From Solirubrobacteraceae bacterium (GTDB lineage Bacteria > Actinomycetota > Thermoleophilia > Solirubrobacterales > Solirubrobacteraceae): DNA of 64,000 nt. Below are positions 1 through 64,000 of the stretch, piece after piece. The stretch spans positions 1-64,000 of the forward strand of contig JANWLE010000037.1 in the NCBI GenBank assembly GCA_025451035.1. Reading direction: 5' to 3'. The notes beneath the pieces are model-generated. The model worked only from the letters and a program-made list of their open reading frames with translations, did no database searches and had not been told where the DNA came from. The translations under genes and the position numbers were made by a program. Position 1 is the first letter of the stretch, and every line of letters starts with the position of its first letter.

Positions 1-731
1 CCGCCGCCGGTCAGCGCACACCGCAACGCGGCTGGCCTCGCCAGACCGCCATCCAGCAGTCGGCTGAGGGTGGTCGCGACCAGCGACACCTGCGTTATGC
101 CCTCGCTGCGCAGCGCGTGCAGCACACGGTCGGTTTCGAAACGCTCGTGGACAATGGCAGTGCTCTGGTAGATCGCGCTGCGTATGAGGATCGACAGGCC
201 GCCGACATGCGACAACGGCAGCGTGCAGAGCCATCGCTCCTCAGCGGTCGAACCGAGCGCGACGGCCGAGCCAAGAGCCGACCACAGGAAGTTTTCATAG
301 GTCAATTCGATCGGCTTAGGTGCCGAGGTGGTTCCCGAGGTGTGGATGATCGCCGCGGTCGCCGAGAGCTCGTGGTGGGCGGCTGAGGCGAAGACGCCGG
401 CATCCTGCGTGTCCGCTAGCGGCTCCTCGACCACCAGTGCCGCTCCCGCGGCGAGGATCTTTCGCTCAGCCTCGCCGAGGCGCACGTCGATCGGAACGGC
501 GATCGCGCCGGCGAGCATGCAGGCGTGCAGCGCCACGGCGAATCCAAGCCCGGGCGGGAGAGCGATCGCGACCTTATCGCCCCGCCGGACGCCTTCCCGT
601 GCGAGTGCGCCCGCGCCGGCACGGGCGCGCTTGAGAAGCTGCGCGTAGGAGAGGTTCCCGTGCGCTGTCTGCAACGCGCACGCACCGCCCCGTGATGCGG
701 CCGCACGCTCTAGCCATGCCTCGATGATCAT
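1..731 (-). CDS. menE: o-succinylbenzoate-CoA ligase MenE (C-terminal part outside window)
   Basis: MenE activates o-succinylbenzoate with ATP and joins it to CoA, giving the substrate of MenB in menaquinone synthesis. The frame opens at ATG 731-729 ([15 protein letters not shown]) and stays open to position 1, so about 243 residues of a protein usually near 450 are visible. They show the ANL-superfamily N-terminal domain with the phosphate loop [11 protein letters not shown] near residue 130, then LPLSHVGGL and ALTGGG. The gene diverges from menB. A TAGCCT hexamer 7 nt before the ATG suggests a leaderless mRNA. A general acyl-CoA ligase is possible from sequence alone, but the menB/A/C/D/F context favours MenE. 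Confidence 0.88.
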
Positions 732-738
732 GGCGCAC

Positions 739-744
739 AGGCTA
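739..744 (-). promoter_or_regulatory. Candidate -10 element of menE (leaderless)
   Basis: On the minus strand TAGCCT lies 7 nt before the menE ATG. Transcription would then begin at or next to the start codon. No convincing -35 box or Shine-Dalgarno sequence is visible. Confidence 0.35.
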
Positions 745-782
745 GCCTTCGAAGCTCGTCACATCCCACAAGGAGCGCAGAC

Positions 783-1628
783 TTGCCCACAACATGGATC
801 CCGTCGGGTGACTACACCGACATACGCTACGAGAAGTCCGCCGACCCGGATGCCGGCATCGCGAAGATCACAATCAATCGGCCGGAGGTGCGAAACGCCT
901 TTCGCCCGCAGACGATCGTGGAGATCTCCAGGGCGATGGAGCAGGCACGGGAGGACACCGAGGTCGGCGTGATCATCCTCACCGGCGAGGGGCCTCTGGC
1001 TTTCTGCTCAGGCGGCGATCAACGCGTCCGGGGAGACTCGGGCTATCTGTCTGACGACGAGGCTGGCCAACGCGGGATCGGGCGCTTCCATGTGACCGAC
1101 CTACATCTGCAGATGCGTCGCCTGCCGAAGCCAGTGGTGGCGATGGTCGCCGGGTACGCGGTCGGCGGCGGCCACGTGTTGCACCTTGTGTGTGATCTGA
1201 CGATCGCAGCCGACAACGCCCGCTTCGGGCAGACGGGTCCGCGCGTGGGCTCTTTCGACGGGGGCTTCGGCGCCGGTCTGCTCGCCAACGTCGTCGGGCC
1301 GAAGAAGGCGAAGGAGATCTGGTTTCTCTGCCGGCAGTACTCCGCAGAGGAAGCGCTTGCGATGGGGCTCATAAACACGATAGTTCCGCTCGAGCGACTG
1401 GAGGAGGAGACGGTCTCCTGGTGCCGCGAGATGCTCGCCCTCTCCCCCTTCTCGCTGCGCCTGCTGAAGGCGAGCTTCAATGCCGCCGAGGACGGCCTCG
1501 CCGGTATCCAGCAGCTCGCCCACGACGCGAACCTGCTCTTCTATGGCTCGGAGGAGGCGCGCGAGGGCAGGGAGGCCTACAAGCAGAAGCGCAAGCCGGA
1601 CTTCTCCCAGTTCCCCAGACGCGCCTAG
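783..1628 (+). CDS. menB: 1,4-dihydroxy-2-naphthoyl-CoA synthase MenB
   Basis: MenB is a crotonase-fold enzyme that closes the ring of o-succinylbenzoyl-CoA to 1,4-dihydroxy-2-naphthoyl-CoA in the cytoplasm. The 281-residue product is of family length. It has the hallmark [14 protein letters not shown] near residue 75, the oxyanion/active-site stretch [16 protein letters not shown] near 124, and [18 protein letters not shown]. Start TTG 783 is chosen because AAGGAG lies a few bases upstream and the family N-terminus begins there. menA follows 19 nt downstream on the same strand, then menC. I see nothing abnormal. Confidence 0.97.
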
Positions 1629-1635
1629 CCGCCGC

Positions 1636-1641
1636 TAACTT
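1636..1641 (+). promoter_or_regulatory. Candidate internal -10 element of menA
   Basis: TAACTT lies exactly 6 nt before the menA GTG, between the menB stop and menA. It could drive a leaderless menA mRNA, but menA may simply be read through from menB. Confidence 0.25.
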
Positions 1642-1647
1642 CACAGC

Positions 1648-2586
1648 GTGACCGTTCAGATCTCAACGCCTCAAGCTCCTCTCGCGCGTCCGAGCGCGGT
1701 ACGCATCTGGCTCATGGCTGCGCGCGTGCGAACGCTGCCCGCGGCAATAGCGCCGGTGCTGGTGGGCACCTCGCTCGCGTTGGGTGCCGGTCACTTCGAC
1801 CCGATCGCCTTCGTGGCGGCGCTGCTCGGGGCGATATTCATCCAGGTCGGCACGAACCTCTCAAACGACTATTCGGATGCGCGCCGCGGCGCGGATACCG
1901 AGGACCGGCTCGGGCCGGTGAGGGTGACTGCTGGGGGGCTTGTTCCGCCTACCCAGGTGCTGCTGGCGACCTACGTGACGTTCGGTCTTGCGGTGGCGTG
2001 CGGCGTCTACCTCGTGGTCGTCGCCGGATGGGAGTTGCTGGCGGTCGGGGCGGCTTCGATCCTTGCCGGCGTCCTCTACACCGGAGGGCCCCGCCCCTAT
2101 GGGTACGAAGGCCTGGGCGAGCTGTTCGTGTTCTTGTTCTTCGGGGTCGTGGCTGTCAGCGGCTCCTATTTCGTGCAGGTTCAGTCGCTGCCCTGGCAGG
2201 CGTTTGTCTGCTCGGTGCCGGTGGGGCTGTTGGCGAGCGCGATCCTTGTGGTCAACAACGTGCGTGACATCGATACCGATCGCCGCGCCGGCAAGCGCAC
2301 GCTGGCGGTGCGGCTCGGGCGCGAGCGCACGCGCCTGCTCTACGTGGCGATGCTGCTCGGCGCGTTTGTGATCGCCCCGTTGCCTTGGCTGCTCGGCTCG
2401 ATGGGCGGCTGGCTGCTGCTGTGCTGGGCGGCCTTGCCGCTAGCAGTCTCCCTCACGAGAGTTCTCCGCACCCACACAGACGGCCCGTCGCTGAACGGCG
2501 CGCTCGCCAAGACGGGGGCGCTCCAGCTCACGTTCTGCCTGCTTTACGCCGCGGGGATCCTGGCGAGTGGCGGGATCGGCTCATGA
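1648..2586 (+). CDS. menA: 1,4-dihydroxy-2-naphthoate polyprenyltransferase MenA
   Basis: MenA is an integral-membrane UbiA-superfamily prenyltransferase that attaches the polyprenyl tail to dihydroxynaphthoate, giving demethylmenaquinone. The product is 312 residues. The first Asp-rich motif is [14 protein letters not shown] (Mg/diphosphate binding, near residue 70) and the second is [16 protein letters not shown] near 208. About eight or nine hydrophobic helices alternate with short loops. The start is GTG 1648, without a clear Shine-Dalgarno sequence. It lies between menB and menC on the same strand. Confidence 0.95.
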
Positions 2587-2602
2587 CGGGACGTGAGCTG
2601 GC

Positions 2603-3634
2603 TTGGATCTAAAAGTCTCGCGGACTCGCCTGCGGCTCAAGCGAGAGCTGCAAACGTCCTTCGGGGTGTTGCGCGAGCGGGAGACCATCACAGTCTGCCT
2701 CACCGACGCCGATGGAGTGGCCGGGTACGGCGAAGCCTCGCCACTTGAGCCGTACGACGGGGTCAGCATCGAGCGTGTGCATCATGCGCTCGAGCGCTAC
2801 CGCGAAGTCTTGACGCAGAACCCAGGCGCGCAGAGCATCCAGCTAATAGAAGCCTGCAGAGCAGTCGATGATCTCCCCCAAGCGCTAGCGGCCATCGACC
2901 TGGCGCTGTGGGACCGGGCGGGGCGCCGCCGGGGCCTACCCGTCTGCTCGCTGATCACCGACGCGCCCGCCACAGCCGTGCCGGTCAACGCGACCGTCTC
3001 CGCTAGCGACCGGGCGAGCGCGGCCGAGCAGGCTGCGGCTGCGGCGCGCGCTGGATTCGGCTGCCTGAAGGTCAAGGTCGGGGTTGGCGACGACGCCGGT
3101 CGCCTCGCCGCGGTCCGCGCCGCCGCCGGTAGCGGTGTCTTGCTGCGGGTGGACGCCAACGGCGCGTGGGAAGTCGAGCAGGCGGTGCGCGCCATCAACG
3201 CGCTTGAACCGGTCGGCCTGGAGCTGGTTGAGGAGCCGACACATGGGCTCAGGGCCATCCAGGAGGTACGGGCGCGAGTAGCAGCGCGAGTCGCGATCGA
3301 CGAGACCGCCGCCGAGCCGGGGGCACTCGGCGCGAATGCGGCGGACGCGGTGTGCTTGAAGATCTCCCGCTGTGGCGGTATATCGAATCTCCTCGCGGCC
3401 GCCACGCTCGTGCGCACCGCCGGCGCCGAGGCATACATCTCCTCGAGCCTGGACGGGCCGCTGGGCGTCGCCGCCGCCGTACATGCCGCCGCGGGCCTGG
3501 CCGCGCACGGACCGATGCCCCACTGCGGCCTGGCCACGTTGGACCTGTTTGAGGATCTCGATGGTCTGTTGCCGGTGAGATCAGGGGAGATCGAGCCGCC
3601 GCGGTCACCAGGGCTCGGCGTAAGCCCGCCCTAG
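2603..3634 (+). CDS. menC: o-succinylbenzoate synthase MenC
   Basis: MenC is an enolase-superfamily enzyme that dehydrates SHCHC to o-succinylbenzoate. The 343-residue product has the expected capping domain and barrel. Visible catalytic features are CLKVKVG (acid/base Lys), RVDANGAW, VEEPTHG and AIDETAAEP (three metal-binding acidic residues) and CLKISRCGG (second Lys). The start is taken as TTG 2603, because the ATG overlapping the menA stop (2583) runs into a stop after nine codons. The TAG stop shares the four bases ctag with the convergent menH stop. Confidence 0.93.
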   Translation: MDLKVSRTRLRLKRELQTSFGVLRERETITVCLTDADGVAGYGEASPLEPYDGVSIERVHHALERYREVLTQNPGAQSIQLIEACRAVDDLPQALAAIDLALWDRAGRRRGLPVCSLITDAPATAVPVNATVSASDRASAAEQAAAAARAGFGCLKVKVGVGDDAGRLAAVRAAAGSGVLLRVDANGAWEVEQAVRAINALEPVGLELVEEPTHGLRAIQEVRARVAARVAIDETAAEPGALGANAADAVCLKISRCGGISNLLAAATLVRTAGAEAYISSSLDGPLGVAAAVHAAAGLAAHGPMPHCGLATLDLFEDLDGLLPVRSGEIEPPRSPGLGVSPP

Positions 3635-4383
3635 CGACGGCAGACCGCGTCGGATGGAGGGCGCTGGTCTTTCATCAGCGCTTCGGCGACACCCTCGGGG
3701 TTCTCCAGCAGAAGGTTGTGCCCTCCGTCCAGCGTGATGAGCTCACCACTCGGTAGAGCTTGGGCCATCCGGCGGCCGATCTCCTGGAACTTGCGGTCGC
3801 GCGTGCCGACGAGGACACTCACGGGCATTGCGACCTCCTGAAGCCGGTGCCACAGCGAAGGCATCGTTCCGGTCCCGGCGCCCCGCAGGACCTCCGCCAG
3901 CGCGCTCGGGTCGTTGTGGCGGTATTCGGCGCGCGCTTGGCTGTCTACCTCGGGCGGGTCGCCGGCGAACAACAGCTGCGAGCGCCAGTCATCGATGAAC
4001 TGCTCATAGCTATCTTGCTCCAGTCTCGCTGCCAGCCGCGCGTCGGCCGCGACCCGTGCCCGGCGGCCCGAGGGCTCCTCGATGCCAGCGGTGCTCGAGA
4101 CGAGCACCAGCCGCCTCACTCGCTGCGGCGCGTCAAGGGCGAGCTGCAGCGCTATACGGCCACCCATCGAGTAGCCGCACAAAGTGAAATGCTCAGGGCT
4201 ATTGTCGAGCACAAACTCGACGCAGTCAGCAAACGCGACCGGTCGTGTCGCACGCGATCGACCGTGGCCAGGTAGGTCCAGCGCCAGAGGGAGATAGCGT
4301 TTAGGGGCAAGCATGCCCACGATGCGGTCAAACGCGCGGTGGCTCCCAGCGAACCCGTGCAACAAGACGATGCTCTCAACCAC
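3631..4383 (-). CDS. menH: 2-succinyl-6-hydroxy-2,4-cyclohexadiene-1-carboxylate synthase MenH
   Basis: MenH is an alpha/beta-hydrolase that eliminates pyruvate from SEPHCHC to give SHCHC, the substrate of MenC. The product is 250 residues from a GTG start. Visible are the N-terminal LLHGFAGSHRAF (oxyanion region), the nucleophile elbow LCGYSMGGRIALQ (Ser) and the C-terminal GGHNLLLENP (His). It lies between menC (convergent, stops overlapping) and menD (divergent). A TAGGAT hexamer sits 6 nt before the GTG. The fold alone could serve other hydrolase roles; the context makes MenH most likely. Confidence 0.88.
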   Translation of the reverse strand: MVESIVLLHGFAGSHRAFDRIVGMLAPKRYLPLALDLPGHGRSRATRPVAFADCVEFVLDNSPEHFTLCGYSMGGRIALQLALDAPQRVRRLVLVSSTAGIEEPSGRRARVAADARLAARLEQDSYEQFIDDWRSQLLFAGDPPEVDSQARAEYRHNDPSALAEVLRGAGTGTMPSLWHRLQEVAMPVSVLVGTRDRKFQEIGRRMAQALPSGELITLDGGHNLLLENPEGVAEALMKDQRPPSDAVCRR

Positions 4384-4389
4384 CCGGCC

Positions 4390-4395
4390 ATCCTA
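4390..4395 (-). promoter_or_regulatory. Candidate -10 element of menH (leaderless)
   Basis: TAGGAT on the minus strand is followed by six bases and then the menH GTG. There is no Shine-Dalgarno sequence, so a leaderless transcript is predicted. Confidence 0.45.
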
Positions 4396-4439
4396 GTCTC
4401 GACCCCACTTTTCCAACCGTGCAATCGAACAGCTAGAGC

Positions 4440-6227
4440 ATGAGTCCCGCGGTCGACACCTACGTGCTTCTTCGCGCGTTCGCGCAGGAGCTCGCCCGCT
4501 GCGGCATGCGTGCCGCTTGCACCTCACCCGGCTCGCGCTGCACGCCGATCGTGCTCAGTCTCGCCAGCGAGCCGCATTTGCGGTGCTACTCGCATGTAGA
4601 CGAGCGCTGCGCGGGCTTCTTCGCGCTGGGCTTGGCCAAGGCATCCGGCTTGCCTGCGGCCGTCACCTGCACATCCGGGACGGCGGCGGCGGAGCTACTG
4701 CCGGCGGTTATCGAGGCACATCAGGCGAGAGTCCCGCTCATCATTCTGAGCGCCGACCGTCCCCCGGAGCTGCGGGAAAACGGCGCCGGCCAGACGATCG
4801 ATCAAGGCAAGCTCTACGGCAGCGCCGTCAAGTGGTTTTTCGAGGTTGGAACCCATCGGGCGAGTGAGCAGCGACTGCGTTGGATGCGAACGCTTGCCTG
4901 TCGCGCCTACTGGACCACGCTCGAGGGACGCCCGGGCGTGGTGCACCTGAACTTCCCGTTGCGCGAGCCGCTTCTTTGCGAGGAGCCGCTGCCGGGCGAC
5001 GAGACGGGACGCGCCGGCTTTGCGCCGTATCTCAGCCGTCCCGCGGGCCGCCTGAGCGACGGGCCGTCGCAGCAATCCCTGGTGGAGCTCGCCTCGGGCA
5101 GCCGCCGAGTGGTGCTCGTCGCTGGTCGCTACGAGCGCGACCGTGCGCTCGCCGGCGCCACCGCGGACTTCTGCGCAGCAGCCGGCTGGCCACTGCTCGC
5201 TGACCCCCTCTCCGGAGCAAGGCGCGGCGAGGCCGCGGTCGCGCACTACGACGCGCTGCTGCGCGAGGAGTCCTTCGCGACACGCACGCAGCCGGATCTC
5301 GTCATCCGCATCGGCGACTTGCCCACGTCAAAGCCGCTGCGAGCTTGGCTTGCTGGATTGCGAGACGTCGCACAGGTGAGCCTCGATCCCGAAGGAGTTC
5401 TGCAGGACCCAGACTCGGTTCTGTCGCACTCGCTGGCGCTTGACCCGGTCGCTACCCTCGAGCGGCTCGCCCAAGCTCAGCTGATGAGCGACCCGGGCTG
5501 GCTCGAGCAGTGGCTTGCGGCAGACAGGCTCGCCTCGCAGGCGATCCGCGGGCAGCTCGTCGACAGTCAGCTGAGCGAGCCCGCGCTCGCCGCCGAGCTC
5601 GGTGTGTCGCTGCCCGCAAGCGCGACCCTGTTCGTCGCCTCCTCGATGCCAGTACGGGACATCGAGAGCTTTTGGCCGGCACGCCAAGACCCGCCAAGGG
5701 TGCTGTGCAATCGCGGCGCGAACGGCATAGACGGCACCATCTCGAGCGCCTTCGGCGCCGCCGCTGCCGGCGATGGTCCGGTGCTGCTGCTGATCGGCGA
5801 CGTTGCGTTCGCCTACGACATCGGCGGCCTGCTCGCGCACGCCCGTTGCCAAACGAATCTGACGATCATTCTCGTAAACAACGACGGGGGCGGCATCTTC
5901 GACTTTCTACCCGTCTCACGAGCGCCGATGGCGCTCGCGGAGGACCGCTACCGAACCCATATCGCGACGCCAACGGGCCTCGATTTCGCGCTCGCCGCCG
6001 AGCTCTACGGTCTGGCTCACCAGCGCGTCGAGGACGCCTCCGCTTTCCGCCAGGCGCTGCAGCGGTCGCTGGAGGCGCAGGGCTCTCAGATCATCGAAGT
6101 GAACACCGAGCGCCCCGAGAACGAGAAGCTGCACAACCGCGTCTGGCAGGCAGTTCGCGAAGCGCTCCTCACGGAGCGAGACGACCCAGCGCGAGGCCGA
6201 TCCGGGTTCGAGACAGAACCCGCATGA
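4440..6227 (+). CDS. menD: SEPHCHC synthase MenD
   Basis: MenD is a thiamine-diphosphate enzyme that adds a succinic-semialdehyde unit from 2-oxoglutarate to isochorismate, the first committed menaquinone step. The product is 595 residues, slightly longer than usual. The N-terminal Pyr domain has CTSPGSRCTPIV and the catalytic Glu region YSHVDERCAGFFALG. The C-terminal PP domain has the ThDP/Mg motif from LLIGDVAFAYD to NNDGGGIFDFLP (about residues 450-485). ATG 4440 fits the family N-terminus. Its TGA overlaps the ATG of the MMPL gene (ATGA), indicating translational coupling. Confidence 0.95.
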   Translation: MSPAVDTYVLLRAFAQELARCGMRAACTSPGSRCTPIVLSLASEPHLRCYSHVDERCAGFFALGLAKASGLPAAVTCTSGTAAAELLPAVIEAHQARVPLIILSADRPPELRENGAGQTIDQGKLYGSAVKWFFEVGTHRASEQRLRWMRTLACRAYWTTLEGRPGVVHLNFPLREPLLCEEPLPGDETGRAGFAPYLSRPAGRLSDGPSQQSLVELASGSRRVVLVAGRYERDRALAGATADFCAAAGWPLLADPLSGARRGEAAVAHYDALLREESFATRTQPDLVIRIGDLPTSKPLRAWLAGLRDVAQVSLDPEGVLQDPDSVLSHSLALDPVATLERLAQAQLMSDPGWLEQWLAADRLASQAIRGQLVDSQLSEPALAAELGVSLPASATLFVASSMPVRDIESFWPARQDPPRVLCNRGANGIDGTISSAFGAAAAGDGPVLLLIGDVAFAYDIGGLLAHARCQTNLTIILVNNDGGGIFDFLPVSRAPMALAEDRYRTHIATPTGLDFALAAELYGLAHQRVEDASAFRQALQRSLEAQGSQIIEVNTERPENEKLHNRVWQAVREALLTERDDPARGRSGFETEPA

Positions 6228-8422
6228 GTCATTCGCGGCCTCATCGGTGGGGCCTTGTGATGGCACGTCGACGCCGGCTCGTGCTCGCGGGCTGGGCGGC
6301 TCTGCTGGTGGCGTGCGCCGCGCTCTACCCCTCCTTGCGCTCTGATCTCAGCGCACCGGACTACCGGGTCAGCGGCGCGGACTCGACGCGGGCTGCGCAG
6401 CTGCTCGAGCGCTACTTCCCTGATGCGGGCTCAGAGCAGGACGTGCTGGTCTTCTACTCCCCCACATTGATGGCGCGCCAGCCGTCGTTTCGCGCCGTCG
6501 TGCAACGGACGCTATCCCTGATGGCCCGCCAGCGGGAGGTGTCAGGCGTCGTTGGTCCCTACCAGCGAGGAGGCCTTCAGGTCTCGCGTGACGGTCACGC
6601 GGCGATCGCCGCACTCGGCGTGAGCGGCGACGCGCGGGAACTCTTCTCCCACGCCGGTCAACTACAGGCGCTCGCGGCGCGCTCCCAGAGCAGGTCAGTG
6701 CAGGTATGGCTCACCGGCTACTCCCCGATCGCGAGGGACCTGATGGGGATCGAGAATCGGGACATCGAGCGGGCCGAGTTGATCGGCGTGCCGATCGCGT
6801 TGGTGATCCTGCTGCTCGCGTTTGGCTCCCTGGCGGCAGCGGTGTTGCCGCTGCTAGGCGCCGGAGCGGGCCTGCTGTTGACCTACGGAGTGCTTGCGAT
6901 TCTCGCCAGGGCGTTTCGCTTCGACGTGCTGCTGCTGACGATCGTGACCATGATAGGGGTGGGCATCGGCATCGACTACGCGCTTTTCATCGTCAGCCGC
7001 TTCCGCGAGCAGCTCGCCTTGGCCGCGCCGTCGGAGCAGGGGCGGGACGACCATGTCGCACGCTCGGTCGCCGTCGCGATCGCGACCTCCGGGCAGATGG
7101 TCATGTTCTCCGGGATGATCGTCGCGCTGTCGCTCGCGAGCCTGTTCGTTCTCGACGCGCCGATATTTCGCGAGATCGCCGTCGGCGCCGTGGTCGTCGT
7201 CGTCTGCACGCTGCTGGCGGCGCTCACATTGCTGCCGGCGACGCTCGCGTGGCTGGGCCCGCGGGTCAACCGCGGCTCTCTCTCGGGCCGGCTTCAGCCC
7301 GCCGACGCGCGAGCCGCCTCTGAGCGACCGGCCGGGTGGTGGGCCCGCTGGGCCGAGACAGTGATGCGCCATCCGCTACTCGCCGCCTGCGGTTCGGCGG
7401 CGGTCCTGCTGGTGTTGACGGTTCCGGTGGCTGGTCTGCGCACGGGCATCAACCTTGACTTCAGTGCCCTGCATGCAAGCCCGGCCGGGAGGGCGGCGCA
7501 GACCCTCTCGAGTTCGTTTACAGCCGGCGCTCTCTCCCCGATCGAGGTGCTCGTGCTCGCCGCGCCGGGCCACCCGCTGCCCCATTTGAGTCGTGTCCAG
7601 GAACGCCAGCTCGCCGCCAGCTTGTCGGGCGATTCGCGCGTGGCCGCGCTCAGCGTGGAGCGTCGAGGTCAGGGCATCCTGGCGACAGTCGTGCCGGCCG
7701 TGTCGATCGACTCAGAGGGCGCGACCGCGCTCGTGGGCCGCCTGCGCCAAGAACTAGCCCCCCGCATTCGCGCTCTCACCGGCGCCACTGTGCTGGTTGG
7801 CGGCACCACCGCCCAGTTCGTCGACCTCTCGCACGAGACCGACGACAAGCTTCCGCTGGTACTGGCGCTGGTGCTCAGCCTGTCGCTCGTGCTTCTGCTC
7901 ATCGTCTTTCGCAGCGTCGTGCTGCCGCTGAAGGCGGCGCTCATGAACGTCCTCGCGACTGGCGCCACGATGGGCATGGTCGTTTTCGTCTTCCAGCACG
8001 GCCATGGCGAGCACCTCCTCGGGTTCACCACCCCCGGCTTCATACAGGTGTACCTACCACTGAGCGTGTTCGCTCTGCTGTTCGGACTGTCGATGGACTA
8101 CGAGGTGTTTCTGATCGGGCGTATGCGGGAGTCCTGGCGGCAGACATACGACAACCGCCTGGCGGTCTCGAGCGGCCTCGAACATACTGGCCGGCCGATC
8201 TCGGCGGCCGCGGCGATCATGGTCGCTGTGTTCGGCAGCTTCATCACGGCGAACGTGCTCGAGATAAAGCAGTTCGGTTTCGCGCTTGCGGTTGCGATCG
8301 CGCTGGACGCCACGCTCGTGCGCCTGGTACTGGTGCCGTCACTCATGCGCGTGCTCGGCTCGGTCAACTGGTGGCTGCCGGGCTCTAGCCGCAGAGCAGA
8401 GGAAGCAGCGCCCCGAGCTTGA
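6224..8422 (+). CDS. MMPL/RND-superfamily membrane transporter
   Basis: A 732-residue inner-membrane protein of the MMPL branch of the RND exporters. It has two matching halves: TM1 near residue 17, an external loop, then TM2-6 with GIGIDYALFIVSRFRE; and TM7 near 390, a second loop, then TM8-12 with GLSMDYEVFLIGRMRE. These GxDY motifs are the proton-relay region of MMPL proteins. Start ATG 6224 overlaps the menD stop; the much longer upstream reading frame lies inside menD and is not coding. The substrate is unknown (lipids are typical for the family). The last 38 bp overlap the 3' end of menF on the other strand. Confidence 0.9.
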   Translation: MSHSRPHRWGLVMARRRRLVLAGWAALLVACAALYPSLRSDLSAPDYRVSGADSTRAAQLLERYFPDAGSEQDVLVFYSPTLMARQPSFRAVVQRTLSLMARQREVSGVVGPYQRGGLQVSRDGHAAIAALGVSGDARELFSHAGQLQALAARSQSRSVQVWLTGYSPIARDLMGIENRDIERAELIGVPIALVILLLAFGSLAAAVLPLLGAGAGLLLTYGVLAILARAFRFDVLLLTIVTMIGVGIGIDYALFIVSRFREQLALAAPSEQGRDDHVARSVAVAIATSGQMVMFSGMIVALSLASLFVLDAPIFREIAVGAVVVVVCTLLAALTLLPATLAWLGPRVNRGSLSGRLQPADARAASERPAGWWARWAETVMRHPLLAACGSAAVLLVLTVPVAGLRTGINLDFSALHASPAGRAAQTLSSSFTAGALSPIEVLVLAAPGHPLPHLSRVQERQLAASLSGDSRVAALSVERRGQGILATVVPAVSIDSEGATALVGRLRQELAPRIRALTGATVLVGGTTAQFVDLSHETDDKLPLVLALVLSLSLVLLLIVFRSVVLPLKAALMNVLATGATMGMVVFVFQHGHGEHLLGFTTPGFIQVYLPLSVFALLFGLSMDYEVFLIGRMRESWRQTYDNRLAVSSGLEHTGRPISAAAAIMVAVFGSFITANVLEIKQFGFALAVAIALDATLVRLVLVPSLMRVLGSVNWWLPGSSRRAEEAAPRA

Positions 8423-9842
8423 TCTCCGTCTCGGCTAGCTCGCTCTCTCTCTGAGAGTCGCGCACGATGCCGTTGCCCGCGTAGCAGCGCGCGGTCTTGC
8501 CTCGCAACAACGCGCAGCGCAGAGCAACACAGAATTCGCCGTCGCCGCTTGCGTCAGTCCATCCGACAGGGCCGGCGTACCAGCCTCTGTCCATCCCCTC
8601 GAGAGCCGGTATCAGCTCGAGGGCCGGCCGCGACGGCTCGCCACCGACCGCGGGGGTTGGGTGCATCATCCCTGCCAGTTCGACCACGTCGATCGGCCCG
8701 GCGAGCTGTGCTCTGATCGGCGTCGCCAGATGCTGGATGTTGGCGATCCGCACCAGCGTCGGCTCAGGCGCGGCAGCGACCCAGATCGCGTGGTTGCGCA
8801 GCGTTCGTTCGATACGCCGAGCCACGATCGCGTGCTCCTCGCGATAGCTGTCGTCCCTCATCAGACGCTCGCCGAGGTAATCGTCGACTGCTGGGTCGGC
8901 GCTTCGGCGCGTGGATCCCGCAAGCGCGAGCGTGCTCAGTCGCTGGCCTTCGCGGCGCACCAGCAGCTCCGGGCTCGCGGCGACGAGGGTCGCCTCGCCG
9001 CGACCCACGCAGAAGGCAAAGCAAGACGGGAACGCGTCACGCAACACCGCGAAGATGGCGGCGGGATCGTAATCGCTGGGAGCGTCGATCTGGACTTCCC
9101 GGGCGAGCACGATCTTCTGCAGCTGACCAGCGGAGATCAGCTCCACTGCTCTTGAGACCGCGGCCTCGTAGTGCTCGGGCGGCATGACGCTCGCGACATG
9201 GAAGTGCCCCACCGGCTGGGGGTCGAGCAACGGCAGCGGCCGTTCACGTAGCTCGGCGAGGCGCCGCTGCAACCGTGAGAGCAGCTCCTCGGGGACGTCG
9301 TCTGGCTCAGCCAACACCGAGACGGTCATGCACACACGGCGCTCGCCGCCTCGCTCATCGCGGATCAGAGCCACCTCCGGCACGATCAGAGAAGCGGGTT
9401 GAAAACCTGACCATTGTGGGGAGTAGCCGCCCTCTGGGGCGAAGGCGAAACCACCGAGTGCAAGGGGGCCCTGCAGCTGGCGCCCGTCGGCTGGGTCACA
9501 CACGGCTGTCGCCGCCAGCGTCCGCCAGCTGCGGGCCAGCTCGGCGAAACGGCGAGAGCCGCTCGCGCTGAGCGACGCGGCCTCGCCGAGCGCGGCCAGG
9601 GCGCTACGTCCACGGTCTGGCTGCTCGAACACGAACCATGGCTCCGCTGGACGGCGGGAGGCACACACGACCGCGCTTGGATCGACGTCCGCAGGCAGGC
9701 GCAGACCGAGCGTGGCGAGCGTCGCCTGTCCGGTACGACGCGCGTACCCCACCGCCAGCTCGAGCCGAGCGAGCAAACGCTGGGAGTCCTCGCCCTCGAG
9801 CGCGAAGCGCCCATCGGAGTGAAGACGATCACTGACTGCCAC
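8385..9842 (-). CDS. menF: Isochorismate synthase MenF
   Basis: MenF isomerises chorismate to isochorismate, the entry to menaquinone synthesis. The 485-residue protein carries the C-terminal chorismate-binding domain: ISAGQLQKIVLAREVQ (catalytic Lys), TPAVGGEPSRPALELI, DRGWYAGPVGW and the Mg-binding end GNGIVRDSQRESELAETEIK. The start is GTG 9842. It lies 85 nt downstream of ilvN on the same strand, so read-through from ilvBN is possible. Salicylate or anthranilate synthase relatives share the fold; the menaquinone cluster decides the call. Confidence 0.92.
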   Translation of the reverse strand: MAVSDRLHSDGRFALEGEDSQRLLARLELAVGYARRTGQATLATLGLRLPADVDPSAVVCASRRPAEPWFVFEQPDRGRSALAALGEAASLSASGSRRFAELARSWRTLAATAVCDPADGRQLQGPLALGGFAFAPEGGYSPQWSGFQPASLIVPEVALIRDERGGERRVCMTVSVLAEPDDVPEELLSRLQRRLAELRERPLPLLDPQPVGHFHVASVMPPEHYEAAVSRAVELISAGQLQKIVLAREVQIDAPSDYDPAAIFAVLRDAFPSCFAFCVGRGEATLVAASPELLVRREGQRLSTLALAGSTRRSADPAVDDYLGERLMRDDSYREEHAIVARRIERTLRNHAIWVAAAPEPTLVRIANIQHLATPIRAQLAGPIDVVELAGMMHPTPAVGGEPSRPALELIPALEGMDRGWYAGPVGWTDASGDGEFCVALRCALLRGKTARCYAGNGIVRDSQRESELAETEIKLGALLPLLCG

Positions 9843-9927
9843 GGGCGCTCACGCTCTCATCATCGACGTAACTTCAGTTCCGGCGCCAAAGGCACGCTGC
9901 CTTCAGCGAGCGCTTCTCAGACCGAGA

Positions 9928-10491
9928 TCATGTCTCCGTGCGGCCACGCGCGATCGCAATCTCACCGGTGCGCATCATCTCGATCAGACCAAAGGGACGG
10001 ACCATTTCCTCAAACGCCTCGATCTTCTCCGTCGTTCCGGTGATCTCGATGATGACGGAGCGCTTGGTGACGTCCACCACGCTACCGCGGAAGATCTCGG
10101 CGATCTGCATCAGCTCCCCGCGCTGGGTGCCGTCCGCGGAGACCTTGAACAGCGCGAGCTCACGCGAGACCGTTCCCTCCGGCTCCAAGTCACGGATCTT
10201 CAGGACGTTGATGAGCTTGTGTAGCTGCTTGGTCACCTGATCGATCGGGTGCACCGCACCGTCAACGGTCAGCGTGACTCGCGACACTCGCTCGTCGTCT
10301 GTGGGACCCACGGTCAGCGTGTCGATGTTGAATCCACGGCGCGCGAACAGACCCGCGATGCGCGTGAGTACACCCGCCTTGTTTTCGACGAGGATCGACA
10401 GGACGTGCTTGCGCCCTGTGCGCAGGTTGCCTGCGGCCTGCAACTCCTCGAGGCTCAACGTGGTGTTCGTTGCCGGCTCGCCCACGATCAT
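9928..10491 (-). CDS. ilvN: Acetolactate synthase small (regulatory) subunit
   Basis: The regulatory subunit of acetohydroxyacid synthase binds branched-chain amino acids, confers feedback inhibition and stimulates the large subunit. The product is 187 residues. An ACT domain begins at HVLSILVENKAGVLTRI (about residues 29-44), followed by the C-terminal small-subunit domain (VSRELALFKV, VVDVTKRSVIIEITGT). ATG 10491 overlaps the ilvB stop as ATGA; the longer upstream frame lies inside ilvB and is rejected. An N-terminal extension of about 28 residues precedes the ACT domain. Confidence 0.95.
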   Translation of the reverse strand: MIVGEPATNTTLSLEELQAAGNLRTGRKHVLSILVENKAGVLTRIAGLFARRGFNIDTLTVGPTDDERVSRVTLTVDGAVHPIDQVTKQLHKLINVLKIRDLEPEGTVSRELALFKVSADGTQRGELMQIAEIFRGSVVDVTKRSVIIEITGTTEKIEAFEEMVRPFGLIEMMRTGEIAIARGRTET

Positions 10492-12164
10492 CCCACCATC
10501 TCGCGTGCAGGTTGACCGGCGGGGATCATCGGATAGGTGTTCTCCTCGCGCGTGACACGAACATCGACCAGCACGGGACCATCGGTTGCGATAGCCCGCT
10601 TGATGTCTTGCACGAGCGTCGTCTTGTCTTCGAAACGCATGCCGCTCGCGCCGTACGCCTCGGCCAGCTTCACCCAATCGGGATACTTGCCCGTGTCGAC
10701 GTGGCTGTAGCGGCCATCCCAGAAGAGCTCCTGCCACTGGCGCACCATGCCGAGATAGCCGTTGTTCATGATGAACACCTTGATCGGTATGCCCTCCTGG
10801 GCGCAGGTAGCGAGCTCCTGGATGTTCATCTGCACCGAACCGTCGCCCGCAACGCAGCAGACGAGGCGGTCCGGGCAACCGACCGCGGCACCCATCGCCG
10901 CCGGCAGGCCGAAGCCCATGGTCCCGAGGCCACCCGAGTTGATCCAACGCCGCGGCGCGGGGAAACCGTAGTACTGCGCAGTCCACATCTGATGCTGGCC
11001 GACATCGCTGGTGATGATCGCCTCGCCGCCCGTGGCCTCATACAGCGCCTGGATCATGTATTGCGGCTTGATCTCCTGGTCGCTTGAGTCCTCGTAGCGA
11101 AGCGGGTGCTTCTCGCGCCACGCTTCGATGCGCTCCCACCACGCCTGCAGGCGCGCGGAGTCGGGGGTCAGCGCGCGGTACTCGATGAGCAGCTTGGCGA
11201 GCACATGCTTTGCGTCGCCGACGATGGGGATGTGCGCCGGCACGTTCTTGGATATCTCGGCCGGATCCACGTCGATGTGTATGAACTTGGCGCGCGGGGC
11301 GAACTCGGACAGCTTGCCGGTCACGCGGTCATCGAAGCGGGCACCCACGGCGCAAATGAGGTCGGCCTCGTCCATCCCGTAGTTGGCGGCCCGGGTGCCG
11401 TGCATCCCGAGCATTCCCAGCCATTGCGGATGGTTGGCAGGGAAAGCGCCTAGGCCCATGAGCGTGCACGTCACCGGGAAGCGGTCCGTGGTGCAGAACT
11501 CCACGAGCTCGGCGGAAGCATTCGCGTTGACCACGCCGCCGCCGACGTAGATCACCGGGCGCTGCGCGGCGGCGAGCGCCTTCGCGGCCTGGCGAATCTG
11601 CTTCTGGTTGCCCTCGAGCGTGGGCTGGTAGCCGGGGAGACGCACGTCGGTGATCGGCTCGTAGTTGATGTCAGCGCGCGAGAGGTCCTGCGGTATGTCG
11701 ACGACCACCGGCCCAGGACGGCCGGTGCGGGCGATATGGAACGCCTCGTGGATCGCGCGCGGGATCTCGTTCGGGTCCTGGATCATGAATGAGTGCTTGA
11801 CGACCGGCATCGTGATCCCGATCGTGTCGGCCTCCTGAAACCCGTCGGTGCCGAGCAGCTCTGTGCGCACCTGACCGGTTATGAACACCACGGGCACCGA
11901 GTCCATCATCGCGTCGCAGATCGGCGTGATTAGGTTGGTAGCGCCGGGGCCGCTGGTGGCGAACGCGACGCCAACCTTGCCGGTCGCCTTCGCGTATCCC
12001 TCAGCCGCGTGCCCACCGCCCGCCTCGTGACGCACGAGTATGTGGCGGATACCGCCATCCACGAAGGCGTCGTAGGTTGGGAGGTTGGCGCCACCGGGCA
12101 AGCCGAAGACGACGTCGACACCCTCCGCCTTCAGGCATTCCATCACCGCGTCTACAGCACGCAT
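10488..12164 (-). CDS. ilvB: Acetolactate synthase large (catalytic) subunit
   Basis: ThDP- and FAD-dependent enzyme that condenses pyruvate to acetolactate, or with 2-ketobutyrate to acetohydroxybutyrate, at the start of valine/leucine/isoleucine synthesis. The product is 558 residues. It shows VFGLPGGANLPTYDAF, the catalytic Glu region HEAGGGHAAEGYAKATGKVG, and the ThDP/Mg motif CVAGDGSVQMNIQELATC to IMNNGYLGMVRQWQ. ATG 12164 is chosen over an upstream in-frame start because AGGAGGT sits 8 nt before it and the family begins here. The upstream leader contains a perfect hairpin. Confidence 0.96.
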   Translation of the reverse strand: MRAVDAVMECLKAEGVDVVFGLPGGANLPTYDAFVDGGIRHILVRHEAGGGHAAEGYAKATGKVGVAFATSGPGATNLITPICDAMMDSVPVVFITGQVRTELLGTDGFQEADTIGITMPVVKHSFMIQDPNEIPRAIHEAFHIARTGRPGPVVVDIPQDLSRADINYEPITDVRLPGYQPTLEGNQKQIRQAAKALAAAQRPVIYVGGGVVNANASAELVEFCTTDRFPVTCTLMGLGAFPANHPQWLGMLGMHGTRAANYGMDEADLICAVGARFDDRVTGKLSEFAPRAKFIHIDVDPAEISKNVPAHIPIVGDAKHVLAKLLIEYRALTPDSARLQAWWERIEAWREKHPLRYEDSSDQEIKPQYMIQALYEATGGEAIITSDVGQHQMWTAQYYGFPAPRRWINSGGLGTMGFGLPAAMGAAVGCPDRLVCCVAGDGSVQMNIQELATCAQEGIPIKVFIMNNGYLGMVRQWQELFWDGRYSHVDTGKYPDWVKLAEAYGASGMRFEDKTTLVQDIKRAIATDGPVLVDVRVTREENTYPMIPAGQPAREMVG

Positions 12165-12217
12165 ACACCGACCTCCTTTCCTGCTCGTAGGGTCATGATC
12201 CACGCGAGAGCACCCAT
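12152..12217 (-). other. Possible upstream ORF overlapping the ilvB start
   Basis: A 21-codon frame opens in the loop of the ilvB leader hairpin, with GAGG just before its ATG, and ends at a TAG 13 nt inside ilvB in another frame. Seven of 21 codons are Leu, Ile or Val (LAWIMTL, EVGVCVL). This is only modestly above background, so it is a candidate for coupling or attenuation rather than a firm gene. Confidence 0.2.
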
Positions 12218-12229
12218 CGCCTCGCGTGG
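12200..12229 (-). promoter_or_regulatory. Perfect hairpin in the ilvB 5' leader
   Basis: CCACGCGAG and CTCGCGTGG form a perfect 9-bp stem around a 12-nt loop, ending about 36 nt before the ilvB ATG. No T-tract follows, so it is not an intrinsic terminator. It may affect mRNA stability or control of ilvBN. Confidence 0.5.
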
Positions 12230-12239
12230 TTGTGAACCG

Positions 12240-12268
12240 AGTGTACCAGCGGGTTTTCGGCCGCTCAC
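12240..12268 (-). promoter_or_regulatory. Candidate ilvB promoter
   Basis: On the minus strand TACACT is preceded by GTGAGC at a 17-bp spacing. The -35 match is poor. The start site would fall just upstream of the leader hairpin, giving a leader of about 70 nt. Confidence 0.3.
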
Positions 12269-12333
12269 GGAGTGTGCCTCCCGGGCGGACTGAGCTCGAA
12301 CACACAAGCGAACCGGTGTGGGCAAGCCTGCCG

Positions 12334-12873
12334 TTAGGAGGAACCGACAGCCACGCCGATACCCAGCACGATCATTCCGGCGAGCGTCACCACTATCAGC
12401 GAGGAGCGCAGCGAGACTTCCAGGAAACGCTCACGCATCCAGGCGATCACGAACAGCTCGACGGAGACGACGCCACCGGCAACGATGAGCGCATGATTGG
12501 TGTTGGGGATGAGGAACGGCAGCGTATGAAAGATGCTGCCGAGAGCTGTCATCCCTCCGGTGATGCCGCCCCGCACGATCGGGGAGCCACGACCCGTCTG
12601 CTCGCCGGTATCCGATAGCGCCTCGGAGAAGCCCATACTGATGCCTGCTCCCAGCGCCAGCGATATGCCCACCACGAACGCCGTATGGGAGTTCGAGGAG
12701 ACGGCCGCGGCGAATATCGGCGCGATTGACGAGACCGTCCCGTCGATCAAGCCCACGAGGGCTGGCTGCACGACGCGCAGCACGAAGTCTCTCTCATCGG
12801 CGAAGCCGGCACGATGAATGAAGCGGCCGATCAGCGAGGACTTTTCCATTGGAATCTCAACTTCGGCAGCCAC
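12334..12873 (-). CDS. VIT1/CCC1-family membrane protein (Fe/Mn transporter)
   Basis: A 179-residue membrane protein of the vacuolar iron transporter family, which moves Fe2+ or Mn2+ out of the cytosol. It has about five hydrophobic helices. The first contains the family stretch ALVGLIDGTVSSIAPIFAAA and the second GISLALGAGISMGFSEALSD. The cytosolic metal-binding insert of plant VIT1 is absent, as in short bacterial members. Start GTG 12873 has TATAGT 6 nt upstream and no Shine-Dalgarno sequence. It diverges from a Fur-family regulator across 61 bp, which supports a role in metal homeostasis. Confidence 0.8.
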   Translation of the reverse strand: MAAEVEIPMEKSSLIGRFIHRAGFADERDFVLRVVQPALVGLIDGTVSSIAPIFAAAVSSNSHTAFVVGISLALGAGISMGFSEALSDTGEQTGRGSPIVRGGITGGMTALGSIFHTLPFLIPNTNHALIVAGGVVSVELFVIAWMRERFLEVSLRSSLIVVTLAGMIVLGIGVAVGSS

Positions 12874-12879
12874 AGCGCG

Positions 12880-12885
12880 ACTATA
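12880..12885 (-). promoter_or_regulatory. -10 element of the VIT gene (leaderless)
   Basis: TATAGT on the minus strand is followed by six bases and then the GTG start. It is half of the inverted repeat CTATAGC/GCTATAG, whose other half is the -10 element of the divergent Fur gene. Confidence 0.6.
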
Positions 12886-12894
12886 GCAACTGAT

Positions 12895-12914
12895 TTAGAA
12901 TAAGGACTACCTAA
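12895..12914. promoter_or_regulatory. Candidate metalloregulator operator
   Basis: The imperfect palindrome TTAGAATAAGGACTACCTAA sits between two divergent -10 elements in an AT-rich island within GC-rich DNA. Its outer arms (TTAG, CTAA) recall DtxR/IdeR boxes, but a Fur-type site is equally plausible given the adjacent regulator. Confidence 0.4.
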
Positions 12915-12921
12915 TTTTAGC

Positions 12922-12927
12922 TATAGT
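12922..12927 (+). promoter_or_regulatory. -10 element of the Fur-family gene (leaderless)
   Basis: TATAGT is followed by seven bases and then ATG 12935, with no Shine-Dalgarno sequence. It mirrors the -10 of the divergent VIT gene. Confidence 0.55.
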
Positions 12928-12934
12928 GTTGCTT

Positions 12935-13393
12935 ATGGCTAGCGGCGAGCTGGACGATATTCTCATCAGCAAGCTCAAGGAGCGGGGACAGCGCGTCACC
13001 CCCCAGCGCCTCGTGATCCATCGTGCAATGGCAGAGCGCGACCAACATCTGACCGCGGAGCAGGTGCTGGAGATGGTCTCCAGCCGGCTGCCCGGGACCT
13101 CACTGCCCACCGTCTATGCAACGCTCGAGCTCTTCGAGAAGCTCGGCTTGATTCGTCGCATCAGCAGCGCGAGCGGCGCTTCGCTGTTTGACTCGCGGAC
13201 ATCGCCTCACGCTCACGCGATCTGCCGCGGATGCGGAGCAGTGGCGGACATCGAGCTGGTCGACGCCTCGCTGGAAGGCTCGCTGGACGCGCTCGCATCT
13301 GGGATTGAGCGAGGCTTCAGCGCCGATCACGCCGAGGTTCTGATCTGGGGAAGCTGCACCGCCTGCGCCACCCAGCTGACCGCCGTCAGCTGA
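12935..13393 (+). CDS. Fur-family metal-responsive transcriptional regulator
   Basis: A DNA-binding metalloregulator of 152 residues. The N-terminal winged helix spans RVTPQRLVIHRAM to SLPTVYATLELFEKLGLIRRI. The C-terminal dimerisation domain has the metal site PHAHAICRGCG and a second Cys pair CTAC near the end, expected to bind structural zinc. ATG 12935 is preferred over the GTG nine bases upstream because TATAGT lies 7 nt before it. It diverges from the VIT transporter. Whether it senses Fe, Mn, Zn or peroxide cannot be read from the sequence. Its last 8 bp overlap the convergent zinc-ribbon gene. Confidence 0.88.
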   Translation: MASGELDDILISKLKERGQRVTPQRLVIHRAMAERDQHLTAEQVLEMVSSRLPGTSLPTVYATLELFEKLGLIRRISSASGASLFDSRTSPHAHAICRGCGAVADIELVDASLEGSLDALASGIERGFSADHAEVLIWGSCTACATQLTAVS

Positions 13394-13676
13394 CCGGGCG
13401 CTTCGCCCACGATTCGGGCGCTATCGCGGTCTCCGGAAAATCGAGCTCGTGCCCGCAGCCGGTGCAGAGAGCCTCGTAGATCTTCACCACGCGGCCACAC
13501 CTGGGGCACTCGCGGCGCAGCTCGTCACGCTCGAAGCGGTAGGCGATCGCCGCCATCAAGCCGAAAAACGGGACCAGCCCCGAGATCAAGAACCAGAGCA
13601 GAAACGAGCTGCCCTTCAGCTTGCCGACGATCCCGCCGGCGATGCCAAAGCAGACCGCGATCACGACGTAAGCCAA
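13386..13676 (-). CDS. Small membrane protein with C-terminal zinc ribbon
   Basis: A 96-residue hypothetical protein. The first 45 residues form two hydrophobic helices (YVVIAVCFGIAGGIVG and SFLLWFLISGLVPFFGLMAA). They are followed by an RFERDELRR linker and a four-cysteine zinc ribbon, CPRCGRVVKIYEALCTGCG. TTG 13676 follows the 58-residue ORF after 9 nt, with AGGGGG as a likely ribosome-binding site, so the two probably share an mRNA. The function is unknown; membrane anchor plus cytosolic zinc ribbon suggests an accessory or quality-control role, which is inference only. Confidence 0.65.
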   Translation of the reverse strand: MAYVVIAVCFGIAGGIVGKLKGSSFLLWFLISGLVPFFGLMAAIAYRFERDELRRECPRCGRVVKIYEALCTGCGHELDFPETAIAPESWAKRPVS

Positions 13677-13685
13677 CGCCGCCCC

Positions 13686-13862
13686 CTACAGGAGCACGCG
13701 CAGTGCCCAGATCAGGGCTACCACGGCGATGACAAAGATCGCGGCGCTGAGCAAGAAGCTGACGATGTGAATCACGAAGCCCAGCAGTATCCAGGCCGTC
13801 ACGAGCAAGATCAGTGCCGCCACGACAGTCCGGCCAAATGAGCGCGTAGATGATTTGTTCAC
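13686..13862 (-). CDS. 58-residue membrane protein
   Basis: A short ORF from GTG 13862 encodes a basic N-terminus (NKSSTRSFGR) followed by almost continuous hydrophobic sequence forming two helices (VVAALILLVTAWILLGFVI and FLLSAAIFVIAVVALIWAL), ending RVLL. TAGGCT lies exactly 6 nt before the start, supporting a leaderless transcript. The zinc-ribbon membrane gene starts 9 nt after its stop. I do not recognise a family, but the composition and promoter make it a likely real small protein. Confidence 0.6.
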   Translation of the reverse strand: MNKSSTRSFGRTVVAALILLVTAWILLGFVIHIVSFLLSAAIFVIAVVALIWALRVLL

Positions 13863-13868
13863 ACTGAA

Positions 13869-13874
13869 AGCCTA
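13869..13874 (-). promoter_or_regulatory. -10 element of the 58-residue membrane protein gene
   Basis: TAGGCT on the minus strand, six bases before GTG 13862, in an AT-richer gap between gatB and the small gene. Confidence 0.45.
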
Positions 13875-13914
13875 GACGTTTTGGCAGCTAAAGATGCGCT
13901 TATTTGCCTCTCGT

Positions 13915-15363
13915 CTATCCGAGCAGCTCGGCGATCAGGCGCGTGACCTCGGCGCCATCGGCGCGGCCCTTTGTCTCGCGCATGACGTAGCCGACGATCG
14001 GCCCGGTCGCCTTGGGGTTGCCTGCCCGTACGCGCTGCGCGGCGTCGGCGTTCGCGGCGATCGCGGCCCGCACGATCTGGCGTAGCTCATCTCCCCCGTC
14101 GAGCGCAGCCAGGCCCTCCTGCTCGACCAGCGTCCGTGGGTCTCCCCCCTCGGCTACCAGGCGATCAAGCACCTGCCGGGCCGCGCCGACGCTTATCTGT
14201 TTCTCGGCGGCCATCTGCGACAGAACCGTGATCGCCTCCGGACTCACCTTCGAGTCGGCCGGGCTCTCCTCGGGAGCGAGGCGCTTGGCCAGCTCTCCCG
14301 TTACCCAGTTGGCCAACGCCTGGGCTTGCGCGCCGGCGGACGGCGTGGAGTCCGGTGAGGATTGCAGCGCCTGCTCGAAATAGTCGCCGAGCTCGGGCCT
14401 GAAGGCCAGCAGGTGCGCGCTCTCGGCCGACAGGCCGAGTGAGTCTTGCAGTCGCACGGCGCGCGCGCTCGGCAGCTCCGGCATCGCTTGCCGCGCGGCG
14501 GCGAGCATCGTCTCACTGACGGCCACCGGAGCCAGGTCGGGCTCGGGGAAGTAGCGATAGTCGTGCGCCTGCTCCTTTGAGCGCAGCGAGGTGATCTCAC
14601 CGCTGCCCGGGTCGAAGTGAAGGGTCTCTTGGACGACCCTTCCTCCCTCGTTGAGGATGCCTTCCTGGCGCGCTATCTCGGCCCTGATCCCCCTTTCCAG
14701 GAAGCGGAAGGAGTTCATGTTCTTCAGCTCCGTCTTTGTCCCCAACTCCCGAGATCCCTCGGGGCGTACCGAGACGTTGGCGTCGCAGCGCAGCGAGCCC
14801 TCGTCCATGTTCACGTCGCTGACGCCCAGATGGCGTAGCGTGGCGCGCAGCAGACGCAGCCACTGCCCCGCCTGTTCGGGGCTGTGGAGGTCGGGCTCGG
14901 TGACGATCTCGGCGAGCGGAGTGCCCCCGCGGTTGAAGTCAACGATGCTCGCGTCGGAGGCATGGATGCGGCCGCTGGCGCCGACATGGACGAGCTTGGC
15001 CGCGTCCTCCTCGAGGTGGACCCGGTGTATACGTACGTCCGCCAGTCGCCCACCGCGGCACAGCGGCTCGTCGTACTGGGATATCTGGTAGCCCTTCGGC
15101 AGGTCTGGATAGAAGTAGTTCTTGCGATGGAAGATGGAGCGCGGTGCCAGCTCGCTGTCCAACGCCAAGCCGATCATCAGCCCGAAATGGATAGCTTGAG
15201 CGTTCGCGACCGGCAGCGCACCCGGCAAGCCCAGGCACACCGGGCAGGTGCGCGTGTTCGGCGGCTCCCCGAACGACAGCTCACAGCCACAGAACATCTT
15301 TGTGCGCGTCAAGAGCTGCACGTGAATCTCGAGGCCTATGACGGGTTCGTAGGTGGTTGTCAT
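13915..15363 (-). CDS. gatB: Aspartyl/glutamyl-tRNA amidotransferase subunit B
   Basis: GatB binds misacylated Glu-tRNAGln or Asp-tRNAAsn and activates it for amidation with ammonia delivered by GatA. The product is 482 residues. The N-terminal cradle domain begins EPVIGLEIHVQL and carries the zinc cysteines CGC and CPVC (about residues 24-48). The C-terminal helical/YqeY domain ends near VGYVMRETKGRADGAEV, the tRNA-contacting tail. ATG 15363 overlaps the gatA stop as ATGA. With GltX nearby, this predicts indirect Gln-tRNA formation. Confidence 0.97.
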   Translation of the reverse strand: MTTTYEPVIGLEIHVQLLTRTKMFCGCELSFGEPPNTRTCPVCLGLPGALPVANAQAIHFGLMIGLALDSELAPRSIFHRKNYFYPDLPKGYQISQYDEPLCRGGRLADVRIHRVHLEEDAAKLVHVGASGRIHASDASIVDFNRGGTPLAEIVTEPDLHSPEQAGQWLRLLRATLRHLGVSDVNMDEGSLRCDANVSVRPEGSRELGTKTELKNMNSFRFLERGIRAEIARQEGILNEGGRVVQETLHFDPGSGEITSLRSKEQAHDYRYFPEPDLAPVAVSETMLAAARQAMPELPSARAVRLQDSLGLSAESAHLLAFRPELGDYFEQALQSSPDSTPSAGAQAQALANWVTGELAKRLAPEESPADSKVSPEAITVLSQMAAEKQISVGAARQVLDRLVAEGGDPRTLVEQEGLAALDGGDELRQIVRAAIAANADAAQRVRAGNPKATGPIVGYVMRETKGRADGAEVTRLIAELLG

Positions 15364-16823
15364 GCTCTGACCGTGCCGCCGTCGAAACCGATCGCCTGCT
15401 CGAGCGCGAAGGCCGTCTCGAGAATGCGGTTCTCGCTGAATGCCGGGCCTGCGATCTGAAAACCGACGGGCAGCCCGCCGCCCGACGCGGCTTCGGTCAC
15501 GTTGCGATCCTCGGGCGGGAGAGCCAGACCACAGGGGATCGAGATCGCCGGGATACCCGCCAGCGACATCGGCACCGTGCAGAAGTCGTTGAGGTACATG
15601 GCCAGTGGGTCGGCCGTCTTGGAGCCCAGCGGGAAGGCAACACTGGGGGCGGTGGGCGTGACGACGAAGTCGACGTCCGCGAACACGTTGCGGAAGTCCT
15701 CGACGATCTTCGTGCGCACGCACTGGGCGCGGCCGTAATAGGCGTCGTAGTAGCCGGAGGAGAGCGCGTAGGTGCCGAGCATGATGCGTCGCTTGACCTC
15801 CGCGCCGAAGCCGTCGTGGCGTGTGCGGGTGTACATCTCGGTCAGGTCGCCCGCGGCTTCGGTGCGCATTCCATAGCGAACCCCGTCGAAACGGGCGAGG
15901 TTTGACGAGCACTCGGCGGGAGCGATCACGTAGTACGCGGACAGGGCGTGCGCGGCGTGGGGCAGGCTGATCGGTTCCACCGTCGCCCCCAGCTGCTCCG
16001 CCAGCGCAAGCGTCGCGTGGAAGGCAGCCAGTACCCCCGCCTCGATCCCCTCGCCTGTGAGCTCCTCGGGGACTCCAAGTCTGACGCCGTCGAGACGTTC
16101 GGCGGTGGGCAGGGCGATCTCGCCGGGGAAATCGAGAGACGTCGCGTCGCACTCGTCGTAGCCGATGAGGTGACGCAGCATCAGCGCCGCATCGGTCACG
16201 TCCCTGGTGAGCGGCCCGGCCTGGTCTAGGGATGAGGCGAAAGCGATCATGCCGTAGCGCGAGACGGCGCCATAGGTGGGCTTGAAACCGACGATCCCGC
16301 AGAGCGCGGCGGGTTGGCGGATGGATCCCCCCGTGTCGGTCCCGAGCGCCCACGGCGTGAGCCCCGCCGCGACCGCCGCCGCGCTACCGCCCGAGGAGCC
16401 GCCCGGCACACGCGAGCGGTCCCAGGGGTTAAGGACGGGACCAAACGCGGAGTTCTCGTTTGAGGAGCCCATCGCGAACTCGTCCTGGTTCGTCTTGGCA
16501 AGCAGGCACGCGCCCGCGCCCAGCAGACGCTCGACGGCCGTGGCAGTGTATGGAGGCAGATAGCCCTCGAGGATGCGCGAGCCGGACTGGCTAGGCACGC
16601 CCTCGGTGCAGAACAGGTCCTTTACCGCCAGAGGCACGCCGCCGAGGGGGCTTGCCGCTGGTGGTGCCGGTGTCTGCTCTGCGACCCAGGTGAAGCAGTT
16701 CAAATCATCCGCCGCGGCACGCGAGCGGTAGATCTCATACAGCTCGTGTGCCGCGATCTGTCCACTGGCGAGCGCTTGCGCGGCCGCCTGAGCGCCGAGG
16801 CTCACGAGCTCCTCTGCGCTCAT
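15360..16823 (-). CDS. gatA: Aspartyl/glutamyl-tRNA amidotransferase subunit A
   Basis: The glutaminase subunit of GatCAB releases ammonia from glutamine. The product is 487 residues with the amidase signature. The catalytic triad is Lys in GVPLAVKDLF, the cis-Ser in GGSSGGSAAAV and the nucleophile Ser in GTDTGGSIRQPAALCG. Both junctions are ATGA overlaps, with gatC upstream and gatB downstream, so the three subunits should be made in balance. Confidence 0.97.
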   Translation of the reverse strand: MSAEELVSLGAQAAAQALASGQIAAHELYEIYRSRAAADDLNCFTWVAEQTPAPPAASPLGGVPLAVKDLFCTEGVPSQSGSRILEGYLPPYTATAVERLLGAGACLLAKTNQDEFAMGSSNENSAFGPVLNPWDRSRVPGGSSGGSAAAVAAGLTPWALGTDTGGSIRQPAALCGIVGFKPTYGAVSRYGMIAFASSLDQAGPLTRDVTDAALMLRHLIGYDECDATSLDFPGEIALPTAERLDGVRLGVPEELTGEGIEAGVLAAFHATLALAEQLGATVEPISLPHAAHALSAYYVIAPAECSSNLARFDGVRYGMRTEAAGDLTEMYTRTRHDGFGAEVKRRIMLGTYALSSGYYDAYYGRAQCVRTKIVEDFRNVFADVDFVVTPTAPSVAFPLGSKTADPLAMYLNDFCTVPMSLAGIPAISIPCGLALPPEDRNVTEAASGGGLPVGFQIAGPAFSENRILETAFALEQAIGFDGGTVRA

Positions 16824-17104
16824 GCCTGCGGGCTGGGTACGAGAAAACCCTCGCCGCTGACGGCGGGCGCTTGGGCGAGCACCACCTCACGCGGAAGGCA
16901 CTGATGTGGCTCATCGGCACGCAGTCTGCCGGCCACCTCCACTACGTGCGAGGTTGGCGCCGTATCCCTCAAGTCGAGCTCGCCGATCTTCGCGACGTGC
17001 TCGATCACCGCCGAAAGCTCCCGCGCCATCGGCTCGATCTCTTCCTCGCCGAGCCGCAGGCGAGCGAGCCGGGCTATGTGCAGAACCTCCTCGCGATCAA
17101 TCAC
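16820..17104 (-). CDS. gatC: Aspartyl/glutamyl-tRNA amidotransferase subunit C
   Basis: GatC is the small clamp subunit that wraps GatA and GatB. The product is 94 residues, typical length. It opens IDREEVLHIARLARLRLGEE and carries the conserved LRADEP near residue 68. The start is GTG 17104. The minus-strand hexamer TAGAAT ends 8 nt before it, and there is no Shine-Dalgarno sequence, so the operon mRNA may be leaderless. Confidence 0.95.
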   Translation of the reverse strand: MIDREEVLHIARLARLRLGEEEIEPMARELSAVIEHVAKIGELDLRDTAPTSHVVEVAGRLRADEPHQCLPREVVLAQAPAVSGEGFLVPSPQA

Positions 17105-17112
17105 AAGGCGGC

Positions 17113-17118
17113 ATTCTA
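17113..17118 (-). promoter_or_regulatory. -10 element of the gatCAB operon
   Basis: TAGAAT lies 8 nt before the gatC GTG. It directly follows a strong hairpin (17120-17140) that probably ends the upstream transcript. Confidence 0.45.
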
Positions 17119-17119
17119 C

Positions 17120-17140
17120 GGGGCGCCGAGCAGGCGCCCC
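17120..17140 (-). terminator. GC hairpin between the membrane-protein gene and gatC
   Basis: GGGGCGCC and GGCGCCCC form a perfect 8-bp stem with a 5-nt loop, 18 nt after the stop of the upstream gene. No T-tract follows, so it would be a weak or stability-type terminator. Confidence 0.45.
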
Positions 17141-17158
17141 GTCCCGACAGTCCGCTGC

Positions 17159-17848
17159 TCAGACCCCGGTGTACGGAGGGTCGGGCTCCTCCTCGCGGCT
17201 GTCGCCGAAAGACTCCTCGGATGGCGGCATAGGCGGCTCTGTGCTCCCGAGGGCCGCCGGCGTGTCGCTGGTGACCGGTGGTGGCACAGGGCTCTGGGCC
17301 CCGGTGGGGACCGGAGAGCTGTGGGCGTCTGTGAGTCCGCTCACCGCCCGGCTGGCCTGATCGCGCACATCTGACAAAGATGTGCCGTCCTCTGTCATCT
17401 TCGCGTACCCACCGTAGGTGAGCACACCGGCTGCTATCAGCCCAAGCCAGATCCCGATCTTAATCCCGTACGACGCTTCCACCCCGGCAAAGCCGGTGCT
17501 TCCGTGCGGGTGGTGGATTATGCGGTAGAGGATCAGGAGCGTGGAGAGCGCCCCCAGCAACGTAACGACGACACTCAATTGGATAGGTGTGTTCAACTTG
17601 CGTTGCATCCCGGCGAGCGCCACGACAAACAGCGCGGCGAGGATTGTGATCAGCCAAATCCAGCGGCTATTGGTGAACGTGTCCCAGCCGGTCGTACTCG
17701 ATCCGTAGCTCACCGACCCTCCAAGCGGAACGGCCCCTTTTACGCTGGCTCCGTACCACTTGAAGAAGAACATCACGACCAGCAATGCAACTGCGCCACC
17801 GCCGACAATCCAGTCGGACCGGCGCAGACGGTTGACCTCGAAGCTCAT
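17159..17848 (-). CDS. Four-helix membrane protein with Pro/Ser-rich tail
   Basis: An unrecognised 229-residue membrane protein. Four hydrophobic helices are visible: about residues 13-30 (GGGAVALLVVMFFFKWYG), 60-80, 92-110 and 128-148. A cytosolic tail of about 75 residues, rich in Pro, Ser and Glu, ends EEEPDPPYTGV. AGGGGG lies about 10 nt before ATG 17848. Aromatic landmarks after TM1 (KWYG, later WDTF), YR(I) after TM3 and G-WLGL in TM4 match the order in the 147-residue protein just upstream, suggesting distant paralogues. The function is unknown. Confidence 0.7.
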   Translation of the reverse strand: MSFEVNRLRRSDWIVGGGAVALLVVMFFFKWYGASVKGAVPLGGSVSYGSSTTGWDTFTNSRWIWLITILAALFVVALAGMQRKLNTPIQLSVVVTLLGALSTLLILYRIIHHPHGSTGFAGVEASYGIKIGIWLGLIAAGVLTYGGYAKMTEDGTSLSDVRDQASRAVSGLTDAHSSPVPTGAQSPVPPPVTSDTPAALGSTEPPMPPSEESFGDSREEEPDPPYTGV

Positions 17849-17942
17849 CAGCTTGATACCCCCTATGGAGTGTGGAGGGTCCTCTAAGAGAGGGTCCTTT
17901 ACTGCGCTTCCCGGCGTCCGGATATCCGTAAGCCGTGAACTA

Positions 17943-17966
17943 CTATGCGCAGCTTTCTGCGTATAG
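17943..17966. repeat. Inverted repeat between two membrane-protein genes
   Basis: CTATGCGCAG and CTGCGTATAG pair over 10 bp with one mismatch around a 4-nt loop. It lies in the 144-bp gap between the paralogue-like genes, near a cggatatccg palindrome (17919-17928) and a direct repeat of agggtcct (from 17877 and 17891). It could be an operator or a hairpin. Confidence 0.4.
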
Positions 17967-17992
17967 CTGATATTTCCTGCGTCAGTAACGGT

Positions 17993-18436
17993 TTAGCTGA
18001 CCGGCAGTTTTCTCAGCTCGGCCTCGCCGGGCGAGTAAAGATCTGCACGTTCATCGCGCAGTGACTGCCACGCACCGATGAGGATCAGAAATGCTCCCGC
18101 TAGCGCAAGCCAAGGCGCCACACACATCGAGTGTGCGTGCTGCGGTCGCTCAAACACGCGAAACAGTGCGGCAATGACCGCGATAAACGCAAACAGCGTG
18201 CACCACACTGCGGCGGCGATCGGCAGCGCACTCGAGCGTTCGGTGATTACGGCTATCACCAGCCACAGCGCTGCGACACATGCGACTATCAGCAAAACGA
18301 TAGATGGCCCAAACGTCTGCCAAGCGTCGAGCTTACCCGTGGCGTTTTCGTACCACGGCAGCACCAGCGAGGCGACTATGCAGCCGGTACCCACTACGGC
18401 GATCAGCTCACCGATACGGACACGCTTGAGACTCAT
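17993..18436 (-). CDS. Four-helix membrane protein coupled to folD
   Basis: An unrecognised 147-residue membrane protein with four helices: GELIAVVGTGCIVASLVLPW, a second near residues 44-62, a third near 70-90 and WLALAGAFLILIGAWQSL near 118-136. TM1 is followed by WYENATGKLDAWQTF, like the loop of the 229-residue neighbour. ATG 18436 overlaps the folD stop as ATGA, so it is translated with folD. The function is unknown; the coupling suggests only co-expression. Confidence 0.68.
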   Translation of the reverse strand: MSLKRVRIGELIAVVGTGCIVASLVLPWYENATGKLDAWQTFGPSIVLLIVACVAALWLVIAVITERSSALPIAAAVWCTLFAFIAVIAALFRVFERPQHAHSMCVAPWLALAGAFLILIGAWQSLRDERADLYSPGEAELRKLPVS

Positions 18437-19293
18437 TGGTAATCCTTCCCTTGCCAGCGCGCTGCCTGCAACGTGTTACGCAGCAAGAAGGCGATCGTCA
18501 TTGGACCAACCCCCCCTGGGACAGGGGTCACGGCGCTAGCGATTTCGTTGGCGGCCTGGAAGTCGACGTCGCCTACCAGTCCCTCTGCTAGGCGGTTCAT
18601 TCCGACATCGATCACGATCGCCGCCGGCTTGATGAACTCACGCGTTATCAGACGCGGGCGACCGACGGCGCAGATGAGGACCTCCGCGCGAGCGCACACC
18701 GAGGCGAGATCTCGGGTACGTGAGTGACACACGGTGACGGTGGCATTGGCGGCCAACAAGAGCTGGGCCATCGGCTTGCCGAAGAGGTTCGAGCGTCCGA
18801 CCACGACCGCCTCGGCTCCCTGCAGCTGAGCATCCACGCTGGCCAGTAGCTCCATGACACCAGCGGGCGTACATGGACGTAGCCCCTCCTCGCCGAGACA
18901 TAGCTTCCCCGCGTTGATCGCGGTTAGCCCGTCGACGTCCTTGGCGGGATCGATGATCGCCGTCAGCGCCTGGCCGTCGAGGTGAGCCGGCAGTGGAAGC
19001 TGCAGCAACACACCGCTTACGGCCGGGTCCTGGTTGAGCTCGGTGAGGGCGCGTGCGACATCTTCGAATGACGCATCGCCCGGCAGGCGGACGTCGAACG
19101 GGGTCATCCCAACTTCTCCGCATGCCCGCTGCTTGCCCGCCACGTAGACGGCAGAGGCTGGATCCTCGCCGACGAGTACAGTCGCCAGACCTGGCTTGTA
19201 GCCGGTCCGTTCGGTCAATTGGGCAACCTCGCGTGCGACTTCTTCGCGCACACGCGCGGCGATCGCCTTGCCGTCGATTATCTGGGCCGCCAT
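18433..19293 (-). CDS. folD: Methylenetetrahydrofolate dehydrogenase/cyclohydrolase FolD
   Basis: Bifunctional cytosolic enzyme interconverting methylene-, methenyl- and 10-formyl-THF. The product is 286 residues, typical length. Visible are the substrate region PASAVYVAGKQRACGEVG (the YxxxK motif holds the catalytic Lys), GVLLQLPLPAHLD, PAKDVDGLT, the dinucleotide-binding GRSNLFGKPMAQLLL and the end PVPGGVGPMTIAFLLRNTL. ATG 19293 fits the family start; TACGAT lies 8 nt upstream. Confidence 0.97.
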   Translation of the reverse strand: MAAQIIDGKAIAARVREEVAREVAQLTERTGYKPGLATVLVGEDPASAVYVAGKQRACGEVGMTPFDVRLPGDASFEDVARALTELNQDPAVSGVLLQLPLPAHLDGQALTAIIDPAKDVDGLTAINAGKLCLGEEGLRPCTPAGVMELLASVDAQLQGAEAVVVGRSNLFGKPMAQLLLAANATVTVCHSRTRDLASVCARAEVLICAVGRPRLITREFIKPAAIVIDVGMNRLAEGLVGDVDFQAANEIASAVTPVPGGVGPMTIAFLLRNTLQAARWQGKDYQ

Positions 19294-19577
19294 AGGCAGG
19301 GATCGTAGGCAATCAGCCGGAGAGGTTGCCTGGAGGTGCGCGTAAGAGCGGCTCTAGCCTTGCCGTGCGCGTCGTTCGGCAAAGACGCCTTTCGCTCTAG
19401 CGTTCCGCAAAGAGTTTGCCAAAGAGGCGAGCTAGCGGTTGGCGATATACCAAGTCGATCAACACCAGCGACATCATCGCTTCGACACTACTCACGGCTT
19501 CGGATAGCGCCGGCCGGCGCGTGTCACACAGGCGCCGACCTTGCGGTGGATTCTCGCAGTGAGCGGCCCAGCGACGC
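19294..19577. other. 284-bp gap between pcrA and folD
   Basis: No convincing gene, tRNA or terminator is visible. A minus-strand frame from TTG/ATG codons here has no recognisable content. The minus-strand hexamer TACGAT (19302-19307), 8 nt before the folD ATG, is a plausible promoter element. Confidence 0.4.
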
Positions 19578-21818
19578 TCAGCGCCTTGAGATAGGGGCAT
19601 GCTCGGCCATCAGCTTGCGCTCTGAACCATCGCGGGCGAAGCGCACGACGATGATCCCGCCTGGCTCCACGGCGGTCACCACGCCGTCGCCGAAGGCTGC
19701 ATGGACGATGTCATCGCCGAGATGAAAGGCGGGAGTGGACCCGGGGCTGCTGACTGAGTCCCAGCTGATGGACGTTCCTCTGGCCAGGCTCACGACGCGT
19801 GAGTCGGGTGAGAACGCTGGCTCAGACTTGCTCGTCAGCTCTCTGGGTATCTCGGACAAGAACCGACTCGCGAACCCCTGTGTTTGGGCGCCGAACACCG
19901 AGCGACGACGGGCATGGGTCAGGTACAGGTTGCGCTCGGCCCGCGTGACTCCCACGTAGAACAGGCGGCGCTCCTCCTCCAGGCCCGCTTCCTCGAGCGC
20001 GCGCGAATGCGGGAAGATGCCATCCTCGCAGCCGACTATGAAGACCACCGGATACTCGAGTCCCTTGGCGTTGTGGAGAGTCATCAGCGTGACGAGGCTC
20101 TCCTCGTCCTTGAGCGTGTCGGCGTCGGCGACCAGCGCGATCTGACCGAGAAACACCTCGAGCGTGGCTTCGTCCTGCTCTGTTGACGCGTCGAACTCTC
20201 GTGCCACCTCGATCAGCTGCTCGAGGTTCTCGATTCGGCCCTGCGCCTCGAACGTGCGCTCGTCTTCAAGGGCTTGGATGTAGTCGGTGGCGGTGAGCAC
20301 CTCCTGCAGGAGGTCTCCGATCGGGACCTTCTGCTCGAGGCGCTCGCGTAGCGAGCTCATGGTCCCCATGAAGCGACTCAGCGACTTGATCGCGGCGGCG
20401 TTCAAGCCTGGCACCTGCTCGGGACTGGCCGCAGCGTCCCATACCGGGATGTCTGTGCTGGCGGCGTGCGTGGTGACCCGCGCGAGCGACGTTTGGCCTA
20501 TGCCACGCCGCGGGGAGTTGGCTATGCGGGTGAAGCTGACCACGTCCTGCGGGTTGACGAGGAAGGTCAGGTAGGCGACCGCATCCTTGATCTCGGCGCG
20601 CTCGTAGAACTTTGTCCCGCCGACCACCTGGTAGGAGATTTCCTGGCGCACGAGCGCGTCCTCGACGACACGAGACATCGCGTTGGTGCGGTAAAAGACG
20701 GCTATATCCGAGCGGCTCAGCCCCTCGTCTACGAGACGCTCGATCTCACCGACTACGTACCGCGCCTCTGCGTGCTCGTCCTCTAGCTCCATAACCTCGA
20801 TCGGGTCGCCCTCGCCGAGCTCGCTCCAGAGCTCCTTCGACATGCCGCCCCGGTTGTTGCTTATCACCGTGTTGGCTGCCGAGAGAATCGTCTGCGTCGA
20901 GCGGTAGTTCTGCTCCAGGCGTACCACACGTGCGTCGGGGAAATCCTTTTGGAAGTCGAGTATGTTGCGCACGTCCGCCCCGCGAAAGCCGTAGATGGAT
21001 TGCGCGTCGTCACCGACGACAGCCAGGTTCCGGTGCTGCTCGGCGCCCTCGTCGCGACCGCCCAGACTGTCGCCAGCGCCAGCGCCGACCAGCAGACGCA
21101 GCCAGCGATACTGAGCGTGGTTAGTGTCCTGATACTCGTCGACGAGCACGTGGCGGAAGGCGCTGACATAGCGTTCCCTGACCTCGGGGAACAGTCTCAG
21201 TAGCTCCACGGCGCGGAACAGCAAATCATCGAAGTCCATTGCGTTCATACGCCTGAGCTCACGCTCATAGAGGCGATATACGTCAGCCGCCTCCTCGTAG
21301 ACGGCGCCGGTCTGCTCGGCGAAGGCGTTCGCGTCGATCAAGAGATTCTTCGCCGCGGAGATCCTGCTGTGGATCGCCGCAGGGGTGTACCGCTTGGGGT
21401 CGATGCCCACAGCGTCTATGCAGTGCTTGGTGAGCCGGCGGGCGTCGGCCTGGTCGTAGATCGTGAAGGCGCGGGTATAGCCCAGGCGCTCGGCATCCGC
21501 CCGCAGCATGCGTGCGCACGCGGCATGGAATGTGAGCAGCCACATGCCGCGAGTGTGGTGGCCGAGCAGCCGCTCGACGCGTGCGCGCATCTCTTGAGCG
21601 GCCTTGTTCGTGAAGGTGATCGCGAGGATCTCGCTCGCCTGGGCCGCGTCGGTGAAGATGAGATGGGCGATCCGGTGCGTGAGGACCCGGGTCTTGCCGC
21701 TTCCGGCTCCAGCGAGAATCAGCAGTGGTCCTTGCGCGTGGGTGACTGCTTCCCGCTGAGGTTCGTTCAGGCCCCCAAAAAGCTCGTCGAGGTGCTCGGC
21801 GTGAGGACTCGTCAACAT
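19578..21818 (-). CDS. pcrA: UvrD/PcrA-type superfamily 1 DNA helicase
   Basis: A 3'-5' DNA helicase used in repair and in clearing replication obstacles. The product is 746 residues. Motifs in order: LNEPQREAVTHAQGPLLIL (Q motif), AGAGSGKTRVLTHR (Walker A), LAITFTNKAAQEMRAR, LVDEYQDTNHAQY (Walker B), VVGDDAQSIYGFRGAD, LEQNYRSTQTIL, LMTLHNAKGLEYPVVFIVG and YVGVTRAERNLYL. The C-terminus ends in a Tudor-like segment (GDDIVHAAFGDGVVTAVEPG) typical of PcrA, which binds RNA polymerase. TATGCT lies 10 nt before ATG 21818. Confidence 0.95.
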   Translation of the reverse strand: MLTSPHAEHLDELFGGLNEPQREAVTHAQGPLLILAGAGSGKTRVLTHRIAHLIFTDAAQASEILAITFTNKAAQEMRARVERLLGHHTRGMWLLTFHAACARMLRADAERLGYTRAFTIYDQADARRLTKHCIDAVGIDPKRYTPAAIHSRISAAKNLLIDANAFAEQTGAVYEEAADVYRLYERELRRMNAMDFDDLLFRAVELLRLFPEVRERYVSAFRHVLVDEYQDTNHAQYRWLRLLVGAGAGDSLGGRDEGAEQHRNLAVVGDDAQSIYGFRGADVRNILDFQKDFPDARVVRLEQNYRSTQTILSAANTVISNNRGGMSKELWSELGEGDPIEVMELEDEHAEARYVVGEIERLVDEGLSRSDIAVFYRTNAMSRVVEDALVRQEISYQVVGGTKFYERAEIKDAVAYLTFLVNPQDVVSFTRIANSPRRGIGQTSLARVTTHAASTDIPVWDAAASPEQVPGLNAAAIKSLSRFMGTMSSLRERLEQKVPIGDLLQEVLTATDYIQALEDERTFEAQGRIENLEQLIEVAREFDASTEQDEATLEVFLGQIALVADADTLKDEESLVTLMTLHNAKGLEYPVVFIVGCEDGIFPHSRALEEAGLEEERRLFYVGVTRAERNLYLTHARRRSVFGAQTQGFASRFLSEIPRELTSKSEPAFSPDSRVVSLARGTSISWDSVSSPGSTPAFHLGDDIVHAAFGDGVVTAVEPGGIIVVRFARDGSERKLMAEHAPISRR

Positions 21819-21992
21819 CGGTATCTAGAGCATAGAAGCGACATCGGGCGAACCACAAAAACGGCGCAGAGAAGCCATATTCCAGCTCAACTCCCGAGTG
21901 TCAACACATCCCAGCCCCGCCTACCGCTCAGTTGGCGCTCGGATGCGCGAGCGGGCGGGCGCCGTCTTGCGGCAGACGCCCGCGGAACGTCG

Positions 21993-21998
21993 TAGCGT
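21993..21998 (+). promoter_or_regulatory. Candidate -10 element of the queuosine-salvage gene
   Basis: TAGCGT lies seven bases before ATG 22006, with no Shine-Dalgarno sequence, consistent with a leaderless mRNA. Confidence 0.3.
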
Positions 21999-22005
21999 TG
22001 GGTGC

Positions 22006-22890
22006 ATGCTCACCGATGAGGTCAGAAGCCGCTGTCGTGAGATAGCCGAAGGCTCGCGGATGGTGCGCATCGACATGGGTCTCCTCACCGAGGTCACGCC
22101 CTCGCCCCAGCAGCCTACGCTTGACCCCGAGTGCCACTACCTCGAGGGCGACGCGGCCGACGTCGCCGATTACCTGCTCGCGCTAGATGCGATCAACTTC
22201 GGCTCGGGCTGGTTCCCCACACTGCGCAAGCGCTCGCGCGGCGGAAGGCCTCTGTCCGGTTACTTCACGGTGGCGTGGTCGTTTGCCGACCACGTCCGTG
22301 TCGCCGGGCCGCCCGTGGCTGACTGGCTCAGACAGGTCGGGACTCGGGAGATCGCGCTGATCCTGGGCCAGCGAGCCGACCACGAGCTGATGAATCTCTA
22401 CGCCCAGGCGCTCCGGACGCTCGGTGCTTTCCTGCACGGCCGCCGCGCACTCGACCTGGTCAGCGAATGCCGGGGTTCAGCCGAGCGTCTGGCAGGCAGC
22501 CTGGCGCAGGGAATGGCGATGTTCTGCGACCGGGGCTTCTACAAGCGTGCTCAGATAGTCCCGAACGACCTGGCGCTAGCGGGGGTCGCGCGGTTCAGCG
22601 ACCTGGATCGTCTGACGATCTTTGCCGACAACCTCGTGCCGCACGTGCTTCGCTGCGAGGGCATATTGGTCTACGAGCCGACGCTCGCCGAGCACATAGA
22701 CGCCGGCCGGCCGCTGCCGGCGGGAGCCGCCGAGCGGGAGATCCGCGCGTGCGCGGTGCACGCCTGCGAGTTGATCTCGCAACGGACCGGGATTCCGGCG
22801 CGAAACCTCGACACGTGGTTGTGGAATCGCGGGCAGGAGCGTGCCTATAAGGAGCGTCCTCGCCACCGCACGAAGACCGTCTTCTACTAG
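22006..22890 (+). CDS. qng1: Queuosine salvage protein (Qng1/DUF2419 family)
   Basis: This family hydrolyses queuosine 5'-monophosphate to free the queuine base for reuse in tRNA. The 294-residue product has family landmarks: an N-terminal HYLEGDAADVADYLLALDAINFGSGWFP, FTVAWSFADHVR, FADNLVPHVLRCEGILVYEP, EIRACAVHACELI and the terminal DTWLWNRGQE plus RPRHRTKTVFY. ATG 22006 is preferred to upstream in-frame starts, which lie in unconserved sequence. It stands alone between pcrA (divergent) and cysE (convergent). The family is known from eukaryotes and scattered bacteria; no other queuosine gene is in the window. Confidence 0.85.
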   Translation: MLTDEVRSRCREIAEGSRMVRIDMGLLTEVTPSPQQPTLDPECHYLEGDAADVADYLLALDAINFGSGWFPTLRKRSRGGRPLSGYFTVAWSFADHVRVAGPPVADWLRQVGTREIALILGQRADHELMNLYAQALRTLGAFLHGRRALDLVSECRGSAERLAGSLAQGMAMFCDRGFYKRAQIVPNDLALAGVARFSDLDRLTIFADNLVPHVLRCEGILVYEPTLAEHIDAGRPLPAGAAEREIRACAVHACELISQRTGIPARNLDTWLWNRGQERAYKERPRHRTKTVFY

Positions 22891-22909
22891 ACCTCGAGCG
22901 AGCGCTCGG

Positions 22910-23650
22910 TCAACCGCCGGCCGGGTTCTGTCCTCGCACCGGCCGCAGTGGCCTGACCTCTGCTGGAGCCCGCTCTTGCTCGCCGGAGAGCTTGCTGACC
23001 GCCCGTTCGAGATCTCCGATACGCGTGGCCAACCCTTGGATCGCCTCGGCGATCGGGTCCGGGAGGTGGATCCAGTCGGCGTCGGGCCCCTCGGGTCGGC
23101 GTCCGTCGACACGCACGGGATGACCGGGGTTTCCGACCACGGTCGCGTTCGGCGGCACGTCGGTGATCACCACGCTGTTAGCCCCGATCTTCGCACCGTG
23201 ACCGATCGTTATCGGGCCGAGCAGCTTCGCGCCGGACCCGATAGTGACGTTGTCTTCCACAGTGGGATGACGCTTGCCGGTTTGAAAGCCGGTTCCGCCG
23301 AGCGTGACGCCCTGGTAGAGGGTTACGTCGTCACCGATCCTCGCGGTCTCGCCTATCACCACCCCCGAACCGTGGTCGATGAACAGCCCGCGGCCGATCA
23401 TCGCTGCCGGGTGGATCTCAATCCCGGTCACCGCACGCGTGAACACTGACATTGAACGAGGTACAAGTGGCATGCCGGCCTCGTGCAATGCGTGAGCCAC
23501 GCGATGCGACAGCAGCGCATGGATGCCGGGCCAGGTGGCGAGAATCTCCACCGGGCTGACGCCCTGCGCGGCGGGATCCCTGGCCCGCGCGGCCGCGATG
23601 TCGCGACGCAACTCATTGGCGACCCGTGCGAAACTGCCGAGTCCGAACAT
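22910..23650 (-). CDS. cysE: Serine O-acetyltransferase CysE
   Basis: CysE makes O-acetylserine from serine and acetyl-CoA, the substrate of CysK. The 246-residue protein has an N-terminal helical region (SHRVAHALHEAGMPLVPRSM) and a left-handed beta-helix of hexapeptide repeats (GIEIHPAAMIGRGLFIDHGS, VVIGETARIGDDVTLYQGVT). GFQTGKRHPT is near the active site. A Pro/Glu/Arg-rich tail of about 30 residues follows. ATG 23650 has TAGGCT 6 nt upstream. It lies 67 nt downstream of cysK on the same strand. Confidence 0.96.
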   Translation of the reverse strand: MFGLGSFARVANELRRDIAAARARDPAAQGVSPVEILATWPGIHALLSHRVAHALHEAGMPLVPRSMSVFTRAVTGIEIHPAAMIGRGLFIDHGSGVVIGETARIGDDVTLYQGVTLGGTGFQTGKRHPTVEDNVTIGSGAKLLGPITIGHGAKIGANSVVITDVPPNATVVGNPGHPVRVDGRRPEGPDADWIHLPDPIAEAIQGLATRIGDLERAVSKLSGEQERAPAEVRPLRPVRGQNPAGG

Positions 23651-23656
23651 GCCAAC

Positions 23657-23662
23657 AGCCTA
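23657..23662 (-). promoter_or_regulatory. -10 element of cysE (leaderless)
   Basis: TAGGCT on the minus strand, six bases before the cysE ATG. It allows cysE expression separate from cysK. Confidence 0.45.
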
Positions 23663-23717
23663 GCGCGCGACACACGGAGCGCCCAGCGGTGTGACGGCAC
23701 ATGTCGGGATGGGCGGC

Positions 23718-24656
23718 TCACGGGGCGAAGAACGCCTGAGATATGTAGCGCTCGCCGGAGTCGGGCATGATCACCACGATCCTCTTGCCACGCGTTTCGG
23801 GCCGGGCAGCGACTTGTAGGGCGGCCCACACCGCCGCGCCGCACGATATTCCCGCCAAGATCCCTTCCCGGCGGGCACAGGCCCAGGCTGTCTGGATCGC
23901 GTCCTCGTCCGAGACAGCGATCACCTCGTCGATCAGCTCCCTGTTCAGGATCGGCGGCACGAATCCGGCACCTATGCCCTGAATACGGTGGGGGGCTGGC
24001 GGGCGTCCTGAGAGGACCGCCGAATTGAGCGGCTCGACCGCGACTATCCGCAGGCTCGGGTTGTGTTCGCGCAGATACTCCCCGGTCCCGGTGATCGTCC
24101 CACCGGTGCCTACGCCCGCGACGAGCACGTCGAGCTTGCCGTCGAGCGCTCGGTAGATCTCTGGCCCGGTTGTGCGGCGGTGGGCCTGCGGATTCGCTGG
24201 ATTAGAGAACTGGTCGGGGAGAAACACGTCTGGCTCGCGCGCCATTTCGCGTGCCGCCTGGACAGCCTCGGCCATACCGCCAAGTGACTCGGTGATCTGC
24301 ACCCGCGCGCCATATAGCTTGAGCAGGCTCTCGCGCTCTCGGCTCATGCCCTGCGGCAGCGCCAGCACGAGGTCATAGCCCTTGGCCGCGCACACGAACG
24401 CGAGCGCGATCCCGGTATTGCCGCTGGTGGCCTCCACAATGGTGGTGCGCCCCGGCTCGATCAGCCCCTCGGCCTCGGCAGAGTCGATCATCGCCACGCC
24501 AATCCGATCCTTGACACTCCCGCCCGGGTTGAACGACTCGAGCTTGGCGAACAGCTGCACTCCGTTTTCCGCAGCTGCCTGGTCGAGCATCCGAGACAAC
24601 TCGACCATCGGCGTGTCACCAACAAGCTGCGAAATGTTGATCGGAATTGACCCCAT
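23718..24656 (-). CDS. cysK: Cysteine synthase (O-acetylserine sulfhydrylase)
   Basis: PLP enzyme that forms cysteine from O-acetylserine and sulfide. The 312-residue product shows the PLP-lysine motif SFNPGGSVKDRIG (Lys near residue 48), the substrate loop VEATSGNTGIALAF, the phosphate-binding GVGTGGTITGTGEYL and PDSGERYISQ near the end. ATG 24656 is the natural start; TATTGT lies 11 nt before it. Its neighbours are an Rrf2 regulator upstream and cysE downstream, together a cysteine-synthesis unit. CysM-type activity cannot be excluded. Confidence 0.95.
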   Translation of the reverse strand: MGSIPINISQLVGDTPMVELSRMLDQAAAENGVQLFAKLESFNPGGSVKDRIGVAMIDSAEAEGLIEPGRTTIVEATSGNTGIALAFVCAAKGYDLVLALPQGMSRERESLLKLYGARVQITESLGGMAEAVQAAREMAREPDVFLPDQFSNPANPQAHRRTTGPEIYRALDGKLDVLVAGVGTGGTITGTGEYLREHNPSLRIVAVEPLNSAVLSGRPPAPHRIQGIGAGFVPPILNRELIDEVIAVSDEDAIQTAWACARREGILAGISCGAAVWAALQVAARPETRGKRIVVIMPDSGERYISQAFFAP

Positions 24657-24738
24657 AGGGCATCAAGACAATAGTGGCCTAGTGGCCATTGCGCCTACCG
24701 GTCCCCCTAAAAGCGACTCTCGGCGCCAGGAGGGGGCT

Positions 24739-25131
24739 CTAGATGTAATACATGCTGGCGCCTGCATCGCGGGCTTCGCGCTCGATCACCTCTGCGATCG
24801 TGGTCTGTTCAAGCACGCGGCGAGCGGCTGCGGAGGCGTCGGCGAACACTCCCTCGGAGTCACGCCCGAGGGGCCCATCGAGCAGCTCGACGACCTCCAG
24901 CACCGTGATGGTGGAGGGGTCGCGGGCGAAGCGGTAGCCGCCCTTGACCCCGCGCTGGGAGTTGAGAATCCCCGCGCGGCGCAGGACGGCGAAGAGTTGC
25001 TCGAGGAATTGCACGGGTACGTCGCGTCGCCGCGCGAGCTCACCGATGGGGACAGGCTCAGCGCCCGAGCTGCGGCCTAGCTCGGTGAGCGCCATCACGG
25101 CGTAGGGGGACTTGCTGGTGATCGAGATCAT
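24739..25131 (-). CDS. Rrf2-family transcriptional regulator (CymR-like)
   Basis: A 130-residue winged-helix regulator. It opens ITSKSPYAVMALTELGR, has the recognition region IGELARRRDVPVQFLEQLFAVLRRAGIL and the wing NSQRGVKGGYRFARDP. There is no cysteine at all, so the three-Cys Fe-S site of IscR/NsrR is missing. That, and its position 82 nt upstream of cysK-cysE on the same strand, fits a CymR-like repressor, which in Firmicutes senses cysteine status through CysK. The CymR role is inference; the fold is clear. Confidence 0.85.
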   Translation of the reverse strand: MISITSKSPYAVMALTELGRSSGAEPVPIGELARRRDVPVQFLEQLFAVLRRAGILNSQRGVKGGYRFARDPSTITVLEVVELLDGPLGRDSEGVFADASAAARRVLEQTTIAEVIEREARDAGASMYYI

Positions 25132-25179
25132 CTTGGCGGCGACGGCCTGTGGCGACCGCGCCGTGACGATCCTAGTGCC

Positions 25180-26295
25180 CTAGAGCCAGCCGCGCTCGGT
25201 TGCGATGAGAACCGCCTGAGCGCGATCGACCGCGCCAAGCTTGCCGTAAATGTTGTGCAGATGGGTGCGTACCGTGCTGGTTGAGAGTGTCAGCTCGTGA
25301 GCTATCTGCTTGTAGACCTTGCCCTCGGCGAGTCGCTGCAACACCCCGAGCTCACGACCCGACAGCGGGCACGGGTCCACATGGCGCTGACGCATCCTGC
25401 TGGGTTTGGGGAGTTCGTACATCACGCGCCTGAGCTCCGCCGGGCCGAGGCCGACGCTACGCGCCCCCTTGAGCAGCTCTGTCGGCGACACGGGCGATCC
25501 CTGTTCGTAGTGCGCGAGCATGTCCGCCAGCCGCACAAGCGCCGCCTCGCCGGTGGCGTCGGTGCTGTGGTGGCGCTCGATGACCGACGCGATCGAAGCT
25601 GGGATCCCCCAGCGGCGGGCCAGGACACCGCCGACGAGTGCGTGGTCGACGCCCAGCTCCCGTCGTTCGGCGTGGATGCGCTCCTCGGGCGTGCGCGCGC
25701 CCTGGTGGACCTGGCTCGGGTAGCCCGGGTAGGCATGCATGAGTACGAGCTTGCCGATGTCGTGCAGAAGACTCACCACGCTGAGGCGATCGCGGTGTTC
25801 GTAGCCGACCTCGCTGGCGAGCCTGTCCGCCGCGTTCTGGGTCGCCAGCGCGTGCAGGCGGAAGCGTTCGGGAGCAGAGTCCCAGACACTCGAGCGCTCA
25901 AAGAAGTCGAATGTCCTGGCGCGCGTGGCGAGCGCCTGCACCGCTTGGGGACTGAGGACTTCGACGGCCTCCATGACGGTGTCAACCGACCCGCGGCCGC
26001 CACCCTTGACACGGTTGGCCATACGCAGCACCGCTGTCAGCAGCGCAACGTCGGACTCGACGGCCGCCACTATGTCAGCCGTGGCGACATGGTCGTTAGA
26101 GACCAGCGCGAGCAGCCTGTTGCGGGACTCTGACAGCGCGGGGAATGCCTCCAGCGCTTCAAAAGCCATCGTCAGCCGGCGGCCATGCCCCTCGCCCTGT
26201 TGACGTGTGGGGCTTGGCGAGCCAGCCTGGCGCTTGCCGTTGTCCTTTGCGTTGTTGCGCTTTGTAGCCGATCTGCTGCCGGGTGCTGCCTGCAT
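25180..26295 (-). CDS. HDOD-domain protein with C-terminal LuxR-type HTH
   Basis: A 371-residue fusion. Residues 1-40 are basic and polar. The HDOD domain (about 45-280) contains LLHDIGKLVLMHAYPGYPSQ and HALVGGVLARRWGIPASIASVIERHH, so several HD-type residues survive, unlike many HDOD proteins. The C-terminal LuxR/GerE domain (about 310-371) reads PLSGRELGVLQRLAEGKVYKQI, then LSTSTVRTHLHNIYGKLG. ATG 26295 is chosen for GAGGT 8 nt upstream; the longer in-frame start lies inside gltX. A GCCGATAG motif upstream (26348-26355) resembles a FliA-type -10. It is a probable signalling regulator; target and ligand are unknown. Confidence 0.82.
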   Translation of the reverse strand: MQAAPGSRSATKRNNAKDNGKRQAGSPSPTRQQGEGHGRRLTMAFEALEAFPALSESRNRLLALVSNDHVATADIVAAVESDVALLTAVLRMANRVKGGGRGSVDTVMEAVEVLSPQAVQALATRARTFDFFERSSVWDSAPERFRLHALATQNAADRLASEVGYEHRDRLSVVSLLHDIGKLVLMHAYPGYPSQVHQGARTPEERIHAERRELGVDHALVGGVLARRWGIPASIASVIERHHSTDATGEAALVRLADMLAHYEQGSPVSPTELLKGARSVGLGPAELRRVMYELPKPSRMRQRHVDPCPLSGRELGVLQRLAEGKVYKQIAHELTLSTSTVRTHLHNIYGKLGAVDRAQAVLIATERGWL

Positions 26296-26347
26296 TATTG
26301 GTACCTCGAAGAAGGTCGCCGCTGGCGTGGGGGTTAGGTCGAGGTTC

Positions 26348-26355
26348 CTATCGGC
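26348..26355 (-). promoter_or_regulatory. Weak sigma-28-like -10 motif before the HDOD-LuxR gene
   Basis: GCCGATAG on the minus strand matches seven of eight bases of the FliA/WhiG -10 consensus. The expected TAAA-type -35 fifteen bases upstream is only CAAC, so this is suggestive at best. Confidence 0.2.
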
Positions 26356-26386
26356 AGCAATGGACAAATGGTTGAGAGAAAATTTT

Positions 26387-27775
26387 TCAGTGGCCGTCGG
26401 CTCCCTCAGAAAGCCCATCCAGTGCGGCGCCAATCCGTGCCAGTGAGCGCTCCCTGCCCAACAGCGCGACACTCTCGAAGATGCCCGGCGAGATGGTCGT
26501 GCCGGTGATCGCCACCCGCAACGGCTGATAGACGTCCTTCGGCTTGACCCCCAGCCGCTCGATCACGCCGTTGAGCGCTTGCCGGATCGAGTCCTCGTCA
26601 AAGCTCGGCAGCTGCTCCAGCGCCCGTTGTGTGTGCTCGAGCGTTTTGCCTGCCTGCCCTTCCAGCCAGCGTGTGCGGGCCGTACCGTCTTGGGTCGGCT
26701 CTTCAAAGAGAAAGCCGCTCAGTGGCCAGAAATCAGCGAGCGTGTGGATCTTCTCTTGACTTATCTGGATGGCTTGGGAGAACCGCTCCGGCTCCGATTG
26801 GGCGGCCTTCAGCATTCTCGGCTGCGCCTCAGCGGCGAACTCCAGTAGACGCTCGCCTAGTGCCGAGACGCTCAGGCTGCGGATCTGAACGCCGTTTAGC
26901 CAGCGCAGCTTGATCTCGTCAAAGCGCGCCGGGTTACGGCTCACGCGGTCGAGCGTGAATCGTTCGATCAACTCCTCGGTCGACATGACCGTTTGATCGT
27001 CACCTGCGCCCCAGCCGAGCAGCGCTAGGTAGTTGCGCACAGCTTCCGGCAGGTAGCCCGCGTCGCGTAGCTCCTGCACGGAGGCGGCACCGTGGCGCTT
27101 CGAGAGCTTCTTGCCGTCGGGCCCATGCAAAAGCGGCAGGTGCGCATACACAGGTTGTGCTGCCCCCAACGCCTCCAGCACAAGCAGCTGCTTGGGCGTG
27201 TTGGACAGATGGTCCTCGCCCCGCACGACGTGCGTGATCTGGGCGTCGAGGTCATCGACCGCGACCGCGAAGTTGTAGAGAACCGAGCCGTCGGCGCGGG
27301 CTATCACCGGATCATCGAGGTGAACATGCTGGAAGCTGGTATCGCCGCGGATGAGGTCGCGTACGATGGTCGATCCCTCGTCGGGCACGCGCAGACGGAC
27401 CGCACCGAGGTCCTCGGGGGCGCCTCTGAAGCCGCGGTCAGCGCCGTGGCTGACCTTGTACTCCCTTACGTCATCCGCTGTGGCGCTAGAGCGATACGCG
27501 TGCCCGGAGCGCAGCAGGCGCTCGAGGACTTCTTGGTGGCGCTCCGCGCGCTGACTCTGGAAGATTGGCCCCTCGTCCCAGTCGAGCTCGAGCCAGCGCA
27601 GCGCGTCGAGGATCTGCTCGACGTGCTCCGGGGTGGAGCGCTCCCTGTCGGTGTCCTCGATGCGCAACACGAGCTGTCCCTGGGCGTGACGTGCCGCCAG
27701 CCAGTTGAAAAGCGCCGTGCGGGCACCGCCGATGTGCAGAGCTCCTGTGGGGGATGGAGCGAAACGAAGACGCAT
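26387..27775 (-). CDS. gltX: Glutamyl-tRNA synthetase
   Basis: Class I synthetase charging glutamate; with GatCAB present it may also charge tRNAGln. The product is 462 residues. The HIGH box appears as PSPTGALHIGGARTALFNW at the N-terminus and the KMSKS loop as GKKLSKRHGA. The C-terminal helical anticodon-binding region ends LSEGADGH. ATG 27775 (MRLRFAPSPTG) is the family start. Only 11 bp separate it from the divergent nfo start codon. Confidence 0.95.
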   Translation of the reverse strand: MRLRFAPSPTGALHIGGARTALFNWLAARHAQGQLVLRIEDTDRERSTPEHVEQILDALRWLELDWDEGPIFQSQRAERHQEVLERLLRSGHAYRSSATADDVREYKVSHGADRGFRGAPEDLGAVRLRVPDEGSTIVRDLIRGDTSFQHVHLDDPVIARADGSVLYNFAVAVDDLDAQITHVVRGEDHLSNTPKQLLVLEALGAAQPVYAHLPLLHGPDGKKLSKRHGAASVQELRDAGYLPEAVRNYLALLGWGAGDDQTVMSTEELIERFTLDRVSRNPARFDEIKLRWLNGVQIRSLSVSALGERLLEFAAEAQPRMLKAAQSEPERFSQAIQISQEKIHTLADFWPLSGFLFEEPTQDGTARTRWLEGQAGKTLEHTQRALEQLPSFDEDSIRQALNGVIERLGVKPKDVYQPLRVAITGTTISPGIFESVALLGRERSLARIGAALDGLSEGADGH

Positions 27776-27792
27776 AAGATCGAGGCATGCTA
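27775..27792. promoter_or_regulatory. Overlapping divergent promoters of nfo and gltX
   Basis: TAAGAT (27775-27780, plus) lies six bases before the nfo ATG. TAGCAT (27792-27787, minus) lies 11 bases before the gltX ATG and overlaps the first nfo codons. The start codons are so close that each promoter must use bases inside the other gene. Confidence 0.35.
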
Positions 27793-28677
27793 ATCGGAGC
27801 TCACGTCTCACCGGCGGGCGGGTTGCCCAAGGCGGTGGAGCGCGGGGTGCAGCTGGGCTGCCGCGCGATCCAGATCTTCAATCAGTCACCACGCATGTGG
27901 CGGCCAACCGTGTACCGCGAGGAGGACGTCGCCGCGTTCAAGGAGGCGATCGCAAATAGCCCGATCGATGCGGTACTGATCCACACGGTCTATCTACTCA
28001 ACTGCGCCAGCGATGATGCGGAGGTACGCTCGAAGTCGCTCGAGTCGCTGACTCATTCGCTTTGCGCCGGGCAGGCCATCGGCGCGTGCGGCGTTGTGCT
28101 CCATCCCGGATCGGCGAAGATCGGGAGTGTCTCAAAGGCGATAACTCGCGCTGGACAGACTATCGCCCAAGCGCTGTCCGACAGCGAGGGGTGCGAGCTT
28201 CACCTGGAGAACACGGCGGGCGCCGGCGGCACTTTGGGCCGCTCCTTCGATGAGCTGGCCGCTTTGATCGAAGCAGCCGGCGCAGATCGCCGGCTCGGCG
28301 TGTGCCTTGACTCTTGCCATCTGTACGCGACCGGCTTCGATATTCGCACCTCGCAGGGGATGACCTCGGTGGCACGCGAGGCGACACGCAAGCTGGGCAA
28401 GGGGGTCGTCCGCTCGCTGCACCTGAACGACTCAAAGACGGCGCTCGGGGCCAACCGCGACCGACATGCGAACATTGGCGATGGCGAGCTTGGCGAGGAT
28501 GGCTGCGCCTCCTTCCTGTCCACACCGTCCTTTAAGGATCTTCCGTGCGTGCTCGAGACACCAGGGGGCGGTGAGGGCCCCCGCGCCGAGGAAATAGCGC
28601 TTGCGGTGAAGCTACGCGAAAGCGGGATCGCTGCGCGCAAACATCCTGGGCCTGGCCGAGCGCGCGCTAGCCGGTAG
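27787..28677 (+). CDS. nfo: Deoxyribonuclease IV (AP endonuclease)
   Basis: Zn-dependent AP endonuclease of base-excision repair, cutting 5' to abasic sites. The 296-residue TIM-barrel product starts MLIGAHVSPAGGLPKAVERG. It shows NQSPRMWRP, the metal ligands in LIHTVYLLN, VLHPGS, HLENTAG, VCLDSCHLYATGFD, LHLNDSK and DRHANIGDG, and VLETPGG near the end. ATG 27787 has TAAGAT six bases upstream. The stop overlaps the convergent dnaE stop by 11 bp. Confidence 0.95.
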   Translation: MLIGAHVSPAGGLPKAVERGVQLGCRAIQIFNQSPRMWRPTVYREEDVAAFKEAIANSPIDAVLIHTVYLLNCASDDAEVRSKSLESLTHSLCAGQAIGACGVVLHPGSAKIGSVSKAITRAGQTIAQALSDSEGCELHLENTAGAGGTLGRSFDELAALIEAAGADRRLGVCLDSCHLYATGFDIRTSQGMTSVAREATRKLGKGVVRSLHLNDSKTALGANRDRHANIGDGELGEDGCASFLSTPSFKDLPCVLETPGGGEGPRAEEIALAVKLRESGIAARKHPGPGRARASR

Positions 28678-31600
28678 CGGACGCTTCCATCGACATCGCA
28701 TGCTCCAGCACCTGTTCCAGCTCGGCCCTGAGCGTCGGCGTGTGCTTCACGCGGTAGCGCTCACCTAGCCGCAGACGGCGCATGCCGGAGGCCGTATCCA
28801 TCTCGAGAACCACATCAGCGCTGCCGGGATGATCGCCGATGACCTCCTTGAGGTCATCGATAACGCTCGGCGGCAGGAACGTCGCTTCCATCCGCAGATG
28901 CACCGGCTCGCTGTGCGCTGCAACCGCGTGTAGTTGAGCGTTGGCCTTCTCTATCTCCTCCTCGGACGGTTTGAAGCTTTGCGCCTCCTGCACCACCACG
29001 CAGGTCTTGCCAGCCTCCTTGTGGTCTACTCGACCCTTTACAAGGATGATCTGGTCGACTGCGAGGATCGCCTCGTGCTCCGCCAGCGCCTTGCCAAACA
29101 CGAGAATCTCGACTGACCCTTCCAGGTCATCAATGGTCGCGAACATCATGTGGTCACCGTTGCGGGTACGGATCTTCTTCGCCTCGGTGATGATCCCGCC
29201 GACCGTCACCCACTCCTTGTCGCGTCGGTCAGCGAGCCCCGCCAGCGGACAATCGGCCACTGCCAGCATCGCCTTGCGCAGAGGCTTCAGGGGATGCTCG
29301 GAGATGAACAGGCCGACCGCTTCCTTCTCCGCGGCCAGCAGCTCCGCTTGGTCGAACTCTTCGCTTGGGATCGGCGGGTTGCCGAGACGAAGTAGACCAG
29401 CGCCCGCGGGTTGTGAGCTGCTCCCGCCCGTTCCCGCCATGGCCTGACCACTGGCTGGTTCTAGATCGAAAATCGACCCCTGCCCAATGAGCGCGTCCTG
29501 CTGTGACTTTTGTCCAGCGGCCTGGGCCTGAGCGAGCACTTGGAGCATGCCCTTACGGGTGGCGCCAGTGGAGCCGAACGCACCGCACTTGATCAGCGCG
29601 TCTATCGCCTTCTTGTTCACGGCACGGCTGTCGACCCGCTCGCAGAAGTCCCATAGTGAGGTGAACTCGCCGCCTTGCTCGCGGGCGCGCTTGATCGCCT
29701 CAACCGCCTGGTGGCCGACCCCCTTGACCGCGTCCAGTCCGAAGCGGATGTTTCTCTCGACAACGGTGAACTCATGATCTGAGAGGTTGACGTCGGGCGG
29801 GAGCACCTGGATGCCCATCTCCTCGCAGCGAGCGACGAAGAACGGCACCTTGTCCTTGGTGGACATGACCGAGGAGATGAGTGCAGCCATGTACTCGGCG
29901 GAGTAGTTAGCCTTCAACCAGGCGGTTCTATAGGCGATCAGCGCGTAACAGGCGGCGTGAGACTTGTTGAACGAGTAATCAGCGGATTTTTCGTTTGTCT
30001 GCCACAGGAACTCGACCACTTCGGGGCTGGTACCAGAGGCACGACAGCCTTCGACGAACTCGGGCTTCAGCGCCGCCATCGCCTCGCGATTCTTCTTGCC
30101 AATCGCCTTACGCAGATCATCAGCCTTCGCGCCGGAGAAGCCTGCCAGTTCCTTGGAGATCTGCATCGCCTGCTCCTGGTAAAGAATCACTCCCTTCGAG
30201 GATTCGAGGATCGGCCGCAGGCGCTCGTCGGCGTAGGTGATCGCCTGCGGGTTGTGCTTGCCCTTTGCGTATACCGGGATCTGGTCCATCGCCCCGGGGC
30301 GGTAGAGGGCGTTGAGGGCAATGAGGTCGTTGAACTCGTCCGGGCGCACCTTCTTCAGCGCCTCCCGCATGCCGTCAGACTCAAACTGGAACACCCCGGT
30401 CGAGTCGCCGCTTGCCAGCATTTCGTAGGTTCGGGGATCATCGAGCGGCAGCGTGGTCATGTCCGGGCGCTCGCCGGTGGAGCGCTCGATGATGTCCAGT
30501 GCGTCCTCGATCACATCGAGGTTGCGCAGCCCGAGGAAGTCCATCTTGAGCAGCCCGATTTCCTCGATCGGCTTCATCGAGAATTGGGTGACAGTGCGGA
30601 AGATGCGCTGTCCATCCTCACTCACACCGGCGTCGGCGAGCTGCAGTGGAACGATCTCCGTCAGTGGACGGTCGGCGATTACGACCGCGGCGGCGTGGAT
30701 CGAGGAGTTGCGCACGATCCCCTCGAGGCCCTTCGCGACATCGATGATCTGCTTGGCTGTCGGATCCTCGTCGTAAGCGGAACGCAGTGGCTCACCTGCC
30801 TTCAGGCAGTCGGCAAACGACGGCGGCCTGCCCATGATCGGATCTGGGATGAGCTTGGCCAGCCGATCCCCCATGCCGTAGTCGAAACCGAGCACGCGAG
30901 CAGCGTCACGGGTGGCGGCACGCGGGAACATCTTGCCGAATGTCACAATCTGCGCCACGGCCTCGCGACCGTACTTTTCCGTCACATAGCGCATCACCCG
31001 CTCGCGCCCGCGCACGGAGAAGTCGATGTCGATGTCTGGCATAGATACACGCTCGGGGTTGAGAAAGCGCTCGAACAGCAAGTCGTATGCGAGCGGATCG
31101 ACATCGGTGATCTGCAGGCAGTAGGAGACAATCGAGCCAGCAGCCGAGCCGCGGCCCGGACCAACTGCTATCCCGTTCTCCTTGGCGTACTTCACGAAGT
31201 CCCAGACGATCAGGAAGTAGGCGTTGAAGCCCATCCTGTCGATCACCTCGAGCTCCATCTCCATACGCTCGAGCGCTTGTGCTGGCGGCGGGTCACCGTA
31301 ACGCCGACGAAGCCCCTCGTCTACGCGAGCGCGTAGATACTCTCGCTCGGAGATACCGTCCGGGGTCGGATAGCGAGGAATCAGCTGCTTGCCGAGCTCG
31401 AGCTCGAGCGAGCATCGTTCGGCTATCTCGATGGTGTTCGGTATCGCCTCCGGCCACTCCGCGAAAGCGTCGAGCATCTCCTTGTTGTCACGCAGATAGA
31501 ACTCGTTCGTTTCAAAGGTCATCTTCGGAGCCGCGAGCGTGCTCTTGGTCTGCACGCACAGCAGCGCCGTGTGGTGGTCGTAGTCCTCGCGACGGAGATA

Positions 31601-32227
31601 GTGGACATCGCCGGTTCCGACGAGCGACCCGCCGACTTCGCGCGCAATCCGGACGATCCCCGGGTTGCACTTCTCTTGGTCTGAGATCCCGTTCTTCTGC
31701 ACCTCGAAGTACACGTTCTCTGGACCGAAGATCTGCATCAGATCGTCAACGTGTGCGCGGGCGTCCGACGGCCGGTCCTCAATCAGTCGCTGGCAGAAGC
31801 GGGAGGCCAAGCAACCTGTCAATACGATCACGCCATCTGCGTGCTTTTGTACTTGGCGCAAGTCCACCGACGGCTTGCCACGCTGAAGTCCTTCTAGAAA
31901 ACCCGCTGAGGAGAGCTCGACGAGATTGCGGTAGCCGGCATCACTGCGGGCCAGCAGCGTCAGATGGTTACGCTCGACGCGCCCAGGGCCATTCGCTGTG
32001 TGATCGTCCACGAGATAGATCTCGCAGCCCACGATTGGCTTGATTGAGTGTTTTGCGCAAGCCTTATAGAGCTCGACCGCGCCGTTCATGACGCCATGAT
32101 CGGTGAGCGCCAAAGCGGGTTGACCGAACCCTGCAGCACGCTCGGCCAGCGCGTCGATCCTGCAAGCCCCGTCGAGCAGGGAGTACTCGGAGTGGACGTG
32201 GAGATGGGCGCATGGCTGTGTGCTCAC
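28667..32227 (-). CDS. dnaE: DNA polymerase III alpha subunit
   Basis: The catalytic subunit of the replicative polymerase; 1186 residues. The N-terminal PHP domain begins CAHLHVHSEYSLLDGACRID, with metal-binding-type His residues retained. The polymerase core has VGPGRGSAAGSIVSYCL and the catalytic acidic motif SMPDIDIDFSVRGRERV near residue 400. The C-terminal OB fold reads VTVGGIITEAKKIRTRNG to LEGSVEILVFG. The start is taken as GTG 32227, since the frame upstream is unlike the family. TACCAT lies 9 nt before it and no ribosome-binding site is visible. The length and PHP/OB content fit DnaE1. Confidence 0.96.
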   Translation of the reverse strand: MSTQPCAHLHVHSEYSLLDGACRIDALAERAAGFGQPALALTDHGVMNGAVELYKACAKHSIKPIVGCEIYLVDDHTANGPGRVERNHLTLLARSDAGYRNLVELSSAGFLEGLQRGKPSVDLRQVQKHADGVIVLTGCLASRFCQRLIEDRPSDARAHVDDLMQIFGPENVYFEVQKNGISDQEKCNPGIVRIAREVGGSLVGTGDVHYLRREDYDHHTALLCVQTKSTLAAPKMTFETNEFYLRDNKEMLDAFAEWPEAIPNTIEIAERCSLELELGKQLIPRYPTPDGISEREYLRARVDEGLRRRYGDPPPAQALERMEMELEVIDRMGFNAYFLIVWDFVKYAKENGIAVGPGRGSAAGSIVSYCLQITDVDPLAYDLLFERFLNPERVSMPDIDIDFSVRGRERVMRYVTEKYGREAVAQIVTFGKMFPRAATRDAARVLGFDYGMGDRLAKLIPDPIMGRPPSFADCLKAGEPLRSAYDEDPTAKQIIDVAKGLEGIVRNSSIHAAAVVIADRPLTEIVPLQLADAGVSEDGQRIFRTVTQFSMKPIEEIGLLKMDFLGLRNLDVIEDALDIIERSTGERPDMTTLPLDDPRTYEMLASGDSTGVFQFESDGMREALKKVRPDEFNDLIALNALYRPGAMDQIPVYAKGKHNPQAITYADERLRPILESSKGVILYQEQAMQISKELAGFSGAKADDLRKAIGKKNREAMAALKPEFVEGCRASGTSPEVVEFLWQTNEKSADYSFNKSHAACYALIAYRTAWLKANYSAEYMAALISSVMSTKDKVPFFVARCEEMGIQVLPPDVNLSDHEFTVVERNIRFGLDAVKGVGHQAVEAIKRAREQGGEFTSLWDFCERVDSRAVNKKAIDALIKCGAFGSTGATRKGMLQVLAQAQAAGQKSQQDALIGQGSIFDLEPASGQAMAGTGGSSSQPAGAGLLRLGNPPIPSEEFDQAELLAAEKEAVGLFISEHPLKPLRKAMLAVADCPLAGLADRRDKEWVTVGGIITEAKKIRTRNGDHMMFATIDDLEGSVEILVFGKALAEHEAILAVDQIILVKGRVDHKEAGKTCVVVQEAQSFKPSEEEIEKANAQLHAVAAHSEPVHLRMEATFLPPSVIDDLKEVIGDHPGSADVVLEMDTASGMRRLRLGERYRVKHTPTLRAELEQVLEHAMSMEASATG

Positions 32228-32369
32228 GAATACTGGATGGTAGGCGTCGGCGCGGACGCGGATGATCCCAGCTGTCGTGGCGACACTACCCAAGTTCTCG
32301 CGCGATCCCAATGGCCAGCGGCGGGCCTGCCGCCTATCAAGCCCGGAACTTGCGGACGACTATGCTGGC

Positions 32370-34724
32370 TCACACGTGCACGCCGAGACCCTGCGCCCTG
32401 TCGCTCCATGCTATGAGCGTCTGCAGGGCCTGCACGTCTCCGTCTGTGAGCACCATCTCGTCCTTGGGGATGGGCACCGCAGCCAGCAGGCAGGTCAGCG
32501 AACGCTCACTCAACTGAACGACCGTCGAGACTTGCTGCTCGCATGTTCGACTGACCATTAGCGGCTCACCGTCGTTTACGTGGACGTAGATCGTGATCAC
32601 GCTCGGCTCCCCGACGATCGCGAATGCCACGACAAACTTGTGGCCGCGTGTCCACTCGCTGTCGATCGCGACCCCGAGGGCCAGCAGCAGTAGGCCTGGC
32701 CAGACGCTCATGCCTGCGTTGGCGACTTCGGAGAGGACTAGAGGCGGCCGGCGCGCTTTGAGCAGCCTACGAGCTTGACGTTTGCTGCCATGAACCTTGA
32801 TGCCCTTCATTCTGTGGCGCGCGCCGCCGGCTGCAAGCTCGCTGAACGACGCCGCCTGGCCTTTCAGCACGAAAGCGGGCTGACCTGTGTTCTCGTCTGG
32901 CTTGAGCTTCTCAATGGTGCTCCTGTCACCATCGAGGTTCACACGAAAACTGCCTACCCCCTCGATTTCAACGATGTAGGACAGCGGTTGGTCGATGACG
33001 AGACGCTGCGCGGACAAGAGCTCGACGATCAACTCTCCAGCAAGTTTTGCGTCGGTTCTTTCGGCAACTCGGCGTATCGCAGGAGCAAGCCAGGATGGCG
33101 GATCGTTGGGACGTCCGAGCACCCGTGGCCTGAAGCCGAGACCCTCCGTCGGGGATGCTGTAGCTGGCTCAGCCTGCGTGATGGCGAGGTGGTGGGCGGC
33201 GTCGTGGCTCTCACTGGTCTCGGTCACCGGCAGCGAGGCGGCGGAAGCCGCCCCTTCTGCTTCCTGACCGGGCGAGTCGGGGTATTCGGACGACTCCTCG
33301 GACATGGTGGCGCGGGCGCGTAGTCGCTCGACGGCACTGGCGAGCGCCTCGGTCATCTCTCGCTTGTGTGTCTCCTCAGCCACTTCTGTATAGGCATGGC
33401 TGACTGGAGGTGTCGCCGTTGACGCTACCTCTTCGAAAGAGCGCAGCTTGGCAGTCGTGTGCTCGAGCTCGCGTTCTAGCTCGCCGACTCGAATACGCAT
33501 AAGGTCGAGCTTTCCTTCGTACTCGGACCGTAGTTGCTCACCTTGGCGCTGACGCTCGAGGTTGAGCTGATTGACGTGCTCTATCCTCGCTGCTTGCTCG
33601 TGGGTTAGAGCATCGCGCTGAGCACGGGCGTTGTGCGCGCTCTCGCGCTGTACCCGCTCGAGCTCCGCCTCGTGCGACGCAAGCAACTCCTCCCGCTGAC
33701 GCTCCAACTCCGCCGCATGCCTAGACCCCAACGCCTCAACCTGCGCAGCAACATCCCCCTCACCCTCACGACGAACCCGCTCAAGCTCCACCTCATGCGA
33801 CGCAAGCAACTCCTCCCGCTGACGCTCCAACTCCGCCGCATGCCTAGACCCCAGTTCATCCTGCTTGCGCGCAAGCTCATCCTCCAGCGCGGCGCGCTCG
33901 AGATCGATCGCGCTGCGCAGCTCGTTGACGGCCTGCCCAAGCTCGTGCACGATGCCGATCAAGCCGCTGCGGCCCTGCTGTGCACGGCTGAGCGTAAGCT
34001 CAGCATGTTCGCGTGCCATCCTTTGCCGGTCCGTCTCGCGCCCGAGCTCTCCAGCCCTGAGCTCTAGTTCGGCGAGCCGAGCTGCTAGGGCCCGCTCGCG
34101 TGCTTGTGACTGTTCGCTGAGAGCCTTGACCTGTCGCTCGAAGTCACGGGCGGCACTAAGATGCTGCTCGATCTTGACCTTCGCCTCTTCGAGCTGGGTC
34201 TGGCGTTGCTCTAGTTCTTCTTCGCGCGCGGCGAACTGTGCCTCTTGGTGAGGAGCCAAGCGCTCGGCAGGGACGGAGCCCTGCCGAGCCTTAGCCAGTT
34301 CACGTCGAACGTTGTCGAGTTCTTGCGCGAGCTCACGCGCATGACGCTCTGAGATGTTGAGGCGACGCTGTAGATCTTGTACTTCCGCTTGCTTTTCGCG
34401 CCCCTGTCGCTCCAAGCGCTCTTCGATCTCGTGGCGCAGCTGCTGCTCGGCGTATTCCCTTTGCTTTACGCGACGTACTTCGAGTTCTCTCTCCGATAGC
34501 TGCGCCGAGAGCTGCTTCTGCTCGTCGGTGGCTTCTTCTAGCTGTTGCTTGACACTGCTTATATGAGCCTCCAGCGTGCGCACAGTCGCCTCGGCTGCCT
34601 CTGCCCTGCGCATCAGAGCCGGATCGTTCAACTCGGCTCGCCTCGCTCGCCGCTTGGCCAGGAGATCATGCTCAATGCCACCTTTAGGGGGCTCAGGAAC
34701 AGGTGTCTCGTTGTCCTCGATCAT
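32370..34724 (-). CDS. Large coiled-coil protein with SCP2-like C-terminal region
   Basis: An unrecognised 784-residue protein. Residues about 20-455 are nearly continuous charged heptads (for example EERLERQGREKQAEVQDLQ), predicting a long parallel coiled coil. A 41-residue unit beginning LGSRHAAELERQREELLASH occurs twice in tandem near residues 290-370. An acidic Ser/Glu/Ala linker (about 455-530) follows, then a compact region (about 545-665) resembling SCP2 sterol-carrier domains (YIVEIEGVGSFRVNLDG, FVLKGQAASFSELAAGG, RMKGIKVHGSKRQARRLLKA). A hydrophobic C-terminal part holds PGLLLLALGVAID and IYVHVNDGEPLMV. No signal peptide is visible. The SCP2 assignment is by eye. Confidence 0.65.
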   Translation of the reverse strand: MIEDNETPVPEPPKGGIEHDLLAKRRARRAELNDPALMRRAEAAEATVRTLEAHISSVKQQLEEATDEQKQLSAQLSERELEVRRVKQREYAEQQLRHEIEERLERQGREKQAEVQDLQRRLNISERHARELAQELDNVRRELAKARQGSVPAERLAPHQEAQFAAREEELEQRQTQLEEAKVKIEQHLSAARDFERQVKALSEQSQARERALAARLAELELRAGELGRETDRQRMAREHAELTLSRAQQGRSGLIGIVHELGQAVNELRSAIDLERAALEDELARKQDELGSRHAAELERQREELLASHEVELERVRREGEGDVAAQVEALGSRHAAELERQREELLASHEAELERVQRESAHNARAQRDALTHEQAARIEHVNQLNLERQRQGEQLRSEYEGKLDLMRIRVGELERELEHTTAKLRSFEEVASTATPPVSHAYTEVAEETHKREMTEALASAVERLRARATMSEESSEYPDSPGQEAEGAASAASLPVTETSESHDAAHHLAITQAEPATASPTEGLGFRPRVLGRPNDPPSWLAPAIRRVAERTDAKLAGELIVELLSAQRLVIDQPLSYIVEIEGVGSFRVNLDGDRSTIEKLKPDENTGQPAFVLKGQAASFSELAAGGARHRMKGIKVHGSKRQARRLLKARRPPLVLSEVANAGMSVWPGLLLLALGVAIDSEWTRGHKFVVAFAIVGEPSVITIYVHVNDGEPLMVSRTCEQQVSTVVQLSERSLTCLLAAVPIPKDEMVLTDGDVQALQTLIAWSDRAQGLGVHV
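33673..33853 (-). repeat. Tandem 123-bp duplication inside the coiled-coil gene
   Basis: Two 58-bp blocks (33673-33730 and 33796-33853) are identical and lie exactly 123 bp (41 codons) apart. The flanking parts of the unit are similar but diverged. The period keeps the frame and is close to six heptads (42 residues), so the coil is lengthened by slippage or unequal crossing-over. Confidence 0.85.
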
Positions 34725-34860
34725 TAGTACGGAGTGCTCTCACTCAAGGAGCGCGACCACAAGGCGTGGTCGTACTCAACTTGACCCTAGAGCCAGGGAG
34801 CGAGCTGCAAGCTTAAGAAGGCTCCCGGACACACACCGCGTTTTCCGGGCAGGATAGGGG

Positions 34861-34866
34861 TAGGAT
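34861..34866 (+). promoter_or_regulatory. -10 element of the 57-residue protein gene
   Basis: TAGGAT, six bases before ATG 34873, with no Shine-Dalgarno sequence; a leaderless start is predicted. Confidence 0.5.
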
Positions 34867-34872
34867 CGCGTC

Positions 34873-35046
34873 ATGAATGCAACCGGGTACAAGGTCCTCG
34901 GCTACGTGGTGTGGCACGGCGGCAAGTGGTATTTGCGCCGCAACTACGCTCGCAAGCTTTCCTCCGTGTCGCGCAACGTGGCGGCGGGTGGACTGGTCCT
35001 GCTCATCGTGGCGGGCGCGGTCGCTTGGATAGTCCGTCGCTCGTGA
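34873..35046 (+). CDS. 57-residue single-helix membrane protein
   Basis: A short ORF encoding a basic, aromatic N-terminal half (GYKVLGYVVWHGGKWYLRR) and one transmembrane helix (VAAGGLVLLIVAGAVAWIV) ending in RRS. The pattern KxLGxxVWxGGKWYLRR looks like a small conserved actinobacterial protein, though I cannot name a family. ATG 34873 follows TAGGAT at the leaderless spacing. It diverges from the coiled-coil gene across 148 bp in which I see nothing else. Confidence 0.68.
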   Translation: MNATGYKVLGYVVWHGGKWYLRRNYARKLSSVSRNVAAGGLVLLIVAGAVAWIVRRS

Positions 35047-35142
35047 ACGCTCGCGGGCGGGCTCAAGCGTCATTGTGATGCGGCTGGCCGGGCCATGCGG
35101 CCTTGACACTCGGCGGGCTTTGTCTGTCGGGCAGGCGGGTGG

Positions 35143-36399
35143 CTAGTCGTTGCGAAGGCGCCAAGCCATGCGTGACTGCAGCGAGAACAGCTCGATGAAT
35201 CCAGGCGATGCCTCTTGCGAGAAGAGACCGCCGGACTGGGCAAACGAAGCAAGGCTGGCGTCGTAAATTGCGTTTGGCGAGCTGCGGGTGACCACGCGTG
35301 CATGCCCCTTGTAGAGCTTCACCCCGATCTCTCCGGTGACCCGCTGGTTGACCTCGTCCATGTAAGCATCGAGGTCGGTACGCAGCGGCTCCCACCAAAG
35401 GCCCGCGTAGACGAGGTAGGCCCACTGTCGGTCGAGCGCGGGCTTGAAGTGGTTTTGGTGGATGGTGCTGACTAGCTTCTCGAGCTCTTGGTGAGCGAGC
35501 AGGATGACGGTTGCCGCCGGCACCTCGTAGATGTCGCGCACCTTCAGGCCAACGATGCGGTCCTCGATGTGGTCGACGATGCCGACGCCGTGACGGGCCG
35601 TGACCTCCGCGGCGGCTTCGAGCAGCTCGACGAGCTGCATGTGCTGCCCGTTCAATGCGACTGGGATGCCCCGCTCGAAGGAGATGCTGAGAACCTCCGG
35701 CTCATCTGGCGCCCGCTCCGGCAGCGTAACGAGCTCGAAGACGTCATCGTCCGGCGCATGGTCGAGATCCTCGATCCAGCGGCCCTCGGAGGAGCGACCC
35801 CAGAGGTTGTCGTCGATCGAGTATGGCGCTATCTCGGTCCCGCCCTTCACGGGGATCCCGTGCTCGCGCGCGTAGGCGATCTCCTCCTCTCGCCCCATGC
35901 GCCAGCTGCGTACTGGCGCGATGACCTTGAGCTCGGGGGCCAGGGTCGCGATGGTGGTCTCGATCCGTACTTGGTCGTTGCCCTTGCCGGTGCAACCGTG
36001 CGCGATCGTGTCGCAGCCGCTGCGACGCGCATATTCGACTGCGAGCTTGGCGATCAGCGGGCGTCCCAGCGCGGTGAACAGCGGATAGCCGCCGCCATAC
36101 AAGGCGTTTGACTTGATCGCAAGCGCCACATACTGACTTGCGAACTCCTTGCGAGCGTCGACTATGTGGCACTCGAGCGCACCCAAAGCCATCGCCTTGC
36201 CGCGGATCACCTCATAGTCCTCGCCTGGTTGACCGAGGTTCACGGTCAGGGCGACCACCTCGGCGTCGTATCTGTCCTGGATCCACTTGAGCATCACGCT
36301 TGTGTCCAGGCCGCCGGAATAGAGCAGCAGAACGCGGTTCACCTGTGCCGGGTCGGCCTCGTAGCTGGCTGTGGGAGTGGGAAGAGATGTGTCGCTCAT
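35143..36399 (-). CDS. argG: Argininosuccinate synthase
   Basis: ATP-dependent ligase joining citrulline and aspartate. The 418-residue product has the P-loop LLLYSGGLDTSVMLKW near residue 27, the citrulline/aspartate site GCTGKGNDQVRIE, VIAPVRSWRMGREEEI and SIDDNLWGRSSEG. It carries an N-terminal extension of about 20 residues (MSDTSLPTPTASYEADPAQV). TAGGCT lies 9 nt before ATG 36399. It follows the GNAT gene by 99 bp on the same strand, outside the tightly overlapping arg operon, and argH is not in the window. Confidence 0.96.
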   Translation of the reverse strand: MSDTSLPTPTASYEADPAQVNRVLLLYSGGLDTSVMLKWIQDRYDAEVVALTVNLGQPGEDYEVIRGKAMALGALECHIVDARKEFASQYVALAIKSNALYGGGYPLFTALGRPLIAKLAVEYARRSGCDTIAHGCTGKGNDQVRIETTIATLAPELKVIAPVRSWRMGREEEIAYAREHGIPVKGGTEIAPYSIDDNLWGRSSEGRWIEDLDHAPDDDVFELVTLPERAPDEPEVLSISFERGIPVALNGQHMQLVELLEAAAEVTARHGVGIVDHIEDRIVGLKVRDIYEVPAATVILLAHQELEKLVSTIHQNHFKPALDRQWAYLVYAGLWWEPLRTDLDAYMDEVNQRVTGEIGVKLYKGHARVVTRSSPNAIYDASLASFAQSGGLFSQEASPGFIELFSLQSRMAWRLRND

Positions 36400-36408
36400 G
36401 GACGCCGG

Positions 36409-36414
36409 AGCCTA
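36409..36414 (-). promoter_or_regulatory. Candidate -10 element of argG
   Basis: TAGGCT on the minus strand, nine bases before the argG ATG, would give at most a 2-3 nt leader. It supports argG having its own promoter. Confidence 0.3.
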
Positions 36415-36498
36415 CCGACCGATGCCATCACAGCGGCGTCTGGGTGCGTTCGGATGGCGGTCTCCCCGTGAGGGCGAGCGCCCAGTGCCGGTTGGCAG

Positions 36499-36933
36499 CT
36501 AGCTGGCAACGGGACTGGCGCGTTCCATCAGCGTGTAGATGGTCTGCGCCTCGATGAATCCGAGCTTCTCGTACAGTCGCTGGGCGTCGGCGGTATGCAG
36601 CAGCCAACGTACATTCCACGGCGGATCGCATTCGAGCATGAAACGCACGAGCTCGACGCCAAGCCCGCGGCCTCGGTGCCCCTCGAGCACGTAGACATCC
36701 GCGAGATAGGCCATGATGGTGCCGTCCGAGATCGCTCTGGCGAAACCCATCTGCTCGCCGGAACGGTAGAGGCCGACCACTCTCGCCGAGCCCTCGACGG
36801 CGCGCTCGACGAGCTCACGTGGGCGTCCCCTCCCCCAGTAGGACTCGCCGCTTATGAACGCGTGCACCGCCCCGACGTCGACCCGCCGCGGGTCATCGTC
36901 GAGCTCGTAGCCGTCGTCGAGTTCACGCCGCAC
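36499..36933 (-). CDS. GNAT-family N-acetyltransferase
   Basis: A 144-residue acetyl-CoA-dependent acyltransferase. The fold is recognisable from VGLYRSGEQMGFARAISDG (beta4), YLADVYVLEGHRGRGLGVEL (acetyl-CoA-binding loop RGRGLG) and ADAQRLYEKLGFIE. GTG 36933 is chosen because it lies 2 nt after the argD stop; the longer upstream frame lies inside argD and is rejected. The substrate is unknown. Its place at the end of the arg operon invites a link to arginine synthesis, but it lacks obvious ArgA features and ArgJ can already supply N-acetylglutamate. Confidence 0.8.
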   Translation of the reverse strand: MRRELDDGYELDDDPRRVDVGAVHAFISGESYWGRGRPRELVERAVEGSARVVGLYRSGEQMGFARAISDGTIMAYLADVYVLEGHRGRGLGVELVRFMLECDPPWNVRWLLHTADAQRLYEKLGFIEAQTIYTLMERASPVAS

Positions 36934-36935
36934 GG

Positions 36936-38093
36936 TCAGCCCTCCAGCGCTCCGCGCAACCCCGTGAGCGCCCGGTCGATCTCGCTCGCTGTGACGGTCA
37001 GCGGAGGCAACAGTCGCAGCGTGCCCGGGCCGGTGGCGTTGACGATCAGGCGCTGCTCGAGCAGTGCCCTGTGCACGACCTCTGGCGCTGGCACGTCCAG
37101 CTCGCACGCGAGCATCAGCCCCCGGCCATGCACGTCCGTCACATGGGGCAGTGCGTGTAGACCTGCCGCCAACCTCTGTCCCTGCTCGGCGACGTTGGCG
37201 AGCAGCGACTCGTCGTCAATCGTCTGTAGCGACGCTAGCGCGGCGGCGCAGATAGCCGGGCCGCCCGCGAAGGTCGAGCCGTGGTCGCCTGGTTGCAGGA
37301 CGTCAGCGAGGCGTGGGCCAGTGATGAGCGCGCCGATCGGCACTCCTCCACCGAGTGCCTTGGCGGCTGTGATCGCGTCCGGAACGACACCTGTTTGCTG
37401 ATAGGCCCATAGCGTGCCGGTGCGGCCCATTCCGCACTGCACTTCGTCGAAGATGAGCGCGGCGCCGTACTCGTCGCACGCCTCGCGGGCGGCGCCCAGC
37501 AGCTCCTCGGAGAGCACCCGCACACCGCTCTCTCCTTGGATTGGCTCGAGCATCACCGCCGCTGTGCGCTGGTCGACCGCGGCACGCAGCGCCCGCTGGT
37601 CGGCAGCGACCGCCCTGAACCCCGGTACGAGCGGCGCGAACGGCGCCTGCTTTGACTCTTGCGGTGTGGCAGACAGCGATCCGTAGGTGCGTCCGTGGAA
37701 GGCGCCCTCGATCACGACGATATCTCCGCCAGGATGGGCCTTGCGCGCGAGCTTTATCGCTGCCTCGTTCGCCTCCGTCCCGGAATTGCAGAAAAACACC
37801 TTTCCCCCGAGGCTGCGGCGGGATAGTTGCTCGGCTAGGAGCATGGCCGGCTCGGTGTAGAAGAGGTTGGAGACGTGCATCAGTCTCGCGGCCTGTTCGC
37901 TGAGGGCCGCCACCACGCGCGGATGGCAATGCCCGATGTTGGTCACCGACACGCCGCAGAGAAAGTCGAGGTATTCGTTGCCGTCGGTATCCCACAGGCG
38001 TGTTCCCTGGCCGCGGACGAACTGGACGGGCTGGCGCGAGTAGGCGCCGATCACGCACTCTCGCTCGATCCGCTGCAGCTCAGCGAGGGTCAT
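36936..38093 (-). CDS. argD: Acetylornithine aminotransferase
   Basis: PLP class III aminotransferase converting N-acetylglutamate semialdehyde to N-acetylornithine. The 385-residue product shows FLCGVSVTNIGHCHPRV, VFFCNSGTEANEAAIKLAR (PLP phosphate), IFDEVQCGMGRTG (Asp contacting PLP) and ITAAKALGGGVPIGALI (PLP Lys). ATG 38093 overlaps the argB stop as ATGA. Residue use in the arg operon makes ArgD likely, with possible LysJ-type activity. Confidence 0.95.
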   Translation of the reverse strand: MTLAELQRIERECVIGAYSRQPVQFVRGQGTRLWDTDGNEYLDFLCGVSVTNIGHCHPRVVAALSEQAARLMHVSNLFYTEPAMLLAEQLSRRSLGGKVFFCNSGTEANEAAIKLARKAHPGGDIVVIEGAFHGRTYGSLSATPQESKQAPFAPLVPGFRAVAADQRALRAAVDQRTAAVMLEPIQGESGVRVLSEELLGAAREACDEYGAALIFDEVQCGMGRTGTLWAYQQTGVVPDAITAAKALGGGVPIGALITGPRLADVLQPGDHGSTFAGGPAICAAALASLQTIDDESLLANVAEQGQRLAAGLHALPHVTDVHGRGLMLACELDVPAPEVVHRALLEQRLIVNATGPGTLRLLPPLTVTASEIDRALTGLRGALEG

Positions 38094-38938
38094 GCGCTCG
38101 CCGTTATCTTCGTGCCGATGCCTTCGTCGGTGAACAGCTCGAGCAGCAGCGAATGCGTGATCCTCCCGTCGAGGATGTGAGCAGAGGAGACGCCGCCGTC
38201 GAGAGCTTGCAGGCACGCCTCGAGCTTGGGCCTCATTCCGCCCTGAAGGTCGGGTAGCGCGGCGCGCGCCCGCTCGGTCGTCGACTGGCGGATGAGGCTC
38301 TGCGGGTCCTTGGGATCGGCTAGCCAGCCGGCTACGTCCGAGAGGAAGATGACCTTGTAGGCGCCCAGTTCGCGCGCCAGCGCGCCGGCGACCTCGTCGG
38401 CGTTGATGTTGTAGGAGTTACCTTCGCGGTCCGCGCCGACGGAAGCGATCACGGGAATGTAGTCGCTTGCGACATGGCGCAGCACGTCTACGTTCACCCG
38501 CTCGATGCGCCCAACGAACCCGATGTCCTGGCCGCCTTCGGTGGTGCGCCGCGAGACCCGCAGCAGCGAGCCGTCGTCTCCGCACAGCCCGACCGCCGAT
38601 TGCCCGTGGCGGTTCAGGCGCGTGACGATCTCCTTGTTGACCTTCCCTACCAGCACCATCTTGGCGATCTCGACGGTGTCCTTGTCGGAGACCCGCAGCC
38701 CCTCGACGAAGTTGACTGGCAGGCCGAGGCGCTCCATGTAGGAGGTGATCGCGGGGCCGCCGCCGTGCACGATGATCGGATCGATGCCGACGTACTTGAG
38801 CAGCACCACGTCGCGCGCGAACTCCTCCCGCAGCTGTGGGTCCTCCATCGCAGCGCCGCCGTACTTGATGACCACTGTCTTTGAGTGAAACTCCCGTATG
38901 TAGGGGAGCGCCTCGAGCAGTGTTGCCACGTCACGCAT
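38090..38938 (-). CDS. argB: Acetylglutamate kinase
   Basis: Amino-acid kinase phosphorylating N-acetylglutamate, often the arginine-feedback point. The 282-residue product shows TVVIKYGGAAMED, PIIVHGGGPAITSYMERLGL, VGLCGDDGSLL and NINADEVAGALARELGAYKV. The N-terminal helix DVATLLEALPYIREFHSKTV is of the type found in arginine-sensitive hexameric NAGKs. ATG 38938 overlaps by 8 nt the small ORF that separates it from argJ. Confidence 0.95.
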   Translation of the reverse strand: MRDVATLLEALPYIREFHSKTVVIKYGGAAMEDPQLREEFARDVVLLKYVGIDPIIVHGGGPAITSYMERLGLPVNFVEGLRVSDKDTVEIAKMVLVGKVNKEIVTRLNRHGQSAVGLCGDDGSLLRVSRRTTEGGQDIGFVGRIERVNVDVLRHVASDYIPVIASVGADREGNSYNINADEVAGALARELGAYKVIFLSDVAGWLADPKDPQSLIRQSTTERARAALPDLQGGMRPKLEACLQALDGGVSSAHILDGRITHSLLLELFTDEGIGTKITASA

Positions 38939-39032
38939 CAGGCGTACCTCCGTCGTCGGGTCGAGAGCCGTCCAGCCAGCCGTTGACCGCCCGGGCGCAC
39001 ACGGGGTGCGGGGGTTTGCGCCTGGCGTTCAT
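38931..39032 (-). CDS. Possible 33-residue ORF between argJ and argB
   Basis: ATG 39032 overlaps the argJ stop as ATGA, and the frame ends 8 nt inside argB. The peptide is basic and hydrophilic, starting NARRKPPHPVCARAVNGWLD and ending GGTPDA. The two overlaps would let ribosomes pass continuously from argJ to argB, bridging a 90-nt gap in an otherwise fully overlapping operon. It may be a coupling device rather than a functional peptide. Confidence 0.35.
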   Translation of the reverse strand: MNARRKPPHPVCARAVNGWLDGSRPDDGGTPDA

Positions 39033-40330
39033 GTCGTGTAGTCCGCGTTGATCGACACGTACTCGTGCGAGAGGTCGGAGAAGAACACCTCGGTCTCGGC
39101 GCCTTCGCCTGGAAGCCGGACGAGGAACTCGACTTCGGGGCGGGCAAGCAGGCCCGCGAGCTCCTGCCGAGGAACATCGGTTGACGCCCCTGCGCTGCAG
39201 ACCTGAACGCCGTCTATAAAGACGTCGAGCGCCAGCGGCTCGGCTGTCGGCAGCGCGCCACCGACCGCCTGCACGATCCTGCCCCAGTTGGGGTCGCCGC
39301 CGTGCAGCGCCGCCTTCACCAGCGGGGAGTTCGCGACCGCCCTCGCTGCGAGCTCTACCGTGTCGGGGTCTGGGCCCTGGGCGTGTACGCGGGCGATGCG
39401 CCCTGCGCCCTCCCCGTCGACGACCATGTAGATCGCGAGCTGGCGCAGCAGTGCGTCGAGCGCTTCGCCGAAAAGCCGCTCGTCCTCGCTTTCGGGCTCG
39501 ATCTTCACGCCGCTTATGCCCGAGCACATCAGCACGGCCGTGTCGTTTGTCGACAGCTGGCCGTCCACTGAACAGCGGTCGAACGAGCGCTTGACGCAGA
39601 CGCCGAGTAGCAGATCGGCGGTCTCGCTCGCCATCTGCGCATCGGTCTGGATGTAGCAGAGCATCGTCGCGAAGCGCGGGGAGATCATGCCCGCCCCCTT
39701 GCACTGGGCGGTCAGCTCGACTACCCCGGCGTCGAGCTCGACCTGAAGGCAGGCTCGCTTCTCCAGCGCATCGGTCGTCTGGATGGCCTGCTGGAAGCAG
39801 GAGTCACCCGCCTGGTCCAGTCGCTCAGCCGCGTTGCGGATACCACCCAACATCCGCTCGACGGGCAGGTAGGAGCCGATCGGTCCGGTCGATCCGAGGA
39901 TCACCTCCCGCGGCTCGGCGCCGACGGCGATGGCGGCCGCCCCTTGAGTCTTGGCGGCGTCTTCCATCCCGCGCTTGCCGGTCGCGGCATTCGCGCAGCC
40001 GGAGTTCGCGAGCACGACCCGCAGCGCGGACAGCTCGCAGCGCTCCCGGCTGAGCAGCAGCGGCGCAGCTGGTGCGCCCGTCGCCGCGAAACGCGCCGCC
40101 GACACCGGTTTCTCGCAGTCGCAGACGATCAACCCGAGATCCGGGTTTCCGGACGGCTTGATCCCGCAGGCCACGCCCGCCGCCCGGAAACCCGCGGGCA
40201 GGCCATGGTCGGGGCCGAGGTCGCGCACGTGCTCCGGCACCATGACCCAACGTGACGCGAAGAACGGCCGCGGCGGGCCCTGGGTGGGCTGGGCGCCGCC
40301 CGCTGCAGAAGTTGCTACCGGGTCGCTCAT
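39029..40330 (-). CDS. argJ: Bifunctional ornithine acetyltransferase/N-acetylglutamate synthase
   Basis: ArgJ recycles the acetyl group from acetylornithine to glutamate and, in bifunctional forms, makes acetylglutamate from acetyl-CoA. The 433-residue precursor self-cleaves before a Thr; here the site lies in KGAGMISPRFATMLCYI, with the nucleophile Thr after FA. Other landmarks are VVLANSGCANAATGKRG, STGPIGSYLPVERM and KAALHGGDPNWGRIVQAVG. There is an N-terminal extension of about 25 residues. ATG 40330 overlaps the argC stop as ATGA. Confidence 0.95.
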   Translation of the reverse strand: MSDPVATSAAGGAQPTQGPPRPFFASRWVMVPEHVRDLGPDHGLPAGFRAAGVACGIKPSGNPDLGLIVCDCEKPVSAARFAATGAPAAPLLLSRERCELSALRVVLANSGCANAATGKRGMEDAAKTQGAAAIAVGAEPREVILGSTGPIGSYLPVERMLGGIRNAAERLDQAGDSCFQQAIQTTDALEKRACLQVELDAGVVELTAQCKGAGMISPRFATMLCYIQTDAQMASETADLLLGVCVKRSFDRCSVDGQLSTNDTAVLMCSGISGVKIEPESEDERLFGEALDALLRQLAIYMVVDGEGAGRIARVHAQGPDPDTVELAARAVANSPLVKAALHGGDPNWGRIVQAVGGALPTAEPLALDVFIDGVQVCSAGASTDVPRQELAGLLARPEVEFLVRLPGEGAETEVFFSDLSHEYVSINADYTT

Positions 40331-41352
40331 AGGAGTCCCTCTGTTTCATCGAAGCCGAACATCAGGTTGAGGTTTTGCACCGCCTGGGAGGAGGTCCCCT
40401 TCCAGAGGTTGTCGATCGCCGCGAACACCAGCAGCTTGCCGGTGTGCTCGTCGCACGCGGCAAACAGGCGGCAGAAGTTCGTTTCGCGTACCTCGCGCAC
40501 GCCGGGCGGCGTGGCGGCCAGCTCGATGAACGGCTCCTCGGCATACGCGTCGGTGTACAGCTCGTTCAGCTGTGCGGCACAGATCTCGCGGGTGGGCGTG
40601 ACGTAGCAGCTGACGAGCTCCCCCTGATCGAGCGGCGCTAGGTGCGCCTGAAACTGCACCGCTAGGCTCGCGCCGAGCGCGGCGAGCTGCTCCTCTATCT
40701 CCGGGCGGTGGCGGTGGGCCCCAACCCTGTAGGGGAATATGTTCTCGGCGGTGTAGGCGAAGTGCGTGGTCTCCACGGCGGCTGTGCGGCCGGCACCGGA
40801 GACGCCCTGCTTGGCGTCAATCACGACGTCTGCGATCAACCCGGCGCGGGCAAGCGGCGCGAGCGCGAGCAGCGCGGCCGTCGGGTAGCAGCCCGGGTTG
40901 GCGATCAGCGCCGCCGTTGCGATCTGCTCGCGGTGTAGCTCCGTCAGGCCGTAGACCGCCTGGTCGAGTAGGTGCGGACACGGGTGGGGTCCGTACCACT
41001 GCTCGTATGTCGCGAGGTCTGAGAGGCGAAAATCCGCGCTCAGGTCGAGTACCCGCGCGCCGCTCTCGAGCGCCATCGCGACGGTCGGCGCGGCCGCCGC
41101 GTGCGGGTAGGCGACGATGGCGGCGGCGATCCCGTCGAGCTGGCCGCGGTCGAGCTCGCTGACCTGCAGCGGTACGCGGTAGCGAGGGTAGAGGTCCTCC
41201 AGGCGCCGTCCGACGTCGGAGCGCCCGCTTATCGTGACGAGCTCGAAACGCGGGTGGCGCCAGAGCAGATATGCCACGAGCGCTCCCGCGAAGCCGGTGG
41301 CGCCAGCGACCAGCACCTGTGGCGCTCCTGCAGCGAATTGCTGTTCAGCCAC
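40327..41352 (-). CDS. argC: N-acetyl-gamma-glutamyl-phosphate reductase
   Basis: NADPH-dependent reductase of the third arginine step. The 341-residue product has the dinucleotide motif VLVAGATGFAGALVAYLL near the N-terminus, the catalytic Cys in ANPGCYPTAALLAL, and KQGVSGAGRTAAVETTHFAY. GTG 41352 is inside the last codons of pheT (8-nt overlap), so arginine synthesis is translationally tied to pheT. Confidence 0.94.
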   Translation of the reverse strand: MAEQQFAAGAPQVLVAGATGFAGALVAYLLWRHPRFELVTISGRSDVGRRLEDLYPRYRVPLQVSELDRGQLDGIAAAIVAYPHAAAAPTVAMALESGARVLDLSADFRLSDLATYEQWYGPHPCPHLLDQAVYGLTELHREQIATAALIANPGCYPTAALLALAPLARAGLIADVVIDAKQGVSGAGRTAAVETTHFAYTAENIFPYRVGAHRHRPEIEEQLAALGASLAVQFQAHLAPLDQGELVSCYVTPTREICAAQLNELYTDAYAEEPFIELAATPPGVREVRETNFCRLFAACDEHTGKLLVFAAIDNLWKGTSSQAVQNLNLMFGFDETEGLL

Positions 41353-43789
41353 GCAGCTCACCTCCGAGCTCGCTGAGCGCCGCGACGATGCGCTGGCGGA
41401 CCGGCGCGACGTCCTCATCTGTGAGGGTGCGCTCCGGTGAGCGGAACGAGAGCGCCAGCGCGAGCGAGCGCTTGCCCTCCCCGATCTGCGCGCCGGTGTA
41501 AACGTCGAACACGCGCACATCGTCGAGCAGGGCCGAAGCGGAACTGCGCACGACTGTGAGGACGTCTCCCGCCGGCACCCCGGCCGGCAGGACGACCGCG
41601 AGATCTTGGCGTAGCGCCGGAAAGGAGATCACGTCGCGGTACGTTCGCATCGGCACCTCGACGAGGAGCTGATCGAGCGTGATCTCCATCACCGCCGCAC
41701 CATCCAGCCCCCAGTCTCTGGCGATGAGCGGGTGCAGCTCGCCGAGCCAGCCGACGTCGCGCCCGGCGCTGGTGACAGTCGCGGCGCGAGCGGGATGCAA
41801 GAACGGCTGGCTGCCAGTCTGGCATTCCAACGGTATGTGGAGAGCGTCAGCGAGCGCTTCGAGCACGCCCTTGACGGCGAAAAGGTCCGCGCGCGGCGGG
41901 CTCGGCGAGCCCCACGTGACCGGCGTCACGCGGCCGCTCAACAGCACTCCCAGCGCCTGGTGCTCGTGCACTCCGGTGTCGCTGAGCGCGGCCTCGCCGG
42001 TAGGGCGTGAGGCGGCGAGACTGAAGATCGTCCCGAGCTCGAACAGGCGTAGGTCGGCTATCCCGTGCGCGACGTTGCGGCTGGCGGCGTCCAGCAGCGA
42101 GCCGAGTAGTGTCGTGCGCAGCAGGGCGTGGTCCTCCGAGAGTGGGTTTTCGAGCGCCGGGGCGTCACGCCGCGGGTCATCGTCGGGCAGGCGCAGACGC
42201 TCGAACAGTGTTGGCGCGGTGAACGTCCAGCCGAACACCTCGAACAGGCCGCGGCCGACGAGCGCGTCAACGGCGCGCCTGCGTGCCTGCTGGCGGGGTG
42301 ACAGACGCCCGTATGCGCCACGCCGTGCGGGCAGCGTCGCCGGCAGCGCCTCCAAGCCGTGGATGCGGGCGACCTCCTCGATCAGATCCGCCTCGCGTGA
42401 GACGTCGTTGCGCCGCTCGGGTGGCACTGACACCTCTAGGCCGTCGGCCGCGTGCGCCACACCGAAGCCGAGCGCTCCGAGGATCGCAGCCTGACGCTCC
42501 AGCGGGACAGGCATCCCGAGGATCGCCTGCACTCGCCGCTCACGCAGATGTATCGGCGGCGAGGAAACCGTTGGGTCTGCGATGTCGATCGTGCCGGGCA
42601 TCAGCCGGGCTTTGCACAGCTCGATCATAAGTCGTGTCGCCACGGCCTGGGCGTGGGAGCACTGCTCGGGCGCGAGGTCCTTCTCGAAGCGCGCCGAGGC
42701 CTCGCTGCGCAGGCCTAGCGACCAGGAGGTGCGGTGGATGTTGGGGCCGTTCCAGTTCGCGACCTCCATCAGCACCCGTTTGGTCGACGGTTCGACCTCC
42801 GAGCGCTCACCGCCCATCACCCCAGCGATCGACGTGGGCCCGTCGGCGTCCTCGATCAGGACCATCTCCTCGTCGAGGGTGCGCACCTGCCCGTCGAGGG
42901 TCGTTATCTGCTCGTCTTTGTGGGCGCGGCGTACCGTGAGGCGAGCGCCCGCGACCCTGTCGAGGTCGAATGCGTGCATTGGCTGCCCGGTGAGCAGCAT
43001 CACGTAGTTGGTGATGTCGACGACATTGTTGATCGGGCGCTGCCCAGACGCCATCAAGCGCGCCTTTAGCCACGGCGGCGACGGTGCGATCTCGACGTCC
43101 GCAAAGGCGCGCGCGGTGAAACGCCGGCACAGGTCGGTGCACTCGACGTGCACTTCGGCGCCGGCGACGGGACCGTCCGTGCCTGGGTCCTCACCCCAGG
43201 GCTCGGGGGCGATGGGGGCGCCGGTCGCGGCGTGCAGCTCACGCGCGACGCCGTAGACGCCCAGGCAGTCGGGCCGGTTTGGGGTGACCTCTAGCTGGAA
43301 CACGTCGCTTGAGATCGCGAGCACCTCGGCCAGCGGGGTGCCGGGAGCCAGCTCCGCGTCGACGGTGAGGCCGTCCAAGACCATGATCCCTTCACTGCCG
43401 GCCCCCACCTCGAGCTCCTGCTCGGAGAGGATCATGCCGTTGGAAGGCAGGCCCCTAAGCTTGGCCGCCTTGATCTTCATTCCGCCCGGCATTACCGCGC
43501 CCGGCAGCGCCACGGCGACGGTCTGCCCGGCCGCGACGTTGGGCGCGCCGCAGACGATGTCGGCCGGCGCGGCGTCGCCGACATCGACCTTGCACGCCTT
43601 GAGCTTGTCGGCGTCGGGGTGCTTCTCCGCCACCAGGACCCTACCCACAACGAAGTTCTCGGCCGACGGCACGCCATGGTGCAAGATCGCCTCGACCTTG
43701 GTGCCGGTCATCGTCAGGCGCTCCTCGATCGCCGCGGTGTCAAGCGGCGGATCGCAGTACTCGCGTATCCAGTTGAGCGGAACCCTCAT
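41345..43789 (-). CDS. pheT: Phenylalanyl-tRNA synthetase beta subunit
   Basis: The editing and tRNA-binding subunit of PheRS; 814 residues. It begins MRVPLNWIREYCD. The tRNA-binding OB domain (VVGRVLVAEKHPDADKL) lies near residue 40, the B3/B4 editing region near 200-360, B5 (IHLRERRVQAILGM) near 400, and a C-terminal FDX-ACB domain (YRDVISFPALRQDLAVVLP). ATG 43789 overlaps the pheS stop as ATGA; the longer upstream frame lies inside pheS and is not coding. Confidence 0.97.
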   Translation of the reverse strand: MRVPLNWIREYCDPPLDTAAIEERLTMTGTKVEAILHHGVPSAENFVVGRVLVAEKHPDADKLKACKVDVGDAAPADIVCGAPNVAAGQTVAVALPGAVMPGGMKIKAAKLRGLPSNGMILSEQELEVGAGSEGIMVLDGLTVDAELAPGTPLAEVLAISSDVFQLEVTPNRPDCLGVYGVARELHAATGAPIAPEPWGEDPGTDGPVAGAEVHVECTDLCRRFTARAFADVEIAPSPPWLKARLMASGQRPINNVVDITNYVMLLTGQPMHAFDLDRVAGARLTVRRAHKDEQITTLDGQVRTLDEEMVLIEDADGPTSIAGVMGGERSEVEPSTKRVLMEVANWNGPNIHRTSWSLGLRSEASARFEKDLAPEQCSHAQAVATRLMIELCKARLMPGTIDIADPTVSSPPIHLRERRVQAILGMPVPLERQAAILGALGFGVAHAADGLEVSVPPERRNDVSREADLIEEVARIHGLEALPATLPARRGAYGRLSPRQQARRRAVDALVGRGLFEVFGWTFTAPTLFERLRLPDDDPRRDAPALENPLSEDHALLRTTLLGSLLDAASRNVAHGIADLRLFELGTIFSLAASRPTGEAALSDTGVHEHQALGVLLSGRVTPVTWGSPSPPRADLFAVKGVLEALADALHIPLECQTGSQPFLHPARAATVTSAGRDVGWLGELHPLIARDWGLDGAAVMEITLDQLLVEVPMRTYRDVISFPALRQDLAVVLPAGVPAGDVLTVVRSSASALLDDVRVFDVYTGAQIGEGKRSLALALSFRSPERTLTDEDVAPVRQRIVAALSELGGELRG

Positions 43790-44928
43790 CCGAACTGCTC
43801 CAGGAAGCGCAGATCGTTCTCGAAGTACAAACGCAGGTCGGGGATGCCGTGCTTGAGCATCGCGATCCTCTCCACCCCCATACCCCACGCGTAACCCTGA
43901 ACTTTCTCCGGGTCGTATCCGGGCGCGTTGCGCTCGGTGGTGGGCACATAGGAGTAGACGTTCGGGTCGACCTCGCCGGCGCCGAGAACCTCGAGCCATC
44001 CCTCGCCCTTGCACAGCGGACAGCGGGACCCGTCGGCCTGAAAGCCCTTCCCTGAGCAGTGAAAGCAGGAGACGTCAACCTCGACGGAGGGCTCGGTGAA
44101 GGGGAAGAAGTGGGGCCGCAGGCGCACGTCGCGCTCGTCGCCGAAGACGGTCTTGGCGAACGCCAGCAGTGTCCCCTTCAGATCGGCGAGGGTGATGTCC
44201 TCGTCCACCGCCAGCCCCTCGACCTGGTGGAACTGGGGTGTGTGCGTCGCGTCGCTGTCGGGCCGGTACACCCGTCCCGGTATCACCACGTACAGCGGCG
44301 GCGGGTGCGCTTGCATCGCGCGGACCTGCATCGGCGAGGTGTGGGTGCGCAGCACGAGGTCCGTGGGCGCGCCCAGGCGCATGCTGTCGTGCCCCGCTTT
44401 GACGTCGATGGTCTGCTTGGTGGCGTGCCCTGCCGGTTCGCGCACATAGAAGCTGTCGGTATGGGCTCGCGCGGGATGGGTGGGGCCATGGTTGAGCGCA
44501 TCGAAGTTGTAATGGACGGTCTCCACCTCCTGTCCTTCGAGGACGGTGAAGCCCAGCCCGAGGAATATGTCCTCGAGTTCGCGCATGGTGGCGTTGATGA
44601 CGTGCATGCGGCCCACCGGTTGCGGCGGCGTGCCTGGCAGCGTGACGTCGGCGGTGTCTGCGAGCAACCGCTGCTCGAGCGCTTGGGCATCGAGCTCGGC
44701 GGCGCGCTGTCCGATCAGCTGCTCGAGCGCCCGCCGCGCCTCGTTTGCGGCCCGGCCAACTTCACCGCGTTGCTGTGGCTCGAGCGCGGCGACGCCGCGC
44801 AGCATCTGCGGCAGCTCGGCCTTGCGACCCAGGTAGCGCACCCGCAGCTGCTCTACCGCGTCGCTGGTGACGGCAGCGGCGATCTCCTGTTGGGCTTGGG
44901 CGCGCAGTTGCTCGATCCGCTCGATCAT
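43786..44928 (-). CDS. pheS: Phenylalanyl-tRNA synthetase alpha subunit
   Basis: The catalytic subunit of PheRS; 380 residues. An N-terminal coiled coil (to about residue 90) precedes the class II core, with FNFDALNHGPTHPARAHTDS-type motif 1/2 sequence, the motif RVYRPDSDATHTPQFHQVEG and motif 3 GYAWGMGVERIAMLKHGI. The Cys-pair segment CFHCSGKGFQADGSRCPLC is like that of Bacillus-type PheS and may bind zinc. ATG 44928 overlaps the methylase stop as ATGA. Confidence 0.97.
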   Translation of the reverse strand: MIERIEQLRAQAQQEIAAAVTSDAVEQLRVRYLGRKAELPQMLRGVAALEPQQRGEVGRAANEARRALEQLIGQRAAELDAQALEQRLLADTADVTLPGTPPQPVGRMHVINATMRELEDIFLGLGFTVLEGQEVETVHYNFDALNHGPTHPARAHTDSFYVREPAGHATKQTIDVKAGHDSMRLGAPTDLVLRTHTSPMQVRAMQAHPPPLYVVIPGRVYRPDSDATHTPQFHQVEGLAVDEDITLADLKGTLLAFAKTVFGDERDVRLRPHFFPFTEPSVEVDVSCFHCSGKGFQADGSRCPLCKGEGWLEVLGAGEVDPNVYSYVPTTERNAPGYDPEKVQGYAWGMGVERIAMLKHGIPDLRLYFENDLRFLEQFG

Positions 44929-45650
44929 GACGTCGAGACCCTAGTCGAGGGGCGGGTCATCTCGTAGAGAGCCACGGTGGCGGCCATCGCCGCGTTCAGC
45001 GACTCCGACGCGATCGGGATGTGAGACACCTGCTCGCACAGCGAGAGGACATCCTCGGGCAGGCCGTCACGCTCGGCTCCCACGAGCAGGGTGAGCGGAC
45101 GATCGTGACCGTCGTTGCGCAGCGGCTCGCCACGGCGCGCAACGAGCGCGACCAGTCGTCCCGGCAAATCGCCTACGTGTTGCACGCGAGCGACCGGGAC
45201 GGCGAAAATGGCGCCCATGCTTGCCCGCACCGCCTTCGGCGAGTACGGGTCAGCGCAGCCCGGGCCGAGCGCCACGCACGAAGCGCCGAACGCAAGCGCG
45301 CTGCGCAGCACCGCGCCAACGTTCCCGGGGTCGCTCACACCGTGCAGGTAGACGCATAGCGGGCCCGTCGGGGCGCTCCACTCCTGTCGATAGACGCCGA
45401 TCACGCGCGTCCCCGAGCCGAGCATCGAGACAGACGCCAGGACATCGGCGGCGACGTCGCAGAACAGCTCTTCGCCGAGGTCGCTGCCGGCGAGGCGGTA
45501 ACCCTCCAGCGCCCGCCGGCCCGCGAGCCGCGCGGCTTGGAGCAGGTCCTCTCCCTCGGCGAAGAACAGGCCGCTGCGTTCGCGCTCGCGCCGGCGCGAG
45601 AGCCGGCGCAGGCTCTTGAGCTTGGGGTTCTGCGGGGAGGTGATAGTCAT
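44925..45650 (-). CDS. SpoU (TrmH)-family RNA 2'-O-methyltransferase
   Basis: A SPOUT-fold RNA methyltransferase, 241 residues. An N-terminal substrate-binding region (SPQNPKLKSLRRLSRRRERE, FFAEGEDLLQAA) precedes the trefoil-knot domain: LHGVSDPGNVGAVLRSALAFG, VALGPGCADPYSPKAVRASM, LLVGAERDGLP and HIPIASESLNAAMAATVALYE. The target is probably rRNA but cannot be assigned. ATG 45650 is chosen; the in-frame TTG at 45704 would place terminator sequence in the protein. It heads the pheST-arg operon just after a terminator/attenuator, as is common in Gram-positive genomes. Confidence 0.9.
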   Translation of the reverse strand: MTITSPQNPKLKSLRRLSRRRERERSGLFFAEGEDLLQAARLAGRRALEGYRLAGSDLGEELFCDVAADVLASVSMLGSGTRVIGVYRQEWSAPTGPLCVYLHGVSDPGNVGAVLRSALAFGASCVALGPGCADPYSPKAVRASMGAIFAVPVARVQHVGDLPGRLVALVARRGEPLRNDGHDRPLTLLVGAERDGLPEDVLSLCEQVSHIPIASESLNAAMAATVALYEMTRPSTRVSTS

Positions 45651-45672
45651 CGTGGTGGTCGTGGTCTTTGGG

Positions 45673-45718
45673 AAAAAGAAAGGGCGCCGTCCTCTGAAAA
45701 GCAAGAGGATCGACGCCC
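45673..45718 (-). terminator. Strong intrinsic terminator/attenuator before methylase-pheST-arg
   Basis: On the minus strand, 45718-45704 pairs with 45695-45682 over about 14 bp (one G-U pair, one bulged A) around an 8-nt loop, followed directly by TTTCTTTTT. It ends 23 nt before the methylase ATG, so it must regulate or limit entry into the operon. Confidence 0.8.
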
Positions 45719-45769
45719 GCGATAGGGACTGCTGTTGGCTTTAGCTAGACAGCCAACGACCCGCGGGCG
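45714..45769 (-). promoter_or_regulatory. Candidate antiterminator structure
   Basis: CGCGGGCG (plus strand 45762-45769) can pair with CGCCCGCG (45714-45721), enclosing a second hairpin TTGGCT/AGCCAA (45735-45756). Pairing would occupy five bases of the terminator's 5' arm, so the two structures are mutually exclusive, as in attenuators. Confidence 0.5.
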
Positions 45770-45840
45770 CCCACAGTAAATCGGCGTCGCGCGAACGCGG
45801 CGTGGCCGATGGCGATGGTCCCGGCGGGTACGGTAAGCAT
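45745..45840 (-). other. Possible leader ORF of the methylase-pheST operon
   Basis: A 31-codon frame begins MLTVPAGTIAIGHAAF and ends FTVGARGSLAV; its stop falls in the loop of the small leader hairpin. It crosses the antiterminator arm, so translation could switch the terminator. It has only two or three Phe codons and no run of them, so a Phe-sensing role is unproven. Confidence 0.3.
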
Positions 45841-45918
45841 GGCGAGGTATTCAAGCAGAACCGGGGCGCCGCGCGCAAGCCGACGCGTCGGAGGCGTCTC
45901 TGCGCCTGCGCGGGAACT

Positions 45919-46275
45919 CTACGCGGCTGTCGCCGTGCGGGCCAGCTCGGCGAACTGCTTGAAGGTGTCTGCATCGCGAACGGCGATGTCGGCCAGGACC
46001 TTGCGGTCCAGCTCGACGCCCGCCTGCGACAGCCCGTGCATGAACTGCGAGTAGCTCATGCCATTCTGGCGGGCCGCGGCGTTTATGCGTGTGATCCACA
46101 GGCGACGGAAGTCGCGCTTGCGGTTGCGCCGATCGCGGTAGGCGTAGGAGTCCGCCTTCATCAGCGCCTCCTTGGCCCGCTTGTAGTTGGAGTTGGCTTC
46201 CCCGCGGAAGCCCTTCGTCAACTCGAGCGTTGCACGGCGCTTCTTCTTCGCGTGGACGGAGCGCTTGACTCTCAT
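45919..46275 (-). CDS. rplT: 50S ribosomal protein L20
   Basis: A primary 23S rRNA-binding protein needed for 50S assembly; 118 residues. It opens [20 protein letters not shown], with a basic extended N-terminus, then [21 protein letters not shown] and [24 protein letters not shown] 46275 overlaps the rpmI stop as ATGA. It is the last gene before the attenuator region. Confidence 0.98.
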
Positions 46276-46472
46276 TTACGGGCTCCCAGCATCCGCTTGA
46301 TCCGTGGCGTGTCGTCGTCGGAGATGAGCGCCGGCCGGCCAAGCGAGCGCTTGCGCTTCGGCGACTTCTTCTCCAGGATGTGGCTGGTGAACGGGTGTCG
46401 GCCCTTCACCTTGCCGTTGGCTGTGAGCTTGAAGCGCTTCTTGGCGCCGGAGTGTGTCTTCATCTTGGGCAT
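46272..46472 (-). CDS. rpmI: 50S ribosomal protein L35
   Basis: A small basic 50S protein of 66 residues ([20 protein letters not shown], then [12 protein letters not shown]). The start is set at ATG 46472, where the family begins; the nine in-frame codons upstream are not conserved. It is translationally coupled to rplT. A GC hairpin lies between infC and this gene. Confidence 0.97.
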
Positions 46473-46524
46473 GCGGCGGTTGATTATGGCAGACCGCAAG
46501 CGCAGGCCTCGCCGCGGCTGACCG

Positions 46525-46540
46525 AGCGCCGTTAGGCGCT
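46525..46540 (-). promoter_or_regulatory. Hairpin between infC and rpmI
   Basis: AGCGCC and GGCGCT pair perfectly around a 4-nt loop, six bases after the infC stop. No T-tract follows. It may be an RNA-processing or L20-binding element, or a weak terminator. Confidence 0.35.
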
Positions 46541-46545
46541 TTCAG

Positions 46546-47208
46546 CTAGGCGGCCGGCTGGGCCTGGTCGGCAGCGTCGTCCGCCGGGGGGTTCGGCAGG
46601 CTCTCGGTGGTGGCAGCTGTTGCGCCGGCGCCGTCGAGGTCGTGTAGTTGCCCGGCGAGCACAGCCTTCGAGGGGCCGAGCATCATCGTCATATTGCGCC
46701 CGTCCTGGGTGGGGCGCTGCTCGACGACCGCGAGCTCGGCGAGCTCCTCGGCGAGACGGTCGAGGATCGCCACACCGCGCTCAGGATGCGTGACCTCGCG
46801 TCCGCGGAACATGATCGTGACCTTGACCTTGTCCTTGTGGCGCAGGAAGCGCTCGACGTGACCCTTCTTGGTGTCGTAGTCGTGCTGGGCGATCTTGGGG
46901 CGGAACTTGATCTCGCGGATCGTGATCTGCTGCTGATGCTTGCGCGCCTGCTTCTGCTTTTGCGCCTGCTCGTACTTGTACTTGGAGTAGTCGAGCACCC
47001 GGCACACGGGTGGGCGCGCCTCGGGTGCGACCTCGACCAGGTCGAGATCGCGTTCCTGGGCGAAACGCAGCGCGTCGGCGGCCTTCATCACACCGACCTG
47101 GTTTCCCTGATCATCGATCAGGCGCACCTCGGGTACGCGGATGCGCTCGTTGATCCTTGTCAGGTCCCGCTCAGGCGGGCGCCGGTCAAACCTACGCGGA
47201 ACCGGCAC
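46546..47208 (-). CDS. infC: Translation initiation factor IF-3
   Basis: IF-3 binds the 30S subunit and checks start codon and initiator tRNA. The 220-residue product has the N-domain [20 protein letters not shown] with [19 protein letters not shown], a linker helix and the C-domain [20 protein letters not shown] to [16 protein letters not shown] Pro/Ala/Asp-rich tail of about 40 residues extends beyond the usual end. GTG 47208 gives 18 residues before RINERI; IF-3 genes often use odd starts, so the true start could be further in. Confidence 0.95.
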
Positions 47209-47281
47209 TAGCTGTTAAAGCGACGCGTCAAGTCGTTCTACGCGCTGCGGGTGAGGGTCGGTGTAGCGATCAATGGCTGCG

Positions 47282-47310
47282 AGTATAGCGGCGCTGCTCG
47301 GCTGGGTCGA
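47282..47310 (-). promoter_or_regulatory. Promoter of infC-rpmI-rplT
   Basis: On the minus strand TCGACC and TATACT are separated by 17 bp, the best sigma-70-type match I found in the window. Initiation near 47275 would give an infC leader of about 67 nt. Confidence 0.65.
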
Positions 47311-47327
47311 GTTAGCGGCGTCTAGTT

Positions 47328-47347
47328 GGCACGATATCGATCGTGCC
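47328..47347 (-). terminator. Hairpin after thrS
   Basis: GGCACGAT and ATCGTGCC form a perfect 8-bp stem with a 4-nt loop, about 38 nt after the thrS stop and just before the infC promoter. Without a T-tract it is a weak terminator candidate. Confidence 0.45.
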
Positions 47348-47385
47348 GTGAGGCAGTGTACTTCCCAAACGCGCGGCGTGTCGCT

Positions 47386-49362
47386 TCAACTGTCGCCGCC
47401 GCGCCCGTTGCGCCGGGCGACCTCGCCGCGCAGTCGCTCGCACGTCTGCTCGAGCGTCAGTGTGCCGATGTCGCCCGTGCGGTGCTGGCGCAGCGATACC
47501 GTGCCGTCGGTTGCCTCGCGCTCTCCGACGATGAGCATGTAGGGGAGCTTGCGCAGCTCGGCGTCGCGGATCTTGCGGCCCACCGACTCGCCGCGATCGT
47601 CGAGCTCGGCCCGTATCTGTGCATCGCGCAGGCGGGCGCGGACGCGCCGCGCGTACTCGTTGAGCCGGTCGGAGATCGGCAGCACGATCGCCTGTACCGG
47701 CGCCAGCCACAGCGGGAACTCTCCGCCGTAGTGCTCGATCATGATCCCGATGAACCGCTCGTAGGAGCCGAACAGTGCACGGTGGATCATGACCGGGCGG
47801 TGCTCGGTGTTATCGGCGCCGGTGTAGGTCAAATCGAAGCGCTCGGGCATCGAGTAGTCCAGCTGCACGGTCCCCAGCTGCCAGGAGCGCCCCAGCGAGT
47901 CGGTCATGTGCATGTCGATCTTCGGCCCGTAGAACGCACCGTCGCCCGGGTTCAACGCGTAGTCCAGTTTCTGCTCGCGCAGCGCGCGCTTGAGCTTGTC
48001 CTCCGCGCGGTCCCACATCTCGTCTGAGCCGATCCGCTGCTCGGGCCGGGTCGAGAGCTCCAGCCGCACGTCGAAGTCGAACAGCTCGTATGTCGCGAAC
48101 GCGAACTCGAGGCAGCCCGCGACCTCTTGCTGAACCTGCTCCTCGGTGCAGAAGATGTGAGCGTCGTCCTGAGCGAAGTGCCTCACCCGCAACAGGCCGT
48201 GGAGCACGCCGGAGGCCTCGTTGCGATGAAGCAGCCCCGGCTCGGAGTAGCGGATCGGCAGTTCGCGGTAGGAGTGACGGCGGCTGCCATACAGGTGCGC
48301 GTGGCCGGGGCAGTTCATCGGCTTCAGGCCCATTTCTCGCTCCTCGGCCTCGATCGTGAACATGTTCTCGCGGTACTTGCCCCAGTGCCCGGAGGTCTTC
48401 CACAGCTCGGAGTCGTAGATCAGCGGTGTCTTGACCTCCGTGTATCCCCTGCTCTCACCCATCTGGCGCGACAGGGAGACGAGCGCGTTGAACATGCTGG
48501 TCCCGGCCGGCAGCCAGAATGCCGCTCCCGGCGAGACGTCGGAGAAGTGAAACAGCTCGAGCTCGCGGCCCAGCTTGCGGTGGTCGCGCAGGGCGGCCTG
48601 CTCTAGGCGGTGTAGATGCTCGTCCAGTTCTTTCTTGGAGGGGAAGGCGGTGCCGTAGATGCGGGTGAGCATCGTCCTGGTGGAGTCCCCGCGCCAGTAG
48701 GCGCCCGCGACCGATTGCAGCTTGAAGGCGCCAACGGTCTTCGTGCTGGGGGCGTGCGGCCCGCGGCAGAGATCGGTAAACGGCCCGTTGGTGTACAGCG
48801 AGACGCTTGTGAGCTCTTCATCGTGGTCCGCGGCCGAGACGAGGTCGTCGATCAGCTCCACCTTGTAATCCTGGCCCTCTGAGGCAAAGCGCGCGCGCGC
48901 CGCCTGCGGCGTGACGTCCTCGCGCACAAACGGCTCAGCCGCCTTGACGTGTTCCGCCATGCGGGCTTCTATCGCCGGAAAGTCGGCTTCGGAGATCGAG
49001 ACGCCGGGCGGGAACTCGAAGTCGTAGTAGAAGCCGTTCTCGATCGACGGTCCGATCGAGATCTTCACGCCGGGGTACAGGCCCATCACGGCGGTCGCGA
49101 GCACGTGAGCGGCGTCGTGACGCAACAGCGCGAGCGCCTGCTCCTGGTCTTTGGCGGTGAGTATCGATATCGAAGCGTTGTCAGGCAATGGCCACGAGAG
49201 GTCACGCAACTGCGGCGGCTGGCCACTGCCGAGCTCCTCGACACTTACCGCGAGGGCGGCCTTCGCGAGCCCCGGGCCGATCACGCTGGCGGCGTCGGCG
49301 CCGGTGGCGCCGTCCGGTAGCTCAAGCGCCCTGCCGTCGGGGAGTCTCACGCTGATTGACAT
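47386..49362 (-). CDS. thrS: Threonyl-tRNA synthetase
   Basis: Class II synthetase, 658 residues. An N-terminal TGS domain (to about residue 60) is followed by the editing domain with HDAAHVLATAVMGLYPG (HxxxH metal site) and the SAD segment ending DLCRGPHAPSTKTVGAFKL. The catalytic core has PAGTSMFNALVSLSRQ, MNCPGHAHLYGSRRHSYREL, EASGVLHGLLRVRHFAQDDA and the C-terminal anticodon domain. ATG 49362 has TAGCCT 8 nt upstream. Confidence 0.97.
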   Translation of the reverse strand: MSISVRLPDGRALELPDGATGADAASVIGPGLAKAALAVSVEELGSGQPPQLRDLSWPLPDNASISILTAKDQEQALALLRHDAAHVLATAVMGLYPGVKISIGPSIENGFYYDFEFPPGVSISEADFPAIEARMAEHVKAAEPFVREDVTPQAARARFASEGQDYKVELIDDLVSAADHDEELTSVSLYTNGPFTDLCRGPHAPSTKTVGAFKLQSVAGAYWRGDSTRTMLTRIYGTAFPSKKELDEHLHRLEQAALRDHRKLGRELELFHFSDVSPGAAFWLPAGTSMFNALVSLSRQMGESRGYTEVKTPLIYDSELWKTSGHWGKYRENMFTIEAEEREMGLKPMNCPGHAHLYGSRRHSYRELPIRYSEPGLLHRNEASGVLHGLLRVRHFAQDDAHIFCTEEQVQQEVAGCLEFAFATYELFDFDVRLELSTRPEQRIGSDEMWDRAEDKLKRALREQKLDYALNPGDGAFYGPKIDMHMTDSLGRSWQLGTVQLDYSMPERFDLTYTGADNTEHRPVMIHRALFGSYERFIGIMIEHYGGEFPLWLAPVQAIVLPISDRLNEYARRVRARLRDAQIRAELDDRGESVGRKIRDAELRKLPYMLIVGEREATDGTVSLRQHRTGDIGTLTLEQTCERLRGEVARRNGRGGDS

Positions 49363-49370
49363 CGTGGTGC

Positions 49371-49376
49371 AGGCTA
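49371..49376 (-). promoter_or_regulatory. -10 element of thrS
   Basis: TAGCCT on the minus strand lies eight bases before the thrS ATG, with no Shine-Dalgarno sequence, so transcription would start within a base or two of the codon. Confidence 0.35.
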
Positions 49377-49510
49377 CAGATCAGCAGTTCCCCACAGCGC
49401 CTGCCGGGCTACTGCGGATGCCGCGCGCCTGATGCGGTAGCAGCGTGTTAGCAAGACCGCATCTCTCAAACATGCAGCCCTCAAGAGCAGTGAGCAGCCG
49501 CGCCCGCAAT

Positions 49511-51343
49511 ATGAGCATCGCATCCGACCTGCCCAGCCCCCGTACCGAGCCGCATAACGGCGCGCAGACGCTCGGGAGCATGATTCTCGCGGCCGCCCGG
49601 CGCGGCTCGAGTGTGGCTATGAGCTTCCCCGCAGACGGGCACACGGTTTTCCTTTCCTACGCCGAACTGGGTGTCATCGCGGGTGAAATCGCGCGGGGCC
49701 TGATCGCCCTCGGCGTGCGCTCGGGGGAGCACGTCGCGATCCTGTGTTCCACCCGCGCGGAGTGGGCGCTCACCGACTATGGCTGTTTGTGCGCGGGCAC
49801 AGTCGTCGTGCCGATCTACCACACAAACTCGCCGGAGGAGTGCGCGTATGTGCTTGGCCACTCAGAGAGCAAGGTCGTCTTCTGCGAGGACGCAGCCCAA
49901 GCGGCGAAGGTCGCCCAGGTTCGCGGCGAGCTCAAGCAGCTCGAGCATGTCGTTGTGATCGACGGCGAAGCCCCAGACGCGATAACCCTGCTCGAGCTGC
50001 GTCGGCGCGGCAGAGACATTCCGCGGGAGCGGGTGTACGCGCGGGTGGACGAGGTCGACCCTGACGATGTGGCCACGCTCGTGTACACCTCCGGCACGAC
50101 TGGACCGCCGAAGGGTTGCTTGTTGACGCACGCGAGCGTGCTGTTCACGGTCAGGGCGTACGCAGAGCGGCTTCAGCTCGACGACAGCCATTCCCTCTAC
50201 CAGTTCCTGCCGCTCGCGCATGTGCTTGCGCGTGTCGCGCAGTTTGTGATCCTCGAGGTCGGCGCGCAAGTCACCTTCTGGGGCGGAGAGCCGAAGCTGA
50301 TCGTGCAGGAGCTCGCGCTGGCCGAACCAACGCATTTCCCGGCGGTGCCCCGTATCTACGAGAAGATCCACGCGACCGTGATCGGTCGGGTCGAGGACGG
50401 GTCCGCCCTGCAGCGCATGCTGTTCAAGCGTGCGCTCACGCAGGCGCGCGCGGTCCGCCGCCGCCGCGAACAGGGTGGCTCCCCCGGCCCGATCGAGCTA
50501 GCCCGCCACTGGCTCGCCGACATCCTTGTGCTATCGAAGGTGCGCGCGCTCTTCGGCCCGCGTCTACGCGTGGCGCTGGTCGGCGCGGCTCCGGTCGCGG
50601 GGGAGCTGCTCGAGTTCTTCGACGCATGCGGGGTGAAGGTACTGGAGGGCTATGGGCTGACCGAGAGTTGCGCCGCGGCAACGCTCAACACGCCCTCTGA
50701 GCTTCGCCTGGGCAGCGTCGGCCGCCCGCTGCCGGGGACCGAGGTGAGGATCGCCTCAGATGGCGAGATCCTGCTGCGGGGACCGAACATCTTTACCGGC
50801 TACTACAAGAACCCCGGTGCCACGCGTGAGGCGATCGACGCCGACGGCTGGCTGGCTACCGGTGATCTGGGGATGATCACCGACGAGGGCTATCTGCTGG
50901 TGACCGGCCGTAAGAAGGATCTGATCATCACCTCGAGCGGCAAGAACATCACGCCGGTGAACATCGAGAACGCGCTGCGAGACACGCGCTGGATCTCAGA
51001 GGCGGTGGTGTACGGCGACAGGCGCCCTTATCTGGTGGCGCTGGTCACGCTCGACCGCGACGAGCAGGTCAAGCTGGCAGAGCGTCTGGGGATCATGCCG
51101 ACGATGGATGTGATCGCGCACGACGAGCGTGTCCACGCCACGCTGCAACAGGACCTTGACAGTGTCAACGCGCGGCTGGCACGCATCGAACAGATCAAGC
51201 GCTTCGCAGTCCTCGACCATGAGCTCAGCCAGGACACCGGTGAGCTCACCTCGACGCTGAAGGTCAAGCGCGCGGTGGTCTATGAACGCTATGCGGAGGT
51301 GTTCGATGGGCTGTACCGTGAGCAGACGGCGGGCGCCCGGTAG
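49511..51343 (+). CDS. Long-chain acyl-CoA synthetase (AMP-binding)
   Basis: An ANL-superfamily ligase that activates fatty acids as acyl-AMP and then acyl-CoA. From ATG 49511 the product is 610 residues. It shows ATLVYTSGTTGPPKGCLLTH (phosphate loop), VLEGYGLTESCAAATLNTP (A5), TGDLGMITDEGYLLVTGRKK (A7/A8 hinge) and SSGKNITPVNIENAL. It resembles FadD15-type enzymes. In-frame starts at 49445 (GTG) and 49472 (ATG) are possible; none has a clear ribosome-binding site. It diverges from thrS. The substrate chain length cannot be told from sequence. Confidence 0.88.
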   Translation: MSIASDLPSPRTEPHNGAQTLGSMILAAARRGSSVAMSFPADGHTVFLSYAELGVIAGEIARGLIALGVRSGEHVAILCSTRAEWALTDYGCLCAGTVVVPIYHTNSPEECAYVLGHSESKVVFCEDAAQAAKVAQVRGELKQLEHVVVIDGEAPDAITLLELRRRGRDIPRERVYARVDEVDPDDVATLVYTSGTTGPPKGCLLTHASVLFTVRAYAERLQLDDSHSLYQFLPLAHVLARVAQFVILEVGAQVTFWGGEPKLIVQELALAEPTHFPAVPRIYEKIHATVIGRVEDGSALQRMLFKRALTQARAVRRRREQGGSPGPIELARHWLADILVLSKVRALFGPRLRVALVGAAPVAGELLEFFDACGVKVLEGYGLTESCAAATLNTPSELRLGSVGRPLPGTEVRIASDGEILLRGPNIFTGYYKNPGATREAIDADGWLATGDLGMITDEGYLLVTGRKKDLIITSSGKNITPVNIENALRDTRWISEAVVYGDRRPYLVALVTLDRDEQVKLAERLGIMPTMDVIAHDERVHATLQQDLDSVNARLARIEQIKRFAVLDHELSQDTGELTSTLKVKRAVVYERYAEVFDGLYREQTAGAR

Positions 51344-51346
51344 ACG

Positions 51347-52222
51347 CTAGACGGCCAGCCAAAGGGCGTCGTCGCCTAGTGGCACGCGCCTTGCCACACC
51401 CTCGCTGGCGAGCTCGACGAGCGCGCCCTCCACCGCGTCGCGGTCCGGCTCGTCGTTGCCGACGGCCATGATCGCCGCCACCTCCTGCGTGACGAGCCCC
51501 GCGGGGAAGCGCTCGAGCGCGGCCAGCGGCGTCTGCGGCGGCTGCAGGCGCTCGAGCGAAGGGTCAAGGTTCGCAATCAACACATCGTACGCCTGCACAG
51601 GCTGGAAGCCTCCGGCCTCCAGCCGCGTATCGTCTCGCTGGAGCACGAGCGAAGGAGCGGTGTAGCGGACCGGACCGTCTGTTTGGGCGGTCTTGCCCTG
51701 CAGCTCGGCGGGGCTGCTCGCGGCGGTGCGCGCCAGCTGGCGATCGGCCTGGTAGGCGGCGCTCACCCGCTCGTCCTGTAGCGTGTCGATGACCGCTTGC
51801 GCGTCGAGCCCCGGGACGCGGGCGAGCGCCCGGGCGATGTCGCGGGGCTCGTCGAGGAGGAGCGTGGTGGTGAACCAGGCGATCTGCAGCGCCCTGAACG
51901 CCTCGTCCTCACGGGCGGGATCGAGCAGCCTGGTGGCGACGATCGCGCGGCACGCGAGCGCAGTCCCGATGATGCGCTCTCGGGGCTCGGTCGCGAACGG
52001 CATTCCGTAGCGGCGGCGGTAGCGCATGTAGCCGCGTGTAGCGCGCACTGGCGTATAGCCCCGCTCGATGTATTGCTCGGCGCTCTCTGTGAGCCCGATC
52101 GTGACGAGCCGCCAGTCGAGCTGGGCGCCGTAGCGCCACTTCAGGACCGCGATCGCCGGACTCGCCGAATACGCCCATGGGCACCCCGGGTCGGTGAAGT
52201 GAGTGATCTCGATCTTTGCCAC
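51347..52222 (-). CDS. DsbA/FrnE-fold protein with CPWA motif and C-terminal extension
   Basis: A 291-residue thioredoxin-superfamily protein opening KIEITHFTDPGCPWAYSASP. The family active site is usually CPWC; here the second Cys is Ala, so classical dithiol oxidoreductase activity is unlikely and a GST-kappa or isomerase-like role is more plausible. The helical insert lies about residues 60-165. The last 65 residues (ALERFPAGLVTQEVAAIM to GVARRVPLGDDALWLAV) look like a small winged-helix-type domain. GTG 52222 has TATAGT exactly 6 nt upstream. The function is unknown. Confidence 0.72.
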   Translation of the reverse strand: MAKIEITHFTDPGCPWAYSASPAIAVLKWRYGAQLDWRLVTIGLTESAEQYIERGYTPVRATRGYMRYRRRYGMPFATEPRERIIGTALACRAIVATRLLDPAREDEAFRALQIAWFTTTLLLDEPRDIARALARVPGLDAQAVIDTLQDERVSAAYQADRQLARTAASSPAELQGKTAQTDGPVRYTAPSLVLQRDDTRLEAGGFQPVQAYDVLIANLDPSLERLQPPQTPLAALERFPAGLVTQEVAAIMAVGNDEPDRDAVEGALVELASEGVARRVPLGDDALWLAV

Positions 52223-52228
52223 CAGAGC

Positions 52229-52234
52229 ACTATA
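52229..52234 (-). promoter_or_regulatory. -10 element of the DsbA-fold gene (leaderless)
   Basis: TATAGT on the minus strand, then six bases, then GTG. This is the same hexamer and spacing as the VIT gene. Confidence 0.6.
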
Positions 52235-52268
52235 CGAACGCGTTTTTGGGCGCCCCGGTGAAACGCCG

Positions 52269-54440
52269 CTACTGCGGGTCGACGTCGACGCTGAAATGGA
52301 CGCTCGCGTGCTGGCGTTCCTTGCAGGTGGCACTTATCGCCCGGTCGATGAGGCCGACGGCCGCGGCGCGGTCTTTGGCCTTCACCACCAGTGTCTGCCG
52401 CTCCCGTCCGCGCAGGCGAAACAGCGCGGCGGGCCCGAGCACGTTGAGCTCGCTCGAGCAAATCCGCTTGCGCATTGCGTTCGCCGCGGCGCTCGCGCGC
52501 TCGCTCTCGAGCGCAGAGCAGATGATCCTGATCAGGTGACTGAACGGCGGGTAGGACAGCTCGCGGCGACGCTCGAGCTCCCCGGCGAGGAATGTGTCGC
52601 TGTCGTGGCTGGCCGCGAACAGGATCGCGCGGGCCTCCGGGGCGGTGCTCTGCACCAGTACTCTGCCCTCCCCTTTGCGTCCGACGCGTCCGGCTAGCTG
52701 CGCGATCAAAGCGAATGTGCGCTCCTCGGCGCGAAAGTCGGGGAAGCGCAGCGTGGCGTCTGCGTCGAGCACGACCCCGAGCGCGATATCGGCGAAGTCG
52801 TGCCCCTTGGCGACCATCTGGGTGCCGATCAGCACACCCGACTCGGCCTGCTCGAAGGCCCTGAGCAGAGCGCCGATGCCGCCGTCCCGCTCGCTGGCGA
52901 GGGCGACATCGGCGTCGAGACGAAACACCTTGAAGCCGTCGCGGCCGAGCACCGCCTCGAGCTCGTGCTGCATCTGCTCGGTGCCGACGCCGTGGCGCGC
53001 CACCGAGGCCGAGCCGCAGCGGCAACGCAGCGGCACGCCCTCGCGATGACCGCAGTGATGGCAGGCGATAAAGCCGGATGCGCGATGGAGCACGAGCGCG
53101 ACATCGCACTGCGGGCAGCCCCACACCCAGCCGCATGTACGGCAGGAGAGGAAGTTCGACCAGCCGCGGCGGTTCAGCAGGACGATCGCCTTTGACCGTG
53201 CCCGGCGCACGTCGGCGAGCGCCTGCACTGTCAACGGGTGCAGGGCGTGGGCGCTGTGGCGCATGTCGAGGATCTGAACGCGCGGCAGCGCTCGCCCGTC
53301 GATGCGGCTTGTGAGCCGCAGGCGGGGAGCTGAGTGGTAGCTCTCGGCGCGAGGCGTTGCGCTGCCCATCAGTAGCAGCGCGCCGGCTCGCTGGGCACGT
53401 GCCGCGGCAACCTCGCGGGCGTCGTAGCGAGGGTCTCCTTCGTGCTTGTAGGAGGCGTCGTGCTCCTCGTCCAGCACGATCAGTCCCAATTTCTCGATCG
53501 GCGCGAATACCGCTGAGCGAGGCCCGACACAGACCCGTGCTTCGCCGGAGCGCAACCTGCGCCACTCGTCGTAGCGTTCCCCGATGCCGAGGCGGGAGTG
53601 CAGCACGGCGACCGTGTCGCCGAAACGTGCCTGAAAACGCCCCACTATCTGCGGGGTCAGCCCGATCTCGGGGACCATCACGATCGCGCCGCGCCCGCTC
53701 TCGAGCGCCTCCGCGGCCGCCCGCAGATATATCTCCGTCTTGCCGGACCCGGTTATCCCGTGCAGCAGTCGTTGAGCGTAGGCGCCCGCCGTGAGCGCCG
53801 CCGATAGATCCTCCAGAACGACTTGCTGTTCTGTGCTCAGCTGCGGTGGGGCGGCGCTCTGCACACCTACGGGCAGGTGGCTGGGCCGCCGCGCCACGGC
53901 GCGGCGCTCCAAAGTGAGCAGGCCCCTGTCGGCCAGGCGCCGCAGCGACGCGTGCCCGCACGGCATGATCGCCGCCGCCAGTGGGCCGTCGATCAGCACC
54001 TGCAGCGTCGAGATCTGCCCGTCGGTCAGGCGTGGCCTCAGCGGTTCGGTGGCGCTCACGGCGCGTCTTCCGCTATCGGTCAGCTGCGCCGTCAGACGGG
54101 ATAGTGGCTTGGTCCCTCGCGTCAACCCTGGGGGCAGCATCAGGTTCAGTGCGCGGGCGGTGGTGGAGCAGTACTCGGCCGCGATCCATGCGGCGAGCTC
54201 CACGAGTTCGGCCGGGACCGACACTCCCATCGCTCGCCGCGGCTCGAGCAGCCGGGCCTGGTCTATCTCGCTGTGGTCGGACAGGCCGACGACGACGCCG
54301 AGCGCCTGGCGCCTGGCGAAAGGTACCTGCAGCAGCGAGCCGACACGCACATCGGTGAGCTCGCCGGTGAGCTTGTAGTCGAACGGGCCGCGCAGCGCGC
54401 GGGTGCTCTTCAGGGGCTCTACCTGAGCGATTGACGGCAT
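52269..54440 (-). CDS. priA: Primosomal protein N' (PriA helicase)
   Basis: PriA recognises stalled forks and reloads the replisome. The 723-residue product keeps the 3'-DNA-binding N-domain (LRGPFDYKLTGELTDVRVGS), Walker A LLHGITGSGKTEIYLRA, the DEEH box LIVLDEEHDASYKHE, and GSATPRAESYHS. Its zinc cluster spans CRTCGWVWGCPQC and CHHCGHREGVPLRCRCG. Motif VI reads QLAGRVGRKGEGR. Helicase motifs appear intact, unlike the degenerate PriA of mycobacteria. ATG 54440 is clear. It lies 83 nt downstream of metK. Confidence 0.94.
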   Translation of the reverse strand: MPSIAQVEPLKSTRALRGPFDYKLTGELTDVRVGSLLQVPFARRQALGVVVGLSDHSEIDQARLLEPRRAMGVSVPAELVELAAWIAAEYCSTTARALNLMLPPGLTRGTKPLSRLTAQLTDSGRRAVSATEPLRPRLTDGQISTLQVLIDGPLAAAIMPCGHASLRRLADRGLLTLERRAVARRPSHLPVGVQSAAPPQLSTEQQVVLEDLSAALTAGAYAQRLLHGITGSGKTEIYLRAAAEALESGRGAIVMVPEIGLTPQIVGRFQARFGDTVAVLHSRLGIGERYDEWRRLRSGEARVCVGPRSAVFAPIEKLGLIVLDEEHDASYKHEGDPRYDAREVAAARAQRAGALLLMGSATPRAESYHSAPRLRLTSRIDGRALPRVQILDMRHSAHALHPLTVQALADVRRARSKAIVLLNRRGWSNFLSCRTCGWVWGCPQCDVALVLHRASGFIACHHCGHREGVPLRCRCGSASVARHGVGTEQMQHELEAVLGRDGFKVFRLDADVALASERDGGIGALLRAFEQAESGVLIGTQMVAKGHDFADIALGVVLDADATLRFPDFRAEERTFALIAQLAGRVGRKGEGRVLVQSTAPEARAILFAASHDSDTFLAGELERRRELSYPPFSHLIRIICSALESERASAAANAMRKRICSSELNVLGPAALFRLRGRERQTLVVKAKDRAAAVGLIDRAISATCKERQHASVHFSVDVDPQ

Positions 54441-54523
54441 CGAGAAGGTAAGGCCCGCCCGTGCGTGATTCGAGGGCCTTCGGAAATGGACCGCGGGATC
54501 ACGCGCCCGCAGGAGTATCTACT

Positions 54524-55765
54524 CTAGATCGCCTGCCGGACCGCATCGTCGAGGCCGGCGGCCTCGCGCAATGCGCTCACCTTGTCGGTCCTCTCCCACG
54601 TGAAGTCGTGGTCGTCGCGACCGAAGTGGCCGTACGCGGCGGTCTTCTGGTAGATCGGCCGGTGCAGCTTCAGCTCCTCGCGGAAAGACCCGGGACGCAG
54701 ATCGAAGTTCTCCTCGACTAGCTTGGCGATCTGGGCACGCCCGATCTTCTCGGTCCCGAACGTCTCGACCATGACCGACACGGGGTGCGCCACCCCGATC
54801 GCGTACGCAACCTGGATTTCGGCCCGGTCGGCAAGACCGGCGGCGACAATGTTCTTGGCCACCCAGCGGGCGGCGTAGGCGGCGGAGCGGTCCACCTTCG
54901 ACGGGTCCTTGCCGGAGAAGGCGCCGCCACCATGCCTGGCCATGCCGCCATAGGTGTCCACGATGATCTTGCGCCCAGTCAGGCCGCAGTCGCCCATCGG
55001 GCCGCCGATCACGAAGCGACCGGTCGGGTTGACGAGGAAGTTCTTGAGCAGCTTCTTCTCGTCGTAGAGCTCGGTCGGCAGGACCGGTCGCAGTACGTGC
55101 TCGAGGAGATCTGGCTTGATCAGCGTCTCGGGGTCGATGCCGTCCGCGTGCTGGGTGGAGATCAAGATCTTCTCAACCTCCACAGGGCGACCGTCCAGAT
55201 AGCGGACCGTCACCTGGGTCTTGCCGTCGGGACGAAGGTAAGGCAACACCTCCGCCTTGCGAACCTCCGCCAAGCGCTTTGACAGCTTGTGCGCAAGCGA
55301 GATCGGCAGCGGCATCAGCTCCTCGGTCTCGTTCGTGGCGTACCCGAACATCATTCCCTGGTCGCCCGCCCCGGCGATGTCGAGCTCATCTTCGTCAGCC
55401 GGGTCGTGGCGGGTCTCATAGGCGGTGTCGACGCCTTGGGCGATGTCTGGCGACTGCTTGTCGATCGCGTTGATGACTGCGCAGGTGTCGCAGTCAAAGC
55501 CGAAGGTGGCGTTGTCGTAGCCGACCATCCTGACCGTCTCGCGCGCCACTTCCTGGATGTCAACGTAGGTGGAAGTCGAGATCTCGCCGGAGACGACGAT
55601 CAGTCCTGTGTTGACAAGCGTCTCGCAGGCAACACGTCCGTATGGGTCCTCACGCAGGACGGCGTCGAGCACCCCGTCGGAGATCTGATCGGCGATCTTG
55701 TCCGGGTGTCCCTCGGTCACCGACTCCGAGGTGAACAGGAACTCGTTGTCAGAAAGCTGTGTCAT
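54524..55765 (-). CDS. metK: S-adenosylmethionine synthetase
   Basis: MetK makes SAM from methionine and ATP. The 413-residue product has [20 protein letters not shown] near the N-terminus, [20 protein letters not shown], the phosphate loop [20 protein letters not shown] and the C-terminal [18 protein letters not shown] 55765 is the family start. Only 63 bp separate it from der and no SAM riboswitch is recognisable there. Confidence 0.97.
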
Positions 55766-55828
55766 GGCGCGAAAGTGGGCTCCTGGCTGGCTTAGAGAAG
55801 TCGAGGAAGTCTAGGGGAATCGACTTCG

Positions 55829-57256
55829 TTAGCGCGGAGTCGTCGCTGCCTGAACCTGCCCTGTGGTCGACTCGGAGGAGTCGCTGGCTGCCTCGGCGAG
55901 CGTCGACCGGCCGACCGGCCGCGGCTTTGTACTTTCCCGTCCACGCTGGCCACGCTCGACGAAATCGACGATCAGCGGCACACCATCCATCCCGTATCGG
56001 GCCCGCAGGCGGTTCTCGATGAAGTACGCGTAGTCGCGCGTCACCCGCGCGCGCGAGTTGACCTGGATCGCAAACCTTGGCGGCCGCTCGCCGATCTGCG
56101 TCATGTAGATCAGCTTGAGGCGATGCTGGGAGGAGCCGCTGCGCGTGCCGATCGGGGGCTGGCGGACCTGCACTGTCTCGGCGAGGAAGCGGTTCAGCTC
56201 GGGGGTCGGAACGCGCCCGCTCATGCGATCGCCGAGCGCGATGACCTCGGAGAGTACCCGCGAGATGTGGCGGCCGGTCTTCGCGCTGGCGGTCAAAACT
56301 CTCGGGCGCAGCCGGAGCTTGTCGTTGACCTTCGCGCGCTCGTGCTCGAGCTCCTTCTCGCCGCCTTCGGTCAGATCCCACTTGTTCAACACGATTGCGG
56401 TCGCGCAGCCGACTTTCATCGCCAGATCGGCGACACGCAGATCCTGCGTGGTGACGCCGTCGACGGCGTCACAGACCACGAGCGCAACGTCGGCGCGCTC
56501 GGCCGCGCGGCGCGAGCGCAGCGCGGTGTAGTACTCCACCGAGTCGGCTACCTTCGCGGAGCGGCGTATGCCGGCGGTGTCGACCAAGACGAGCTCGCGC
56601 CCCTGCACCTGCAGGGGCGTGTCGATCGCGTCGCGTGTCGTGCCTGCGACATCCGAGACGATCACCCGCTCGGAGCCGAGGAAACTGTTGACGAGCGATG
56701 ACTTTCCCACGTTCGGCCTACCGATCACGGCGAGGCGGATCGATCCCAGGTCAAGCTCGTCCTCTCCGGGCGGCAGTAGCTGCACAATCATGTCCAGCAG
56801 GTCCCCGGACCCCAGCCCCTGCGTGGCTGAGACGGGGATCGGCTCGCCGAGGCCGAGCCGGTGAAACTCAGCGGAGAGCGACAGATCCGCGACGCCGTCG
56901 ATCTTGTTCGCGGCGACGATCACCGGCAGCGGGGAGCGGCGCAATAGGTCGGCCATCTCCTCATCCCCTGGCCTGACCCCCGCGCGGGCGTCGACAACGA
57001 GCACCACGACTTGCGCTTCGGCCAGGCCGGCGCGCGCCTGATCGCGAATCGAGCCCGACAGCGGGTCCTCGTCCTGGAAGTCGACGCCTCCGGTGTCGAT
57101 CAGCTTGAAACGGCGGCCGTTCCATTCACAGTCGAGCTCCTTACGGTCACGCGTCACGCCCGGGCGCTCGTGCACGACCGTCTCGCGGCTGCCGGTGAGC
57201 CGGTTGATCAGCGAGGACTTGCCAACGTTTGGATAGCCGACGACAGCGACCTTCAT
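55829..57256 (-). CDS. der: Ribosome-assembly GTPase Der (EngA)
   Basis: A double-GTPase needed for 50S maturation; 475 residues. G-domain 1: [30 protein letters not shown]-domain 2: [33 protein letters not shown]. The KH-like domain ([20 protein letters not shown]) is followed by a polar tail of about 40 residues ending [12 protein letters not shown] 57256 puts the P-loop at the usual position; the in-frame TTG 57295 overlaps the cmk stop (TTGA) and is an alternative start. Confidence 0.95.
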
Positions 57257-57291
57257 CTGACCAGTATGACCGGGCGCTGGCTTGGCGCCAC

Positions 57292-57918
57292 TCAACCCCC
57301 GTCTGCCGCGTTCTGGGCGAGCGCCACGATTCGCTCGACGACCTCGCGCACGTCCACGTCGCTCGTGTCGATACCCACCGCGTCCTCAGCGGCCCGCAGC
57401 GGGCTGTGCTGCCGCGTGGAGTCGCGCTCGTCACGCCTGGCCTGCTCGGCGAGGATGAGCTCTGCCTCGGCGCCGAGCTCGCTCGCTCTCCGACGAGCCC
57501 GCTCCGCGGGGGATGCGGTGAGATACACCTTCAGCGCGGCGTCGGGTGCAACGACCGTCCCGATGTCGCGTCCCTCGGCGACCCAGTCGCCGCGGGCGAG
57601 CAGCTCGCGCTGCTTGGCGACCAGCTCCTCGCGGACGGCCTGGTCAGCGGCGACACGCGAGGCCCACTCGGAGACCTCTGGGGAGCGGATCTCCTCGGTC
57701 ACGTCGCGGCCATCGAGCAGGACGCGTGCGTCGGTCAGCTCGATCTGGGCCTCGCGCGCCAGCTCCCCTGACGCCCGCGCAGGCTCGTGCAACTTCAGCA
57801 GCCCAACACACCGGTACATCGCGCCGCTGTCCAGATAGGTGAAGCCAAGCCTTTGTGCGAGGGCGCGGGCGACAGTGGACTTGCCGGCGCCGGCCGGACC
57901 GTCGATCGCGATCACCAT
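57292..57918 (-). CDS. cmk: Cytidylate kinase
   Basis: CMP/dCMP kinase; 208 residues from ATG 57918. The P-loop [19 protein letters not shown] opens the protein. [31 protein letters not shown] and [20 protein letters not shown] follow. An in-frame TTG at 57984 would add 22 residues and overlap aroA by 32 nt; the ATG fits the family better. It lies between aroA and der, a common actinobacterial order. Confidence 0.94.
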
Positions 57919-57952
57919 CGCTTTGCGGATCTTGGTCGTGACCTGTGCGGCT

Positions 57953-59248
57953 TCACCTGAGGAGTCCTCGTATGTCTCGCTCAAAGCCCGGGTAGGAGAC
58001 TGCTGCGCAATCCATGCCGTTGACCTGGACCCCCTCGCGTGAGGCCAGCCCCGCCACGGCGCCCATCATCGCCAGGCGGTGGTCACCATGAGCGTCGATC
58101 ACGCCGCCGGGTAGGCCGCCTGAGCCGCGAACGACGAACCCGTCATCGGTCGCCTCGATATCCGCGCCTAGGCCACGCAACCCTTGCACGACCGTTGTGA
58201 TCCTGTCTGACTCCTTGACGCGCAGCTCCTGCGCTCCCCGGACGATGGTCTCCCCCTCGGCGAAGCAGCCGAGAAGCGCCACGAGCGGCAGCTCGTCGAT
58301 CGCCGCCGGCACCTCCTCGGGGGTCACGACGGTCCCCTCGAGCGCGCCCGCGGCTACGTCGAGGTCGCTGGTTGGCTCTTGGCCGCACAGTTCACCCGGC
58401 TCCTCCTCGAACTCGCCGATCACGATCCCCTGCATGCGCCGGAGGATCCGCAGGAAACCGGTCCTGGTCCAGTTCACCGAGACGTCTTTGATGAGCAGGC
58501 GCGAGCCCGCTATCAGCACGCCGGCGGTGATCATGAAGGCGGCGGAGCTCGGGTCTCCCGGCACCACGACCTCATCGAGCACGAGCTCATCGGTGTTGGT
58601 CACGGTCACGTGACGCCCATGGCGGTGAATGCTTACCCCGGCACGCAGCAGCATCCGCTCGGTGTGATCGCGGCTGAGCGATGGCTCACCGACGGTGGTC
58701 GTGCCGTCAGCGGTCAACCCCGCCAGCAGCACACAGGACTTCACCTGGGCGCTTGCAACCGGCAGCTCGTAGGAGATCGAGTGCAGGCGTTTGCCGCTGA
58801 TCGTCAGTGGCACGAAGCGCCCTTCGGTCTCCGCCAGCTCCGCGCCCATGAGCCGCAGTGGTATCGCCACCCTGTCGACCGGCCGGCGGCGGATCGACTC
58901 GTCCCCGTCGAGCGAGAATCTCCGCCCGTCCTGTGCCGCGAGCCATCCGGGCAGCAAGCGCAGCAGGGTCCCGCAGTTACCGACGTCGATCGTCCCTTCC
59001 GGTTCGTGTGCGTCGCGCAGGCCCGTGCCTCGCATGACGATTTCGCCGTCGTGCACCTCCACGAGCGCGCCGAGGTCGTGCACGGCCTGCAGGGTCGAGT
59101 TGGTATCCGCGGCGTGTAGGTAGTTGTGGATCCGCACCGGCTCTGAGGCCATCGCGCCGAGCAGCGCGGCGCGGTGCGATATCGACTTGTCGGCCGGCGG
59201 CGTGAGCGCGCCGGCGAGCTTGGCGGCGGGTTCGAAACGCACGTTCAT
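57953..59248 (-). CDS. aroA: EPSP synthase (3-phosphoshikimate 1-carboxyvinyltransferase)
   Basis: The sixth shikimate-pathway step. The 431-residue product shows PADKSISHRAALLGAMA, GNCGTLLRLLPGWLAA (where many enzymes read GNAGT), DESIRRRPVDRVAIPLRLMG, ASAQVKSCVLLAGL, LRVKESDRITTV and DHRLAMMGAVAGLAS. ATG 59248 is chosen as the family start, 10 nt after the tyrA stop. The Ala-to-Cys change in the PEP/glyphosate loop is notable but its effect is unknown. Confidence 0.95.
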   Translation of the reverse strand: MNVRFEPAAKLAGALTPPADKSISHRAALLGAMASEPVRIHNYLHAADTNSTLQAVHDLGALVEVHDGEIVMRGTGLRDAHEPEGTIDVGNCGTLLRLLPGWLAAQDGRRFSLDGDESIRRRPVDRVAIPLRLMGAELAETEGRFVPLTISGKRLHSISYELPVASAQVKSCVLLAGLTADGTTTVGEPSLSRDHTERMLLRAGVSIHRHGRHVTVTNTDELVLDEVVVPGDPSSAAFMITAGVLIAGSRLLIKDVSVNWTRTGFLRILRRMQGIVIGEFEEEPGELCGQEPTSDLDVAAGALEGTVVTPEEVPAAIDELPLVALLGCFAEGETIVRGAQELRVKESDRITTVVQGLRGLGADIEATDDGFVVRGSGGLPGGVIDAHGDHRLAMMGAVAGLASREGVQVNGMDCAAVSYPGFERDIRGLLR

Positions 59249-59258
59249 CCGCGAGCCC

Positions 59259-60380
59259 TCATGCCTGCGCCACGGGAAAGTCGAGGCCCGCGATGAGCTC
59301 CCGCGCACGCGCGGACTGCTCGTCTCCCCGCAGCCACAAGGCGACGACGCCTTGGCTGTTATCCGCGGATGGGGATAGCGCCATATCGACGATGTTCACG
59401 CCAGCGCGGCCCAGCTCGAGCGCGATTTCCGCGATCACGCCAGGGCGGTTTGGCACCGCGACCCGTAGCTCGTGCACGGCTGCTCCGACTAGCCCCTCGC
59501 CGAGCAGGCGCTCGCGTGCGGCCCTCGCGTGCTCGTTCCAGTCGGTGATCGCCTGCGCGTCACCGGCGGTGAGCGCTTCGCGGACCTCCCCTAGCTTGGT
59601 GATCGTCTCTTCGATGCTGTCTATGAGCGCGTCCCTGTTGGAGAGATAGATGTCGGTCCAGATCCCGCTGTTGGCGCCGGCGACACGGGTTGCATCCCTG
59701 AAGCTAGGCCCGGTGCTGGGCAGTCGCCCGTCGGCCTCGACGGCGTTGGCGGCCTCGGCGACGAGAACGTTCGCGAGCACGTGCGGGAGATGCGATACGC
59801 ATGCCATCAGACGGTCGTGAACCTGCACGTCGATCGCGGCTGGCTGGGCGCCGAGGCCGACGAGGACACGGTGCAGTCGCTCATACAGGACCCCGGAGGT
59901 TCCCTTCGCGGGCGTCAGATACCAGCTCGCCCCGTCGAAGAGATCTTCGCGCGCGTGCCTCACGCCGGAGGTCTCGGCGCCCGCGAGAGGATGCCCGCCC
60001 ACGAACCTCTCATCCGCCCCGGCGGCGGCGAGGACGCGCTTTGTGGAACCGACGTCCGACACTACGCAGTCTGAAGGGGCGCAGCGCAGCGCCTGCTCGA
60101 CTGCGCCCGGCAGGGCACCGACCGGAGCGGCGACGAAGACCACCTGGGCGTCGGCGACGGCGTGAGCGATGTCGTGGACGGCGGCGTCGATCGCGCCGAG
60201 CTCGAGCGCCGCCGAGAGCACCGCCGGGTCCGGGTCATAGCCGCATACCGTGGCGTCCATGCGTTTGCGCGCAGCCATGCCGATGGAGCCTCCGATCAGC
60301 CCGACTCCGATGATCGAGATCTTCAGTTGAGGGCGCTCGCTGGCGTTGTCTGCGCCACGGCCATTTATGTCTGCTGGCAT
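59259..60380 (-). CDS. tyrA: Prephenate dehydrogenase with C-terminal ACT domain
   Basis: TyrA oxidises prephenate to 4-hydroxyphenylpyruvate for tyrosine. The 373-residue product has the NAD motif KISIIGVGLIGGSIGMAAR near residue 20, VGGHPLAGAETSGV with the catalytic-type His, and ACVSHLPHVLANVL. A C-terminal ACT domain (HELRVAVPNRPGVIAEIALE, about residues 305-373) suggests feedback control. ATG 60380 is 16 nt after the aroF stop; the longer upstream frame lies within aroF. Confidence 0.94.
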   Translation of the reverse strand: MPADINGRGADNASERPQLKISIIGVGLIGGSIGMAARKRMDATVCGYDPDPAVLSAALELGAIDAAVHDIAHAVADAQVVFVAAPVGALPGAVEQALRCAPSDCVVSDVGSTKRVLAAAGADERFVGGHPLAGAETSGVRHAREDLFDGASWYLTPAKGTSGVLYERLHRVLVGLGAQPAAIDVQVHDRLMACVSHLPHVLANVLVAEAANAVEADGRLPSTGPSFRDATRVAGANSGIWTDIYLSNRDALIDSIEETITKLGEVREALTAGDAQAITDWNEHARAARERLLGEGLVGAAVHELRVAVPNRPGVIAEIALELGRAGVNIVDMALSPSADNSQGVVALWLRGDEQSARARELIAGLDFPVAQA

Positions 60381-60396
60381 TAGCCCCCGCGCAAGA

Positions 60397-61425
60397 TCAA
60401 ACAGTGCTGAACGATTTTCCGGCCAGTTCCGCCGCGCTGCGCACGGCGGATGCGTACGCGGCGAACCTATCAGTTGGGAGCGCCTGCGGTCCGTCGCAGA
60501 CTGCCCGGGATGGATCGGGATGAACCTCGACGATGACTCCGTCCGCCCCGGCCGCGGCTGCGGCGAGCGACAGCGGCTGAACCAGCTCGTGTCTGCCCGC
60601 TGCGTGGCTCGGATCAACGATCACCGGCAGGTGGGAGAGCTCTTTCAGGACAGGCACTGCCATCAAATCGAGTGTGAAGCGGTAGGAGGTCTCGAACGTG
60701 CGGATTCCTCGCTCGCACAGCATGACGTTCGGGTTCCCCTCGCTGAGGATGTACTCGGCAGCCATCAGCAGCTCCTCGAGCGTCGAGGAGAGCCCGCGCT
60801 TGAGCAGCACCGCGCAGCGTGTGCGGCCGACTTCCGCGAGCAGCGGATAGTTCTGCATGTTGCGTGCCCCGATCTGCAGCACGTCGGCGACATCGAGCAC
60901 GGCCTCGAGGTCGCGCACATCCATGACCTCGGTGACGATCGGCAGGCCTGTCTGCGCCTTCGCTTGGGCGAGCAGTCGCAGTCCCTCTCGGCCGAGTCCC
61001 TGGAAGGCGTAGGGCGAGGTTCGTGGCTTGTAGGCGCCGCCGCGGAACATGGTCCCGCCCACCTGCGCGACCACGCGCGCGGTCGTAAGCGTTTGCTCTT
61101 GCGACTCGACCGTGCACGGTCCCGCTATCAGCACGAAGTGCTCCCCACCTACCTTGCGTCCAGCTATCTCGAGCACCGTGCGCTCGCCGTTGCGGATCTG
61201 TGAGCTGGCCAGCGTGTAGGGCTTGTCGATCGACAGTACCCGCTCGACACCGGCCTGCTGGTGCAGGGGACTGACGTTGCCCTCGGGCGCGAGCGCGCCG
61301 GTGGTGCCGATCACCGTGACACGGTCACCGTTACTTCGGTGAGCACGCGCGCCCGAGCGCTCGACGTTGGCGAGGACAGCCTGCACCTCCTCCTCGCTCG
61401 CGTTCTCCTTCATGACGATCACCAT
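60397..61425 (-). CDS. aroF: DAHP synthase (type I-beta)
   Basis: 3-Deoxy-D-arabino-heptulosonate-7-phosphate synthase, the entry to aromatic synthesis. The 342-residue product has an N-terminal ferredoxin-like regulatory domain (MVIVMKENASEEEVQAVLAN, to about residue 75) and the KDO8P/DAHPS barrel with LIAGPCTVES, GGAYKPRTSPYAFQG, LQIGARNMQNY and VDPSHAAGRHE (metal ligands). ATG 61425 has AAAGGA upstream. It lies behind a 250-nt leader with an aromatic-codon peptide and competing hairpins. Confidence 0.95.
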   Translation of the reverse strand: MVIVMKENASEEEVQAVLANVERSGARAHRSNGDRVTVIGTTGALAPEGNVSPLHQQAGVERVLSIDKPYTLASSQIRNGERTVLEIAGRKVGGEHFVLIAGPCTVESQEQTLTTARVVAQVGGTMFRGGAYKPRTSPYAFQGLGREGLRLLAQAKAQTGLPIVTEVMDVRDLEAVLDVADVLQIGARNMQNYPLLAEVGRTRCAVLLKRGLSSTLEELLMAAEYILSEGNPNVMLCERGIRTFETSYRFTLDLMAVPVLKELSHLPVIVDPSHAAGRHELVQPLSLAAAAAGADGVIVEVHPDPSRAVCDGPQALPTDRFAAYASAVRSAAELAGKSFSTV

Positions 61426-61515
61426 CAGCTTTTCCTTTCGTGCGTCTAAGGCTTAAAGGGAGCCGTGAGTGGCGCGCTCGGCGCGCTGCGTGAAGGCCTC
61501 AAGCGGCCTGTTGAC

Positions 61516-61583
61516 GGCGCTCGGTCCGACTGGACCCTTGCGGCCGGTGGTCCCCGCTCACGGACGGGTGCGGCCGAAGCGCC
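61516..61583 (-). promoter_or_regulatory. Attenuator-like RNA structures before aroF
   Basis: Directly after the leader-peptide stop, RNA from 61583-61574 (GGCGCTTCGG) can pair with 61524-61516 (CCGAGCGCC). Inside, GGTCC (61536-61532) can pair either upstream with GGACC (61553-61549) or downstream with GGACC (61527-61523). Further GC hairpins (CCGAGCGCGCC at 61482-61472) offer alternatives. No clean T-tract follows, so termination could be Rho-dependent or control could act on translation. Confidence 0.5.
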
Positions 61584-61678
61584 TAGCTAAATCGCCAGTA
61601 GCTGAAAAAGCGGTGCGGCCGGACATCCGCGGAGGCGGACTCGCGGGGTGCAGCGAATGCCTGGCCAGAGACGTTCAT
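61583..61678 (-). CDS. Aromatic-amino-acid leader peptide of aroF
   Basis: A 31-codon ORF (ATG 61678 to TAG 61583) ahead of DAHP synthase. It begins NVSGQAFAAPRES and ends HRFFSYWRFS, so codons for Phe (three), Tyr and Trp cluster within ten codons of the stop. This is the layout of ribosome-mediated attenuators: starvation for any aromatic amino acid would stall ribosomes at the same place. The stop codon touches the first stem of the attenuator. A TCGACG-17-TACAAA promoter lies just upstream. A DAHP-synthase leader peptide of this kind (aroR) is known in Corynebacterium glutamicum. Confidence 0.75.
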   Translation of the reverse strand: MNVSGQAFAAPRESASADVRPHRFFSYWRFS

Positions 61679-61686
61679 GTACAGGG

Positions 61687-61715
61687 TTTGTAGCAGACCC
61701 GGAGCGTCTCGTCGA
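61687..61715 (-). promoter_or_regulatory. Candidate promoter of the aroF leader
   Basis: On the minus strand TCGACG and TACAAA are 17 bp apart, placing the start site within a few bases of the leader-peptide ATG, between hisC and aroF. Confidence 0.5.
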
Positions 61716-61727
61716 GGGGCGCTTGCC

Positions 61728-62825
61728 CTAGAGAACCTCTGCTAGGGCGGCGAGAAAGCGCACGTTCTCCTCAGGCGTCCCGTAGCTGACTCGCAGCGCA
61801 CCCTGCTTGCCGAGCGCGCTACCGCCGCGCACGAGCACCCCCCGATCTTCCAGCCCCCGCATTACCTGAGTCTCACGCTCGGCGGCATCCTCGGGCCGTT
61901 CAACGGGTAGCTCAAACCAGCAGAAGTTGGCCTGCGACTCCGCCGGCGTGAGCCCCAGACCGCGCAGCCCCTGCTCCATCGCGCCGCGCTCGGCGATGGT
62001 CCGCATCACGCGGTCTTCGACGACATCCTGGTGGTTTAGCGCCTCGATAGCGGCGGCCTGGGCCAGCGCGTTGCAGAAAAATGGCTGGCGTACCTGGTCG
62101 ACAGCCCGCGGCAGGTCCTCGGAGCCGCACAGCGCGAACCCAACCCGCAGTCCGCACAGCCCGTGGACCTTCGAGAAGGTGCGCAGCAGCACAAGATTCG
62201 GGTGATGCTCGAGCAGCTCGATCGAGTCGTCGGGGTCCTCCAACAGGTTGAACTCGCAGTACGCCTCGTCGAGGATCACGCAAACGTACGGGGGCACCCG
62301 CTCGACGAAGTCCTTGATCTGCCCGAGCGCCACCGCGGTGCTGGTCGGGTTGTTGGGGTTGCAGACGATCACGAGCCGCGTCGCGACCGTTATCTGCTCG
62401 AGCATGGCATCTAGGTCGTGGCGTTCCTCGCCGTCGAGCGCCACCGCAATGGCCCGGGCCCCGGAAGCAGCCGAGAGGTGCGGGTAGACGGAGAACGACG
62501 GCCATGCGTACACGACCTCGGCGCCGGGCTCGAGCAGCGCCTCGCCGGCCGCGAGCAGGATGTCGCAGGAGCCGTTGCCGATCGCGATCCTCGCCGCCGG
62601 CACGCCGTAGCGCTCGGCTAGACGCCCGCGCAGAAGCGCGTTGGTGGGATCCGGGTAGCGGTTCAGGCCCGCGAGGGATCGTGTGATCGCGTCGATCACG
62701 GGCTGGATCGGCGGGTAGGGCGACTCGTTGCTGGCCAGCCGTACCGGGGGTGCGCTGCCGGCGTACGCGCCCGCTGCGGGATAGACCGGGATGCGCCGGA
62801 TCCGCTCTGAGAACTCGATCGCCAC
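61728..62825 (-). CDS. hisC: Histidinol-phosphate / aromatic aminotransferase
   Basis: PLP class I/II aminotransferase, 365 residues. It shows LASNESPYPPIQPVIDAI, AIGNGSCDILL, VCNPNNPTSTAV, VILDEAYCEFN, LLRTFSKVHGLCGLRVGFAL (PLP Lys in SK) and LRVSYGTPEENVRFL. GTG 62825 is preferred to the longer frame; CACAAT lies 6 nt before it. Other his genes are absent and it sits before aroF-tyrA-aroA, so it may transaminate phenylpyruvate or hydroxyphenylpyruvate, an activity known for some HisC homologues. Confidence 0.88.
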   Translation of the reverse strand: MAIEFSERIRRIPVYPAAGAYAGSAPPVRLASNESPYPPIQPVIDAITRSLAGLNRYPDPTNALLRGRLAERYGVPAARIAIGNGSCDILLAAGEALLEPGAEVVYAWPSFSVYPHLSAASGARAIAVALDGEERHDLDAMLEQITVATRLVIVCNPNNPTSTAVALGQIKDFVERVPPYVCVILDEAYCEFNLLEDPDDSIELLEHHPNLVLLRTFSKVHGLCGLRVGFALCGSEDLPRAVDQVRQPFFCNALAQAAAIEALNHQDVVEDRVMRTIAERGAMEQGLRGLGLTPAESQANFCWFELPVERPEDAAERETQVMRGLEDRGVLVRGGSALGKQGALRVSYGTPEENVRFLAALAEVL

Positions 62826-62886
62826 ACGCCAATTGTGCCCGAAAGCGGGCCGTGTGACATCCAGCACGGGCTCGCTCAGGCTCGCC

Positions 62887-64000
62887 TCAGAGGCTGCTGC
62901 GCCGCGGTGCGGGAGCGAGGATGAGTTTGCGGCTCAGATTCCAGGAGTGCCCCTGCGGGTCGCTGACGGCCACGCTCAGACTCACTGGGAGCCGCTTGTG
63001 GCGGCGCAGCAGCGCGCGCCCGGCGCGGTTGAGGTGCACCACGAGCACGCGTAGCTGACCGCGGGCGAGCGTCACCTGCAGCGACCCAATTATCTGGCGG
63101 CGAAGCCCGTGGTGTGAAAGACGTATGTAGAGGTAAAGGCTCATGGTCAGCGAGCAGGCGGGAGCGCAACGGGCGTGACCCAGCCGCGCACGTGTGGCGA
63201 CCCTCAGCCGGCTGCCGTTGCGCGGCAGGCCGAGCAGTCCGGCTATCTGGGCCGCGCTATATGCGGTGGGGCTCGAGGCAGACGCTTGCACGCCGGGCGC
63301 AGTCGTGCTCGGGCTCACGCTAGTGGCGGGCGCTTGCGGGCTGGACGGCTGGGTGAGCGTGCTCGCCGACGTGGTGGATGCTGTCGTCGTGAGCGACCCC
63401 GGCGACGAGCAGAGGTTCGTCCCGGTGACCGTCAGCGGGTGGCTAACGCTCGCCGGGTCGCCCTGCGCGTCTTCGGCGGCGAGCTTCACTTCATAGCTAC
63501 CGGGCGCGCAGAACGAGTGCGTCACCGACTGGCTGCTTGCGCTGTCAGGGCCGTCGACCGTCGTGTTGCTGTCCGCGAACGTCCACTCATATTTCGTGAT
63601 CTGACTGGCGGCGGAGTCGGTGCTCGCGTTGCCCTCGAGGGTGGCGGTCTGACCGGTGGTGAGTGAGGTCGGTGGCCTGAAGGCGACAGCGGGGAGTCGC
63701 TGCTCGCAGCCGCCGGCGCTGTCGCTCCACTCGCGCTGCAGTAGGTATTCGGCGTTGCCGATCAGCTGGTTGAAGGCCCCGGAGGTCCCATACTGGGTGC
63801 TGCCTGAGAGCAGTGGCCCGTACATCACAGACGGATCGGATGTGACGCACAGATCGCCGTTCTCATAGCCGTAGTCGGCGTTCGCGGTTTCGCTGCCGAT
63901 GCTGTCCCACCAGCCCTCCCCGGTGGGATCGGTCACCGACTCGTTGTGCTCGTGGCTGCCCGAGTTGATCACTGGCCCAGCATCGCTGCCTTCCGGACGG
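62887..64000 (-). CDS. Secreted PKD-domain protein, N-terminus outside window
   Basis: The frame is open through position 64000, so the gene's start is missing; about 371 residues are visible. The first part, GSHEHNESVTDPTGEGWWDS to NGDLC and YLLQREWSDSAGGCEQRLP, resembles secreted proteins with an H-E-x-x-E...TDP motif, possibly a metal site. A PKD-like domain follows (VAFRPPTSLTTGQTATLEGN, KYEWTFADSNTTVDG, HSFCAPGSYEVKLAAEDAQG). Then come a Ser/Thr/Pro-rich linker of about 60 residues and a C-terminal basic Ig-like domain ending LILAPAPRRSSL. It is probably extracellular; the function is unknown. Confidence 0.7.
   Translation of the reverse strand, partial: RPEGSDAGPVINSGSHEHNESVTDPTGEGWWDSIGSETANADYGYENGDLCVTSDPSVMYGPLLSGSTQYGTSGAFNQLIGNAEYLLQREWSDSAGGCEQRLPAVAFRPPTSLTTGQTATLEGNASTDSAASQITKYEWTFADSNTTVDGPDSASSQSVTHSFCAPGSYEVKLAAEDAQGDPASVSHPLTVTGTNLCSSPGSLTTTASTTSASTLTQPSSPQAPATSVSPSTTAPGVQASASSPTAYSAAQIAGLLGLPRNGSRLRVATRARLGHARCAPACSLTMSLYLYIRLSHHGLRRQIIGSLQVTLARGQLRVLVVHLNRAGRALLRRHKRLPVSLSVAVSDPQGHSWNLSRKLILAPAPRRSSL

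What the first reader, a model, noticed from the sequence alone, without database searches (positions are those of the whole stretch)
61516..61715. Leader peptide with Phe, Tyr and Trp codons in front of DAHP synthase
Between hisC and aroF a promoter-like TCGACG-17-TACAAA precedes a 31-codon ORF ending HRFFSYWRFS. All three aromatic amino acids occur in seven codons, immediately before a stop codon that abuts the first of several mutually exclusive hairpins. A single stall window would thus sense shortage of any aromatic amino acid at the pathway's first enzyme. A related leader (aroR) is known in Corynebacterium; a combined F/Y/W peptide in this lineage would be an independent or ancient version. 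There is no clear T-tract, so the output step is open.
Basis: partly seen in the sequence, partly recalled or inferred. Interest (0 to 1): 0.82.

Follow-up and report, generated by a model that had tools for sequence, protein, structure and literature searches.

The report
Three-aromatic leader peptide before DAHP synthase
A short peptide gene whose last codons spell phenylalanine, tyrosine and tryptophan sits before the first enzyme of aromatic amino acid synthesis in most genomes of one bacterial order, and it stays there even when that enzyme is exchanged for another family, so it very probably lets the cell sense a shortage of any of the three amino acids at once.

Summary
On the minus strand, 61678-61583 encodes MNVSGQAFAAPRESASADVRPHRFFSYWRFS*, between hisC and aroF; no other stop in the window has so aromatic a tail. 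Its end, TGGCGATTT-NNN-TAG-GCG, occurs in 161 of 232 genomes of the order (record titles: Solirubrobacterales) and, in a phylum-wide sample, once outside it, by chance. Of 153 distinct sites, 150 precede a DAHP synthase, 104 AroF-type and 46 AroG-type, in the same hisC-tyrA slot. The core supplies Trp and Phe; Tyr is lacking upstream in 2 of 141 leaders against 17 expected, and rare TAT makes up 45% of Tyr codons against 2% in aroF. A helix of up to 11 pairs starting at the stop codon shows compensatory changes. Other orders of the class lack the element: lineage-specific, not ancient. I read it as ribosome-mediated attenuation sensing all three aromatic amino acids. The output step is open: no U-tract, no conserved competing hairpin, no predicted masking of the ribosome-binding site, and only a highly divergent Rho. 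Nothing was tested experimentally.

The parts
61710..61715 (-). -35-like element TCGACG of the leader promoter
   Evidence: Sequence; in 103 aligned relatives the -35 position reads T (79%), -, G (67%), 17 nt before the -10
61687..61695 (-). extended -10 TGC-TACAAA of the leader promoter
   Evidence: Sequence; TGnTACA upstream of the leader in 61 of 150 loci against 2.7 expected
61583..61678 (-). leader peptide ORF, 31 codons, MNVSGQAFAAPRESASADVRPHRFFSYWRFS, stop included
61589..61609 (-). regulatory codons F-F-S-Y-W-R-F
   Evidence: Aromatic enrichment in frame only; Tyr retained more often than expected; rare TAT enriched
61580..61597 (-). conserved core TGGCGATTT-AGC-TAG-GCG, codons W R F S stop
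61577..61583 (-). P1 helix, 5' arm GGCGCUU, beginning at the G of the stop codon
61516..61522 (-). P1 helix, 3' arm GAGCGCC
61541..61576 (-). P2 hairpin inside P1 (variable between species)
   Evidence: predicted fold
61523..61536 (-). P3 hairpin GGUCC-AGUC-GGACC inside P1 (seen in this genus)
   Evidence: predicted fold, genus alignment
61433..61439 (-). ribosome-binding site GAAAGGA of aroF
   Evidence: sequence; GAAAGG is common before the gene in relatives
60397..61425 (-). aroF, DAHP synthase with N-terminal ferredoxin-like domain (TIGR01361, PF00793, PF18152): the controlled gene
59259..60382 (-). tyrA, prephenate dehydrogenase, next gene of the cluster
57953..59308 (-). aroA, EPSP synthase, following gene (start codon uncertain)

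Best explanation
It is a ribosome-mediated attenuator that senses phenylalanine, tyrosine and tryptophan together. RNA starts at or just before the leader ATG and a ribosome follows the polymerase. If any of the three charged tRNAs is short, the ribosome stalls in the aromatic cluster, 8-26 nt before helix P1; P1 then forms and the operon is expressed. If all three are plentiful, the ribosome reaches the UAG, covers the 5' arm of P1 and keeps it open, and transcription stops (or the message is not used) before the DAHP synthase gene. Shown by sequence comparison: the leader, its codon content, P1, the promoter-like sequence and the link to DAHP synthase. Inferred: the stalling and the sign of control. 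Unknown: what stops expression when P1 is absent. The three-amino-acid sensor alone I put at about 0.93; the confidence below is for the whole attenuation scheme.
For: Core in 161 of 232 genomes of the order. 150 of 153 distinct sites lie before a DAHP synthase of either of two families, in the same gene slot. Aromatic codons 26% in frame against 1.2% and 4.4%. Tyr lacking upstream in 2 of 141 leaders against 17 expected (0 of 2000 shuffles); the core gives Trp and Phe. When the core Trp codon is lost (4 leaders), Trp lies upstream in all four. TAT 45% of leader Tyr codons against 2.3% in aroF. P1 starts at the stop codon: 8 or more pairs in 81% of loci against 11% in shuffles; two-sided changes in 7 of 11 pairs; RNAalifold finds it alone. 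In two species whose stop codon is CAG, translation would run on through the 5' arm, and the arm is kept. Conserved promoter with 17-nt spacer just upstream. Footprint of about 26 nt as used for Mycobacterium tuberculosis ilvB1 attenuation (PMC13236596) fits the distances.
Against: No U-tract or intrinsic terminator. No competing hairpin conserved across the order. The order's Rho is highly divergent, so a Rho-dependent ending cannot simply be assumed. The invariance of the bases GCGATTT is not explained by the scheme. Most genomes are draft metagenome assemblies. No expression data.
Confidence: 0.68

Rival explanations
1. Translational attenuation: the stalled ribosome changes access to the aroF ribosome-binding site instead of changing transcription.
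For: No intrinsic terminator; divergent Rho; cys genes of Mycobacterium smegmatis are cited as controlled in this way (PMC13236596).
Against: Predicted openness of the ribosome-binding site is the same with the ribosome at stop, Trp or Tyr (0.56, 0.55, 0.54). No enriched complement to it in the P1 loop or after P1. Secondary-structure prediction is a weak test.
Confidence: 0.17
2. A structured RNA bound by a protein or a small molecule (riboswitch-like, as proposed for the LEU element), the short ORF being incidental.
For: Nucleotides GCGATTT and TAGGC are fixed beyond the needs of the peptide.
Against: Codon-level signals: frame-specific aromatics, Tyr retention, upstream Trp where the core Trp is lost, rare TAT. 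No Rfam match.
Confidence: 0.07
3. P1 is itself a terminator without U-tract, so stalling would lower, not raise, expression.
For: P1 is a long GC-rich helix and the only conserved structure.
Against: Wrong sign for a biosynthetic gene; median loop 37 nt and no T-run after it.
Confidence: 0.05
4. The peptide acts in trans after release.
For: The WRF end is conserved; a trans role of the leader peptide peTrpL is reported (abstract of PMC7298713).
Against: The rest of the peptide varies freely, codon choice and RNA structure are under selection, and the site is almost always in cis to a DAHP synthase.
Confidence: 0.02

Closest known systems
AroR leader of the aroF operon, Corynebacterium glutamicum (Neshat et al. 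2014 as reviewed in PMC11802643; PMC4046766)
   Same: Leader peptide with aromatic codons before a DAHP synthase in an actinobacterium.
   Different: AroR has Phe-Tyr-Phe and no Trp is mentioned; the review states that it responds to Phe limitation and not to Tyr. The element here carries all three amino acids, a fixed RNA core and a helix that starts at the stop codon, and is found only in one order of another class. The two sequences were not aligned here.
Multi-amino-acid attenuators of branched-chain operons (ilvB type; Mycobacterium tuberculosis ilvB1 with LVVI codons, PMC13236596)
   Same: One leader senses several end products of a shared pathway; the ribosome at the stop codon masks the arm of a structure that favours expression.
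   Different: Those have an intrinsic terminator with U-tract; here none was found.
LEU element before leuA in Actinobacteria (Seliverstov et al. 2005, PMC1262725)
   Same: Leader ORF combined with a conserved RNA structure and no classical terminator, before the first enzyme of an amino acid pathway.
   Different: The LEU element is a pseudoknot whose base stem pairs Leu codons with the ribosome-binding site; P1 begins at the stop codon and does not involve the ribosome-binding site. That study saw no RNA element at phenylalanine or tyrosine operons of the genomes it covered.

Membership tests
Ribosome-mediated transcription attenuator (trp type) | short ORF between promoter and structural gene, with codons for the pathway's end products near its stop | tested here: met
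Ribosome-mediated transcription attenuator (trp type) | conserved RNA helix placed so that a ribosome at the stop codon masks one arm and a stalled ribosome does not | tested here: met
   P1 begins at the stop codon with compensatory changes; the masking itself is inferred from distances
Ribosome-mediated transcription attenuator (trp type) | mutually exclusive terminator hairpin followed by a U-tract | tested here: not met
   no terminator-like site at the locus; no T-run after P1 and often only 40-50 nt to the gene
Ribosome-mediated transcription attenuator (trp type) | expression responds to charged tRNA level through the leader codons | not testable with these tools
   needs a reporter experiment
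LEU element | base stem pairing the regulatory codons with the ribosome-binding site of the gene | tested here: not met
   the only consensus helix is P1, which does not touch it; complementarity of the leader to the ribosome-binding site is only slightly above shuffles
AroR of Corynebacterium | common descent of the leaders | tested here: inconclusive
   no covariance-model or pattern match in sampled other orders of the class or phylum; AroR itself was not fetched or aligned
T-box and other Rfam leader families | match to the covariance model | tested here: not met
   no match in the window at gathering thresholds; only chance matches at a relaxed threshold

The most novel reading that the evidence does not exclude
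A three-amino-acid attenuator that works without an intrinsic terminator, in a lineage whose Rho is degenerate, using an invariant RNA word (GCGAUUU-NNN-UAGGC) and the stop-codon helix in a termination or antitermination step not yet described.
Probability: 0.25. Interest if true: 0.82.

Novelty: new variant of a known kind. Interest (0 to 1): 0.62.

Why it matters
DAHP synthase feeds three amino acids, so a cell needs an 'any of three' signal. E. coli meets this with three isozymes and the repressors TyrR and TrpR. Here one short reading frame appears to do it, and evolution shows the logic: Trp and Phe sit in a fixed core, Tyr is supplied upstream in almost every species, and where the core Trp is lost a Trp codon lies upstream. 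The element has stayed in place while the enzyme behind it was exchanged (AroF only, AroF plus AroG, AroG only, and once tyrA alone). It has no match in Rfam and I found no report of it in the held papers. Codon swaps in a reporter would test it directly. The missing terminator together with a divergent Rho raises the question of how attenuation ends transcription in these bacteria.

Tried and rejected
Partner for the invariant GCGAUUU: complementary stretches downstream or upstream are no more common than for shuffled words. Masking of the ribosome-binding site: folding with the ribosome at stop, Trp or Tyr gave no difference, and direct complementarity is not enriched. A pair between the core GGCG and the P1 3' arm was dropped, because three variants lose GGCG yet keep the leader. 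A GCGCC/GGGCGC partner of the 3' arm was seen by eye in part of the window's genus, but not in the window itself nor in short leaders elsewhere. Relatives outside the order: pattern and covariance-model hits proved to lie inside genes or before no DAHP synthase. Aromatic leaders before aroF in other orders of the class: no convincing one. Bias to note: leaders collected with the exact pattern cannot show that the core is invariant, so that claim rests on the aroF-anchored set and the 2-mismatch search. The set is also uneven, with many close relatives in some genera.

Full report
WHAT WAS CHECKED. The window's minus strand reads hisC (stop at 61730-61728), a 302-bp gap, aroF (ATG at 61425), tyrA and aroA. 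In the gap, 61678-61583 is a 31-codon ORF ending HRFFSYWRFS-TAG. The stop codon abuts a hairpin whose 3' arm ends at 61516. A scan of all in-frame stops in the window finds this as the only one preceded by five aromatics in eight codons.

CONSERVATION. Searching relatives with the AroF protein and reading upstream gave a short ORF ending W-R-F-x-stop at most loci, in three families of the order. At DNA level the end is TGGCGATTT-NNN-TAG-GCG. A looser pattern that accepts any Arg and Phe codon found no other version at these loci. A pattern search found the core in 161 of 232 genomes of the order (83 of 112 good ones), and in 12 of 396 genomes sampled over the phylum, of which 11 are in the order (the window's own among them) and one is a chance hit. 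A covariance model of core plus P1, searched over 249 genomes of the class, gave 63 genomes inside the order and three weak hits outside, which lie in unrelated coding sequence. Record titles of matching contigs name Solirubrobacterales, Thermoleophilaceae or Conexibacter. In sampled other orders of the class aroF follows hisC closely or stands elsewhere, with no such leader. The element therefore looks like an innovation of this order.

WHAT IT IS ATTACHED TO. Of 153 distinct sites, 150 precede a DAHP synthase, 104 of AroF type (TIGR01361, some without the N-terminal domain) and 46 of AroG type (TIGR00034). Of the three others, two are chance hits and one contig ends before the gene. In larger loci both types stand in the same slot before tyrA and aroA, with hisC upstream where detected. 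Two loci (L073, L094) carry AroF and AroG in tandem behind one leader. In one genome in which no AroF was found (G038, L303) the leader stands before tyrA. The pattern is that of an enzyme exchanged while its leader stays.

WHICH AMINO ACIDS. In the 12 codons before the core, aromatics are 26% of codons in the leader frame and 1.2% and 4.4% in the other frames. They peak 2-4 codons before WRF. The core itself supplies Trp and Phe. Tyr is present upstream in 148 of 150 leaders. Column shuffles over 141 distinct stretches leave 17 without Tyr on average (minimum 6 in 2000) against 2 observed; Phe and Trp upstream show no comparable excess. This control does not remove relatedness among the sequences. 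In four leaders the core Trp codon is changed (CGG, CCG, TTG, TCG), and in all four a Trp codon lies upstream. Tyr codons in leaders are 45% TAT; in the 5' parts of the aroF genes at the same loci TAT is 2.3%. Selection thus seems to keep each of the three amino acids in the stall zone and to favour a rare Tyr codon there.

RNA STRUCTURE. A helix P1 starts at the third base of the stop codon. It has 8 or more pairs in 81% of loci against 11% in shuffled downstream sequence. On a MAFFT alignment of 51 loci, RNAalifold returns P1 as the only consensus helix; the loci aligned were chosen for a long P1, so the two-sided changes carry the weight, not the fraction paired. Seven of 11 pairs show two-sided changes, including G-C to A-U at pair 4 in one genus. 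In two species the stop codon is CAG, so translation would run 4 or 8 codons further, through the 5' arm, while the arm is kept. In the window P1 encloses two further hairpins. No competing helix is conserved across the order. In many species only 40-60 nt separate P1 from the gene. The window's leader as a whole is not more stable than shuffles (z -0.5), so the structural claim rests on comparison, not on energy.

MECHANISM. Distances fit ribosome-mediated attenuation. A ribosome waiting at Tyr or Trp leaves P1 free, one at the core Phe covers only its first few pairs, and one at the stop covers most of the 5' arm. P1 would then be the structure that permits expression. The missing piece is what happens without P1. 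There is no U-tract. The ribosome-binding site of aroF is predicted equally open in the stalled and unstalled states and has no enriched complement in the loop. Rho-dependent termination is not easily invoked: in 41 of 41 genomes no Rho reaches the family cut-off, and the best homologue in the window's genome lacks sequence after Walker B and around the EFKGTGNMEL stretch, where the Q- and R-loops of Rho lie (loop positions from general knowledge). That protein still has the Rho N-terminal and RNA-binding domains, so an altered form of Rho-dependent termination remains possible.

WHAT STAYS UNEXPLAINED. The codons CGA and TTT are fixed in essentially every leader found (one TTC, L303), although both are rare for their amino acids in these genes, and no pairing partner was found. 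A -10-like TANNNT lies mostly 30-40 nt before aroF in 58 of 94 loci against 17 expected, without a -35; it may be a second promoter.

COMPARISON. The nearest known case is AroR of Corynebacterium glutamicum, with Phe-Tyr-Phe codons and a response to Phe but not Tyr (PMC11802643; PMC4046766). The 2005 survey of Actinobacteria found no RNA element at phenylalanine or tyrosine operons (PMC1262725). Sensing of several amino acids by one leader is known for branched-chain operons (PMC13236596), so the kind is known. The triple aromatic version, its order-wide spread, its attachment to two enzyme families and its lack of a visible terminator are new as far as the held literature shows. It works like an attenuator; membership in the classical class is not claimed, because the competing terminator was looked for and not found.

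Noticed in passing
L373:1411-2742 (G000 contig C8) and 40 relatives: The whole order seems to have only a very divergent Rho: 0 of 41 genomes reach the TIGR00767 cut-off (164 bits in the window's genome against 509), and in the window's genome the Q-loop and R-loop regions are missing while the RNA-binding domains remain.
   Followed up: partly
window 61580-61597 and all relatives: The bases GCGATTT inside the leader's last codons are invariant beyond the needs of the peptide, with no pairing partner found.
   Followed up: partly
L037, L040, L043, L044, L045 (family f4 of the order), upstream of aroF: These genomes lack the WRF leader; in its place stands another conserved hairpin, CACCAAAG-nnGTTnGCAGTCAAGAA-CTTTGGTGCGA, with no Rfam match.
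   Followed up: partly
mostly 30-40 nt upstream of the aroF start in relatives; weak in the window (61455-61440): A -10-like TANNNT in 58 of 94 loci against 17 expected, without a -35; possibly a second promoter that bypasses the leader.
   Followed up: partly
L335 (G000 contig C114: 25294-26331): The window's genome has a second DAHP synthase, of AroG type, without this leader; the sequence before it ends TAGTAT-GGATTCACC-GTG, which looks like a leaderless start.
   Followed up: partly
L073 and L094: AroF and AroG genes in tandem behind one leader, possible intermediates of enzyme exchange.
   Followed up: no
L303 (G038 contig C172): The leader, with a TTC variant and without Tyr codons in the last 12, stands directly before tyrA; this genome has its AroG-type synthase elsewhere and no AroF was found.
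   Followed up: partly
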